This document shows, in pieces, positions 1-47,724 of a DNA stretch of 47,724 nt. Made by a program: the position numbers and the translations under genes. The DNA is from Anaerovorax odorimutans. GTDB taxonomy: Bacteria; Bacillota; Clostridia; Peptostreptococcales; JAAYPU01. The notes beneath the pieces are model-generated. The model saw nothing but the letters and a program-made list of their open reading frames with translations. It was not told the origin of the DNA and searched no databases. Every line of letters starts with the position of its first letter. Within the stretch, counting starts at the first letter, position 1. The stretch spans positions 1 through 47,724 of the forward strand of contig JAENZQ010000029.1 in NCBI GenBank assembly GCA_016841185.1, written 5' to 3'.

Positions 1-675
1 TCTGCCGCCTCTGTTGCCTCGGTTTCTATTAAAAACAATAAGCAAGATAATAATGGCAATAATCAGTTCAAAAGGGAATCCTCCTTCTGATCCTGTATTT
101 TCTACTTGGTAATTCTGAAGCTGTTTCAGAGCTTCATCCTGATCGATGGTGATACCGTATTCCTGAGCCACTACAGACGCAATGGCCATATAACCTTGCA
201 GAATTCCCATACTGTAGTCCTTTGTTTCCCATGGCGGAAGAACGTATTCATCCAGTATTCTGCCTGAAATTCCGTCTGTTACTGCTCCTTCCAATCCGTA
301 ACCTACCTCTATACGGACTCTGCCGCTTTGGCCTGCCATTACATTTTCTTTGTTTACAAGCAATAAAATACCGTTATTCTCTTCCTGGCTGCCGATTCCC
401 CAGGATCTGAAAAGCGTATTAGCATATTCTTCAATAGAGTATCCTTCCAAACTTCCAACGGTAACCACTACGATCTCAGCTCCGCTTTCTCTTTCCATGG
501 CAGCACTGACTGCACGCATTTCAGTCTCATCTGTTTCATCGATCATTTCTGCATAATCAAATATATAACTGTTTTCTTCAGGAGGCTGTGGTACGGGTGT
601 ATCCGCCCATGATTGCATTGAAAAAAACATAATTGTAATAATACCCGTTAATATATATTTCAGCTTGTTCATCAT
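1..675 (-). CDS. TPM-domain (YgcG-like) membrane protein, 3' end cut by window
   Basis: The frame is open from the ATG at 675 to the window edge (225 codons, no stop). Two ATGs stand in tandem (675 and 672). AGGAAGG lies 2 nt before the first and 5 nt before the second, so 672 may be the true start. The protein has an N-terminal signal or membrane segment, then a TPM domain with FDYAEMID near the start and VEVGYGLEG-type residues (here RVRIEVGYGLEGAVTD). A second hydrophobic helix (ELIIAIIILLIVF) is followed by a basic, Gly/Arg-rich tail at the window end. This is the layout of the YgcG/'TPM' family, predicted to be an extracytoplasmic domain anchored at both ends. Only 13 nt separate it from the upstream lemA. 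LemA-TPM pairs are common and point to a shared, poorly understood envelope role. The family call is firm; the biochemical role is unknown. Confidence 0.85.
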   Translation of the reverse strand, partial: MMNKLKYILTGIITIMFFSMQSWADTPVPQPPEENSYIFDYAEMIDETDETEMRAVSAAMERESGAEIVVVTVGSLEGYSIEEYANTLFRSWGIGSQEENNGILLLVNKENVMAGQSGRVRIEVGYGLEGAVTDGISGRILDEYVLPPWETKDYSMGILQGYMAIASVVAQEYGITIDQDEALKQLQNYQVENTGSEGGFPFELIIAIIILLIVFNRNRGNRGGR

Positions 676-688
676 AACCTTCCTATTC

Positions 689-1261
689 TTATTCATCTGT
701 AAAATCTACTTCAGGAACTTCTTCTGCTCCCGGAGCTGCCTCAAAATATTCTTTCTGGTTGAACCCTAACATATTTGCAAAAATTACTGTTGGAAACCTT
801 CGTATTGTACTGTTATAACTCAGGACCGCATCATTGTAGTCTTTTCTTGCAACGGCAATTCTGTTTTCTGTCCCTTCCAGATTATCTGACAACTGCCGAA
901 AATTTGCATCTGCTTTCAAATTGGGATAGTTTTCAACCACCACTAATAGTCTCGACAGGGCACCGGTCAATTCATTTTCAGCAGCCATTCTTTCTCCTGC
1001 ATTTCCACTCCCTCCGAGCTTTGCTCTTGCTTCTGTTACAGCATTGATGGCTTCCTGTTCATGAGCAGCATAACCTCGTACGGTTTCCACAAGATTGGGA
1101 ATTAAATCGGCCCTTCTCTGTAATTGGTTCTCCACTTGACTCCAACTGTTCGTAACTTGCTCCTCCATTGTAACCAGTTTATTGTAGCTTCCCATTGCGC
1201 TGGCAATAACAGCAACAATGATCACCGCAACCACAATAACTGCGATTAATCCTTTTTTCAT
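689..1261 (-). CDS. lemA: LemA family protein
   Basis: This 190-residue protein matches the usual LemA length. It has one N-terminal membrane helix (residues about 4-23, rich in Val/Ile/Ala) and then the helical LemA domain. The motifs [22 protein letters not shown], split here as [15 protein letters not shown] and [17 protein letters not shown], are the family signature. A later segment, [21 protein letters not shown], and the [12 protein letters not shown] block are also typical. The start ATG has GGAGGG 5 nt upstream. It is the first gene of a two-gene minus-strand unit with the TPM protein. The C-terminal tail is acidic. Function is not established for the family; a role in the envelope with the TPM partner is inferred from gene pairing. 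Confidence 0.93.
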
Positions 1262-1527
1262 TTTTTCCCTCCAAATTATTCGTTACTTATATATATTATA
1301 TTAAAACTCTGATTATCTATTATACATAACTCAGTTTGTGAATTAAAGGTTTTTTAAACGTTTTCTTCTAAAAACCTTGCATTTAAAAAAACAAAAAAAA
1401 TTTTATACCCGTATAAACCACAATATTTATAATTATTCTGTAAGCCCTATTTATTTTTTTCAGTTGAAATGGGAACTAATAGATGTGAATATATGTCAAA
1501 ACATCAAATCAGAAAAGGAGTGATAGA

Positions 1528-2277
1528 ATGAAGAAAAAAGCTATATCCATCGTATTTGTCTTAATGCTTGTATCGGGGATTTTTATCGGGTCTGCTTTTG
1601 ACATACCGAAAACCGTATACGCTGAAGAAAAACCCTATATCAATTCCATCAATGTAAAAGGAACAGCCACCGTTAAAACATCTCCTTCTTTAGCTCATGT
1701 ACATATCGGTGTGATTACTTTTAACAAGGATGCTTCAAAAGCACAGCAGGACAATGCCGCTAAGATGAATAATGTTATTTCCGCATTAAAAAAACTGAAT
1801 ATCGACGGAGATGATATCAAAACTACTTCCTACACCATTTCTCCCAGATATGAATGGGAACAGGATTCAAAAGGAAATAGAAAAAGTGTACTGACCGGGT
1901 ATAATGTAAACAACTCGATTGAAGTTACTACAAAGGATTTAACAAAGGTCAGCAAAATATTGGATGTGTCCGTTGAACAGGGTGTCAATCAAGCAAGTTC
2001 CATTCGTTATGGCATCAGTGATGCGGAAAGAGACGCCTTATACATTCAAGCACTCAAGGCTGCTGCCGAACAGGCAAAAGAAAAAGCTGCCGCATTGGCT
2101 TCAGTCTATAATGTTACCATCGGAAAGCCTCATCAGGTAACTGAAGATTACAATTACTATCCGGTAACCTACTCAAAGGAACGAATTTCATTTGATACGG
2201 CCAGCGAAGTGAGCACGCCCATCTCAGCAGGTGAAATTGTTATTGAAGCAAGTGTCACCGCCAGTTATGGATATTGA
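1528..2277 (+). CDS. SIMPL (DUF541) domain exported protein
   Basis: The 249-residue product has a signal peptide (positive MKKK, hydrophobic core to about residue 24, likely cleavage after TVYA at residue 32). A SIMPL/DUF541 domain fills the rest. Family hallmarks are the opening VKGTATVKTSPSLAHVHIGV, the KTTSYTISPRYEW segment and the GYNVNNSIEV strand. The protein is predicted to be secreted or surface attached. No enzymatic residues are known for this family, and proposed oxidative-stress or signalling roles are indirect. The ATG is preceded by AAAAGGAG 7 nt upstream. It is divergent from lemA, with 266 bp between. It ends in TGA, which shows that TGA is a normal stop in this genome. Confidence 0.9.
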   Translation: MKKKAISIVFVLMLVSGIFIGSAFDIPKTVYAEEKPYINSINVKGTATVKTSPSLAHVHIGVITFNKDASKAQQDNAAKMNNVISALKKLNIDGDDIKTTSYTISPRYEWEQDSKGNRKSVLTGYNVNNSIEVTTKDLTKVSKILDVSVEQGVNQASSIRYGISDAERDALYIQALKAAAEQAKEKAAALASVYNVTIGKPHQVTEDYNYYPVTYSKERISFDTASEVSTPISAGEIVIEASVTASYGY

Positions 2278-2300
2278 CCAAGAAATATGGGACAAATTAA

Positions 2301-2359
2301 AGACAGATAAAAGATAAAAAATAAGAGATAAGAGTTAAGGATGATTTTATTCCAAAATC
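2301..2359 (+). repeat. Composite intergenic element, copy A (GATAAGA tail plus palindrome)
   Basis: From 2301 there is a purine-rich tail of imperfect GATAAAA/GATAAGA 6-7-mers. It leads into GTTAAGGAT and then an inverted repeat, GATTTT (2343-2348) and AAAATC (2354-2359), around ATTCC. The same order (tail, TTAAGGA core, palindrome) recurs at 4302-4362, 18634-18702, 31532-31580 and 41173-41283. Confidence 0.6.
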
Positions 2360-2371
2360 TGCATATAAATA

Positions 2372-2400
2372 CGAGATTGCTTCGCTGTGCTCGCAATGAC
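2372..2400 (+). repeat. Dispersed palindromic repeat (GAGATTGC...GCAATGAC family), short form
   Basis: CGAGATTGC, a short loop, then CTCGCAATGAC. A related copy lies at 37633-37670 with the same ends (CGAGATTGC ... TCGCAATGAC) and a longer centre. Sequences of this type are widely scattered in bacterial intergenic DNA. Confidence 0.65.
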
Positions 2401-2408
2401 ATAAAAGA

Positions 2409-2431
2409 TAATAAGATTTAAGATTTAAGAT
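2409..2431 (+). repeat. Heptamer array (TAAGATT)
   Basis: Three tandem near-identical heptamers (TAAGATT, TAAGATT, TAAGATA) precede the terminator. Similar short arrays lie at 30898-30926 and 36446-36478. Confidence 0.5.
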
Positions 2432-2465
2432 AAAAAGTTCCTGTCATTTCTGACAGGAACTTTTT
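2432..2465. terminator. Bidirectional Rho-independent terminator
   Basis: A perfect 15-bp stem (AAAAAGTTCCTGTCA / TGACAGGAACTTTTT) closes a 4-nt loop, giving A-tract and T-tract on both strands. It serves the convergent SIMPL gene (+) and the aminotransferase gene (-). Confidence 0.9.
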
Positions 2466-2481
2466 ATAAGTGTAGACCAAA

Positions 2482-3843
2482 TTATAAATTGAATTCTTTT
2501 TCTGTATCCGTTAAAGCTTCATCCAGTTTCTGAATTACAATATCAATGGTTTCATCTGTCATTATTGCAGGGGGCTCAATTCTGATGGTCTTTGCGTTCA
2601 CAAGAGTTCCTGCAGTCATGACATGACGCTTGAACAATCCTTTTGTTACGGAATATCCCATTTCTGCTGCCGGGAATTCAAGAGCAATCAACAGCCCTGC
2701 ACCTCTGAAATCAGAAAGAAGTTTCGGATGTTTATCCTGTAATTTTTTCAGTTCTTTCATGAAATGATCGCCTTTTCTTTTAGCCTGACCCGGGATATCA
2801 TTTTCAAGCATATATCCGATTGTTGCAATAGCAGCTGAGCATGCCAACGGATTTCCACCGAATGTAGGAGATCCAAGAATCCATGGGTTTTCAATAAGAT
2901 GCTCTCCCCACATATTGGGTCTTGCAATAATACCTGTGATTGGCATAATACCACCACCAAATGCTTTTCCATAAGTCATGATATCCGGTACTGCGCCTTC
3001 TTCAACTTCACATCTCCACATGGTTCCGCATCGACCCATACCGGTTTGTATTTCATCAAAAATAAGGGCAACACCCGTCTCATCACAAATTTCTCTTAAT
3101 CTCTTGAGATATCCCTTTGGAGGAATCTGAACACCGGCTTCACCCTGGATCGGTTCTACAATAACAGCCGCAACCTTTTCTCCTACTGTCTGTAAATTCT
3201 TTATAGCCGTTTCAACTGCATCTGCATCGCCGTATTTTACATGTTGAACTTGTTGAATCATTGGTGTATACGGCTCTCTGTAAGCACCTTTCCCACCCAT
3301 TGAAATAGCACCCATGGATTTTCCGTGGAAAGCACCAACCGTGGAAATATACCATCTTCCGCCTGTTGCAAGCCGGGCAAGTTTAAGTGCCATTTCAACA
3401 GCTTCTGCTCCGCCATTTGTGAAGAATGCATATTGAAGGTCTCCCGGTGTGATCATTGCCAATAATTTAGCAAGATATCCTCTTAAAGGATCTACCAGTT
3501 CCTGGCTGTGTAATGCATATCTGTCTAATTGCGCTTTTACATATTTGAGGATTTCCGGATTCCTGTGTCCGCAGGTATAGATTCCAAATCCGCCAAGGCA
3601 ATCAATAAATTCTGTTCCATAAAGATCAACAAAATGCTCTTCTGAATCAGTCCATTCTACAAAAGCGGCATCTGTTGAAACAGATTTTCTATACTCCAAC
3701 CAACCAGGATTTACATTCTTGTTAAAGTTCTCTATGGAATCTTTAACAATTTGATCTTTTTCGTCTTTGGAAAGTTGTTCTTTAAGGATATAATCCATTA
3801 CTCTTTTAGCTTCTTTCAAAGCTGCATCTTTGTTTGCAGTCAA
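2482..3843 (-). CDS. patA: Putrescine-type class III aminotransferase (PatA/YgjG-like)
   Basis: This 453-residue PLP enzyme of fold type I, class III, would transfer the amino group of putrescine (or cadaverine) to 2-oxoglutarate, giving 4-aminobutanal. The N-terminal third resembles E. coli PatA closely: NVNPGWLEYRKSV, then EFIDCLGGFGIYTCGHRNP and LHSQELVDPLR. Later come SGAFHGKS-like VGAFHGKSMGAIS, IVEPIQGEAGV, IFDEIQTGMGRCG and the PLP lysine K293 in TYGKAFGGG. The C-terminus NAKTIRIEPP also matches. The start is TTG with AGGAGG 8 nt upstream; no in-frame ATG fits better. A near-consensus sigma-54 promoter lies upstream. It heads the amine island next to an AOR that could oxidise its aldehyde product. 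Ornithine or another diamine as substrate is not excluded. Confidence 0.87.
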   Translation of the reverse strand: MTANKDAALKEAKRVMDYILKEQLSKDEKDQIVKDSIENFNKNVNPGWLEYRKSVSTDAAFVEWTDSEEHFVDLYGTEFIDCLGGFGIYTCGHRNPEILKYVKAQLDRYALHSQELVDPLRGYLAKLLAMITPGDLQYAFFTNGGAEAVEMALKLARLATGGRWYISTVGAFHGKSMGAISMGGKGAYREPYTPMIQQVQHVKYGDADAVETAIKNLQTVGEKVAAVIVEPIQGEAGVQIPPKGYLKRLREICDETGVALIFDEIQTGMGRCGTMWRCEVEEGAVPDIMTYGKAFGGGIMPITGIIARPNMWGEHLIENPWILGSPTFGGNPLACSAAIATIGYMLENDIPGQAKRKGDHFMKELKKLQDKHPKLLSDFRGAGLLIALEFPAAEMGYSVTKGLFKRHVMTAGTLVNAKTIRIEPPAIMTDETIDIVIQKLDEALTDTEKEFNL

Positions 3844-3889
3844 AATTCTCTCCTCCTTTTTTTGAAATTAACACTGCTGTCACTCTATT

Positions 3890-3908
3890 ATTCAATAATC
3901 ATGCCAAT
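3890..3908 (-). promoter_or_regulatory. Imperfect sigma-54 promoter upstream of patA
   Basis: On the minus strand TTGGCATGATTATTGAAT has GG and then, after 10 nt, GA where GC is expected. All other -24/-12 positions fit TGGCAC-N5-TTGCW. A start near 3880 would give a leader of about 37 nt with the AGGAGG site inside it. The mismatch falls in the normally conserved -12 GC, so this is tentative. Confidence 0.4.
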
Positions 3909-4064
3909 TTTGGTTTCTTCTGCATAATTTAAAAACCAGCACTCTGCCAATGTTGAAATATTCACAAAATACTATATAATTTGTTTCTTAAAAGAAATGA
4001 TAATACGGCTCCGTAATGATACTATAAAGTATGAATGTTGATACAAATTCTTAAAAATAAGATA

Positions 4065-4262
4065 TCACCCTCCTCCAATAATATTGAGAATTTTTACATT
4101 CTCATTTTCTGAAAGCTTGTATGTATCATACTCTTTAAGAAGAAGCTGTTTTTCATTGATCCAAACAGCACTCTTTTTTCTTAAATTCAGGTATTTTAAC
4201 AATTCCGAAATCGTAATATCTTCAGGTACTTCTATCTTTTTGTTATTTATCGTTACTTCCAA
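4065..4262 (-). CDS. Small ThiS/MoaD-like sulfur-carrier protein
   Basis: A 65-residue ubiquitin-fold protein. It starts MEVTINNKKIEVPED, has a central SELLKYLNLRKKSAVWINEKQLL segment and ends in IIGGG, the diglycine tail that is adenylated and thiocarboxylated in ThiS/MoaD proteins. The start is TTG with GGCGGTG upstream. It lies 128 nt downstream of AOR2 on the same strand, so it is probably co-transcribed and may supply sulfur for the pterin dithiolene of that enzyme. The Asn-Lys-Lys opening is closer to ThiS than to canonical MoaD, so thiamine thiazole synthesis is the alternative. No thiamine gene is nearby, which favours the cofactor role. Confidence 0.75.
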   Translation of the reverse strand: MEVTINNKKIEVPEDITISELLKYLNLRKKSAVWINEKQLLLKEYDTYKLSENENVKILNIIGGG

Positions 4263-4301
4263 AGCATCACCGCCCTATGATTTAGATCTAAGAACAAGGA
4301 A

Positions 4302-4362
4302 GATTTTGTACAACAAAACCCTCCTTAATTATTGCCTTTTATATTTTCCCTCTTATCTGTCC
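4302..4362 (-). repeat. Composite intergenic element, copy B
   Basis: Read on the minus strand: GGACAGATAAGAGGG tail, AATTAAGGAGGG core, then a small palindrome (TTTTGT / ACAAAA at 4304-4309 and 4313-4318). It sits inside the AOR2-MoaD operon. A GC-rich palindrome, GCCGGCTGGCCGG, adjoins it at about 4360-4373. Confidence 0.55.
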
Positions 4363-4390
4363 GGCCAGCCGGCTCTTTTATATCTATTTA

Positions 4391-6283
4391 CTATGACAGG
4401 GCCCATTCTAAACCAAGACGTTTTAATGTTTCTTCAGTAGGATTGCCTGTCTTCTTGTCCCAGCCGGCCATTTCATAATAGGCTTCAAGGGCTATCTCAA
4501 AGTCTTCTTTCTTTATTCTGGTCCCTGCATTGGGTCCGTCGGGTATCGATATAAACATTCTGTCAGGAATGACATCTTCTTTTCGTGTAAAACCTTCTCT
4601 TTTATTAAAATATCTCATCATATTGATTCTTCTTTCACCGATTTCCTGTAATTCTTTAATGCTGGCATCCCATCCAATGGCATATTTACAAAACGCTATC
4701 AGTTCCTCAGGGCCATACAACTGCCATGCAGGCCCCCAGGCAAATTGGCACAAGCAAAGGGTATCCATCATGGAATAGAACTTCTGAGTCTCTAATGCAA
4801 ATTTAGCTTTGTTACTGTCCAAAACACCATAAGCATCGCAGCTTTCAAAATCTGCAAGCATATTTGACCATATCCAATCATTGGAATCTTTTGGTGCCAT
4901 CAAAGCCGGATCATGTTCGGAAGATTGATGATCTGCTCCAAAAGGATTTACCGCATAGTTTACAGATAAATTAGGTTTCATTTGAGGCATATGCGCCGGT
5001 ATCTCCTGTTTTTTACAGGCCATGACAAATTCTTCGGAACCTTTGCCTATTTTCTCAGCAGCTCTTGCACTTCCTTCTGCCAAAAGTGCACCAATACCTT
5101 TTTTCCGATATGCGATTTTGGGTATGAGTTTTTCAAAGACACTTCCATCCCCGAAATTTATTTCAATACCGTCGGTATCTTCTTTGGTCAGTATACCTTT
5201 TTCGAAACATTCCATGGCAAAAGCAATGGTAGCACCACAGGAAATGGTATCAATACCGTACATATTGCATAATTGATTGGCATAACAAATATCTGTTAAA
5301 TTGGTATTATCACAATACGAACCGAAAGTACATATGGTTTCGTACTCCGGCCCTCCATATGCCGGATCTACTTTCCCTTCTATTTCCACGACACCTTTAC
5401 ATCTAATGGCACACGCAAAGCAGGTATCTCTTTCTTTTAAAATCGTCTTTGTTATAGTCTCTCCTTTTATCTGATCGCCTTTCTCAAGATACCCTCTTGT
5501 CCAATTGCGGCTGGGAAGGAAACCTTCTTCCAAATGAAAATCTGCCACACCCGCAGTACCGTTTAAAGCCGTATCCACTATGACTTCATTTGCCTTTATT
5601 CTTTCCTTTATATCTTTTGTTAGAGTCTTAAAGCCTTCCATGTCTATTGGTTTTTGTGGTTTCTGTTTTTTCACCACCAAAGCTTTCAAGTTTTTGGAGC
5701 CCATAACCGCACCGACACCATTTCTGCCATTCGCACGGCTTCTCTGGTGCATGATATTGGCATATCGTACAAGATTTTCTCCTCCGGGACCAATTAAAGA
5801 CATTTCCACATTTTTTTCCTGGAGCTCTTCTTTAATGATTTCTTCCGATTCTCCGGTAATTTTTCCCCATATATTTTTTGCATCTTTGAATTCTACTTTT
5901 TCACCGTCGATGTAAACATAAATCGGTTTCTCGGCTTTTCCTCTGAACATAATGGAATCATATCCGTTCCCCTTGACATGAACCGGGATAAACCCGCCTA
6001 CCTGAGAATCGCCAGCTGTTCCGGTTAATGGGCTTTTAGTGGTAACCGTCATTCTGCTTTGCCCGCTTATAGGCATACCCGTAAGAGGTGAAACAGAAAA
6101 AATCAATAGATTATCGGGGGAAAGCGGATCCACACCCGGCTTTAGGTTTTTTAAAAGTAAATACATACCTAATGCCGACCCTCCCGGATACTTTCTGTAT
6201 ATTTCTCCTGCTAATTCTTTTACGTCATATGTTTTATCCGCTAAATTTATTTCTAAAATTCTTGCACTTGGAAAATTCATCAT
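4391..6283 (-). CDS. Aldehyde:ferredoxin oxidoreductase (tungsten family), AOR2
   Basis: A 630-residue protein of the AOR family oxidises aldehydes to acids at a bis-pterin tungsten (or molybdenum) centre and passes electrons through a [4Fe-4S] cluster to ferredoxin. It starts ILEINLADKTYDVKELAGE, followed by SALGMYLLLKNLKPGVDPLSPDN, LTGTAGDSQVGG and the pterin motif MGSKNLKALVV. Cluster cysteines C288-x2-C291-x3-C295 lie in DTCFACAIRC and a late Cys in DTLCLCQFAWGP. PAYGGPEYET is the family acid motif. The chosen start at 6283 (MMNFPSAR) has AAAGGAG 10 nt upstream; a longer frame from 6328 runs through a terminator stem and is not believed. Between it and patA lies only a sulfur-carrier gene, so a role on 4-aminobutanal or a similar amino-aldehyde is inferred. 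Substrate is not provable from sequence. Confidence 0.92.
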   Translation of the reverse strand: MMNFPSARILEINLADKTYDVKELAGEIYRKYPGGSALGMYLLLKNLKPGVDPLSPDNLLIFSVSPLTGMPISGQSRMTVTTKSPLTGTAGDSQVGGFIPVHVKGNGYDSIMFRGKAEKPIYVYIDGEKVEFKDAKNIWGKITGESEEIIKEELQEKNVEMSLIGPGGENLVRYANIMHQRSRANGRNGVGAVMGSKNLKALVVKKQKPQKPIDMEGFKTLTKDIKERIKANEVIVDTALNGTAGVADFHLEEGFLPSRNWTRGYLEKGDQIKGETITKTILKERDTCFACAIRCKGVVEIEGKVDPAYGGPEYETICTFGSYCDNTNLTDICYANQLCNMYGIDTISCGATIAFAMECFEKGILTKEDTDGIEINFGDGSVFEKLIPKIAYRKKGIGALLAEGSARAAEKIGKGSEEFVMACKKQEIPAHMPQMKPNLSVNYAVNPFGADHQSSEHDPALMAPKDSNDWIWSNMLADFESCDAYGVLDSNKAKFALETQKFYSMMDTLCLCQFAWGPAWQLYGPEELIAFCKYAIGWDASIKELQEIGERRINMMRYFNKREGFTRKEDVIPDRMFISIPDGPNAGTRIKKEDFEIALEAYYEMAGWDKKTGNPTEETLKRLGLEWALS

Positions 6284-6312
6284 ATTTGTTTTTCTCCTTT
6301 CTAAGATGGAAT

Positions 6313-6350
6313 AAAAAAGCCCTTGCAAATTAATATTGCAAAAGGCTTTT
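6313..6350 (-). terminator. Rho-independent terminator (possible attenuator) before AOR2
   Basis: On the minus strand a 13-bp interrupted stem (AAAAGCC + TTGCAA / TTGCAA + GGCTTTT) with a 7-nt loop is followed by six T. It may end the upstream ferredoxin-AOR1-MoaD transcript. It also lies only about 12 nt before the AOR2 ribosome site, so it could be a leader attenuator. Confidence 0.8.
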
Positions 6351-6558
6351 AATGCTGAATATCGTCACACATCAAAAGAAAAGGCAAGCCACAATAAAAA
6401 CCCAATGTCAAAAAATTTGCATCTGATACTTATTCTTGAACATCTATATCGTTTTTATTTATGTTTTTATCATAGCCTTTCTTTATTATTTTAGTTCAAT
6501 ATATCAGCCATTTAAATAACTAAAGATATTTATTTTATACTGTGTATTCAACAAAATT

Positions 6559-6795
6559 TTAGCCACCTGATAATCTTGGGTATACTTTTAATTCATCCCC
6601 ATCTTTTAACTGATCATCTATCATAACACGCATGCCATTGACTGCAACAAAACCAAAACTTTTATGTTCGATTGAAATTCCTAATCTTTCAACAACCTGT
6701 CTGGCAGATAGTCCGTCTTCTACTTCAATAACTCTCTCTTTCTCGCCATTAAAGTACTTGACCAGAAATCCCCTTAAAAGCACCTTTATTTTCAT
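6559..6795 (-). CDS. MoaD/ThiS-like ubiquitin-fold sulfur carrier
   Basis: This 78-residue protein begins MKIKVLLRGFLVKYFNGEKER, has the central GLSARQVVERLGI and GFVAVNGMRV segments, then DQLKDGDELKVYPRLSGG ending in the functional Gly-Gly. This is the MoaD/ThiS fold and length. The gene starts 12 nt after the AOR1 stop, with a GGGAGCAGG ribosome site. It is the last gene of ferredoxin-AOR1-MoaD. MoaD-like genes next to AORs are a known association and fit sulfur donation to the tungstopterin. A full moaA/moaE set is not in the window. Confidence 0.85.
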   Translation of the reverse strand: MKIKVLLRGFLVKYFNGEKERVIEVEDGLSARQVVERLGISIEHKSFGFVAVNGMRVMIDDQLKDGDELKVYPRLSGG

Positions 6796-6807
6796 AACCT
6801 GCTCCCT

Positions 6808-8565
6808 TTATAATGATGTAAGAATCTCATCCGGAACAATACCGTCATTATTCCATCCAAGAACGGCATAATAGTCATCCAGCATTTTTTCAAATGCTTC
6901 CTGCGGGATTTTTTGTCCTGCTGCCGGTCCTGACTTAAGTGCTTCATTAACAAGCCTCTTTGGCATCGTGTCATCTTTTCTTGTAAAGCCTTCTCTTTGA
7001 TTAAAGGCTCTGGCGATATGGATAACGCGCATTGCAACTTCGTTCATATCATCTTCAGTAAATTCCTTGCCTGTTATCAACGTCATTAATTCAGCCATTC
7101 TATCCATTCCAAGGGGCCAGAAGTCACATAAAATCAAAGAGAATTTAACCGCATTGTATACCGCCAGATCAACGACCATTTTCCCCTTTCCTTCTGCTGT
7201 GTAAGGCGGTATTGAAGCTTCAAACACTTCATCATTTGGTGCATAGGCCCTCATATGGCATGCGCCTCTATCCGATACTGCATAAGCAAGGGACATTCCC
7301 CAAGAACCACGCGGTTCATATTGTGGATATTCCAGTCCTTTAACATGCATTGCGAAATCTTCTCCGCCATATTTTTCTGAGAGTTTTTTAACGCCCAATG
7401 CAAGGTCCGCTCCTATGCCTTCTTTTTTTGCCATAAGTTTAAGATATTCAATGTACTTTTCTTTATCGCCAAATCTGATACCAAAGTCATATATTCCTTT
7501 CTCTGTCATTTCCATTGCATAGATAATGACATCTCCTGCACTGATGGTATCAAGCCCTACATCATCTGCTACCTGATTGGCTTTAACAATAGCTTGCGGA
7601 TCTTCAATCCCGGCATTTGGCCCTGCAACAGCAATACTTTCATACTCAGGCCCTTCACATACTGCATCTCCTATCTTTATGAAATTACCGCATCCAAGAC
7701 CGCAGCTTCCGCATCCTCTTTTCCCTTTTCTGTATTGAAGTAAGACCTCACCATTATACTTCGTCCAGTTTTCATCCGTTGTATCGGAGAAGTTTCTCTT
7801 AGGAAGAATGCCTCCATCATTACACGCCTCTAAGAATGCTGTTGTTCCATCTTCATAAATGAACATATTTTCTTCACTGGTGGTATCTTCTCTGAGAATC
7901 TCACTTAATCGTTTTGTTGTATTTTCTATATCATTTACTTTAACGCCGCCTGTACCAATAATAACAATAGCTTTTACATTTTTACTTCCCATAACCGCGC
8001 CGATACCACCTCTGCCTGCCTGCCTGTAATAGTCAGAATTTATGCACGACATTGTAACAAGGTTTTCTCCAGCCGGCCCTATAGATAGGATAGATGCCTC
8101 TTTGCCATATTCTGCGGATAAAATTGTTTCTGTTTCATGTGAACCCTTCCCCCACAAATCAGAAGCTTCCTTAAATTCTATCTTATCATCTTCTATTAAA
8201 ATATAGCCCGGTTTATCAAGTTTCCCTTCAAACATAACAGCATCATATCCGGCATATTTTATTTTAAGCGCCGAATGTCCGCCAATGGAACAATCAAGGA
8301 TCGTTCCTGTTGCAGGTGATTTTGATGCAATAGCCAGTTTTCCTGAACAGGGAACGGGTGTTCCCGTAAAAGGTCCTGTCATCAATAATAATTTGTTATG
8401 TTCTGAAAAAGGATCTGTCCCCGGTTTTAATTCTTCATACAAGTATTTGATTGCAAGCCCTTTTCCGCCGATGTATTTCTCAGCCCAATCCATGTTTAAA
8501 GGTTCCGTTGAATATGTTTTGTTACTTAAATCGATTCTTAACATTTTATTTTGATATCCTAACAT
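6808..8565 (-). CDS. Aldehyde:ferredoxin oxidoreductase (tungsten family), AOR1
   Basis: A 585-residue AOR-family enzyme (aldehyde + H2O + oxidised ferredoxin to acid + reduced ferredoxin). Visible motifs are LRIDLSNKTYS at the N-terminus, YIGGKGLAIKYLYEEL, TGTILDCSIGGH and GRGGIGAVMGSKNVKAIV for the pterin site. EGPEYE is also present, and a cluster motif C285-x2-C288-x3-C292 in RGCGSCGLGCG has a late Cys in SLILCDFWPLG. The start ATG at 8565 has AAGGAGG 9 nt upstream; an in-frame TTG three codons earlier overlaps that site and is less likely. It is the middle gene of polyferredoxin-AOR1-MoaD under a sigma-54 promoter, next to a GABA-type aminotransferase. Succinate semialdehyde is therefore a reasonable substrate guess. 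It differs clearly from AOR2, so this is not a recent duplication. Confidence 0.93.
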   Translation of the reverse strand: MLGYQNKMLRIDLSNKTYSTEPLNMDWAEKYIGGKGLAIKYLYEELKPGTDPFSEHNKLLLMTGPFTGTPVPCSGKLAIASKSPATGTILDCSIGGHSALKIKYAGYDAVMFEGKLDKPGYILIEDDKIEFKEASDLWGKGSHETETILSAEYGKEASILSIGPAGENLVTMSCINSDYYRQAGRGGIGAVMGSKNVKAIVIIGTGGVKVNDIENTTKRLSEILREDTTSEENMFIYEDGTTAFLEACNDGGILPKRNFSDTTDENWTKYNGEVLLQYRKGKRGCGSCGLGCGNFIKIGDAVCEGPEYESIAVAGPNAGIEDPQAIVKANQVADDVGLDTISAGDVIIYAMEMTEKGIYDFGIRFGDKEKYIEYLKLMAKKEGIGADLALGVKKLSEKYGGEDFAMHVKGLEYPQYEPRGSWGMSLAYAVSDRGACHMRAYAPNDEVFEASIPPYTAEGKGKMVVDLAVYNAVKFSLILCDFWPLGMDRMAELMTLITGKEFTEDDMNEVAMRVIHIARAFNQREGFTRKDDTMPKRLVNEALKSGPAAGQKIPQEAFEKMLDDYYAVLGWNNDGIVPDEILTSL

Positions 8566-8580
8566 TATTCTCAACCTCCT

Positions 8581-8976
8581 TTATACATACTGCAAAGCAC
8601 CATGAGGACACAACTTAACACAATAGGGATCACCATTGCATGTGTCACAGATAATCGCTTTACCTTCTCTTATTGAAATAACATCCTGCGGACATTTTTC
8701 AGCGCAAATACCGCATCCTGTACATTTGTCAAAATCTACAGATACCTTTTCATCTACAGTGATTGCCTCAAAAGGGCATTCTTTTTCACATATGCCGCAT
8801 AATGTGCATATATGTTTTTCAAACTTAAGATCTCCTCCTTTATCATAGTAGGACTCAATAGTAAGTCTTGCTTTGCTTGGTGTATAAGCGCCTTCATGCA
8901 TGCCGGAGCAAGCTTGCATACAGAGCTGACATCCAATGCAGTTCTCTTTCTTGAATTTTAGCCTTTTTACTGCCAT
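8581..8976 (-). CDS. Four-cluster ferredoxin-like protein (4Fe-4S), AOR electron partner
   Basis: This 131-residue protein of the HybA/HycB/DMSO-reductase iron-sulfur subunit type has four Cys groups: CIGCQLCMQAC, CTLCGICEKECP, CTGCGICAEKCP and CDTCNGDPYCVKLCP. It would carry electrons from AOR1 to soluble ferredoxin or another acceptor, in the cytoplasm, since no signal is present. The ATG at 8976 has AAAGGTGG upstream. It is the first gene of the operon, 15 nt from AOR1. A sigma-54 promoter lies about 75-90 nt upstream of the start. Confidence 0.92.
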   Translation of the reverse strand: MAVKRLKFKKENCIGCQLCMQACSGMHEGAYTPSKARLTIESYYDKGGDLKFEKHICTLCGICEKECPFEAITVDEKVSVDFDKCTGCGICAEKCPQDVISIREGKAIICDTCNGDPYCVKLCPHGALQYV

Positions 8977-9049
8977 GTTTCTCCACCTTTCTTGAAATTT
9001 AAAAAATGAAGCATATATATATCAATATACTATAGTGAATTTAAAAAAC

Positions 9050-9067
9050 ATGCAATACTCATTCCAC
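9050..9067 (-). promoter_or_regulatory. Sigma-54 promoter of the ferredoxin-AOR1-MoaD operon
   Basis: Minus strand: TGGAATGAGTATTGCATG, with GG at 9065-9064, exactly 10 nt, then GC at 9053-9052. It fits TGGCAC-N5-TTGCW. The predicted start is near 9040, giving a leader of about 64 nt. Confidence 0.8.
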
Positions 9068-9121
9068 TTTATCCAATCTGTAAAATCCTTTTTAAAGACT
9101 GATTTTTCAACGTTTTATATG

Positions 9122-9155
9122 AAGAACGGTACATTTTCAAAAATGTACCGTTCTT
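9122..9155. terminator. Strong hairpin after the GABA-type aminotransferase
   Basis: A perfect 16-bp inverted repeat (AAGAACGGTACATTTT and its complement) has a very short loop. It lies 50 nt downstream of the aminotransferase stop and upstream of the sigma-54 promoter at 9050. The U-tract on the minus strand is weak, so termination is likely but not certain. Confidence 0.7.
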
Positions 9156-9203
9156 ATTTTTGAGACTTCATCTCATTTAGTGCTCTAAGCCTCTTATTTA
9201 TTT

Positions 9204-10556
9204 TTATTTAATATGTTGGTCAAACGCTTTTTGTAAAATATCAAGGCCTGCATCGATTTGCTCATCTGTTATGACCAAAGGCATCAGGAATCGGATACTG
9301 TTTCCTTTTACACCGGAACTCATAGTTATTAAACCATTTTTAGCTGTCTCGGCTATGATTTTATTGACCTCTTCCTTTGCCGGTGCCTTTGAAGCCTTAT
9401 CCTTAACAAGTTCTATTGCCATCATAGAACCCAGTCCTCTGACATCTCCAACCATTTCATACTTTTCTTTCCACTGGTTGAATCTTTCCATGCATTTCTT
9501 TCCGATTTCATTCGCTCTATCTGCCAGTTTGTCTCTCTGCATAATCTCAATTACTTTTAATGCAGCTGCTGCCGAAACCGGGTTTCCACAGTATGTACCA
9601 CCGATTTCACCAACGCCGGGAGCATCCATTATTTCCGCTTTTGCCGTAACTGAACTGATAGGAAGCCCTCCTGCTATGGATTTAGCACTGGTCATGATAT
9701 CCGGAGCTGCACCTGCTTCTTTCCAGTATTCACTTGCAAACATCTTTCCTGTCCTGCAGTAGCCTGTCTGTACTTCATCGGCTATCAACAGGATACCATA
9801 TTTATTACAGATCTCTCTTACACCTTTAATATATTCAATAGGTGGAATAATAAAGCCGCCTTCTCCCTGAACAGGCTCCATCACAATAGCTGCAACGTTT
9901 TCAGGAGCAGTATACTCAAGGAAGAAATCTTCCAGTTTGTTTAAATAAAATTGAACAGCATCTGCTTCGCTCATTCCGGCTGGTCTTCTGTACATATATG
10001 GAAATTCACATCTGTGGACACCGGGAGCAAATGGTCCCATACCAAATTTATATGGTTTCACTTTAGCCGTCATGGTCATGGTCAAAAGCGTCCTTCCATG
10101 GAAAGCCCCTGTAAACACCACGATATCCGGCCTCTTTGAATATTTCCTCGCTATCTTAACAGCATTCTCTACGGCTTCTGCCCCACTGTTAATAAACATG
10201 GTTTTTTTAGGCCCCTCAATGGGTACAAGCTCGTTGAGTTTTCCTGCAAGCTCTATATATTCAGGATAATGTACAACATTGATACTCGTGTGGAAATATT
10301 TTTCACATTGTGCCTTAGCAGCTTCTACAACTTCCGGATGGGAATATCCGATATTTAATACACCTATTCCGCCTACCCAATCCATGAAGATGTTTCCATC
10401 AAGGTCTTCAAACATAGCACCTTCGCCACGTTTAATAACGCAAGGCGCAGAACATCCGACACCACCGGGAATAGCGGTTTTCCTTTTGTCAATGACTTCC
10501 TTGGATTTTGGTCCCGGAAGTGCTGTTATGATTTTAGGAAGGGATTTTCCTAACAT
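9204..10556 (-). CDS. gabT: 4-aminobutyrate-type class III aminotransferase (GabT-like)
   Basis: This 450-residue PLP aminotransferase probably converts GABA (or 5-aminovalerate) plus 2-oxoglutarate to the semialdehyde plus glutamate. The evidence is KRKTAIPGGVGCSAPCVI at the N-terminus, the FMDWVGGIGVLNIGYSHP block, MFINSGAEAVENAVKIAR, FTGAFHGRTLL, IVMEPVQGEGGFI, IADEVQTGYCRTG, PLP lysine K292 in TSAKSIAGGLP, and TYCGNPVSAAAAL. Length and motifs match GabT. The start is ATG 10556 with GGAGG 7 nt upstream. A longer frame from 10622 is excluded because it begins inside the -12 region of the sigma-54 promoter. It stands alone between two strong hairpin/promoter units. Beta-alanine or ornithine-type substrates remain possible. 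Confidence 0.9.
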   Translation of the reverse strand: MLGKSLPKIITALPGPKSKEVIDKRKTAIPGGVGCSAPCVIKRGEGAMFEDLDGNIFMDWVGGIGVLNIGYSHPEVVEAAKAQCEKYFHTSINVVHYPEYIELAGKLNELVPIEGPKKTMFINSGAEAVENAVKIARKYSKRPDIVVFTGAFHGRTLLTMTMTAKVKPYKFGMGPFAPGVHRCEFPYMYRRPAGMSEADAVQFYLNKLEDFFLEYTAPENVAAIVMEPVQGEGGFIIPPIEYIKGVREICNKYGILLIADEVQTGYCRTGKMFASEYWKEAGAAPDIMTSAKSIAGGLPISSVTAKAEIMDAPGVGEIGGTYCGNPVSAAAALKVIEIMQRDKLADRANEIGKKCMERFNQWKEKYEMVGDVRGLGSMMAIELVKDKASKAPAKEEVNKIIAETAKNGLITMSSGVKGNSIRFLMPLVITDEQIDAGLDILQKAFDQHIK

Positions 10557-10616
10557 TTTTCTTCCTCCTTTTAGAATATTATTTTTGTAAAGGTTTTCTC
10601 TTCTATGCAAATTATT

Positions 10617-10634
10617 ATGCAAATTCTGTGCCTA
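10617..10634 (-). promoter_or_regulatory. Sigma-54 promoter of gabT
   Basis: Minus strand: TAGGCACAGAATTTGCATA, with GG at 10632-10631, exactly 10 nt, then GC at 10620-10619. GGCAC and TTTGCA are near-ideal. Transcription near 10607 gives a leader of about 50 nt and fixes the gabT start at 10556. Confidence 0.88.
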
Positions 10635-11057
10635 CGGTATTATCATTTTAAACAAAATTAATAAGCATGTCTGAAAATCTTTAAATTTCAATTCTAATTC
10701 TGCTTTTCTGACAATAATACCAGGTTTTATCAAAGAAACCTTTTCCAATCAAGTTAATAAAATTGTATTGTATATTTTACAGTTATTATATATCATAATT
10801 TAAATTGAGTCGATTACGTTTTAGAAAAAATAGAATTTCTACGAAAAATGTTCACATTGATTCTAAAATTTACAGAATAGTATAATTTCATCTTCAAGAA
10901 ATATGTCTTAATATTGATATTATTTTTGATTCCTATATATTTCTTCTTAATATAATTTAAAAAATGATTCTATTAATCATAATGCCTTCAAGTTCAAAAT
11001 GATTAAAATTTCAACAATATTTAGACAATTAAAGTTTTTGCACCAATCCGCCATTTT
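10635..11057. other. AT-rich divergent intergenic region between two sigma-54 promoters
   Basis: There is no gene here. Two inverted repeats could be activator sites. One is ATGATT / AATCAT around CTATT at 10964-10980, about 80 nt before the transporter promoter. The other is TGTCTGAAAA / TTTTCTGACA at 10668-10677 and 10704-10713, about 40-80 nt behind the gabT promoter. Neither is proven. Confidence 0.4.
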
Positions 11058-11075
11058 ATGGTATGTATTTTGCAT
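11058..11075 (+). promoter_or_regulatory. Sigma-54 promoter of the NhaC-family transporter
   Basis: ATGGTATGTATTTTGCAT has GG at 11060-11061, exactly 10 nt, then GC at 11072-11073. Predicted start is near 11085, 86 nt before the ATG. Confidence 0.85.
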
Positions 11076-11170
11076 TCTTGATGATTGAGAAATTATTTTC
11101 ACTAATTAAAAATAGTACAGAGGGAGGGTAGATATTTTATTTTTTAAAATTTTAAAGGAGGTTTAAGTTT

Positions 11171-12691
11171 ATGTCTAATAGTATAAGTGATACTAACACT
11201 ACCAGCATGAAAAATCATGCAATATTTTACGGTATTGTCGCTCTTGTTTTTATTTTTGTTCTTCTGGTGTTTCCTGAAGATCCTGCTGATTTTGGTCCTT
11301 TGACCATGATACCGGCAGCATTTTTACTATTATATGTTTTTACCACAAAAAGAATTCTTGAGGCACTTTTCGTTTCTTCCATATTAGGATATGTTGCTGT
11401 CTATAAAGCCGGCTTCTTATATCCTTTTAACGACATGCTTCTGGAAACCATGATGGATGGCGATGTTGCATGGCTGTTCATCGTCTGCGGTTTAATGGGC
11501 AGTATCATCGCTTTGATAGAAAAAGTGGGCGGTGCTTTTGCATTTGGAGAATGGGTAGCAAAACGGGCCACAACTAAGAAAAGTGCATGTATCTGGACAT
11601 GGATCCTTGGCTGTGTTATTTTTATTGATGATTATCTTAATTCTCTTACTGTGGGATCCTGTATGGCACCGGTAACGGATAAATACAAGATTTCCAGGGA
11701 ATTTCTTTCGTATATAACAGACTCTACGGCAGCACCTGTCTGTGTCCTGCTTCCCGTATCCACATGGGCTGCATTTATCGGAAGCTTGCTGGAGCAGAAC
11801 GGACTTGCCGGTGAAGGGGAAGGTATTGCCTGGTTTATCCGCTCCATTCCCTTTAATTTCTATGGCTGGTTTGCCGCATTATTAGTGCCATTGGTCGTGT
11901 TGGGAATCGTCCCGATATTCGGACCAATGAAAAAAGCAGAACAAAGAGCTCAGGAAACAGGTGTTTTGGCGCCTGAAGGTTCTGAGAAAATCGATATCAG
12001 AGGCGGAAAAGCCGTAGAAGCACATGAAGGCGCAAAAGTAATGAACTTTATACTGCCTATACTGGTTATGATATACGCCTCCATGGCAGCAGGATACGGC
12101 AGCCTGAATGTATTCAGTATAGATGCGCTGATGAGTCTTGACCTGCAGCTTGGTGTATTGATTACTGTTGTTTTTATGTTTTTCCTTTATATTCCCCAAA
12201 AGCTTATTGATCCCGAAGAATTTGCCGATACAGTAATGGACGGTATTAAAAATATGCTGATGCCGTTGATCATGGTTGTGCTGGCCTATTCCTTCGGAAG
12301 CGCTTCCGAAGAAGTCGGCTTCATACAGTACTGTATAGACCTGGCAATGGCAAATGTATCACCTCAAATGCTGCCGATTACGGTATTTATTGTATTTGGT
12401 ATCACCGAATTTATCATGGGCTTAAGCTGGGGTATGTATATCGTTGCAATTCCTATTGTACTGCCTCTTGCTGCGGCTATGGATGTAAATCCGGCCATCG
12501 TCATCGGTGCCGTTACTTCCGCAGGAGTGTTCGGAAGTCATGTTTGCTTCTACTCAGATGCAACCATCCTGACCTCTGCAGCCACCGGCTGTAACAACTT
12601 CCGGCATGCCATTACTCAGGCGCCATTTGGACTGGTTGCTGCAGCCATCGCAGCCATCGGTTTCCTGATCACCGGATTTATGTTCGTATAA
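11171..12691 (+). CDS. NhaC-family Na+/H+ antiporter-like transporter
   Basis: A 506-residue polytopic membrane protein with roughly 11-13 hydrophobic helices and the NhaC/ion-transporter superfamily core. IDDYLNSLTVGSCMAPVTDKYKIS (residues about 155-178) holds the conserved acidic pair in a helix break. Other family blocks are DSTAAPVCVLLPVSTWAAFIG and, near the C-terminus, GVFGSHVCFYSDATILTSAATGC. The ATG follows AAAGGAGG by 9 nt. It has its own sigma-54 promoter and is divergent from gabT, so its expression is tied to amine catabolism. That context suggests either Na+/H+ or Na+-coupled uptake/exchange of the amine or amino acid itself. The transported solute cannot be read from the sequence. 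A bidirectional terminator follows. Confidence 0.88.
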   Translation: MSNSISDTNTTSMKNHAIFYGIVALVFIFVLLVFPEDPADFGPLTMIPAAFLLLYVFTTKRILEALFVSSILGYVAVYKAGFLYPFNDMLLETMMDGDVAWLFIVCGLMGSIIALIEKVGGAFAFGEWVAKRATTKKSACIWTWILGCVIFIDDYLNSLTVGSCMAPVTDKYKISREFLSYITDSTAAPVCVLLPVSTWAAFIGSLLEQNGLAGEGEGIAWFIRSIPFNFYGWFAALLVPLVVLGIVPIFGPMKKAEQRAQETGVLAPEGSEKIDIRGGKAVEAHEGAKVMNFILPILVMIYASMAAGYGSLNVFSIDALMSLDLQLGVLITVVFMFFLYIPQKLIDPEEFADTVMDGIKNMLMPLIMVVLAYSFGSASEEVGFIQYCIDLAMANVSPQMLPITVFIVFGITEFIMGLSWGMYIVAIPIVLPLAAAMDVNPAIVIGAVTSAGVFGSHVCFYSDATILTSAATGCNNFRHAITQAPFGLVAAAIAAIGFLITGFMFV

Positions 12692-12705
12692 ATTATTTAA
12701 ATATT

Positions 12706-12736
12706 AAAAAACCGGATTCGTCGAATCCGGTTTTTT
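12706..12736. terminator. Bidirectional Rho-independent terminator
   Basis: A 14-bp stem, AAAAAACCGGATTC and complement around GTC, ends in a T-run. It lies between the convergent transporter (+) and sigma-54 activator (-). Confidence 0.93.
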
Positions 12737-12757
12737 TAGTATAAACGAGGTTAGTGA

Positions 12758-14557
12758 TTAGCTTATTTCCAACTCGGAAAGCTTTCTGTAAAGAGTCGCT
12801 CTGCTTACGCCTAAATCCTCGGCAATTTTTAATTTAGCATTTTGTGTATTTCCGTATTCTTTCAGCTTTTTCAAAAGCAGCTCTTTTTCAAAGAGTTTTA
12901 CCTGTTCATTCAGAGGCAGTCCATTATCGATAACCGTGGTCGCCACATGATCTTTTCTTAAAAGTCTTGAAGGTACTGCATCAACACCTATTTTATCTCC
13001 AAAAGTCATATTGACCCCGTATTCTACAGCATTTTCAAGTTCTCTTACATTTCCCGGCCATTCATAATTATAATATATCTTTACAGTTTCCTCAGCAAAA
13101 TCATTAATACTTTTATTCATAAAAATATTGTATTTTTTCAGAAAGTGCTGCATAAGAAGAATAATATCTTCTTTTCTTGATCTCAGAGGCGGAATATTTA
13201 AAGGAATAACACTCAATCTGTAATAAAGATCCTCTCTGAATTTTCCTTCAGCGATCATTTCCTCCAGATCTCTGTTGGTAGCGGCAATAACTCTTACATC
13301 TACAATAACGGTCCTGTTTCCGCCGACCCTTTCAAATCTCATATTCTGAAGAACATGTAATAATTTTACCTGTAAATGGAGCGGCATATCTCCTATTTCA
13401 TCTAAAAAAATAGTACCGCCATTGGCAAGTTCAAACTTTCCTATTTTCCCTTTTTCATTAGCACCTGTGAAAGCACCTTTTTCATACCCAAAAAGCTCAC
13501 TTTCAAGTAAATTCTCCGGGATAGCACCACAATTCACCGTTACAAAGGGACCTTTTGATCTGGAACTTGCATAGTGGATCGCTTTTGCAAACATTTCCTT
13601 GCCGGTGCCGCTTTCTCCTGTAACAAGCACCGTCGAGCTTCCTCTTGATATTAAGAGTGCTTGATTTTTGATTTTTCGGATTTCTTCACTTTCTCCTATA
13701 ATATCATCAAATGTATACTTCATTGTTCTTTGGCTCATGTTATAAACAAGTTTTTGAGCTTCCTCAATATCTCTGAAGGAAATGACCGCTCCTGATATCT
13801 GAGAGAGATTTATAATCGGTTTTACCGTTACAATAAAATGAAACTTCCCTTTGGGAGTGTTATAAATTTCTTCATTATCCGTATACCCTTTTCCTGTTTT
13901 TAAAACATCAAGGGCCACCGCTCCTGGCATGAATACACCGATATGCTTTTTAATGATCTCATCTTTGGGCAATTGAAGCAGCACTTCCGCCGCAGAATTG
14001 CAATGGTTGATGTACCCCTGTCTATCCAATCCGAGAATACCTTCATGTACCGTTTCGAGTATCGCTGCAATCTCTTCTCTGTTTATTTTTACTTTTTCGT
14101 ACATTTCTTCCGAAACTGCTTTAGATGCTAATAAATCCGCCATTTTTTCAACAAAGCAGATCATGCTTTTCTTCTTATTAATCAGAATTTTCCTTTGATC
14201 CTCGTTAAAAGCAACCAGTCCGATAATTCCAATCATTTCTTCATCTACTTTAATGGGCGTACAAACTTCCGACAATTCAACTATTTCTCCTTGAACGCTT
14301 GAGGAACCATAGCTCTCATCATGTGCCGCATCTTCTACAAACTCCGTTACACCGCTCCTCATGACTCTTGCATAAAGATAATTTCCGTTTAATTGTCCAA
14401 ATTCTTCCTTGGCGCCAATCCTTCTCCTATAGGCACCTGTCCCTCCTACAATGGTTAAATCCTGATCTACGATCTCTGTTTCCACACCTATGGCCAGTGC
14501 AATCGCCTCAGCCACCTGCTGGACAGCATCAGAAATCTTTAATAATCTTGATGACAT
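12758..14557 (-). CDS. Sigma-54-dependent transcriptional activator (GAF-PAS-AAA+-Fis HTH)
   Basis: This 599-residue enhancer-binding protein has an N-terminal GAF-like sensory half (residues about 1-140), then a PAS domain (about 160-270, EGILGLDRQGYINHCNSAAEVL). The AAA+ domain has Walker A GESGTGKE with K320, the sigma-54 contact loop GAFTGA at 361-366, and Walker B GTIFLDEIGD. The C-terminal Fis-type helix-turn-helix is KIAEDLGVSRATLYRKL. There is no receiver domain, so it probably senses a small molecule rather than a kinase. The ATG at 14557 follows GGAGG. Exact sigma-54 promoters in front of the transporter, gabT and AOR1 operons make this gene their natural activator. Its own promoter is probably an extended -10 (TGATATAAT) near 14590. 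Confidence 0.95.
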   Translation of the reverse strand: MSSRLLKISDAVQQVAEAIALAIGVETEIVDQDLTIVGGTGAYRRRIGAKEEFGQLNGNYLYARVMRSGVTEFVEDAAHDESYGSSSVQGEIVELSEVCTPIKVDEEMIGIIGLVAFNEDQRKILINKKKSMICFVEKMADLLASKAVSEEMYEKVKINREEIAAILETVHEGILGLDRQGYINHCNSAAEVLLQLPKDEIIKKHIGVFMPGAVALDVLKTGKGYTDNEEIYNTPKGKFHFIVTVKPIINLSQISGAVISFRDIEEAQKLVYNMSQRTMKYTFDDIIGESEEIRKIKNQALLISRGSSTVLVTGESGTGKEMFAKAIHYASSRSKGPFVTVNCGAIPENLLESELFGYEKGAFTGANEKGKIGKFELANGGTIFLDEIGDMPLHLQVKLLHVLQNMRFERVGGNRTVIVDVRVIAATNRDLEEMIAEGKFREDLYYRLSVIPLNIPPLRSRKEDIILLMQHFLKKYNIFMNKSINDFAEETVKIYYNYEWPGNVRELENAVEYGVNMTFGDKIGVDAVPSRLLRKDHVATTVIDNGLPLNEQVKLFEKELLLKKLKEYGNTQNAKLKIAEDLGVSRATLYRKLSELEIS

Positions 14558-14622
14558 GATATCCTCCGATATAATAATTCTTAATTATTCTTATTATATC
14601 AACAAATTATAAAAAATGAAAC

Positions 14623-14644
14623 AAATTTCTCAGAGGAGAGATTT
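14623..14644 (-). terminator. Weak hairpin between the activator gene and pyrE
   Basis: Inverted repeat AAATCTCTC / GAGAAATTT around CTCT, followed on the minus strand by GTTTCATTTTTT. It probably ends the pyr operon downstream of pyrE. Confidence 0.5.
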
Positions 14645-14680
14645 ATAATTTAACTTCTAATATCTGCTAATATAATATTC

Positions 14681-15259
14681 TCATCTGAAACTTCTGCTTC
14701 CAGGCTTTATAAGCGGGATCGACCCTTGTTGACATATTGGGCAATTAAAAGGGTCATAAGTTTCTATTTTTAAATCAATTGCCGAATAAACAGGAATACC
14801 AAGCCGGCTACCCGAAGCCATTCTATTGACCATACAGGCGGCGCCTATCACTTTTCCCCCAAGCACTTCTACAGCTTTTTTGACTTCTAATGTGGATTTT
14901 CCCGTGGTAATAACATCTTCGGCAATCAGAACACCAGCGTCTTCTTCGATCTGAAAACCCCGTCTGAATTCCATCTCTCCGTTGACTCTTTCAGTGAAAA
15001 CAGCTTCTTTTTTCATTTGCCTTCCTAATTCATATGATACAATAACACCGCCCATAGCAGGCCCGACAATAATATCAAATTCCAGCTCTTTGCATTGCTC
15101 GGAAACAAATTTTAATATTTCTTCAGCATAATCAGGAAATCTTAATACTTTTGCACACTGTACATAAGCATTGCTGTGCCTTCCTGACGTCAGCAAAAAA
15201 TGCCCTGTCAGTAACGCTTCTGTTTTTTTAAGTATTTGTAACACTCTTTCTCTCTGCAT
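14681..15259 (-). CDS. pyrE: Orotate phosphoribosyltransferase
   Basis: A 192-residue enzyme forms orotidine 5'-phosphate from orotate and PRPP. It has FLLTSGRHSNAYVQCAKVL near the N-terminus and the PRPP-binding motif VLIAEDVITTGKS in the second half. GPAMGGVIVSYELGRQM lies between. Length is normal for the bacterial enzyme. The ATG has a GGAGG-type site upstream. It is the last gene of pyrB-F-K-D-carA-carB-pyrE, 76 nt after carB. Confidence 0.95.
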   Translation of the reverse strand: MQRERVLQILKKTEALLTGHFLLTSGRHSNAYVQCAKVLRFPDYAEEILKFVSEQCKELEFDIIVGPAMGGVIVSYELGRQMKKEAVFTERVNGEMEFRRGFQIEEDAGVLIAEDVITTGKSTLEVKKAVEVLGGKVIGAACMVNRMASGSRLGIPVYSAIDLKIETYDPFNCPICQQGSIPLIKPGSRSFR

Positions 15260-15335
15260 AAAATTCCTCCTGTATTTTTATAATAGAGTTTTAAGGCTCT
15301 TATCTTCTTTCTCTTTTCCTTGTTTATTCTCCGGT

Positions 15336-18300
15336 TTACCTGTATTCATCCACCGCGCAGACTATATGTTCTCTTTCTCCAATCCTTTGGGCAAGAAGAT
15401 CAACAACAGTTTCACCTTTATCCAGAGAAGTTATGATCTCCACAGACGATTCAATGGCAGCCCTCCGTATGAGGAATCCGTCTCTTTTTGAATCATTTCC
15501 TTTGGTAGGCGTATTAAATACGATATCAATAATGCCGCTTCTGATAATATCCAAAATATTGGGTACGCCCTCGCTTATTTTTTTAACTTGAAAAGCGTTT
15601 ATTCCAATATCAGCTAAGAATTTTGAAGTGGATTCCGTTGCATAAAAACGGTACCCCATTTCCTTCATACTTCTTATGGCCGGCAGAAAAGTATCTTTGT
15701 CTTTGGGCTTAAGGGTAACGAGAACCGTACGATTTCTCGATGTCAGGTCCATTCCGGCTGCAATCAATCCTTTATATACAGCATCTTCATAAGTTTCAGC
15801 CACTCCGAGGACTTCTCCCGTAGACCGCATTTCCGGACCTAGGCTTACTTCTACATTAGGCAGCTTTTCCGTAGAGAAAACAGGTACTTTGACAGATATC
15901 ATTTCAGGCTCAGGACATATGCCCGGCTCATATCCCATATCTTTTATTTTTTCACCCATCATGCATCTCACCGCAATATCTATAACGGGAATACCTGATA
16001 TTTTGCTGATATATGGAACCGTCCTGCTTGATCTGGGATTTACCTCAATGACATATAGTTCGTCTCCATATTCTATAAACTGTATATTGATCATTCCTGA
16101 AACTTTAAGAGCTTCGGCAATTTTTCCGGTATAGATCAGTACTTTCTTTTTTGTTTCATCGGAAATACCGCAGGATGGGTATATACTGATGCTGTCACCG
16201 GAGTGGACACCTGCTTTTTCCAAATGTTCCATGATACCCGGAATAAGAACATCTTTTCCGTCAAATACTGCATCCACTTCTATTTCAACGCCTTCCAAAT
16301 ATTTATCTATCAAAATAGTATTTTTTTTGTTTTTCTCAAAAGCCTGATTTAAATAGTATTTTAATTCTCTTTCCTCCCAACATATTTCCATGCCTTGACC
16401 GCCTAAAACATAAGACGGTCTTACTAAAACAGGATACCCTATTTTTTCTGCTTCGGATAACCCATCATTCAAGTCACAAATAGCCTTTCCTTTTGGCCTT
16501 TTTATATCTATCTTTTCTAATATTTCATCAAATTTCTCTCTGTCCTCTGCAATATCTATATTTTCAGGTGCGGTACCTAAAACAGGTATATCCATTTCTC
16601 TAAAAAAATTTGACAGTTTAATGGCTGTTTGTCCGCCAAACTGTAATATAACGGCCGATGGTTTTTCCTTTTCAATAATATTTAAAGTATCCTCTTCCGT
16701 TAAAGGTTCAAAATAAAGTTTATCGGCTGTATTAAAATCCGTGCTGACTGTCTCAGGATTGTTATTGATAATAATGGTTTCAATTCCCATTTTTTTTAAA
16801 GCTTTTACACATCTGACACTGCAGTAGTCGAACTCGATTCCCTGTCCAATACGGATGGGCCCTGACCCGATGACAACGATTTTATTTTTCTGAGATATGT
16901 CTACCTCATCAAAAGTATCATAAGTTGAGTAATAATATGGTGATACTGCTTCGAATTCGGCTGCACAGGTGTCTACCATTTTATAGACAGGCTGAACATG
17001 CCACATTTTTCTCAGTTCATATATATGCTGTGGACTAACCCCTATTAAATCTGCGATCCCTTTATCCGAAAAACCTCTTTGTTTCAATGTCTGAAGTTTT
17101 TCTTTTGTCAGATCCTGTATATCCATTTTTTTCAAAGCTTCTTCCTGCTCAACAATCCATTTGAATTTATTAATGAAAAATTCATCGATCCCGGTCAGTT
17201 GAGACGCTTTTTCAGACCGATATTTTCTCCTCAGCATCTCACACAAGTCAAAGATCCTTTCGTCATCCGGCACATCTATTCTTTTTTTCAGTTCTTCCAG
17301 CGTTCTTTTTTGCGAAGGGATATGTTCAAGAGAATACTTGCCAATCTCTAAAGAACGGATCCCTTTTAAGAAGGCCTGCTCAAAATTACTTCCCATGGCC
17401 AATATTTCACCGGTGGCCATCATCTTTGTTCCCAATTTCCTGTTTGCCCCATAAAATTTATCAAAAGGCCATTTGGGGATTTTGACAACGACATAATCCA
17501 GAGAAGGCTCAAAACAGGCATAGGTTTTTTCTGTTACGGCATTCCTTATTTCATCCAACCCGTATCCTAAAGCAATCTTGGCCGCTACCTTGGCAATGGG
17601 ATATCCCGTAGCTTTTGAAGCCAATGCAGAAGAACGGCTTACTCTTGGATTAATTTCTATCACTGCATATTCAAAGCTTTTGGGGTTTAAAGCCAACTGA
17701 ACATTGCACCCTCCCTCGATTCCAATTTCGTTGATGATATCAATGGAAGCCGATCTTAACATCTGATATTCTCTGTCTGCCAATGTCTGACTGGGGGCAA
17801 CCACCATGCTGTCCCCGGTGTGAATGCCCACAGGCTCAATATTCTCCATACAACAAACCGTTATACAGTTTCCTGAATGGTCCCTCATAACTTCAAATTC
17901 TATTTCCTTCCAACCTTTTATACTCTTTTCAAGGAGAACCTCTCCTACCCTGCTCAGCTGGAGCCCTTGTTCCAATATTTCTTTCAGTTCAGTTTCGTTT
18001 CCGGCAATGCCTCCGCCGGTTCCTCCTAATGTATAAGCCGGGCGAACAACTACAGGATACCCGATTTCATCAACAAAACCCAATCCTTCTTCAACATCTC
18101 TGACAATTTTGCTTTCTGCAACCGGCTGTCCGATCTCCTCCATCAGTTCTTTAAACTTTTCTCTGTCTTCGCCTGTTTTTATGGCTTCTATGGGCGTTCC
18201 AATAATACCAACGCCATTTTCTTTCAAAATTCCTTTGTCACATAATTCAACGGCCAGATTCAATCCTGTCTGCCCGCCCATTCCAGGCAAGAGGCTATCG

Positions 18301-18548
18301 GGTTTTTCTTTTTTTATGATTTTCTCTACAAACTCCAAAGTCATGGGTTCGATGTAAATTTTATCTGCAACTTCCTGATCCGTCATTATAGTTGCCGGGT
18401 TACTGTTCACCAGGATGACTTCAATACCCTCTTCTTTTAATGCCTGGCACGCCTGGGTCCCAGAATAATCAAATTCAGCCGCCTGCCCTATTACAATAGG
18501 CCCGGATCCGATAACCAATACTTTCTTTATATTCTGTCGCAACGGCAT
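15336..18548 (-). CDS. carB: Carbamoyl-phosphate synthase large subunit (pyrimidine operon copy)
   Basis: A 1070-residue enzyme with two ATP-grasp halves makes carbamoyl phosphate from bicarbonate, ammonia from CarA, and two ATP. The first half starts [24 protein letters not shown] and the second restarts near residue 560 with [38 protein letters not shown] and [17 protein letters not shown] mark the two ATP-grasp ends. A C-terminal MGS-like allosteric domain (about residues 930-1070) includes [17 protein letters not shown]. The ATG at 18548 follows GGGGGCG. Position between carA and pyrE assigns this copy to UMP synthesis. A separate copy sits with arginine genes at 33232. Confidence 0.96.
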
Positions 18549-18588
18549 ATGAATCGCCCCCTTTTTCGTATATATTTAAGTGTAAGTT

Positions 18589-18613
18589 GTAGGAACAGAC
18601 CTTGCGGCTGTCC
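18589..18613 (+). repeat. Dispersed 25-nt palindromic repeat, degenerate copy
   Basis: GTAGGAACAGACCTTGCGGC followed by TGTCC resembles the two direct units at 27485-27509 and 27520-27544 in reverse orientation, with about five differences. It lies between carA and carB. Confidence 0.55.
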
Positions 18614-18633
18614 GATAAGGGTTAAAAGGTTTG

Positions 18634-18702
18634 AGGTTTTGGTACAAAACCTTTCCTTAATTGTTATCTCTTGTTTTTTATCTCTTATCTGTCTTTAATC
18701 TA
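18634..18702 (-). repeat. Composite intergenic element, copy C (best example)
   Basis: On the minus strand: AGACAGATAAGAGATAAAAA tail, AATTAAGGAAAGG core, then the palindrome AGGTTTTG / CAAAACCT around GTA (18634-18652). It lies inside the operon between carA and carB, with no T-run after the hairpin, so it should not end transcription. Confidence 0.65.
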
Positions 18703-18707
18703 TTCCA

Positions 18708-19766
18708 TTAATAGCTTCCTGTGATGACTTCCATGAATTCATCAAAGATATAGTCTGCGTCTTTTGGACCCGGGCTTGCTTCCGGGTGAAACTGCACAGT
18801 GTAAATCGGGTATTCTTTATGACGCATCCCCTCTACTGTTTCATCATTTAAATGAATATGCGTTACCAAACATGATTCAGGTATTTTGCTTACATGATAA
18901 CCATGATTCTGGCTTGTTATGATAACTTTACCGCGTAGCAGGTCCTTAATGGGGTGGTTGGCACCCCTGTGTCCAAATTTCAATTTGCCGGTTTTTCCGC
19001 CAAGAGCCAGCGCCATCAACTGATGCCCAAGACAGATACCTATTAGCGGCTTTTTCTGTATCAGTTTTTTGATCTCTCCTATTACTTCCGGCAAATCCAT
19101 CGGATCTCCGGGACCATTGGATAATAATATCGCATCATAATTTCCTGCCAGTAATTCTTCAGCCGATGTATGATAGGGGAATATTGTAATTTTACATTTC
19201 CTTTCTTTTAATGAACGAATAATGCTCTTTTTTACCCCAAAATCCATTACTGCAATATGCGGACCCTCACCGTCAATTACGGTTTTATCCGGACAGCTCA
19301 CCGTAGAAACAGCCTCTTTGTTATGACAAGAATTTAATCTGTTCTGCAATTGGGTATAGGTCAATTGTTTTAAAGAAATAACTCCTTTCATAGTGCCATT
19401 ATTGCGTAATATCTTTGTAAGGGCTCTTGTATCTATTCCCTCAATACCAGGAATTTCATTCTGGATCAAATAGCTGTCCAACTCCATCTCACATCTGAAA
19501 TTATTCGGCACTTCGGATTTATCTCTGACAATAAACCCTTTCACTTTAATAGAATCTGATTCTGTATCATCTAAATTGATACCATAATTACCAATCAGAG
19601 GATATGTCATACAGACGATCTGTCCGAAATAGGAAGGGTCCGTCAAAATTTCCTGATAACCTGTCATTCCTGTATTAAATACGACTTCTCCGGTTACTTC
19701 TTCAAGGTATCCAAAGGCATTCCCTTCAAATATTTCTCCGTTTTCCAAATATAAATAAGTTTTCAT
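18708..19766 (-). CDS. carA: Carbamoyl-phosphate synthase small subunit (pyrimidine operon copy)
   Basis: A 352-residue glutamine amidotransferase subunit. The N-terminal CarA domain (YLYLENGEIFEGNAFGYLEE, VVFNTGMTGYQEILTDPSY) is followed by a class I amidotransferase domain. That domain has the nucleophile Cys in GICLGHQLMALALGG and the His/Glu pair in VQFHPEASPGP. It supplies ammonia to CarB. It lies 86 nt after pyrD in the pyr operon; the gap holds a small GTCCAGA repeat. Confidence 0.96.
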   Translation of the reverse strand: MKTYLYLENGEIFEGNAFGYLEEVTGEVVFNTGMTGYQEILTDPSYFGQIVCMTYPLIGNYGINLDDTESDSIKVKGFIVRDKSEVPNNFRCEMELDSYLIQNEIPGIEGIDTRALTKILRNNGTMKGVISLKQLTYTQLQNRLNSCHNKEAVSTVSCPDKTVIDGEGPHIAVMDFGVKKSIIRSLKERKCKITIFPYHTSAEELLAGNYDAILLSNGPGDPMDLPEVIGEIKKLIQKKPLIGICLGHQLMALALGGKTGKLKFGHRGANHPIKDLLRGKVIITSQNHGYHVSKIPESCLVTHIHLNDETVEGMRHKEYPIYTVQFHPEASPGPKDADYIFDEFMEVITGSY

Positions 19767-19792
19767 TGTATCACCCCATTAGTTAGTAGCTC

Positions 19793-19826
19793 GTGGCCTG
19801 GAGTCCAAAGTCCAGAGTCCGGAGTT
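19793..19826 (-). repeat. Heptamer array (GGACTCT)
   Basis: Minus strand CCGGACTCTGGACTTTGGAC then TCCAGG: three to four imperfect GGACTYT heptamers between pyrD and carA. Confidence 0.5.
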
Positions 19827-19852
19827 GTTATTTTAAGTTCAAGTAAAATCTT

Positions 19853-20758
19853 TTATATGATTCCTCTTATCTCATCAAGGTTCTTGATGCCTTCCTTTTC
19901 CATGTAATCCTTCATTCCTGATACGATTTTTTTGCCGGCCTCAGGATTTACAAAATTGGCAGTACCAATTTGTATCAGATGTGCCCCTGCCATTATAAAT
20001 TCCATTGCATCCTTCCAGTTCATAATGCCGCCTATGCCAATGACCGGAATGGAAACAGCCTTGCATACCTCATGTACCATCCGTAATGCTATGGGCTTGA
20101 TTGCCGGACCGGATAATCCGGCATAAATATTTTCAAATACCGCTTTTCTTTCTTTGATGTCCACCGCCATCGCTTTTACCGTATTGATTAGAGAAATTCC
20201 ATCTGCTCCCGCAGCTTCACATGCTTCCGCTACTCTTACAATGTTTTCAGCGTTAGGTGTTAATTTAACAATCACCGGATGACGACTGGTGTGCTTTATT
20301 TTTTCCACCAACTCGCCTGCGCTTTTTTCTTTCATGCCAAAAGCCATACAGCCTTCCCGGACATTCGGACATGATATATTCAGCTCAATCATATCCAGGT
20401 CCGCATTATTCAGCATCTCCGAAGCTAATATATACTCTTCTTCTGCTGCTCCTCCGATATTTGCGATGATCCGTGTATCCCATTTCTTCATTTTGGGAAG
20501 TTCATTTTTTATAAATGCCTCTATTCCGGGATTCTCCATACCAATACTGTTAAGGACACCCATAGGTGTCTCCCATAACCGAATTCCATTATTGCCTTCT
20601 TTTGGCTCAAGAGTCAGCCCTTTTGTACAGATGCCTCCCAAAATTCCCACATCATAAATGCGGCTATATTCTTCTCCAAATCCAAAAGTCCCTGAAGCCG
20701 CCACTACAGGATTTTTAAAATCCAAATAATTAAATTTTACGCTTAAATCACAAGTCAT
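19853..20758 (-). CDS. pyrD: Dihydroorotate dehydrogenase, catalytic subunit (class 1B)
   Basis: A 301-residue FMN enzyme oxidises dihydroorotate to orotate. Features are [53 protein letters not shown] with the catalytic Cys, [10 protein letters not shown] and the FMN phosphate site [20 protein letters not shown]. The start overlaps the end of pyrK by 11 nt, so the two are translationally coupled and form the NAD-dependent PyrD-PyrK type. The usual NVxxGG has a Cys at the second Gly here. Confidence 0.95.
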
Positions 20759-21452
20759 ATATTTCCACTCCTAAAAAAACCGGCCCGTCCTTGCAAACCT
20801 TCTTATTTCCATTTGCCGTTTTGCAACTGCAGGACAAGCAGGCACCTATTCCGCATCCCATTCTGCTTTCAATGGACACATAGACTTTTTTTCCATGTTT
20901 TTTGCCTGTTTCCGTTAATTTTTTCATCATAATGTCCGGACCGCATGCCAACACAGCATCATAATCCGCTACATCTACATGCTTTGTGATCATTCCGCCT
21001 ATATCGTAAAAAAAACTGCTGCAGACTTTTTCCCATTCATTCTTAAGAATGATCTCTTCAGAAAAGCCTAAATATAAATCAACAGCAGTTATATCGGGAT
21101 GTTCCTTTAATCTCTTGCAAGTTTCATACAGCGGTGCCGCTCCCATACCGCCGCCGACAACGGCGATCTTTCCTTTGACCGAAGGGTATCCATTTCCGTA
21201 AGGGCCTCTCAGACCAATACATTCTCCCCCTTTTTTTTCAGAAAGTAACCGGGTTCCTTCGCCTGCAATCCTATAAAGAAACTTCAGCTTATTACCGGTT
21301 AATTCAAAAATACTGATTGGCCTGGAAAGAAGCGGATATGTCTCGGCAACCTGAATCATATAAAACTGGCCTGGACTGCCTTTAAACCTGCCTTCAACTT
21401 CAAGCAAATAAATGCCATTACCTATTTTTTTATTATCTGTTATCAGAGCCAT
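20748..21452 (-). CDS. pyrK: Dihydroorotate dehydrogenase electron-transfer subunit
   Basis: This 234-residue FAD and [2Fe-2S] protein passes electrons from PyrD to NAD+. It has the FAD motif [10 protein letters not shown], the nucleotide-binding [13 protein letters not shown] and the C-terminal cluster motif [18 protein letters not shown] followed by [10 protein letters not shown]. The start overlaps pyrF by 10 nt and the end overlaps pyrD by 11 nt, so the three genes are tightly coupled. Confidence 0.95.
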
Positions 21453-22300
21453 TTAAGGATATCCTCCTTCATTTTTTGCACAGCATCTGAAGCACATTCT
21501 GCAAAAGAAGCTGTTTCGTTCAGCCCAATATGGGCGCCTATAATACTTCTTGAAGAATTTACTACTCCGCACATTTCACTACCAAGAATATTTGCCGCAT
21601 CTCTTCCGGTTCCTCCTTGGGCTCCATACCCCGGTATCAGGAAAAACATATTGGGGAAATTATTTTTTATTCTCAGAAATTCTTCAGGATATGTCAGCCC
21701 GACTACACCCCCTAATGATGAAAAACCGCTCTCGCCTATAAAGGCTTTACCCCAGCAGTTCACTAATCCCGCTGCTTTTAAAAACATCGGTTCGCCATCT
21801 ATCATGAGTTCTTGAAAATCAGCAGAACTTCTGTTGGACGTTCGTATTAGAACAAACAAGCCTTTATTTCCTGTTTTCAGGTATTTAAAATATGGGCTTA
21901 CGGCATCTTCTCCCATATATGGGTTCAGCGTAATAAAATCGACTTGAAAATCTCCCTGATAGTGACCTTTTGCGTACATTTCGGCAGTAGAAGAAATATC
22001 CCCTCTTTTAATGTCTCCAATGGAAATAATATTTTTTTGTCTTAAATATTGAACTGTTTTTGAATACGCCATCATCCCTTCAATACCAAAAGCTTCATAA
22101 CAGGCAATTTGAAGTTTAAAGCAAGCACAGTTTTCTGAAGTCGCATCTATAATTTTACGATTGAATTCATACAATTTTTCTCCTATGCTCATATCGTTAT
22201 TTTTAAGGTAAGACGGAAATAAGGATTCTCTGGGGTCCAGCCCTACACAGACAGGTCCCTTTTTGATCACAGTTTCATGAAGCCGATCTATTATATTCAT
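21443..22300 (-). CDS. pyrF: Orotidine 5'-phosphate decarboxylase (PyrF type 2)
   Basis: A 285-residue decarboxylase makes UMP from OMP. It has VCVGLDPRESLFP, the catalytic SIGDIKRGDISSTAEMYA in the longer type 2 arrangement, and FLIPGYGAQGGTGRDAA near the end. Length matches the 270-300 residue type 2 group rather than the 240 residue type 1. The ATG follows GGGGG by 6 nt. Confidence 0.94.
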   Translation of the reverse strand: MNIIDRLHETVIKKGPVCVGLDPRESLFPSYLKNNDMSIGEKLYEFNRKIIDATSENCACFKLQIACYEAFGIEGMMAYSKTVQYLRQKNIISIGDIKRGDISSTAEMYAKGHYQGDFQVDFITLNPYMGEDAVSPYFKYLKTGNKGLFVLIRTSNRSSADFQELMIDGEPMFLKAAGLVNCWGKAFIGESGFSSLGGVVGLTYPEEFLRIKNNFPNMFFLIPGYGAQGGTGRDAANILGSEMCGVVNSSRSIIGAHIGLNETASFAECASDAVQKMKEDILKWL

Positions 22301-22317
22301 TTACAACCCCCTATTAG

Positions 22318-22372
22318 GTTTAAGATTTAATTATTATCTGTTATCTGTTTATTTTTTATCTTTTTCTAACAT
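22318..22372 (-). repeat. Composite element tail without palindrome
   Basis: Minus strand AAAGATAAAAAATAAACAGA then TAACAGATAATAATTAAATC: a GATAA-type array with an AATTAA end but no clear hairpin. It lies between pyrB and pyrF and continues the repeat that encodes the pyrB tail. Confidence 0.45.
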
Positions 22373-22381
22373 TTCAACCTT

Positions 22382-23389
22382 CTATCCTTGCACCTGACAC
22401 CTATCACCTAAAACCTGTCTACTGTCATCTAAAAATGGCTCCAACCATAAGGATTCAGGTCTTACATATTGGACTTTATTTATTCCAAGAAGACTTAAAA
22501 TCAGGGCCATTCGCATATACATGCCGGCACGGGCCTGTTGAAAGTATACTGCTCGTTTATCCGAATCCACGCTTTCATGTATTTCATCCACTCTGGGAAG
22601 AGGATGCATTATAATGGCATCCTCTTTTGCATACTTCATTTCTTCCTTGGTCAGAATGTAATAACCCTTGCAATTTTCATATTCTTGAGCAGTGGGAAAT
22701 CTTTCCTTCTGGATTCTGGTCATATACAATATATCCAGATCCTTCATGGTTTTTTCCAATTGATTGCATTTGATTACTTCAGATCTTAAGTCTTTTATTA
22801 TTTCTTCAGGAAGTTTCAGACTGTCAGGAGAAATACAGGTAAAGGTATTTCCCTCGTATCTATCCATTACTTTGATAAGAGAATGAACGGTCCGGCCGTA
22901 TTTCAGGTCGCCGCAAAATCCAATTTTTAAATTTGATAGTCTTTTCTTATACATGTAAATGGTAAAAAGGTCTGCAAGTGTCTGGGTGGGATGTTGATTG
23001 GAACCGTCTCCGGCGTTGATCAAAGGATTTGAAATAAGTTTACTCAATTTGTGAGGCTTAAAAGGTTCAGGATGGCGCATCACAATAATATCGGAATAGC
23101 ATTCAACGGTTCGTACTGTATCTTCAATGCTTTCGCCTTTAGAATGGGACGATATTACAGGATCGGAAAATCCTATGACTGTACCTCCTAAACGCTTCAT
23201 TGCCGCATCAAAACTCAGCCTCGTTCGCGTAGAAGGTTCATAAAAGAGAGATGCCATCACTTGGCCTTTGCAGCTTTCTGAATAATAAGCAGGATTTTCA
23301 GAAATTGCCTCAGCAAGATGAATTAATGAAGAAAGTTCGTCAATAGAAAAATCTGTGGAATTCAGTAAGTGTCTTCCTTTAAGATACAT
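22382..23389 (-). CDS. pyrB: Aspartate carbamoyltransferase catalytic subunit with repeat-derived C-terminus
   Basis: The 335-residue enzyme condenses aspartate and carbamoyl phosphate. The signature FYEPSTRTRLSFDAAMKRLG binds carbamoyl phosphate; GDGSNQHPTQTLADLF and MHPLPRVDEI are also present. The usual catalytic chain is about 305-310 residues and ends near RMALILSLLG. Here about 30 residues follow, and the last 16 (DSRQVLGDRCQVQG end) are encoded by an AGGTGACAGGT-type intergenic array. It is first in the pyr operon, preceded by an attenuator and a PyrR-like loop. No pyrI regulatory gene follows. The ATG at 23389 has a GGGGG ribosome site 6 nt upstream. Confidence 0.94.
   Translation of the reverse strand: MYLKGRHLLNSTDFSIDELSSLIHLAEAISENPAYYSESCKGQVMASLFYEPSTRTRLSFDAAMKRLGGTVIGFSDPVISSHSKGESIEDTVRTVECYSDIIVMRHPEPFKPHKLSKLISNPLINAGDGSNQHPTQTLADLFTIYMYKKRLSNLKIGFCGDLKYGRTVHSLIKVMDRYEGNTFTCISPDSLKLPEEIIKDLRSEVIKCNQLEKTMKDLDILYMTRIQKERFPTAQEYENCKGYYILTKEEMKYAKEDAIIMHPLPRVDEIHESVDSDKRAVYFQQARAGMYMRMALILSLLGINKVQYVRPESLWLEPFLDDSRQVLGDRCQVQG
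22384..22430 (-). repeat. Heptamer array inside the pyrB 3' end
   Basis: Minus strand GATGACAGTAGACAGGTTTT then AGGTGATAGGTGTCAGGTGC: imperfect heptamers of the AGGTGNC type. It matches the array at 31680-31720 and is translated as the extra tail of PyrB. Confidence 0.65.
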
Positions 23390-23404
23390 ATTTTACCCCC
23401 TTTT

Positions 23405-23420
23405 CCGCCTCTCGGGACAG
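23405..23420 (-). promoter_or_regulatory. PyrR binding-loop-like hairpin next to the pyrB ribosome site
   Basis: Minus strand CTGTCCCGAGAGGCGG. It fits the published PyrR loop ARUCCNGNGAGGYU at 12 of 14 positions and folds as CUG(U)CC / GGCGG with a bulged U and loop CGAGA. It ends 4 nt before the GGGGG Shine-Dalgarno. It lies downstream of the attenuator, unlike the usual B. subtilis order. Confidence 0.6.
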
Positions 23421-23436
23421 ATTTAAAGAAAGTGAT

Positions 23437-23465
23437 AAAAAAACCTTCTCTGTAATACAGGAAGG
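23437..23465 (-). terminator. Attenuator terminator in the pyrB leader
   Basis: Minus strand CCTTCCTGTA / TACAG-GAAGG stem followed by seven T, about 50 nt before pyrB. Confidence 0.88.
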
Positions 23466-23521
23466 CATCGTGTCTTAAATAAAGATACTTCAAGAAGAAT
23501 ATAATCTTAATTTTTTAATAA

Positions 23522-23544
23522 CCTTCCCGGTATCACAGTACCGG
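23522..23544 (-). promoter_or_regulatory. Antiterminator / anti-antiterminator of the pyrB leader
   Basis: Minus strand CCGGTA-CTGTGA-TACCGG is a 6-bp hairpin. Its 3' half, CTGTGATACCGGGAAGG, can pair almost fully with CCTTCCTGTATTACAG of the terminator at 23444-23465. The two folds exclude each other. Confidence 0.75.
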
Positions 23545-23593
23545 ATTAAAGATATATGTTCATTTATATTAAGTTATCATATGTCTCAGTATA

Positions 23594-23599
23594 TGTCAA
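23594..23599 (-). promoter_or_regulatory. Probable -35 box of the pyr operon promoter
   Basis: A perfect TTGACA on the minus strand just upstream of the leader. The -10 is less clear: TATGAT is too close, and TAACTT is at 17 nt. It overlaps the end region of the PHP gene. Confidence 0.45.
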
Positions 23600-23603
23600 T
23601 AAA

Positions 23604-24440
23604 CTAAGCAGATTCTTTTTGGCTTTTTTCATGAAGTTTTCGAATGGGCATTAAAATAGGCATACGTTGATCATATACAGTAATATAATCAAAACCTGCA
23701 GCCCTTGTCAGGCAAATCCCCTGACAAATGTCTTCTCCTACATCTTCAGAAGAATGGGCGTCGGAACCCACTGTAATGAAAGTTCCGCCCAAATCCTTAT
23801 ACCGTTTTATGATATCATAATCCGGTAAACATCCACCTGTATTTTGTCTTAATCCCGAAGTGTTTATTTCGATTCCTTTATTAAGTTTTATTATCGTCTT
23901 CAATATTTCATCTACCTGTTCCGGGAAGAATCTTAACAAATTAACTTGTATACCCTGGCGAGCCGCATATCTTTTAACTAAATCGAAATGTCCCACGCAG
24001 TCATAATGCTCCCATAACACCAATTCTTTCAAATTTGCAAGATATTTTTCACAATGCTTTGCCAAATCTGAACCGGCATAGTCCACTTCGGAAAAATCTA
24101 TGTCTTTAGGCATCTTATGCCCTGAGGCAATGACAAAGTCATAAGGATATTGTCTGATAAGTCTTTCCGAATGTTCAGGATATAAGTGAGGGTGTCCTAA
24201 TTCAACTCCAAATTTTATGGTTAAAAAGCCTTTGTATTTTTCCCGAGCTTTCCTGATATCCTCCATGCAGGCTTCCGCATCATATATTTTATAATCCGGA
24301 TCTTTCTTAATGGGTTCGAAATGATCGGTAATAGCAATATCTTTTACATTCTTTTCAATTGCAGCCATGCATACTTCATCAAGAGAGCTCTTTGCATCCG
24401 TAGATCTGTTTGTGTGAATATGATAATCCATTAAATACAT
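23604..24440 (-). CDS. PHP-domain phosphatase (histidinol-phosphatase HisJ-like)
   Basis: A 278-residue PHP protein. It opens with the metal motif DYHIHTNRSTDAKS, then DIAITDHFEPIK, a VELGHPHLYPE-type segment, HYDCVGHFDLVKRY, and the late GSDAHSSEDVGEDI. These are the His/Asp clusters that bind a trinuclear metal site. Length and order fit HisJ-type histidinol-phosphatases, but no other histidine gene is near. The true substrate could be another small phosphate ester. The ATG at 24440 starts MYLMDYHIHT; the second Met is possible. Confidence 0.85.
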   Translation of the reverse strand: MYLMDYHIHTNRSTDAKSSLDEVCMAAIEKNVKDIAITDHFEPIKKDPDYKIYDAEACMEDIRKAREKYKGFLTIKFGVELGHPHLYPEHSERLIRQYPYDFVIASGHKMPKDIDFSEVDYAGSDLAKHCEKYLANLKELVLWEHYDCVGHFDLVKRYAARQGIQVNLLRFFPEQVDEILKTIIKLNKGIEINTSGLRQNTGGCLPDYDIIKRYKDLGGTFITVGSDAHSSEDVGEDICQGICLTRAAGFDYITVYDQRMPILMPIRKLHEKSQKESA

Positions 24441-24563
24441 TTGATTTTCTGTTCCTTTCTTATTATTTTATGATTAGTATGCATTATCTATATTATCATA
24501 TCATTAACTCAATGATAAACCCAAGTTAAAAATAATTATGACGCAGCTTAACCAGCGTAAAAG

Positions 24564-26216
24564 TTACTCATGTTCTTCATTACCAATAACAATACCCAGG
24601 TTAATGAGATCCTTTTCGAGTTCAATCACTTTATTATTGATTTCATTATACTGTTCCTGGCTTGTTTTGCTGTCTATGGCAAGACGCAGCTGATAAAGTA
24701 TAGTCTCTAACCCATTTCTAAGGTTATGGATACGATTGCTCAAACCATCTAATTCATCCAAATCAACTTTTACTTTTTCTGTTACTGCCGAAATATTTTC
24801 CACCACATGATTTAATTCATATTCCTGATCCGGATCTACAATGACACAATCATAATTCAATTTATTTTTGACTGTCCCGGCAAATGCCTCTATTGAATCC
24901 GGTTCTCCATGAACCAGGAATATAGCTTTTGGTTTATTATTAAAGTGATTTAACCATTCCAATAATCCATTCTGATCCGCATGTCCTGAAAATCCTTCTA
25001 TGTTATATATTTCCGCATTTACATGAATACTTTCCCCGAAAATTTTGACATCCTTTTCTCCGTCTTTGATTCTGCGCCCCAATGTTCCATTAGCCTGATA
25101 GCCGACAAATACAATGCTGGATTCTTTTACCCATAAATGATGTTTCAAATGATGCTTGATCCTTCCTGCATCACACATACCGCTGGCAGAAATAATAATC
25201 TTCGGCTTCGGATCATTGTTGAGGGCAATAGACTCTTCCGTAGATCTGGTAAAATGAAGATTTTTAAAATCCAAAGGATTGTCTCCGCTTAGGATATATT
25301 TTTTTGTATCTTCATCAAAGACCTGCGCATTTCCCTCAAATATTTCTGTAGCAGATGTGGCCAGCGGGCTGTCGACATAGACATGAATATCATCCAGTAC
25401 TTTTTGATATTCCTTATTATGCTCATAAAATTTGTTGAGTTCGTAAATGATTTCCTGGGTTCTGCCCACTGCAAAAGAAGGTATTACCACAGTACCTCCC
25501 CGTCCTGTGGTTCGCAGTATAATATCCATAAGTATATCAATCCTGCTTCCGGCTTCTTCATGAAGCCTATTTCCATAAGTCGTTTCCATAATCAAATAGT
25601 CCGCTTCACTGATAACCGACGGATCTCTTAATATCGGCTTATTTTTCATGCCTAAATCTCCGCTGAAAACAACCTTGGAAGTAATGTCTCCTTCTGTTAT
25701 CCAAAGCTCAACAATAGCTGAACCCAAAATATGACCTGCATCTTTAAAACGCACCCTAATTGAATCTGAAACAGTAATCATCTGGTCATATAGCACGGGT
25801 TCAAAAAATTTCATGGCGTTTACCGCATCGTCATAGGTATACAATGGTTGAACACTCTCTTTACCTGCTCTTGCCCTTTTTCTGTTTTCCCATTCGGCTT
25901 CTTTTTCATGTATATAGCCACTATCCTGAAGCATAATATTGGCCAAATCATAAGTAGCCTTCGTGCAATATATTTTCCCTTTAAATCCTCTTTTTACCAA
26001 TAAGGGAATTCGCCCGCTGTGGTCAATATGTGCATGACTGAGAAATAAATAATCAATTTCCGATGGATCAAAATCAAAAGGAAGATAATTCATCTTCTCT
26101 ATGGTTTTACCTCCCTGGAATTGCCCGCAATCCAATAAAAATTTCTGTTTTTCTGTTATTATCCTATGACAGGAACCTGTAACTGTTTTTGAACCGCCTA
26201 AAAACTTAATCTTCAA
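24564..26216 (-). CDS. Beta-CASP metallo-beta-lactamase protein (CPSF/YSH1-like RNA exonuclease family)
   Basis: This 550-residue protein has the lactamase zinc motif LSHAHIDHSG (HAHIDH at 61-66), a later KDAGHILGSAIVEL and VFSGDLGMKNKPIL. The beta-CASP block includes TYGNRLHEEAG, IPSFAVGRTQEIIYELN, ISASGMCDAGRIKHHLKHH and FSGHADQNGLLEWL. These belong to the RNA-processing branch. The C-terminal 70 residues form a charged coiled coil (LDELDGLSNRIHNLRNGLET), probably for dimerisation. The start is TTG with GGGGGTAG upstream. It lies 16 nt after the M15 peptidase gene on the same strand. RNA cleavage is inferred from the family. Confidence 0.9.
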   Translation of the reverse strand: MKIKFLGGSKTVTGSCHRIITEKQKFLLDCGQFQGGKTIEKMNYLPFDFDPSEIDYLFLSHAHIDHSGRIPLLVKRGFKGKIYCTKATYDLANIMLQDSGYIHEKEAEWENRKRARAGKESVQPLYTYDDAVNAMKFFEPVLYDQMITVSDSIRVRFKDAGHILGSAIVELWITEGDITSKVVFSGDLGMKNKPILRDPSVISEADYLIMETTYGNRLHEEAGSRIDILMDIILRTTGRGGTVVIPSFAVGRTQEIIYELNKFYEHNKEYQKVLDDIHVYVDSPLATSATEIFEGNAQVFDEDTKKYILSGDNPLDFKNLHFTRSTEESIALNNDPKPKIIISASGMCDAGRIKHHLKHHLWVKESSIVFVGYQANGTLGRRIKDGEKDVKIFGESIHVNAEIYNIEGFSGHADQNGLLEWLNHFNNKPKAIFLVHGEPDSIEAFAGTVKNKLNYDCVIVDPDQEYELNHVVENISAVTEKVKVDLDELDGLSNRIHNLRNGLETILYQLRLAIDSKTSQEQYNEINNKVIELEKDLINLGIVIGNEEHE

Positions 26217-26232
26217 AATTCTACCCCCTATT

Positions 26233-27471
26233 TCATCTTTGTATTTGATGGATTCTCCAACCCTGACTGCCGATGTATTTCATTACAACTATAATTTTCT
26301 CCTCCTTATCCTGAATTTGAACGATATATTTCCTAATATCAGATTTTTCTGATTGTTCGATACACTTTATGGATAATATTTGGAGATTCCACATTTCATT
26401 CGTATTCCGAAATCCATACAGTATATCGTCCACAATAATGGTGTCCACATGTTGATAAATTTGTTCTGCTGCTTCTCCGGTATAAAAGAGCCTTAGATTA
26501 GATAATATTTTCTCTTTGGAATTTAATTCTCTCGGATATCTTGCATAAGTCCTGCCTTGCTTTTCTACTGTTTCTTCACTGCATGGACCGATAATCTTTC
26601 CAGCCATTATAAAAGCATTCGATAAGTGTCTCACAGCCATTTCTTCTGAAATATCAGGGATATCACCTGTCATTGATACTTCTATATCCTTTTCAAAATG
26701 CTGATAATCTTTTAAGGAAATCCAATTACCTCCCCATGTCCATCCTCTGCTGACAAAAGCCTTATAACAATCATCTCCCTCAATAATCATACCCTTTCTG
26801 ACGTGATCTCTATCTAAGAACTCCTTTCCTCTTTCCGGAAGTACTTCATCCTGGTAAACGTACGGATTCTGAATCGGGTTAATATCAATTGCAACACCAA
26901 AAGAATGCTTGGATAATTCATTAGGCCTATTGGTAATCGATCGTACACATAGCGCCGATGAATTATTATCATTCATCGAAGCCTCATCTATCGCATCATA
27001 CGTATCGATAAGTTCAATTTTTTCAACGGGAAATTTTTTATCATATAATTCTTTGAATATATCAAGGATTTCCGGAGCAAGCTGCTTATGCATAATCAGT
27101 CTCCCTAAATGCGGGGCTTCATCAAAACCATAAAATGTAACGGTAATATATGCCAGATCATCAATGGAATAAGGTGCTTGCCCGGTCCACGAAACGCCTG
27201 TTATCTTCTCTTTTATTTCTTGTGGTAATGGTTCATAATGGAAAACTTCCTGAAAAGCTTCTTTATGGAGTGCTGTCTGCTCCACCTGAAAATCTTTTCC
27301 CAAGCGCTCTGTTTCATTTGAATCAGCATCAGAAGCCTCTAAAGGAACCTCAGAACCTTCAATTGGTCTGCCTGCAGCTTCAACCGTATTCTTTTCCATG
27401 CGTCCTCCTACCAGGGATGATAAGCTCACCGTAATCACCATTAAAATAATAAGAATACCTTTACCGTTCAT
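26233..27471 (-). CDS. M15 family peptidase (VanY/CwlK-like) with signal anchor
   Basis: A 412-residue exported protein with an N-terminal hydrophobic segment (ILIILMVITVSLSSLVGG). A catalytic domain in the middle has zinc ligands in KHSFGVAIDINPIQNPY (His and Asp, HxxxxxxD) and in WTWGGNWISLKDYQHFE (His). Such enzymes cut D-Ala-D-Ala or L-Ala-D-Glu bonds in peptidoglycan. The C-terminal 120 residues form an unrecognised domain of NTF2/lumazine-like size. Its ribosome site (GGAGGG) and leader are supplied by a dispersed palindromic repeat that ends at the ATG. Confidence 0.87.
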   Translation of the reverse strand: MNGKGILIILMVITVSLSSLVGGRMEKNTVEAAGRPIEGSEVPLEASDADSNETERLGKDFQVEQTALHKEAFQEVFHYEPLPQEIKEKITGVSWTGQAPYSIDDLAYITVTFYGFDEAPHLGRLIMHKQLAPEILDIFKELYDKKFPVEKIELIDTYDAIDEASMNDNNSSALCVRSITNRPNELSKHSFGVAIDINPIQNPYVYQDEVLPERGKEFLDRDHVRKGMIIEGDDCYKAFVSRGWTWGGNWISLKDYQHFEKDIEVSMTGDIPDISEEMAVRHLSNAFIMAGKIIGPCSEETVEKQGRTYARYPRELNSKEKILSNLRLFYTGEAAEQIYQHVDTIIVDDILYGFRNTNEMWNLQILSIKCIEQSEKSDIRKYIVQIQDKEEKIIVVMKYIGSQGWRIHQIQR

Positions 27472-27484
27472 GCAGCCCTCCGGC

Positions 27485-27544
27485 GGACAACCGCAAGAGC
27501 TGTCCCTACGTTCTTGTGCGGACAGCCGCGAAGGCTGCCCCTAC
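27485..27544 (-). repeat. Two direct copies of a 25-nt GC-rich palindromic repeat
   Basis: Units 27485-27509 and 27520-27544 share GGACA-CCGC-AG-CTG-CCCTAC and are separated by 10 nt. Each is itself an imperfect palindrome (GGACAGCC / GGCTGCCC). They are much more GC-rich than the surroundings. A third, degenerate copy is at 18589-18613. Confidence 0.75.
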
Positions 27545-27643
27545 TACAATTGTAACAGAATGTGACAAAGATTGCGATTATTTTGAAAAAATTGTTAGAC
27601 ATCCCTCCTAAGTTTTAGTATCATATTTATTGAGGTTTGAGTT

Positions 27644-28933
27644 ATGCAAGGTGATAAATTGAAAAAAATTATATTTATGATATTTATTATGCTCTATACG
27701 TTTTCACCGATGGTCTATGCGGCAAGTGATTCGGCATCTTCATACTCTCCTGAAAACCACTTTGTAACTGAAAAAGCAAAGGTTGTCAATATTATTTCGG
27801 ACGTCTCCAAAGAAGAATACGATACCCAAGGGTTTCAGGATTTAAAGCAGGTCGTAGAAATTCAAATTCTTTCGGGCGAATATAAAGGCCAGAATGTAAC
27901 CGTTGAAAATGACCTGAGCAATCACGCTTATTATGATATTTTCCTTGAAAAAGGAGATCGTATTACAATTGCTGTAGAAGAAGCTGTCAGTGACTACGAA
28001 ATGCCCAACATTTACATTTCCGGGTTTGAAAGAGACCGTTATGAGCTCTATATCACTATTATATTTATATTTCTCTTAATTTTTATCGGGGGAATTAAGG
28101 GAATCAAGGCTGTCTTTTCATTGGGGCTTTCTATTTCAATCATCCTTTTCCTGATCCTGCCCATGATTTTAAAAGGTTACAGCCCTATTCTTTCATCTGT
28201 ATTTGCTGCTGTCATTATAACAACATTAACACTTTTCATTATTGCAGGTATCAATATAAAATCTGTTTCTGCTATTATTGGAACAGCTTTTGGCGTTATC
28301 GTTGCCGGTATACTGGCTTACATAACAGGCTCCCTTTCTAATCTAACAGGTTTAGCCAGCCATGAAGCAAATATGCTCATGTATATTCCTCAGGATATAT
28401 CTTTTGATTACAGAGGAATCCTTTTCGCAGGTATTATCATCGGAACTCTCGGCGCTGTCATGGACATTGCCATGTCCATTGCTTCTTCTATGCATGAAAT
28501 AAGAGAAATCGAACCCAATATTTCAACAAAAAATCTTATTACAGCCGGCATCAACATCGGAAGGGATGTTATGGGAACCATGACCAATACGCTTATATTG
28601 GCCTATACCGGAACATCTATCCCCCTTATGCTGATTTTCATTGCTTATGATTATCCTCTGATTGAGATACTCAATATGGATTTGATTGCTACGGAAATCA
28701 TACGCTCCATTGCCGGAAGTATCGGTTTGGTTTTAGCTATACCCTTCACAGCAATGACTTGCGGGATTATTATCAATCATTCGGCATCCATAAAAAGACA
28801 TGAACGAATCAGAAAACTGAAAGAGGAGTATAAAGATGATTTAAGGGATATGTATGAAAAAATTAAATCAGAACCTTCTCAATCCGATTATATAAATGAT
28901 ACGCCGACTGATCCCGAGTCTTCTGAAATGTAA
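27644..28933 (+). CDS. YibE/F family membrane protein
   Basis: A 429-residue protein with an N-terminal signal/membrane segment and an extracytoplasmic beta-rich domain of about 110 residues (EIQILSGEYKGQNVTVEN). About eight membrane helices follow from residue 140 (LYITIIFIFLLIFIGGIKGIK). The family blocks are GTLGAVMDIAMSIASSMHEI and TNTLILAYTGTSIPLML. The cytoplasmic tail is charged. Function of YibE/F is unknown. The ATG has TGAGGT upstream. It is divergent from the M15 peptidase gene. Confidence 0.9.
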   Translation: MQGDKLKKIIFMIFIMLYTFSPMVYAASDSASSYSPENHFVTEKAKVVNIISDVSKEEYDTQGFQDLKQVVEIQILSGEYKGQNVTVENDLSNHAYYDIFLEKGDRITIAVEEAVSDYEMPNIYISGFERDRYELYITIIFIFLLIFIGGIKGIKAVFSLGLSISIILFLILPMILKGYSPILSSVFAAVIITTLTLFIIAGINIKSVSAIIGTAFGVIVAGILAYITGSLSNLTGLASHEANMLMYIPQDISFDYRGILFAGIIIGTLGAVMDIAMSIASSMHEIREIEPNISTKNLITAGINIGRDVMGTMTNTLILAYTGTSIPLMLIFIAYDYPLIEILNMDLIATEIIRSIAGSIGLVLAIPFTAMTCGIIINHSASIKRHERIRKLKEEYKDDLRDMYEKIKSEPSQSDYINDTPTDPESSEM

Positions 28934-28974
28934 AAAAATATTTATAGATAACTTATTCATTCAAATATAAATTA

Positions 28975-29003
28975 TTGACAAACTTTTAAAATACCATTAT
29001 ACT
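28975..29003 (+). promoter_or_regulatory. Vegetative promoter of the T-box leader
   Basis: TTGACA (28975-28980), 17 nt, TATACT (28998-29003). It is placed just upstream of the T-box RNA. Confidence 0.8.
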
Positions 29004-29021
29004 TATTTAAAATATAATTAA

Positions 29022-29272
29022 AAATGATGATAGAGAAGAGTAATATTGATTCAATGCTTTCAGAGAACCGCTTAACCTGCTGAAAAAGCGGCAACAAAGA
29101 ATTAATACGAAGTTCCCTCTGGAGTTTTTCTGTTGAAATTACAGTAGGCAGAAACGGGTTTTCCCGTTACAGGAAATGGATATATTTGTATCCTTTGAGT
29201 GGGTTTACGCCAATCAGGGTGGTAACGCGGAGCAGATGCCTCGTCCCTTTACAGGGAGAGGTTTTTTATTTT
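29022..29272 (+). ncRNA. T-box leader (tRNA-sensing riboswitch), probable Phe specifier
   Basis: The 5' part has GAGAAGAGTA (29033-29042), the stem I AGTA motif. The specifier region holds GAAGTTCCCTCTGGAG with TTC (Phe) at 29113-29115; TAC (Tyr) at 29106-29108 is the alternative. The T-box AGGGTGGTAACGCGG (29216-29230) pairs with the tRNA acceptor end. It is followed by the terminator CCTCGTCCCT / AGGGAGAGG and a T-run at 29262-29267. It presumably controls the phenylacetate-CoA ligase gene some 325 nt further on. Confidence 0.92.
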
Positions 29273-29280
29273 TATTAAGA

Positions 29281-29304
29281 AGGATACCTTAAAAAAGGTA
29301 TCCT
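29281..29304. terminator. Second hairpin after the T-box terminator
   Basis: A perfect 10-bp stem AGGATACCTT / AAGGTATCCT around AAAA. It may terminate the small gene on the minus strand; no T-run is obvious in either direction. Confidence 0.5.
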
Positions 29305-29383
29305 AATAAAAGTAACTGCTAATATTTGTTACGACTATTTTCAGAGGCAGCGCACATGTGCTTTATATGCCTTCGCTACCTTA

Positions 29384-29494
29384 TTAGTAGACTCTATTAT
29401 TAAAATACGGACACTGACAGAAAAGCACTACAAGCAGCAAGAAGAAAAATAACAAGCTGTCATCTACACCGCCTACTACACCGCAGTTAGACAT
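29384..29494 (-). CDS. 36-residue hydrophobic small protein (YjcZ-like, sporulation type)
   Basis: The ATG at 29494 has GAGGAGG 7 nt upstream, which strongly supports translation. The product starts MSNCGVVGGVDDS, has one hydrophobic run rich in Leu/Phe/Val (residues 14-26), a CQC motif and ends PYFNNRVY. Gly/Cys-rich heads followed by a single hydrophobic stretch are typical of small YjcZ-like and spore-coat-associated proteins of Firmicutes. It lies on the strand opposite to, and between, the T-box leader and the ligase gene that the T-box should control. A sigma-K-like promoter is upstream. Function is inferred only. Confidence 0.7.
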   Translation of the reverse strand: MSNCGVVGGVDDSLLFFFLLLVVLFCQCPYFNNRVY

Positions 29495-29540
29495 TTTACA
29501 TACCTCCTCAAAGATAATAAATATATTTGCTTTATATTTT

Positions 29541-29568
29541 CATAGTATGAATCATTGAATAATCATGT
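29541..29568 (-). promoter_or_regulatory. Sigma-K-like promoter of the small protein gene
   Basis: Minus strand AC, 17 nt, CATACTATG. The sigma-K consensus is AC-N17-CATANNNTA; only the last base differs. The predicted start is about 40 nt before the ATG. Confidence 0.4.
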
Positions 29569-29597
29569 GAACCTATTAAAGGAAAGGATGAAAAGTA

Positions 29598-30896
29598 TTG
29601 ATTTGGAACGAGTATTATGAATGCATGGATCGTGAAAAAATGCGGGAAGTGCAGGGAAAAAGGCTTTGCGACACCGTAGACCGAGTTTATCATAATGTCC
29701 CATTTTACAGAAAAAAAATGCAGACAATGGGGCTGGAGCCCGGAGACATAAAAGGAATCGATGATATCACAAAATTACCGTTTACAACCAAGCAGGATTT
29801 AAGAGATAACTATCCCTTCGGACTGTTTGCTGTTCCCAAAAGCGAAGTCGTCAGGGTTCATGCATCTTCAGGCACTACCGGAAAACCTACTGTTGTCGGA
29901 TATTCCAGAAAAGATATTTATACCTTTTCTGAAGTTGTAGCAAGATCACTGAATAGTTCAGGCGCTACGAGAAATGACATTGTACAGATTGCCTATGGAT
30001 ACGGCCTGTTTACAGGGGGACTGGGACTGCATTACGGAGCAGAAAAAATAGGCGCTACTGTTATTCCTATTTCAGGCGGAAACACTCAGAAACAACTGCA
30101 GCTCATGCAGGATTTCGGCAGCACGGTTATTGCCTGCACTCCTTCTTATGCATTATATCTTTCAGAGGCAATGGAAGAAGCGGGCATTTCTCCGGAAACT
30201 CTTAGTCTTAAGGCCGGTATTTTTGGAGCCGAACCCTGGACGGAAGAAATGAGACAGAATATTGAACAAAGTCTCAATATTAAAGCCTATGATATATATG
30301 GGTTGAGCGAAATTATAGGCCCCGGAGTTGCAAATGAATGTGATTACCAATGCGGTCTTCATATATGGGAAGACCATTTCGTTCCGGAAACCATTGACAC
30401 TGATACGCTTCAGCCATCAAAAAAAGGATGTATTGGAGAGTTGGTATTTACAACCATAACAAAAGAGGCACTTCCGCTTTTACGATACAGAACACGGGAT
30501 TTAACTAGATTGGATGACACAAAGTGCGAATGCGGAAGAACTGCCGTCAGGATGGAAAAATGTACAGGACGTTCGGATGACATGTTAATTATCCGGGGAG
30601 TAAATGTTTTTCCATCACAAGTGGAAAGTGTATTGCTTGAAATAGGCGAAACAAAGCCTCATTATCTTTTGATCGTTGATCGTGAAGGTGCATTGGATAC
30701 CCTTGAGATATGGGTAGAAGTAGACGATTACTATTTCTCGGATGAAATCGGAAAACTGGAAGGCCTCTCAAACAGGATAAAACATGCCGTAGAAAGCGTT
30801 TTAGGTATAAGCATAAAAATAAAGCTGGTAGAACCAAAAACCATTCAGCGGTCAGAGGGAAAAGCCCAAAGGATCATTGATAAGAGGAAAGCATAA
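29598..30896 (+). CDS. paaK: Phenylacetate-CoA ligase (aryl-acetate, AMP-forming)
   Basis: A 432-residue adenylate-forming enzyme activates phenylacetate or indoleacetate-type acids to CoA thioesters with ATP. Visible features are [15 protein letters not shown] at the start, the P-loop [47 protein letters not shown] and the C-terminal [14 protein letters not shown] with a late catalytic Lys region. The start is TTG with GGAAAGG upstream; its N-terminus matches relatives, so later ATGs are rejected. With the ACT protein it resembles the paaK-ACT half of iorAB-paaK-ACT clusters of amino-acid fermenters. No iorAB is in the window. The upstream T-box, probably for Phe, suggests control by aromatic amino-acid status. 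Confidence 0.92.
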
Positions 30897-30897
30897 A

Positions 30898-30926
30898 ATT
30901 AAGATTTAGGATTTAAGATCTTAGAT
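30898..30926 (+). repeat. Heptamer array (TAAGATT)
   Basis: TTAAGATTTAGGATTTAAGA then TCTTAGAT: imperfect TAAGATT units between paaK and the ACT gene, followed by an ACAATTGACAATTAATGAAT stretch at 30944-30965. Confidence 0.45.
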
Positions 30927-31038
30927 ATGGGCTTAATAATGATGAACAATTGACAATTAATGAATTAATTTGTCTGGATAAATTTCAACTTTAATTATTT
31001 CATTATTAGATTATTAATTTAGTTACGGAGGTGTTTTT

Positions 31039-31464
31039 ATGATTATCACACAACTATCTGTTTTTCTGGAAAACAGGTCCGGAAGATTAACAGAAGTCAC
31101 AGATATATTTTCAGAAAACCAAATCAATATTTCTGCTCTCAGTATTGCAGAAACTGCTGATTATGGTGTCCTGAGAATGATTGTAGATAAGCCGGAAATA
31201 GCTGTTCGTGTTCTTAAAAAGAACGATTTATCAGTTCATACAACAGAAGTTGTCGCCGTTATTACACCGGATATTCCGGGCGCTCTCAATAAAGTAATAA
31301 AATATCTTTCGGAAGAGGAAATAAATATCGCCTATATGTATGGTTATTCCCATGAGAACAAAGCATCCATCATCATGAAAGTTAACAACCCGCAAAAAGC
31401 AGTAGAAATTTTACAAAACAAAAAAATTGAACTGATTTCTGCAAGTGATTTTTATGAAATATAA
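31039..31464 (+). CDS. Tandem ACT-domain protein
   Basis: A 141-residue protein with two ACT domains. The first starts ITQLSVFLENRSGRLTEVTDI and the second VVAVITPDIPGALNKVIKYL. ACT domains bind amino acids, and this pair would sense an aromatic amino acid. Genes of this kind follow paaK in arylpyruvate-degrading clusters. The ATG has GGAGG 8 nt upstream. There is no catalytic domain. A perfect palindrome lies 67 nt downstream. Confidence 0.9.
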   Translation: MIITQLSVFLENRSGRLTEVTDIFSENQINISALSIAETADYGVLRMIVDKPEIAVRVLKKNDLSVHTTEVVAVITPDIPGALNKVIKYLSEEEINIAYMYGYSHENKASIIMKVNNPQKAVEILQNKKIELISASDFYEI

Positions 31465-31531
31465 AATTGATTAAAGTAAGATTTTAACGGAAAAGAATAT
31501 TTATACAACAGTATTCAATTGTCTACAATCT

Positions 31532-31580
31532 AAAGGATTTGTTCCAATTGGAACAAATCCTTTCCTTAATTCTCCACTGT
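31532..31580 (-). repeat. Composite element, copy D, with a perfect 32-nt palindrome
   Basis: 31532-31563 is a perfect palindrome (AAAGGATTTGTTCC, AATT, GGAACAAATCCTTT). It is followed by CCTTAATTCTCCACTGTCAA. Read on the minus strand it is TTGACAGTGGAGAATTAAGG then AAAGG, the same core as copy C. It may also terminate the ACT gene. Confidence 0.7.
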
Positions 31581-31666
31581 CAATTTAAATTACGAAACTG
31601 CTTTTAAGTATATAATTTAATATCTCTCGACATAATGAAAATTTCTATTTAGGATAATTGATTTTA

Positions 31667-31897
31667 TTAATTATCTCTTATCTGACCATCTTTCCTTTCC
31701 CTGTCACCTGTCACCTGTTTTCTGATTGGGTGCTCATCTTTTTTGATGGCTTCCATCATTGGGTCTTTTAGAGTCTCTTTCGGCTTGCCGGTTCTCATTT
31801 TATTCTTTCTGTCTTCATAAATTTTCTCTGAGATATCTTTTATTCCCTGCCTCTGATCATAATCATTATGATTAATATAGGCACCATCTCTTGCCAC
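31667..31897 (-). CDS. Small hydrophilic protein of unknown function, repeat-encoded C-terminus
   Basis: A 76-residue charged protein starting MARDGAYINHNDYDQRQ. The GTG start has AGGAGG 7 nt upstream, which supports translation. It has no membrane segment or recognised domain; it is rich in Lys/Arg/Asp/Glu and looks partly disordered. The last 20 or so residues (KQVTGDRERKDGQIRDN) are encoded by AGGTGACAGG and GATAAGA arrays of the intergenic repeat type, so the ancestral stop was probably earlier. No function is proposed. Confidence 0.65.
   Translation of the reverse strand: MARDGAYINHNDYDQRQGIKDISEKIYEDRKNKMRTGKPKETLKDPMMEAIKKDEHPIRKQVTGDRERKDGQIRDN
31680..31722 (-). repeat. Heptamer array inside the small protein's 3' end
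   Basis: Minus strand CAGGTGACAGGTGACAGGG then AAAGGAAAGATGGTCAGATA. The heptamer AGGTGAC is perfect twice and is the same unit as in the pyrB tail. Confidence 0.65.
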
Positions 31898-32017
31898 TTT
31901 CAGCCCTCCTAATAATCTTTGATTCAGTTTTACGGTTATTGTTAAAATCTCGCCTGCCTCTTATTATCCGGCATATTAAAAAAAATATACCCCGGCCGAA
32001 AAAAAGTCTGCAATCTT

Positions 32018-33103
32018 TTAGTATATTTCAGAATTATCTACAACATTACCGACAATGGTAACATTCCAAGATTCAGGATCATTTTTCAAATCTAAATAGG
32101 TATCTTCGATTTCGCTATTTAAAAGTTTTAATTTAGGCCTCAAACAGGCATCTTCATAGTTGCCGACCACAATACCGATTTTTCCGTTACTTAGCCTAAC
32201 ACAGCTTCCCAACGGGTATGGGGCTACTTTCTGAACAAAAATCTTAACAAGTTCGGGGTCAAAAAAGAGGCCTGAAGCACCCATAACGTATTCAATTGCA
32301 TCTGATGGTAAAACAGCTTTTCTGTATGGCCGGTCCGATATTAAAGCATCATATACATCCGCTATGGCTATTATCCTGCTGAAAAGTTGTATATTTCCTT
32401 TTTCTTTTCCTCTCGGATAGCCTGTACCATTATACCTTTCGTGATGAAACAAAACAGCAATATACGATTTGATCGGAATTTCCCATTTCTCTCTTAAATA
32501 ATCATATCCCTTTTCGGAATGACTTTGAACAATTGTCATTTCTTCATCTGTTAAAGAGCCTTCCTTATTAAGAATCTCTTTAGGAACAAAAACCTTTCCG
32601 ATATCATGAAGCATCGCCCCAAGTCCCAATTTGCACAAATCTTCTCTGTTCAATTTTAAAGCTAATCCGACAACCATAGATAGAACTGCTACATTCACAC
32701 AATGATAGTAAGTATAATCATCAAAATATTTCAGGTCTACCATATTGATAATCAAATGCTTATTATTTATAATCTCATCAATGATATTTTCAATATATTG
32801 CTTTGCATCCAATAAATTTATTTCAGCCTTTTTTTCTTCTTTGTTTTCCAGACAGTTAAAAATATGCTTTACTGCACCTATTGCTCTCTGTCTTAGCGTA
32901 TCATCAATAACATTCTGGATACATATATCTTCAGATATCTTATCTACAATATATATACCCTGAAATCCCAAACTTTGAATCCTATTGATATTTTTTCCGG
33001 TAATTCTCTGTCCTTCTTTTAACAAAAGAATGCCATCTAAGCCATATAGGTCTTTACCAATGATCATTCCTTCCTGTAAGCATACAGAAGGTACAAATCG
33101 CAT
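32018..33103 (-). CDS. HD-GYP domain protein (c-di-GMP phosphodiesterase type)
   Basis: A 361-residue cytosolic protein. A short N-terminal domain (residues 1-100, RFVPSVCLQEGMIIGKDLYG) precedes the HD-GYP domain, with YHCVNVAVLSMVVGLAL, the metal motif MLHDIGKVFVPKEIL, HSEKGYDYLRE, and HHERYNGTGYPRGKE containing the GYP signature. A C-terminal extension of about 60 residues follows DPELVKIF. Family members cleave cyclic di-GMP. The ATG has AAGGGTGAT upstream. There is no sensor or receiver domain, so input is unknown. Confidence 0.92.
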   Translation of the reverse strand: MRFVPSVCLQEGMIIGKDLYGLDGILLLKEGQRITGKNINRIQSLGFQGIYIVDKISEDICIQNVIDDTLRQRAIGAVKHIFNCLENKEEKKAEINLLDAKQYIENIIDEIINNKHLIINMVDLKYFDDYTYYHCVNVAVLSMVVGLALKLNREDLCKLGLGAMLHDIGKVFVPKEILNKEGSLTDEEMTIVQSHSEKGYDYLREKWEIPIKSYIAVLFHHERYNGTGYPRGKEKGNIQLFSRIIAIADVYDALISDRPYRKAVLPSDAIEYVMGASGLFFDPELVKIFVQKVAPYPLGSCVRLSNGKIGIVVGNYEDACLRPKLKLLNSEIEDTYLDLKNDPESWNVTIVGNVVDNSEIY

Positions 33104-33231
33104 AATATCACCCTTTTTTTCGGTAGAAATCTCGTTTCTTGTCTCTTAATATGATATTATACATTTTTTTAAGGGAATTTGTCTAAGGTTTTTTAAAATT
33201 AATCTAATATAATTTAAAAAAATAACCAATA

Positions 33232-36200
33232 TCATCCATTTACATATTCATCCATAGTCTTATACCGAATAATTTTTTTATTTCTTTTTAATTGAACCGC
33301 TATAGCAAAAGCTTCAGCTGTTTCAAGAGATGTCAGTACAGGCAGACGGTTTTCCGAAGCTTTACGCCTGATCTGAAAAGCATCTTTACCGGTATTTCCT
33401 CCTCTTGTAGGCGTGTTTATCACCATGACAACCTGAGAATGATAAATAAAAGATATTATATCGGAAGCTTTTTTTTCTGTATTCGGTATTCCCTTCTGCT
33501 TCAAAAATACACCTGTACCTTTTGAGCTAAATATTTTGAATCCCATTTTGACATATTTTTTGAGAATATTTACGGCAAAATCGTTTTTGTCAAAATCTTT
33601 CAACGAGACATAGATACCTCCTTCTGTGGGAATCTTCATGCCTGTAGCCAGAAATCCTTTGTAAATGGCGTTATCCAGAATCGTGTCCACACCTAATACT
33701 TCACCGGTAGATTTCATTTCAGGCCCCAGTGAAATATCCACATCTGTTAATTTTTCGCCTGAAAATACAGGTACTTTTACAGCATACAGATTTTTTCTTT
33801 CTAAAAGACCTGTGCCATAACCCATTTCTTTTATAGTCTTGCCTAACATCGCCTCAACTGCCAACTTGACCATAGGAACTCCGGTTACTTTGCTTAAAAT
33901 CGGTACTGTCCTCGAAGCTCTGGGATTCACCTCAATCACATATATTTTTTCACCGTCAAAGGCATACTGAATATTGATAAGTCCAACGATCTTAAGCTCA
34001 CTGACAATTTTTCTGGTATAAGCCACAAGTTTATTTACCGTATCCGAATCCAGTGTGAAATGCGGATACACCGAAATGCTGTCACCGGAATGTACGCCAG
34101 TTTTTTCAATATGCTCCATAATCCCCGGTATCAATACATCCTCTCCGTCCGCAACAGCATCCACTTCAACCTCAGCTCCCTGTATATATTTGTCGATAAT
34201 AACAGGGTACTCATCGGAAAGTTCAACGGCTTCCTGCAGATAAGTGTCCAGTGTTTCCTTATCATAGATGATTTGCATTGCTCTGCCGCCAATCACATAT
34301 GAAGGCCTTACAACAACCGGGAATCCTAATTTATCCAAAATTTTATAAGCTTCCGTTAAATTGGTGACCGCATATCCTTCAGGAACCGGAATATTTAACC
34401 CCTTGAGAAATCTACCGAATTTCTCCCGGTCTTCGGCAAAATCAATATATTTAAAAGGTGTCCCTAAAATTTTTATACTTCTTTCATAAAGCTTTTTAGC
34501 AAGGTTAAGTGATGTCTGCCCACCAAGCTGCAGTATAACACCTTCAGGTTTTTCTCTCTTTAACACGTTCATAATATCATCTATATGAAGTGCTTCAAAA
34601 TATAATTTGTCTGAGGTATCAAAATCTGTACTGACAGTTTCAGGGTTGTTATTGATGATAATAGCTTCATAACCCGCTTCTCTTATTGCCCATACACCAT
34701 GAACACAACAATAATCAAACTCAATTCCCTGTCCGATACGGATCGGCCCGGAGCCTACCACAAGAATTTTTCTTTTCTCAGATACTTTACATTCGTCTTC
34801 ATCATCGAAACATGAATAATAATAAGGTGTAGCCGCTTCAAATTCGCCTCCGCAGGTATCTACCATCTTGTATACCGGAAAAATATCGTGATAGATCCGC
34901 ATATCCTGTAACGCCTCACGAGGGAGTCCTGACAGATCCAATATTTCGCTATCAGTAAAGCCCATAGCCTCAGCTTCATAAAGCAATTCTACATCCACTT
35001 CCTCATGTTTCAGCTTTTTTTCCATTGAAACAATATTTTTAATGCTATTTAAAAACCAAGAATCTATTCCGGTAATATGATTAAGAGTCTCAATATCATA
35101 TCCTCTTCGAATAGCCTCTGCTATAGCAAATATTCTTTCATCATCTGCGTATTTTATTTTATCCATCAATTCCTCATCATCCATGTCTGTGATATGTTGA
35201 ATGCGAAGACCGTTATATTTGATTTCAAGAGAAGTCAGTGCTTTTAATAATGCGCTCTCAAATGTCCTGCTAATGGCCATGACCTCTCCGGTTGCTTTCA
35301 TTTGAGTCCCGAGTTTTCTTGAAGCAGTTCTAAACTTATCAAATGGCCATTTGGGAAATTTTACGACACAATAATCCAAAGTCGGCTCAAAGCAAGCACT
35401 GGAGTTTTCTGTTACATAATTCTTTAATTCGTCCAGAGTATATCCCAATGCAATCTTAGCAGCTATTTTTGCAATAGGATACCCTGCTGCTTTGGATGCT
35501 AAAGCAGAAGATCGGCTGACACGTGGATTTACCTCAATTACGATATAATTGCTGCTTTCAGGGTCCAAGGCAAATTGTATATTACACCCGCCTTCTATCT
35601 TTAAACTTCTAATAATCTTAAGAGAAGCATCCCTCAACATCTGATACTCCGAATCCCGTAAAGTTTGAGAAGGTGCTACGACAATACTATCTCCCGTATG
35701 GATTCCTGCAGGATCAAAGTTCTCCATATTACAGACAATAATACAATTGTCCTTTGAGTCCCTCATGACTTCATATTCAATTTCCTTCCAGCCGGCAACC
35801 GATTGTTCCAGTAATATTTGTCCTATAGCACTATTCTCTATCCCTTTTTTGCATATATCCTTTAATTCCTCTTCATTATTCGCGATACCCCCGCCTGTTC
35901 CTCCTAATGTATAAGCAGGCCGAACAATAACGGGATAGCCTATTTCTTCGGTAAAAGCTCTGCATTGCTCATAATTTGTAGCAATAATACTGGCAGGAAC
36001 CGGCTCGCCTATATCAAGCATCAGTTTTTTGAACTCTTCCCGGTCCTCTGCCTTTTTTATACTTTCTTTATTAATTCCTATAAGCTTTGAATCATACTGG
36101 GATAGTATTCCTTTCTCATCTAACTTAATGGAAAGATTCAGACCGGTTTGACCTCCAAAACCTGCCAGAACACCGTCAGGCCTTTCTTTCTTTATTATTT

Positions 36201-36426
36201 CCTCTAACACCTCTTCAGTCAGAGGTTCTATATAGACCCTGTCTGCAATATCTTTGTCTGTCATAATGGTAGCAGGATTACTATTGACCAGGATTGTTTT
36301 TATCCCTTCTTCCATTATGGCTTTGCAGGCTTGGGTCCCTGAATAGTCAAACTCTGCCGCCTGCCCTATAATAATAGGTCCTGAACCTATAATTAACACT
36401 TTCTCCAACGAATAATCCTTTGGCAT
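33232..36426 (-). CDS. carB: Carbamoyl-phosphate synthase large subunit (arginine-linked copy)
   Basis: A 1064-residue second CarB with the same two ATP-grasp halves: [21 protein letters not shown] at the start, then [21 protein letters not shown] near residue 555, INPRVSRSS-type [17 protein letters not shown] and VNPRASRTVPILSK. The C-terminal MGS-like domain with NTPTRGGNTGKDAFQIRRKA is retained. The ATG at 36426 has GAGGTG 6 nt upstream; an in-frame GTG three codons earlier overlaps that site. With carA and argB upstream on the same strand it most likely serves arginine. It differs widely from the pyr-operon copy, so the duplication is old. Confidence 0.95.
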   Translation of the reverse strand: MPKDYSLEKVLIIGSGPIIIGQAAEFDYSGTQACKAIMEEGIKTILVNSNPATIMTDKDIADRVYIEPLTEEVLEEIIKKERPDGVLAGFGGQTGLNLSIKLDEKGILSQYDSKLIGINKESIKKAEDREEFKKLMLDIGEPVPASIIATNYEQCRAFTEEIGYPVIVRPAYTLGGTGGGIANNEEELKDICKKGIENSAIGQILLEQSVAGWKEIEYEVMRDSKDNCIIVCNMENFDPAGIHTGDSIVVAPSQTLRDSEYQMLRDASLKIIRSLKIEGGCNIQFALDPESSNYIVIEVNPRVSRSSALASKAAGYPIAKIAAKIALGYTLDELKNYVTENSSACFEPTLDYCVVKFPKWPFDKFRTASRKLGTQMKATGEVMAISRTFESALLKALTSLEIKYNGLRIQHITDMDDEELMDKIKYADDERIFAIAEAIRRGYDIETLNHITGIDSWFLNSIKNIVSMEKKLKHEEVDVELLYEAEAMGFTDSEILDLSGLPREALQDMRIYHDIFPVYKMVDTCGGEFEAATPYYYSCFDDEDECKVSEKRKILVVGSGPIRIGQGIEFDYCCVHGVWAIREAGYEAIIINNNPETVSTDFDTSDKLYFEALHIDDIMNVLKREKPEGVILQLGGQTSLNLAKKLYERSIKILGTPFKYIDFAEDREKFGRFLKGLNIPVPEGYAVTNLTEAYKILDKLGFPVVVRPSYVIGGRAMQIIYDKETLDTYLQEAVELSDEYPVIIDKYIQGAEVEVDAVADGEDVLIPGIMEHIEKTGVHSGDSISVYPHFTLDSDTVNKLVAYTRKIVSELKIVGLINIQYAFDGEKIYVIEVNPRASRTVPILSKVTGVPMVKLAVEAMLGKTIKEMGYGTGLLERKNLYAVKVPVFSGEKLTDVDISLGPEMKSTGEVLGVDTILDNAIYKGFLATGMKIPTEGGIYVSLKDFDKNDFAVNILKKYVKMGFKIFSSKGTGVFLKQKGIPNTEKKASDIISFIYHSQVVMVINTPTRGGNTGKDAFQIRRKASENRLPVLTSLETAEAFAIAVQLKRNKKIIRYKTMDEYVNG

Positions 36427-36445
36427 TTTTTTCACCTCATGTCGA

Positions 36446-36478
36446 ATTTAATCTAAGATCTAAGATGTAAGATCTTAG
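36446..36478 (-). repeat. Heptamer array (AAGATCT) between carA and carB
   Basis: Minus strand CTAAGATCTTACATCTTAGA then TCTTAGAT: imperfect AAGATCT units. It sits at the same place as composite copy C in the other carAB pair. Confidence 0.5.
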
Positions 36479-36504
36479 GCTGTCAGAATCTTTCCTGACT
36501 TTAC

Positions 36505-37581
36505 CTAATATTTTTTATTTTTTTCAATCAGTTTTATAAAATCATCAAACAAGTATCCCGTATCATGGGGCCCCGGTGAAGCTTCAGGGTGGAACTGGAC
36601 AGAAAAAAAGGGCAGATTATTGTGTTTCATCCCTTCCACAGTTCCATCGTTTAAATTAATATGAGTTACATCCATCCCTTTCAAAATAATACTTTCTGAT
36701 TTTACCGCATACCCATGATTCTGAGATGTAATATATGCTTTCCCCGAGTTTCTGTCAAATACACCATGATTACCGCCTCTATGTCCGTATTTCAGTTTAT
36801 ACGTATCTCCGCCAACTGCTAAAGCTAAAATCTGATGTCCTAAACAAATGCCTAAAGTAGGTACCTCCCGGATCAATTTCTGAATTTCCCCAATAGCCTC
36901 AACACATTCCTTAGGGTCTCCGGGACCGTTTGAAAGCAACATCCCATGCGGATGAATGCTTTTTATATCCTGAGCTTTCGAATCGTAGGGAAAAATATAT
37001 AATTCACAATTCCTTTTTTTCAAGCTCTCAATAATGTTATTTTTTATTCCAAAATCCCATACGGCTACTCTGTAAGAAGTACCTTCAATATGCCGGATTT
37101 CCTGTGTACCGATGCATTTCATCAAGTTCCGTTCCAGATTGGTTTCTTCACAAATTCTCTTTATGGTATCCAGATTGGTTTCTTCATTGGAAATAACACA
37201 CTTCATCGTACCTTCTTTACGTACTTTACGGGTAATGCTTCTGGTATCTACATCATAAATCCCGGAAATCTGCATTTCATTTAGCCATTGATCCAGATTC
37301 TTGGTACTTTTGTAATTTGAAGGTGTATGAGAGATACTTTTCACAATCAGACCTTTTGCATGAATCCTTCGAGACTCCATCTCCTCATCATTAATACCAT
37401 AATTTCCAATCAGGGGGTATGTCATATTGATGATCTGCCCTGCATAGGAGGGGTCTGTTAGAATTTCCTGATAACCTGTCATTGAAGTATTGAAAACAAT
37501 TTCACCTGTTGCAGTACCTTTAAATCCGAAACCTTTACCCCAGAATACGGTTCCATCTTCCAAATAGATAAGTCCTTCCAT
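36505..37581 (-). CDS. carA: Carbamoyl-phosphate synthase small subunit (arginine-linked copy)
   Basis: A 358-residue glutaminase subunit. It begins MEGLIYLEDGTVFWGKGFGF with the CarA domain TGEIVFNTSMTGYQEILTDPSY, then the amidotransferase domain with LGICLGHQILALAVGG and VQFHPEASPGPHDTGY. The start 37581 has GGAAAGGATG 6 nt upstream. A longer frame from 37647 is rejected because its first 22 codons are read from the GAGATTGC dispersed repeat. It is co-oriented with argB, 148 nt downstream of it. Confidence 0.95.
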   Translation of the reverse strand: MEGLIYLEDGTVFWGKGFGFKGTATGEIVFNTSMTGYQEILTDPSYAGQIINMTYPLIGNYGINDEEMESRRIHAKGLIVKSISHTPSNYKSTKNLDQWLNEMQISGIYDVDTRSITRKVRKEGTMKCVISNEETNLDTIKRICEETNLERNLMKCIGTQEIRHIEGTSYRVAVWDFGIKNNIIESLKKRNCELYIFPYDSKAQDIKSIHPHGMLLSNGPGDPKECVEAIGEIQKLIREVPTLGICLGHQILALAVGGDTYKLKYGHRGGNHGVFDRNSGKAYITSQNHGYAVKSESIILKGMDVTHINLNDGTVEGMKHNNLPFFSVQFHPEASPGPHDTGYLFDDFIKLIEKNKKY

Positions 37582-37632
37582 ATTTGACATCCTTTCCTTA
37601 CAGTATTGTGCTTCCCGGCACAAGCTTGAAGT

Positions 37633-37670
37633 CCGAGATTGCCACACATCCTCCTGATGTTCGCAATGAC
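37633..37670 (+). repeat. Dispersed palindromic repeat (GAGATTGC...GCAATGAC family), long form
   Basis: CCGAGATTGCCACACATCC then TCCTGATGTTCGCAATGAC. Ends match the copy at 2372-2400. The CATC/GATG centre is self-complementary. Confidence 0.7.
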
Positions 37671-37729
37671 AATTTTTGTATTTTTGTTATACAAAATTGT
37701 AAATTCTCAACTCTTAATCTTAAATAATT

Positions 37730-38593
37730 CTATATGCCTCTTATCATCGTACCGCTGCCATCATCCGTAAATACTTCCAATAACAGACTGTGAGGTTTTC
37801 TGCCATCAATTACATGAACATCCTTTGTCCCGTTTTGAATGGCCTTTATGCAACATTGCATTTTAGGTATCATTCCGCCGCTTATAACGCCTTCATAGAG
37901 ATATTTTTGTATCTCTACAGATGTCGCCTGGGATATGAATGTTTCAGGATTATTAATATCCATATAAAGGCCTTCCACATCTGAAAGAAGTATCAGCTTT
38001 TCGGCATTTAAAGATGAACTGATGGCAGCTGCGGCATAATCCGCATTTACATTATAAATATTTCCTGCATAATCGGATCCAACAGGTGAAATAACTGGAA
38101 CATGTCTTTTTTCCAATAAATCGACAATCAAATCCTTGTTGATTTCTTCCACCTCCCCGACACATCCGATATCTATTTCCTCATCTTCCCTGGAAGCAAA
38201 AATCTTTTTTGCGCGGATCAAGTTGCTGTCTCTTCCGCTAATACCTAAAGCACTTATTCCATGATTACATAATTCTCCTGCAATCTCCTTGTTGACTTTT
38301 CCCGATAAGACCATCTCAACGATCTCCATTGTTTCCTTATCTGTAACTCTAAGCCCGCTTATAAACTCCGAAGAAATGTTTAACTTTTTTAGCATATTGG
38401 AAATACTGGGACCTCCGCCATGAATGATAATGACATTTATCCCTACAAGTTTTAGAAGAACAATATCCTCAAAAAATGCTTTTTTGGCTTCCGTATGATC
38501 CATAATACTGCCGCCATATTTAATAATAAAAGTTTTTCCGTAAAATTTTTTGATATACGGTAGAGCTTCTATTAATATTTCTACTTTCTCCAT
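37730..38593 (-). CDS. argB: N-acetylglutamate kinase
   Basis: A 287-residue amino-acid kinase phosphorylates N-acetylglutamate in arginine synthesis. It has KTFIIKYGGSIMDH, VIIIHGGGPSISNML, the substrate loop SGLRVTDKETMEIVEMVLSG, and LILLSDVEGLYMDIN. The ATG follows GAGGAG by 8 nt. It heads a unit with carA and carB and is divergent from argC (131 nt apart). An arginine-repressor site in that gap is likely but I could not identify one with confidence. Confidence 0.95.
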   Translation of the reverse strand: MEKVEILIEALPYIKKFYGKTFIIKYGGSIMDHTEAKKAFFEDIVLLKLVGINVIIIHGGGPSISNMLKKLNISSEFISGLRVTDKETMEIVEMVLSGKVNKEIAGELCNHGISALGISGRDSNLIRAKKIFASREDEEIDIGCVGEVEEINKDLIVDLLEKRHVPVISPVGSDYAGNIYNVNADYAAAAISSSLNAEKLILLSDVEGLYMDINNPETFISQATSVEIQKYLYEGVISGGMIPKMQCCIKAIQNGTKDVHVIDGRKPHSLLLEVFTDDGSGTMIRGI

Positions 38594-38660
38594 TATATAA
38601 TCTCCTCATGTCATATTTTAATAATTATACATTTTTTTTTATATTTATGCAATCCATATG

Positions 38661-38689
38661 TTGATTTTTTTTAGTATTTTTATTATAGT
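38661..38689 (+). promoter_or_regulatory. Candidate argC promoter
   Basis: TTGATT (38661-38666), 17 nt, TATAGT (38684-38689), about 35 nt before the argC ATG. Confidence 0.6.
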
Positions 38690-38724
38690 ATTTGTAAAGT
38701 CTCAATGAACAGGAGAAATAAATT

Positions 38725-39744
38725 ATGATTAAAACAGGCATTATCGGTTCCACCGGCTATGCAGGGAAGGAACTCGTAAAAATACTGGCAGATCATCCTG
38801 AAGCGGATATTGTTTTTTTGAGCTCAAATAGTTTTGACAACAGAAAATTCAGCGATGTTTATCCTGAATTTAAAGGTATTATGGATGATATTCTAATCCA
38901 TACAGAAAAAGCTTCTGAAAAATTTTCAGATATCGATATCTTGTTTACCGCGCTTCCTCACGGCCTGTCTTTTAATTTTGTCAGACAGGCTTATGAATAC
39001 GGAATAAAAGTCATCGATTTAGGAGCTGATTTTCGTTTAAAGGATACCGATATATTTGAGCATTGGTATAAAACAAAACATATTTGTAAGGACTTACTGG
39101 ATAAAGCGGTATACGGCTTACCTGAATTGTGGAAGGATAAGATCAAAAACTCACAAATTATTGCAAACCCAGGATGTTATACAACTGCCGGTATCTTAGC
39201 CCTTGCTCCGGCACTGAAATACGGTCTCATCGATCCCTATTCCATCGTTATTGATGCGAAATCAGGCATTACAGGCGCCGGCAGGAAGATTGATCTTTCA
39301 CTTATGTTTGCAGAATGTAACGAATCTCTGAAAGCTTACGGAATTGCTTCACACAGGCATACACCCGAAATTGAACAGGAACTGTCTCAGGTATACGGAG
39401 ACCAAGTTTATGTAACATTTACGCCACATCTGATACCTATGCAAAGAGGCATACTATCAACATGTTACGCAAGCTTACCGGCTTTCTGCACTCAAGATGA
39501 AGTTTACAGTCTGTACAGGGAATTCTATAAAGATTCCCCCTTTATAAGGATACGGGAAGAATTCGTAGAAACACGCTTTGTAAAAGACACAAACTTCTGT
39601 GATATCAGCCTCAGAATCGACATCCGGACCAAAAGGCTTATTGTTACTTCATCCATCGATAATCTGGTAAAAGGGGCAGCCGGACAGGCGGTCCAGAATA
39701 TGAATATACTTTTCGGGCTCAATGAAATGGAAGGGCTGAGTTAA
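38725..39744 (+). CDS. argC: N-acetyl-gamma-glutamyl-phosphate reductase
   Basis: A 339-residue NADPH enzyme of arginine synthesis. It has the Rossmann start IKTGIIGSTGYAGKELVKIL, GADFRLKD, the catalytic Cys in IANPGCYTTAGILALAPAL and the His region GIASHRHTPEIEQEL, with FTPHLIPMQRGI. The ATG has GGAG 9 nt upstream. It stands alone on the plus strand, divergent from argB. argJ, argD and argF are not in the window. Confidence 0.95.
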   Translation: MIKTGIIGSTGYAGKELVKILADHPEADIVFLSSNSFDNRKFSDVYPEFKGIMDDILIHTEKASEKFSDIDILFTALPHGLSFNFVRQAYEYGIKVIDLGADFRLKDTDIFEHWYKTKHICKDLLDKAVYGLPELWKDKIKNSQIIANPGCYTTAGILALAPALKYGLIDPYSIVIDAKSGITGAGRKIDLSLMFAECNESLKAYGIASHRHTPEIEQELSQVYGDQVYVTFTPHLIPMQRGILSTCYASLPAFCTQDEVYSLYREFYKDSPFIRIREEFVETRFVKDTNFCDISLRIDIRTKRLIVTSSIDNLVKGAAGQAVQNMNILFGLNEMEGLS

Positions 39745-39806
39745 ATTTATAATTGACAATGGACAATTATGGTACCAATCTACATCGTAATTTCCTTGCA
39801 TAAACT

Positions 39807-39839
39807 TGCTCAACGTTTCATAATATGAAGCGTTGAGCA
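39807..39839. terminator. Hairpin between convergent argC and pyrC
   Basis: TGCTCAACG-T-TTCAT / ATGAA-G-CGTTGAGCA, a 14-bp interrupted stem with loop AAT. No T-run on either strand, so termination is likely but unproven. AATTGACAATGGACAATTAT at 39752-39771 is another fragment of the composite repeat. Confidence 0.6.
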
Positions 39840-39864
39840 GATTAATAAAATGAGGTAATCTCTC

Positions 39865-41148
39865 TCATCTATTATCTATATCATTATATACTACTTCCCC
39901 GCCTACAATGGTCATGACAGCTTTGCCTGTGAGTTCCATGCCGTGAAAAGGGGTATTTTTCCCTTTCGACTTGAATAAATTTTTATCTACCGTCCATTTC
40001 TTATTGGGATCAATGATGGTGATGTCCGCATCTTTTCCCACTTTCAAAGTACCTTTATCCAGCCCTAACAGCTCCGAAGGATTCAAACTCATAAGCTCAG
40101 AGAGCCGTTTCATATCAATATTTCCCGTATGAACCAAATATGTCATGGCTAAACCTAAAGCTGTTTCAAGACCTACAATGCCATTGGCTGCCTTCAGAAT
40201 ATTCTGTCCCTTATCTTCTTCAGTATGGGGAGCATGGTCTGTTGCAATGGCATCAATAATACCTTCTTTTAAACCTTTTATAATTTCATCTACATCTTTT
40301 CTGCTTCTTAAAGGCGGACTCATTTTGGCATTGGGGCCTTGTATGATGACCCACTCATCTGTCAAGGTGAAATGATGCGGAGCAGCCTCGCAGGATACCT
40401 GTACACCTCTTTCTTTCGCATCCCTGAGCAGTCGGACACTATTCCCTGATGAAACATGCTGAATATGTATTCTCGCATTAAGACTTTCCGCCAGCAGAAT
40501 ATCTCTGGCAACAATAACTTCCTCCGAAACGGAGGGCCTTCCGGACAACCCCAATTGTCCGGATACTTTTCCGCGATGGATGCTGTTATCATAAACAAGA
40601 TCCTTATCCTCACAGTGGACACAAGTCAGCAGTCCGTATCTGCCTGCTTTCTCCAATGCTTCATACATAATTTTAGCATCGGCTATGGTCTTTCCATCAT
40701 CGGTAATACCCACAATCCCTGATTTTCTCAGAGATTCAAAGTCATTCAGGACCTTTCCTTCCAGTTTCTTTGTAATGCTCCCCAGCATATAAATATTTAC
40801 ACGTTCTGCATCTGCCTTTTTCCGGATATATTGAACAGTATCCGGACTGTCGATGACCGGGTTCGTATTCGGCATACATACAATACTTGTGAATCCACCG
40901 GCTGCAGCTCCTTCGGATCCGGTATGGAGAGTCTCCTTATATTCAAATCCCGGCTCCCTTAAATGCACGTGCATATCAACCAGTCCCGGAACGACATACA
41001 TGCCTTCCACATCTATTGAAATACAGTCTCTCTCAATGGAAAGCGTACGGATTCCACGTATTTTCCCATTCTCTATAAGAATATCATACTTTCCGTTTAA
41101 GTTCTGGCCGGGATCCACTACCGTCCCGTTTTTTATCAATAATCTCAT
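39865..41148 (-). CDS. pyrC: Dihydroorotase
   Basis: A 427-residue class I dihydroorotase closes carbamoyl-aspartate to dihydroorotate. It has the zinc motif VDMHVHLREPGFEYKET, MPNTNPVIDSPD, CVHCEDKDLV, HIQHVSSGNSVRLL and DAIATDHAPHTEEDK. The ATG follows GAGGTG by 4 nt. It completes the pyrimidine set but is unlinked to the pyr operon, sitting after argC in convergent orientation. A hexamer repeat array starts 24 nt upstream of its start, in the expected leader. Confidence 0.96.
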   Translation of the reverse strand: MRLLIKNGTVVDPGQNLNGKYDILIENGKIRGIRTLSIERDCISIDVEGMYVVPGLVDMHVHLREPGFEYKETLHTGSEGAAAGGFTSIVCMPNTNPVIDSPDTVQYIRKKADAERVNIYMLGSITKKLEGKVLNDFESLRKSGIVGITDDGKTIADAKIMYEALEKAGRYGLLTCVHCEDKDLVYDNSIHRGKVSGQLGLSGRPSVSEEVIVARDILLAESLNARIHIQHVSSGNSVRLLRDAKERGVQVSCEAAPHHFTLTDEWVIIQGPNAKMSPPLRSRKDVDEIIKGLKEGIIDAIATDHAPHTEEDKGQNILKAANGIVGLETALGLAMTYLVHTGNIDMKRLSELMSLNPSELLGLDKGTLKVGKDADITIIDPNKKWTVDKNLFKSKGKNTPFHGMELTGKAVMTIVGGEVVYNDIDNR

Positions 41149-41172
41149 GGCACACCTCTATATCAAGTGATA

Positions 41173-41238
41173 AGTAAGAGTGTAAGCGTAAGTATAAGTG
41201 AAAGTGAAAGTTTAAGTTTAAGTGTGAGTGTAAGCGTA
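41173..41238. repeat. Eleven-unit hexamer array (AGYNNA) upstream of pyrC
   Basis: Eleven hexamers in strict register (AGTAAG, AGTGTA, AGCGTA, AGTATA, AGTGAA twice, AGTTTA twice, AGTGTG, AGTGTA, AGCGTA). It forms the tail of composite copy E and would be part of the pyrC leader. Confidence 0.75.
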
Positions 41239-41262
41239 GAGGTTAGGGGTTAAGTAGTGTAA

Positions 41263-41283
41263 AGATTTTCCAAAGGAAAATCT
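41263..41283. repeat. Palindrome of composite element copy E
   Basis: AGATTTTCC-AAA-GGAAAATCT, a 9-bp perfect inverted repeat. It is joined to the hexamer array through GGTTAGGGGTTAAG. Confidence 0.65.
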
Positions 41284-41667
41284 CTCCTCTAACTGTTTAC
41301 TGTGTATCTCTAAACAACAACCTATCTCTAATGATTCTACTATGTCTTACTGAGCTTATTATACATGATTAAATCTTTTTTTAACAGTAGCGATTTAAGC
41401 AGTCTTATTTTCTCCAAATTTGATACGGATGATTATTTGTACAGAGCTTGTTCTTTTGAGCTAAAATAATAAGCTTACCAACAGCTTTTCGGCTGTTAAG
41501 ATTTATTGAAAGTTAATATATGATCCCCTTTTGAATAAGCCCTGTATAAATAGAAATCTTTGAAAATTTGGCAAAGAAAATAAAGATAGGACATTAAATT
41601 TAAAGGGTTGTTTGACCGTGTGAGAAATCCCAAGATTGAAATGTTGCTGATGCGGAAAGATTAGAGC
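41284..41667. other. Gene-free interval between pyrC and the carboxyltransferase gene
   Basis: No gene is supported. One hairpin, AACAGC-TTTTCG-GCTGTT at 41481-41496, resembles the terminator at 41673-41692. A short open stretch on the plus strand (41591-41663) has no start or homology I recognise. The pyrC promoter should lie here but is not obvious. Confidence 0.5.
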
Positions 41668-41692
41668 TAAAAAAACAGCCTTTCGGCTGTTT
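41668..41692 (-). terminator. Rho-independent terminator of the carboxyltransferase gene
   Basis: AAACAGCC / GGCTGTTT around GAAA, followed on the minus strand by seven T. It starts 1-2 nt after the stop codon. Confidence 0.9.
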
Positions 41693-41693
41693 C

Positions 41694-43091
41694 TTATACT
41701 GGATATACTTTATCTTCTTCATTCAAAATGGAAGCATCTATTTTATATCTTTGAGCATTCCTGTATTTGAAGAATTCAAGAGCTACAGGCGGGAATAATG
41801 CATAGGATAAAACATCTTCATCCTGCTCTACATATTGAGAAATTTCCTTTTTGATTTTTTCCAATTCCGGCTCTATTAAATCTGCAGGCCTGCATGTAAT
41901 AACTTCTTCGTCTCCTATTATTTTCTTTATGATTTCATCTTTAATAGGTACTGTCGTCTTGCCATACATACCTTTAACCAGATTTTTTACTTCTTTGGTA
42001 ATCATTTTATATCTTTCACCCAGTACTACATTTAGTACTGCCTGTGTCCCGACAATCTGGCTGGTCGGTGTTACTAAAGGCGGATAACCCAGGTCTTCTC
42101 TTACTCTTGGGACTTCCTTTAAAACTTCTTCATATTTATTCATGGCATTCTGCTGCTTCAATTGTGAAACAAGATTGGATAACATACCTCCGGGTATTTG
42201 ATAAATCAGCGTATTTATATCTACACCCATAACTTTGGGATCCAAAAGACCGGTTTCAATGCTTTTTTCTCTTAACGGTATGAAATGTTCTGCAATTTCG
42301 TCCAATAAGTTCATATCCAATCCGGTGTCATATTCTGTTCCCTGCAAAGTAGCCACCATAGGCTCTGTAGGCGGCTGAGAAGTTCCGCCCGAAAATGGAG
42401 AAATTGCAGTATCCACAATATCCACACCAGCCTCAATAGCTTTCAGATATGTCATACTCCCTAAACCGCTGGTGGCATGGGTATGGAGTTCAATGGGAAT
42501 CTTTATCTTTTCTTTCATTGCTTTTATCAATTCATAAGTGCCATATGGGTCTAACAATCCGGCCATATCCTTTATACAAATGGAATCTGCCCCCATCTGT
42601 TCAAGTTCTACTGCCAGATCAATAAATGCCTCGTTTGTATGGACAGGACTGATGGTGTACGAAATCGTAGCCTGTGCATGGCCGCCTTCCTTTTTTGTTG
42701 TCTCCATAGCTTTGCTTAAATTTCGTTTATCATTTAAAGCATCGAATATCCTTATAATGTCTATACCATTTCCAATGGCTTTTTTTACAAATTCTTCAAC
42801 CACATCGTCCGCATAATGCTTATATCCCAATAAATTTTGCCCTCGAAGAAGCATTTGAAGCTTGGTGTGCTTTATATTCTTTCTGATGGTTCTCAGTCTT
42901 TCCCAAGGGTCTTCATTCAAATACCTTAAGCATGAGTCGTATGTAGCACCGCCCCACATTTCGAGTGCATTATAGCCAACCTGATCTAATTTCCCCAGTA
43001 TGTCAACCATATCTTCTGTTTTCATCCTTGTTGCAATCAGTGACTGGTGTGCATCTCTCAGTATTGTTTCAGTGATTTTAACCTTCGCCAA
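41694..43091 (-). CDS. Oxaloacetate decarboxylase alpha-type carboxyltransferase (no biotin domain)
   Basis: A 465-residue protein with the PycB/OadA carboxyltransferase TIM barrel: ITETILRDAHQSLIATRM, ALEMWGGATYDSCLRYLNEDPW, MLLRGQNLLGYKHYADDVV, the metal/Lys segment ADSICIKDMAGLL, and ELHTHATSGLG. A helical PYC_OADA domain follows (VPRVREDLGYPPLVTPTSQIVGTQA). It ends without the biotinyl-Lys (MKM) domain, so a separate biotin carrier must exist elsewhere. The start is TTG with GGAGGG 7 nt upstream. It may be pyruvate carboxylase, oxaloacetate decarboxylase or methylmalonyl-CoA linked; the partner genes are absent. It is 230 nt after hydA. Confidence 0.9.
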   Translation of the reverse strand: MAKVKITETILRDAHQSLIATRMKTEDMVDILGKLDQVGYNALEMWGGATYDSCLRYLNEDPWERLRTIRKNIKHTKLQMLLRGQNLLGYKHYADDVVEEFVKKAIGNGIDIIRIFDALNDKRNLSKAMETTKKEGGHAQATISYTISPVHTNEAFIDLAVELEQMGADSICIKDMAGLLDPYGTYELIKAMKEKIKIPIELHTHATSGLGSMTYLKAIEAGVDIVDTAISPFSGGTSQPPTEPMVATLQGTEYDTGLDMNLLDEIAEHFIPLREKSIETGLLDPKVMGVDINTLIYQIPGGMLSNLVSQLKQQNAMNKYEEVLKEVPRVREDLGYPPLVTPTSQIVGTQAVLNVVLGERYKMITKEVKNLVKGMYGKTTVPIKDEIIKKIIGDEEVITCRPADLIEPELEKIKKEISQYVEQDEDVLSYALFPPVALEFFKYRNAQRYKIDASILNEEDKVYPV

Positions 43092-43240
43092 TTCAAATCC
43101 CTCCTTCTCTATATCATTTGTAATATCTCGTCTTTTGTTAGATGTATCCTATTATATAACGTAATCTTATTTGATTTCAATAGTAAGTTTTGTTTTTTTT
43201 ATAAAAATATACGATCCGCTTAAATTCCGGCCTTTAATAA

Positions 43241-43264
43241 TAGAGAGCGATAAATCGCTCTCTA
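43241..43264. terminator. Hairpin downstream of hydA
   Basis: TAGAGAGCGAT / ATCGCTCTCTA, an 11-bp stem with a minimal loop, 57 nt after the hydA stop. The following minus-strand bases are ATTATT, a weak U-tract. Confidence 0.65.
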
Positions 43265-43320
43265 CAGGTTACTGAAAAACGGTCAATTTCGTTGTTGCTA
43301 CAAAAATCTTCGGACTCACT

Positions 43321-45090
43321 TTATTTCCGGGATCTTGATTTCTTTACAGGATATGCTTCCCTTTGGGTATAGTGTGTATGCAAAAGCCTGTGAGACCTTT
43401 GACCATTAGGTTCGCCCAGAAAATCTTCATAAAGTTTTTGAATCTGGCTGTTCTTATAAGATTTTCTTTGAGGCATAAGCAAATCTTCCTCATATAAAGC
43501 TTTTGCCCTTTCCGCTCGGAGATCGATATCCATCAGGGTCTTAGCAGGAACATGAGGCTGCCCTCCACCGCAGACACAGCCACCGCTGCATCCCATTATC
43601 TCAATGAAATGATAATCCGCTTTTCCGGCCCTTACCATATCCATTACTTTTTTCGCATTGGAAGTACCATGGGCAACGGCTACTTTTACCTTCATATCCC
43701 CGATTTCAACTTCCGCTTCTTTAATGCCTTCAACACCTCTTACCAAAGTATACTCGATTTCTTCAAGGTCTGTATTCTCCAGGATATCTGCTACCGTCCT
43801 CAAGGCTGCCTCCATGACACCTCCGGTAGCGCCAAAAATGACACCTGCACCGGTATACTCTCCAAGTAAATCCTGGTCGAATTGTTCATCATCGTTTAAG
43901 GTTTTAAAGTTGATTCTCGCTTGTTTTATCATTCTTGCCAATTCTCTTGTCGTCAGTACAGCATCTACATCATTTCCCATCTCCGGACGAAGAATTTCTG
44001 ACTTTTTGGAAGTACATGGCATAATAGAAACCACAAACATCTTTTTAGGATTAATCTTATTCTTTTCTGCATAATAGGTTTTAAGGATGGCACCCATCAT
44101 CTGATGAGGAGATTTACAGGTTGACAGATTCTCCAGTAAATCCGGGTAATTATATTCACAATATCGAATCCATCCTGGTGAACAGGAAGTAATCATGGGC
44201 AGCGTACCGTTATTCTTAATTCTTGATATCAATTCCGTGCCTTCTTCCATGATGGTCAGATCTGCAGCAAAATTTGTATCAAATACTTTATTAAAGCCTA
44301 TTTTTTTAAGAGCATCAATCATCTTTCCTGTTGCTCTTGTTCCAATGGGATAACCGAATTCTTCTCCTATGGCTGCCCGAACTGCCGGAGCTGTTTGAAC
44401 TACCACAAATTTTTCAGGATCATCCAAAGCCTCCCAGACTCTTTCAATATCATCTTTTTCTCTGAGGGCTGCTACGGGACAGGCTTCTATACATTGCCCG
44501 CAATAGATACAGTTGGCTTCGTCCATACCAATTTCAAAAGCTGGCGCCACTTTGGTATCAAACCCTCTATTAACAAAGTCCAGCACCCCTATGCCTTGTA
44601 CTTTTCTGCAGGTATTTATACATCTTCCGCATAATATACATTTGTTTGGATCACGAACAATGGACGGTGAAAAATTATCGATGGGCAGTAACTCTTTTTT
44701 GCCGTCATAAGGAATTTCGTTGATCCCCAAGTCTTTTGAAAGCTTTTGCAATTCGCAGTCTTCACTTCTGACACAAGTTGTACATTCCCGGTTATGATTG
44801 GATAATATCAGCTCAAGAGTAGATTTTCTTGCATCTCTGACTTTTTTACTTTTTGTATGGACCACCATGCCATCGCATACAGGATAAACACAAGATGCCT
44901 GAAGTGCCTTGGTCCCTTCGACTTCAACAACACACATACGGCAAGCACCAACTTCATTGATGTCCTTTAAATAACACAGGGTGGGAATATCGATCCCTAC
45001 CTTCTTTGAAGCTTCTAAGATCGTCATGCTGTCCGGTACGGATACTTCAATACCATCTATTGTTAAGGTGACGAATTGTTCTTTTTCCAT
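43321..45090 (-). CDS. hydA: Electron-bifurcating [FeFe] hydrogenase catalytic subunit
   Basis: A 589-residue subunit produces or oxidises H2. The N-terminal [2Fe-2S] domain is CYLKDINEVGACRMCVVEVEG with a further Cys in QASCVYP. Then come a His-Cys3 cluster (HNRECTTCVRSEDC) and two [4Fe-4S] sites (CILCGRCINTC, CIYCGQCIEACP). The H-cluster motifs are TSCSPGW, MPCTSKKSE and MGCSGGCVCGGGQP. The first H-cluster motif has Ser where the common form has a second Cys. The start ATG 45090 has AAAGGAG 8 nt upstream; a longer frame from 45141 overlaps hydB and is rejected. The C-terminus carries a basic tail. It is last in the nuoE-hndB-hydB-hydA operon. Confidence 0.94.
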   Translation of the reverse strand: MEKEQFVTLTIDGIEVSVPDSMTILEASKKVGIDIPTLCYLKDINEVGACRMCVVEVEGTKALQASCVYPVCDGMVVHTKSKKVRDARKSTLELILSNHNRECTTCVRSEDCELQKLSKDLGINEIPYDGKKELLPIDNFSPSIVRDPNKCILCGRCINTCRKVQGIGVLDFVNRGFDTKVAPAFEIGMDEANCIYCGQCIEACPVAALREKDDIERVWEALDDPEKFVVVQTAPAVRAAIGEEFGYPIGTRATGKMIDALKKIGFNKVFDTNFAADLTIMEEGTELISRIKNNGTLPMITSCSPGWIRYCEYNYPDLLENLSTCKSPHQMMGAILKTYYAEKNKINPKKMFVVSIMPCTSKKSEILRPEMGNDVDAVLTTRELARMIKQARINFKTLNDDEQFDQDLLGEYTGAGVIFGATGGVMEAALRTVADILENTDLEEIEYTLVRGVEGIKEAEVEIGDMKVKVAVAHGTSNAKKVMDMVRAGKADYHFIEIMGCSGGCVCGGGQPHVPAKTLMDIDLRAERAKALYEEDLLMPQRKSYKNSQIQKLYEDFLGEPNGQRSHRLLHTHYTQREAYPVKKSRSRK

Positions 45091-45110
45091 TTTATACGCT
45101 CCTTTCCTTC

Positions 45111-46907
45111 TCAGCTTTTTATGATGGCCTTGAAAGGACAAGCTTCAAGACATGCACCACATTTTATACATTTATCCTTGTTAATGGAATAAACAGTTTT
45201 ACCTTTTTCTCCGCTAATACATTCTACCGGACACTTACCTGCACAAATACCACATTTCTTACAAAGCTCCGGATTAATGCTGTAGGTCAGCAATTCCTGG
45301 CAGACACCTGCAGGACACCTTTTCTCATTTACATGGGCTTCATATTCATCCCTGAAAAACCTGAGAGTCGACAGGATCGGATTTGGTGAAGTCTGGCCTA
45401 ATCCGCACAGAGCAGATGCTTTGATATTATAGGCAAGTTTTTCAAGTCTGTCTATATCCTCCGGCTCTCCTTGGCCGCTTGTTATTTTTTCTAAAATCTC
45501 ATACATTCTCTTTGTTCCGATCCTGCATGGGGGGCATTTGCCGCAAGATTCATCCATAGTAAATTTCAGGAAAAATTTTGCTATATCCACCATGCAATTA
45601 TCTTCGTCCATCACGACCATTCCTCCGGAACCCATCATAGAACTTAATTCTATCAGATTATCATAATCAATAGGTGTATCCAGATGGTCTCTGGTAATAC
45701 ATCCGCCGGAAGGGCCTCCCGTCTGAACTGCTTTAAATTTCTTTCCGTCAGGAATTCCGCCTCCTATTTCGAAAATAACCTCTCTGAGAGTAGTTCCCAT
45801 TGGTATTTCCACTAACCCGGTATTATTGATCTTTCCGGTCAGAGCAAATACTTTTGTTCCCTTGCTTTTTTCCGTTCCAATACCGGAAAACCATTCCGGA
45901 CCATTTAAAATGATTTGCGCGATATTGGCATAGGTCTCTACATTGCTCAGCAGTGTAGGTTTTTGCCACAACCCTTTATTTGCCGGGAAAGGCGGTCTCG
46001 GCCTTGGCATTCCTCTTTTACCTTCAATAGAATTTAATAGTGCTGTTTCTTCTCCGCAAACAAATGCGCCTGCCCCTAATCGAATATTTAAATTAAAATT
46101 AAATCCGGTATTAAATATATTTTCTCCCAATAGTCCCATTTCTTTTGCCTGATTAATGGCAATCTGCAATCTCTTAACTGCAATGGGATATTCAGCTCTT
46201 ACATAGACATATCCTTCATCGGCACCTATTGCATACCCTGCTATGGCCATTGCTTCAATGACCGCATGGGGATCTCCTTCAAGAATGGAACGATCCATGA
46301 AAGCACCCGGATCTCCTTCGTCGGCATTGCATACTACGTATTTCTGTCCACCCTTTATTTTGCTTGCAAATTCCCACTTTTTACCTGTAGGAAACCCGCC
46401 TCCGCCCCGACCCCGCAGGCCGGATTGCTGAACCATTTTTATAACTTCCATCGGTTCCATTTCTATCAATACTTTTCCCAATGCCTTATATCCATCCATT
46501 GCAATGTATTCATTTATATTTTCAGGATCGATAACACCGCAGTTTCGCAGGGCAATCCTTTTCTGCTTTTTATAAAAGTCTACATTGTTAAGGGAACGGA
46601 TAGTATCTTTTTCAAAGGCACCTTTATAAAGAAGATCCTTTACGATTCTTCCTTTGAGTAGGTGTTCCTCCACAATAGTAGAAACATCCTGCACTTGAAC
46701 CCTTGAATAAAAAGCCCCTTCCGGATAAACAATACAGATTGGTCCCGCCTCGCACAAACCGAAGCAACCGGTTTTTATTACTTTAACTTCCTGGTCCAAA
46801 TGTTGTTTTACCAATTCTTTTTCAAACTTTTCCATGATTGCTTCTGAATTTGATGCTGTGCACCCTGTTCCTCCGCAAACCAGTACATGTGCTCTGTACA
46901 AATCCAT
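45111..46907 (-). CDS. hydB: Bifurcating hydrogenase flavin subunit (NuoF/HydB type)
   Basis: This 598-residue protein joins a thioredoxin-like [2Fe-2S] domain (VCGGTGCTASNS then KTGCFGLCEAGP) to the NuoF core. The core has GLRGRGGGGFPTGKKWEF and NADEGDPGAFMDR for FMN and NAD(H), and SCGKCPPCRIGTKRMYEIL for a [4Fe-4S] site. It ends in a two-cluster ferredoxin tail (CKKCGICAGKCP, CIKCGACLEACP). It passes electrons between NADH, ferredoxin and HydA. The ATG at 46907 is placed 8 nt after GGAGG; an ATG two codons earlier is too close to the site. Confidence 0.95.
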   Translation of the reverse strand: MDLYRAHVLVCGGTGCTASNSEAIMEKFEKELVKQHLDQEVKVIKTGCFGLCEAGPICIVYPEGAFYSRVQVQDVSTIVEEHLLKGRIVKDLLYKGAFEKDTIRSLNNVDFYKKQKRIALRNCGVIDPENINEYIAMDGYKALGKVLIEMEPMEVIKMVQQSGLRGRGGGGFPTGKKWEFASKIKGGQKYVVCNADEGDPGAFMDRSILEGDPHAVIEAMAIAGYAIGADEGYVYVRAEYPIAVKRLQIAINQAKEMGLLGENIFNTGFNFNLNIRLGAGAFVCGEETALLNSIEGKRGMPRPRPPFPANKGLWQKPTLLSNVETYANIAQIILNGPEWFSGIGTEKSKGTKVFALTGKINNTGLVEIPMGTTLREVIFEIGGGIPDGKKFKAVQTGGPSGGCITRDHLDTPIDYDNLIELSSMMGSGGMVVMDEDNCMVDIAKFFLKFTMDESCGKCPPCRIGTKRMYEILEKITSGQGEPEDIDRLEKLAYNIKASALCGLGQTSPNPILSTLRFFRDEYEAHVNEKRCPAGVCQELLTYSINPELCKKCGICAGKCPVECISGEKGKTVYSINKDKCIKCGACLEACPFKAIIKS

Positions 46908-47065
46908 GGACATTACCTCCTTATATTAATTCGTAACATCATCTATTTGGAATCTAACACTTCTTTTCAACTCTTTTCAACTTTTCTTCAAAAACCCTGT
47001 ACCTGAATAATTAAAAAATATATATGAATCCAAATAACAGTAACTTTTTTATTATTCAGTAAGAC

Positions 47066-47467
47066 CTAATTATCTTCTGCTGTTCCATGAGAACTGTATT
47101 TTGGGTTTACCATTCCAATTGTATATTCATCAATGACATGCCCATTGACGATATGCTCAGAAACAATTTTTTTTGCTCTTTCAGGCGTCATCTCTATATA
47201 AGTCACTTTTTCCTTCCCGGGTTCAAAAACTTCAACAACAGGTTCAAACCTGCATATACCGATACATCCCGTCTGGCCAACAGATACATCTTTCAAATTC
47301 CTGTTTTTAATCTCTTCGACCAAAGCTTTTAAAACAGGCCGCGCACCTGCACTAATGCCACAGGTTGCCATTCCTACAACAATTCTGATATTCTTACTTT
47401 CTTCTCTTATTCCCATTTTACTTTTTGCTTCTTCGCGTATCTTAGCAAGCTCTTCTAAAGATTTCAT
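47066..47467 (-). CDS. Small [2Fe-2S] ferredoxin-like hydrogenase subunit (HndB type)
   Basis: A 133-residue thioredoxin-like ferredoxin protein. Cysteines sit in VVGMATCGISAGARPV and QTGCIGICRFEP. This domain matches HndB and the N-terminus of HydB-type subunits. It lies between the NuoE-like gene and hydB, so it is probably part of the complex. The ATG follows GGAGG by 7 nt. Its C-terminal tail (PKYSSHGTAEDN) is unremarkable. Confidence 0.88.
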   Translation of the reverse strand: MKSLEELAKIREEAKSKMGIREESKNIRIVVGMATCGISAGARPVLKALVEEIKNRNLKDVSVGQTGCIGICRFEPVVEVFEPGKEKVTYIEMTPERAKKIVSEHIVNGHVIDEYTIGMVNPKYSSHGTAEDN

Positions 47468-47484
47468 TATTATACCTCCTCAAA

Positions 47485-47724
47485 TTACCTGCTGTACTTT
47501 GCAAGTATTTCTTTAATATCCGACTCTTTTAATCTGCCATAAACTTCATAGTTGATCGTCCAAACAGGAGCTAAGCTACAAGCACCGATACATCTTGTTC
47601 CTTCGAAAGTAAATCGTCAGTCAACGGTTGGTTCACCAAGGTTTATGCCCAATTCCTGACTATGTGCATCCTCAATCTTTTGTGCGCTTCTTACATAACA
47701 GGCAGTACCCAGTCATACACTAAT
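47485..47724 (-). pseudogene. NuoE/HydC-like [2Fe-2S] subunit, 5' end outside window, two in-frame TGA codons
   Basis: Reading the frame that ends in TAA at 47487-47485 gives a clear NuoE C-terminal domain: LGTACYVRSAQKIEDAHSQE, then LGINLGEP, FTFEGTRCIGACSLAPVW and VYGRLKESDIKEILAKYSR. This is the hydrogenase subunit expected upstream of hndB, and the stop lies 18 nt before the hndB start. Two TGA codons interrupt it. One at 47715-47713 sits exactly at the first Cys of the C-x4-C-x35-C-x3-C cluster. The other at 47619-47617 sits before RFTFEG, where Gly is usual. The spacing of all ligands is intact and there is no frameshift. Sequence errors at a contig end are the simplest explanation; decay and recoding are the others. 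Confidence 0.7.

Follow-up and report, generated by a model that had tools for sequence, protein, structure and literature searches.

T-boxes with a Phe specifier are known from genes of Phe supply, as with the NSS transporter of the Bacillus cereus group (PMC2494555), and the genes so far known under their control encode synthetases, transport or classical synthesis. PaaK-type ligases are familiar from aerobic phenylacetate degradation, where they act in a pathway with PaaA/PaaC and are under phenylacetate control. A PaaK-type AMP-forming arylacetate-CoA ligase is also found beside IOR in Bacteroides loci, where such a ligase has been assayed; a biosynthetic role for such an IOR has been argued from chemistry, and the reductive direction has been proposed both there and for arylpyruvate synthesis in methanogens (PMC13285125). 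For Bacteroides, that study asked whether anaerobes use IOR and an AMP-forming arylacetate-CoA ligase to build aromatic amino acids or to break them down.

Like the known Phe T-boxes, the T-box of the locus described here places a Phe specifier on what would be a Phe-supply gene, but the gene is a paaK. With the Phe T-box on pheST of the same genome (L002), it shares Stem I with a specifier loop, Stem III, the antiterminator bearing the T-box sequence, the UGGN bulge, the competing terminator and the UUC codon; unlike pheST, the target is an arylacetate-CoA ligase followed by a tandem-ACT gene. No paper joining a T-box with a phenylacetate-CoA ligase was found in our literature search, whose scope excluded TBDB and the surveys PMC2271356 and PMC2650889, so a prior listing is possible. 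The window, meaning the whole 47,724-nucleotide stretch of Anaerovorax odorimutans DNA that we analyzed, contains the following features around this switch.

28975–29003, forward strand: sigma-70-type promoter TTGACA-17-TATACT, an 11/12 match and the top score of the region
29018–29251, forward strand: T-box leader RNA with Stem I, Stem II, Stem III and antiterminator (Rfam RF00230)
29032–29035, forward strand: AGAG, 5′ strand of the Stem I helix closing the specifier loop, partner of 29117–29120 (covariation)
29113–29115, forward strand: specifier codon UUC (Phe), from the Rfam alignment, the covarying helix and comparison of paaK T-boxes
29117–29120, forward strand: CUCU, 3′ strand of the specifier-closing Stem I helix (covariation)
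29220–29223, forward strand: T-box bulge UGGU, able to pair with the terminal ACCA of tRNA-Phe and shared by the paaK T-boxes
about 29239–29267, forward strand: intrinsic terminator hairpin with a T6 run, the alternative to the antiterminator (read from hairpin and T-run)
29281–29304, reverse strand: hairpin, terminator of the antisense gene; its T-run lies on the minus strand in G001 and G002, the plus strand having none
29384–29494, reverse strand: antisense gene for a 36-aa hydrophobic protein (MSNCGVVGGVDDSLLFFFLLLVVLFC...), an ORF with a good to strong RBS
29598–30896, forward strand: PaaK-type AMP-forming arylacetate-CoA ligase with a TTG start (TIGR02155, PF14535; solved relatives 2y27, 2y4o and 4r1l)
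31039–31464, forward strand: tandem-ACT protein (PF19571 ACT_8, 107 bits; solved relative 2f06, E 9e-42)
31532–31563, forward strand: terminator-like hairpin 3′ of the ACT gene (hairpin reading)

The T-box was the sole Rfam RNA family recognized in the window, and at 29018–29251 on the forward strand it scored 123.9 bits against a gathering score of 93 (E 3.9e-27), covering model positions 1–219 at full length. It is a class I T-box and a complete transcriptional leader, in which the hairpin and T6 run form the competing terminator. These data bear out the first-pass annotation in placing a full T-box, with promoter and terminator, ahead of paaK and the ACT gene. The interval drawn there for the switch, to 29597, proved too long: the switch stops near 29267, and the remaining ~330 nt contain the antisense gene, which went unnoticed in that annotation. 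The window also encodes, 5′ of the T-box and in the same orientation, a YibE/F-like membrane protein (27644–28933; PF07907, 281 bits).

The assignment of the ligase is to a family rather than to a substrate. Against TIGR02155 it scored 602.0 bits, under the equivalog cut-off of 646.3, so we describe it as a PaaK-type ligase for which phenylacetate is only the presumed substrate. PF00501 and PF14535 were both above cut-off, giving an AMP-binding fold with the PaaK-type C-terminal domain, and the matches to 2y27 (466 bits) and 2y4o (441 bits) place it in the same enzyme family as the PaaK of aerobic phenylacetate degradation. The ACT protein is probably an amino-acid-sensing partner that senses an aromatic amino acid. 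Among 80 named paaK loci found with a PaaK alignment, many of them from other phyla, the ACT gene lies just downstream of paaK in 66, and iorA is within 6 kb of paaK-ACT in 35. The same genome holds a second paaK-ACT pair (L062, G000:C14:127682-128974), with a ligase 56% identical to the first and no T-box.

We searched for PaaK relatives in 78 relatives and then in 297 genomes of the order. A same-strand T-box above the gathering score was found 45–443 nt upstream of paaK at 23 of the best 30 PaaK loci in the order; one further case, from a named Clostridiaceae MAG (L161), brings the total to 24 and was the only T-box that a motif scan detected among the 80 named loci. The specifier UUC, the UGGU bulge and a T-run after the leader are present in all 24, and a recognizable TTGACA promoter stands ahead of 20. 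The neighborhoods of these T-boxes vary by family and include a tyrS/lon group, a uvrD-like/ligA-like group, a polC/nusA-like group and others, with gene names taken from reading of the sequences; since the surrounding genes differ between families, it is with paaK, and usually the ACT gene, that the T-box stays. Moreover, with only 20 T-boxes in the 3.56-Mb genome (whole-genome T-box list) and the same pairing in 23 other genomes, chance adjacency is unlikely. The T-box-paaK link is no accident of position, and the presence of the T-box, its specificity and its conserved target are well supported as real.

A single origin of the T-box on paaK was considered and rejected. The protein tree needs up to six changes of T-box state, and well supported branches force at least three of them, which means several gains or losses. 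In the tandem arrangement at L234 and L235 the order is paaK1-ACT, T-box, paaK2-ACT, so that only the second copy lies 3′ of the T-box. An azaaromatic (yjdF) riboswitch (87.5 bits) was also seen near the T-box paaK locus of G203, at L213 4159–4261.

The genome encodes IorAB elsewhere (C25; IorA 720 bits, IorB 288 bits), and paaK-ACT is unlinked to iorAB, in contrast to the Bacteroides loci, in which the ligase adjoins IOR. Of the order's 23 T-box genomes, 21 have IorA, whereas G026 and G287 gave no match. The possibility that iorAB carries the same T-box was not borne out, either at 25 iorA loci in a core-motif scan or at iorAB in the whole-genome T-box list. No relative of PaaA/PaaC was present in the genome, which sets this ligase apart from the aerobic pathway, as does having Phe starvation, and not phenylacetate, as its controlling signal. 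In several T-box genomes (L251, L252 and L261), iorAB stands beside phosphate acyltransferase or acyl kinase genes, which mark the energy-yielding outward route (PMC13285125).

From these components, a mechanism can be proposed. When Phe is scarce, uncharged tRNA-Phe would make two contacts, anticodon GAA to specifier UUC and terminal ACCA to the UGGU bulge; this binding would stabilize the antiterminator and allow transcription into paaK and the ACT gene as a dicistron. The ligase would then activate phenylacetate at the cost of ATP, phenylacetate being abundant where Phe is fermented, and IorAB with reduced ferredoxin would carboxylate phenylacetyl-CoA to phenylpyruvate, from which a transaminase would make Phe. 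The direction of flux, the substrate of the ligase, the role of the ACT protein and, in the window's own family, passage of transcription beyond the antisense gene are the inferred parts of this scheme.

We consider it likely that the T-box is a Phe-starvation switch on paaK-ACT serving Phe synthesis from phenylacetate, as a salvage route. That the ligase serves amino acid synthesis is, we infer, the best reading because it combines Phe-starvation control, AMP-forming chemistry, the proximity of iorAB in other phyla, IorAB in this genome and the lack of PaaA/PaaC; a role in breakdown fits poorly, as the T-box would shut paaK off when Phe is plentiful. Counted against the synthesis reading are the T-box-free iorAB, the two genomes without an IorA match, the intervening antisense gene, the loss of the T-box in G002, the sub-cut-off TIGR02155 score, the missing purine 3′ of the specifier and a prephenate dehydratase. 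The latter, overlooked in the first-pass annotation, is encoded here as well as by 22 of the 23 T-box genomes. We therefore rejected the paaK route as the sole source of Phe; it would be a salvage or second route, not required for Phe.

If the switch does serve synthesis, its occurrence in this genome and at least 23 relatives suggests that these anaerobes, when short of Phe, may rebuild it from phenylacetate with a “degradation” enzyme, and paaK in anaerobe genomes should be taken with caution as a sign of phenylacetate degradation. Whereas the direction of the Bacteroides pathway was argued from chemistry (PMC13285125), finding a Phe-starvation switch conserved ahead of the ligase gene adds independent, regulatory evidence that the route is synthetic and opens the question to experiment.

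The strongest alternative accepts that the Phe T-box controls the ligase but gives phenylacetyl-CoA a purpose other than Phe synthesis, such as CoA-ester exchange in Stickland fermentation, removal of phenylacetate or the synthesis of another product. It draws on the classical Phe pathway enzyme just described, on the T-box genomes in which IorA had no match and on a ligase substrate and flux direction that are presumed. However, a Phe T-box would silence the gene just when Phe is abundant and being fermented, the energy-yielding kinase route, with genes of the PTA_PTB or acetate-kinase type beside iorAB or VOR, already covers the outward direction, and paaK-ACT adjoins iorAB across phyla. We regard this alternative as unlikely.

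A less probable alternative concerns only the window's own family, in which the 36-aa antisense gene sits between the T-box terminator and paaK. The gene could cut the T-box off from paaK here, leaving the T-box a remnant and paaK on another promoter, with control intact elsewhere. Between the two lie 346 nt and the antisense gene, and G002, of the same family, has lost its T-box yet retains both paaK-ACT and the antisense gene. The gene and its minus-strand terminator are kept in G001 and G002, the two nearest relatives, and its protein gave no Pfam or NCBIfam match. Against such a disconnection, this genome and G001 both have the promoter, specifier register, terminator and UGGU bulge intact, as if the T-box were still under selection; no plus-strand promoter-like site of at least 9/12 was found in 29014–29598, and the hairpin at 29281 has no plus-strand T-run. 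We find disconnection improbable and read-through past the antisense gene into paaK likely in this family.

A departure of the paaK T-boxes from known T-boxes, newly noticed here, is a pyrimidine directly 3′ of the specifier. At this position (29116) the window has C, and the purine R90, which is conserved in T-boxes without being a defining feature, is absent. That purine lies just 3′ of the specifier and props the codon-anticodon duplex from below (PMC7583486). Across the 24 paaK T-boxes, the base is C in 14, U in 6, G in 3 and A in 1, a pyrimidine in 20 of 24, whereas a purine stands there without exception in the genome's 19 other T-boxes (pyrimidine in 0 of 19; Fisher p 1.7e-8, uncorrected for kinship among the 24). 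Loss of the purine could weaken the switch, and its absence offers a natural test of how far the R90 contact counts. More tentatively, the Phe T-box might set the direction in which a reversible arylpyruvate pathway runs, with the purine loss tuning it to deep starvation, after pheST has responded. While Phe is in good supply, one and the same IOR would then work outward together with the acyl-phosphate kinase route; it would turn inward once starvation had switched on the ligase. We regard this as possible but doubtful.

This pyrimidine is also the one point in favor of another specifier register (e.g., GUU for Val, UCC for Ser or CCC for Pro) and hence a switch that is not aromatic, a reading that we consider hardly credible, since UUC never changes although the bases around it do, the same UUC is followed by a purine in 4 of the 24 paaK T-boxes, the neighboring covarying helix sets the register, and the reading rule was right for every other T-box of the genome. 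The 4-bp helix adjoining the specifier pairs and covaries, which fixes the register: 100% of its cells are paired across 22 paaK T-boxes, compensatory changes occur at 2 of 4 pairs, and in that alignment the helix in register clearly beats every shifted version. A single-sequence fold of the leader was tried and rejected as proof of the specifier, as the minimum-energy structure mixes alternative states; the covariance model and alignment were used instead. Folding of Stem I had been put forward in the first-pass annotation as the way to confirm the specifier; the covariance model and alignment confirmed the register, but the single-sequence minimum-energy fold lacked it.

We read specifiers by Rfam alignment position; tried on the genome's remaining 19 T-boxes, this rule gave the amino acid that the downstream genes would lead one to expect in 19 of 19. 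The codons were GCA for alaS; UUC for pheST; CUC for an isopropylmalate/citramalate-synthase-like gene; AAC for asnS and asnA; AUC for ileS; GUC for valS and ilvC; UCC for serS; AUG for metG; CCC for proS and an ornithine cyclodeaminase; UGG for trpB, trpE and a transport operon; GGA for glycyl-tRNA synthetase; UAC for tyrS; UGC for cysE-cysS; and ACC for thrS. Target names were assigned by reading protein sequences, except for the cyclodeaminase. The genome's tRNA-Phe has the anticodon GAA and a 3′ end of ACCA, fitting the UUC specifier and the UGGU bulge. TTC (Phe), the probable specifier proposed earlier, is upheld by the covarying helix, the 19 of 19 readings, the invariant UUC and UGGU of the paaK T-boxes and this tRNA match. 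The CCC T-box before the cyclodeaminase (90.7 bits, slightly under the gathering score) precedes L019 1501–2834 (G000:C26), a putative nickel-pincer-nucleotide-dependent ornithine cyclodeaminase (NF052526, 581.8 bits), and on its sequence this switch could provide proline from ornithine under proline starvation.
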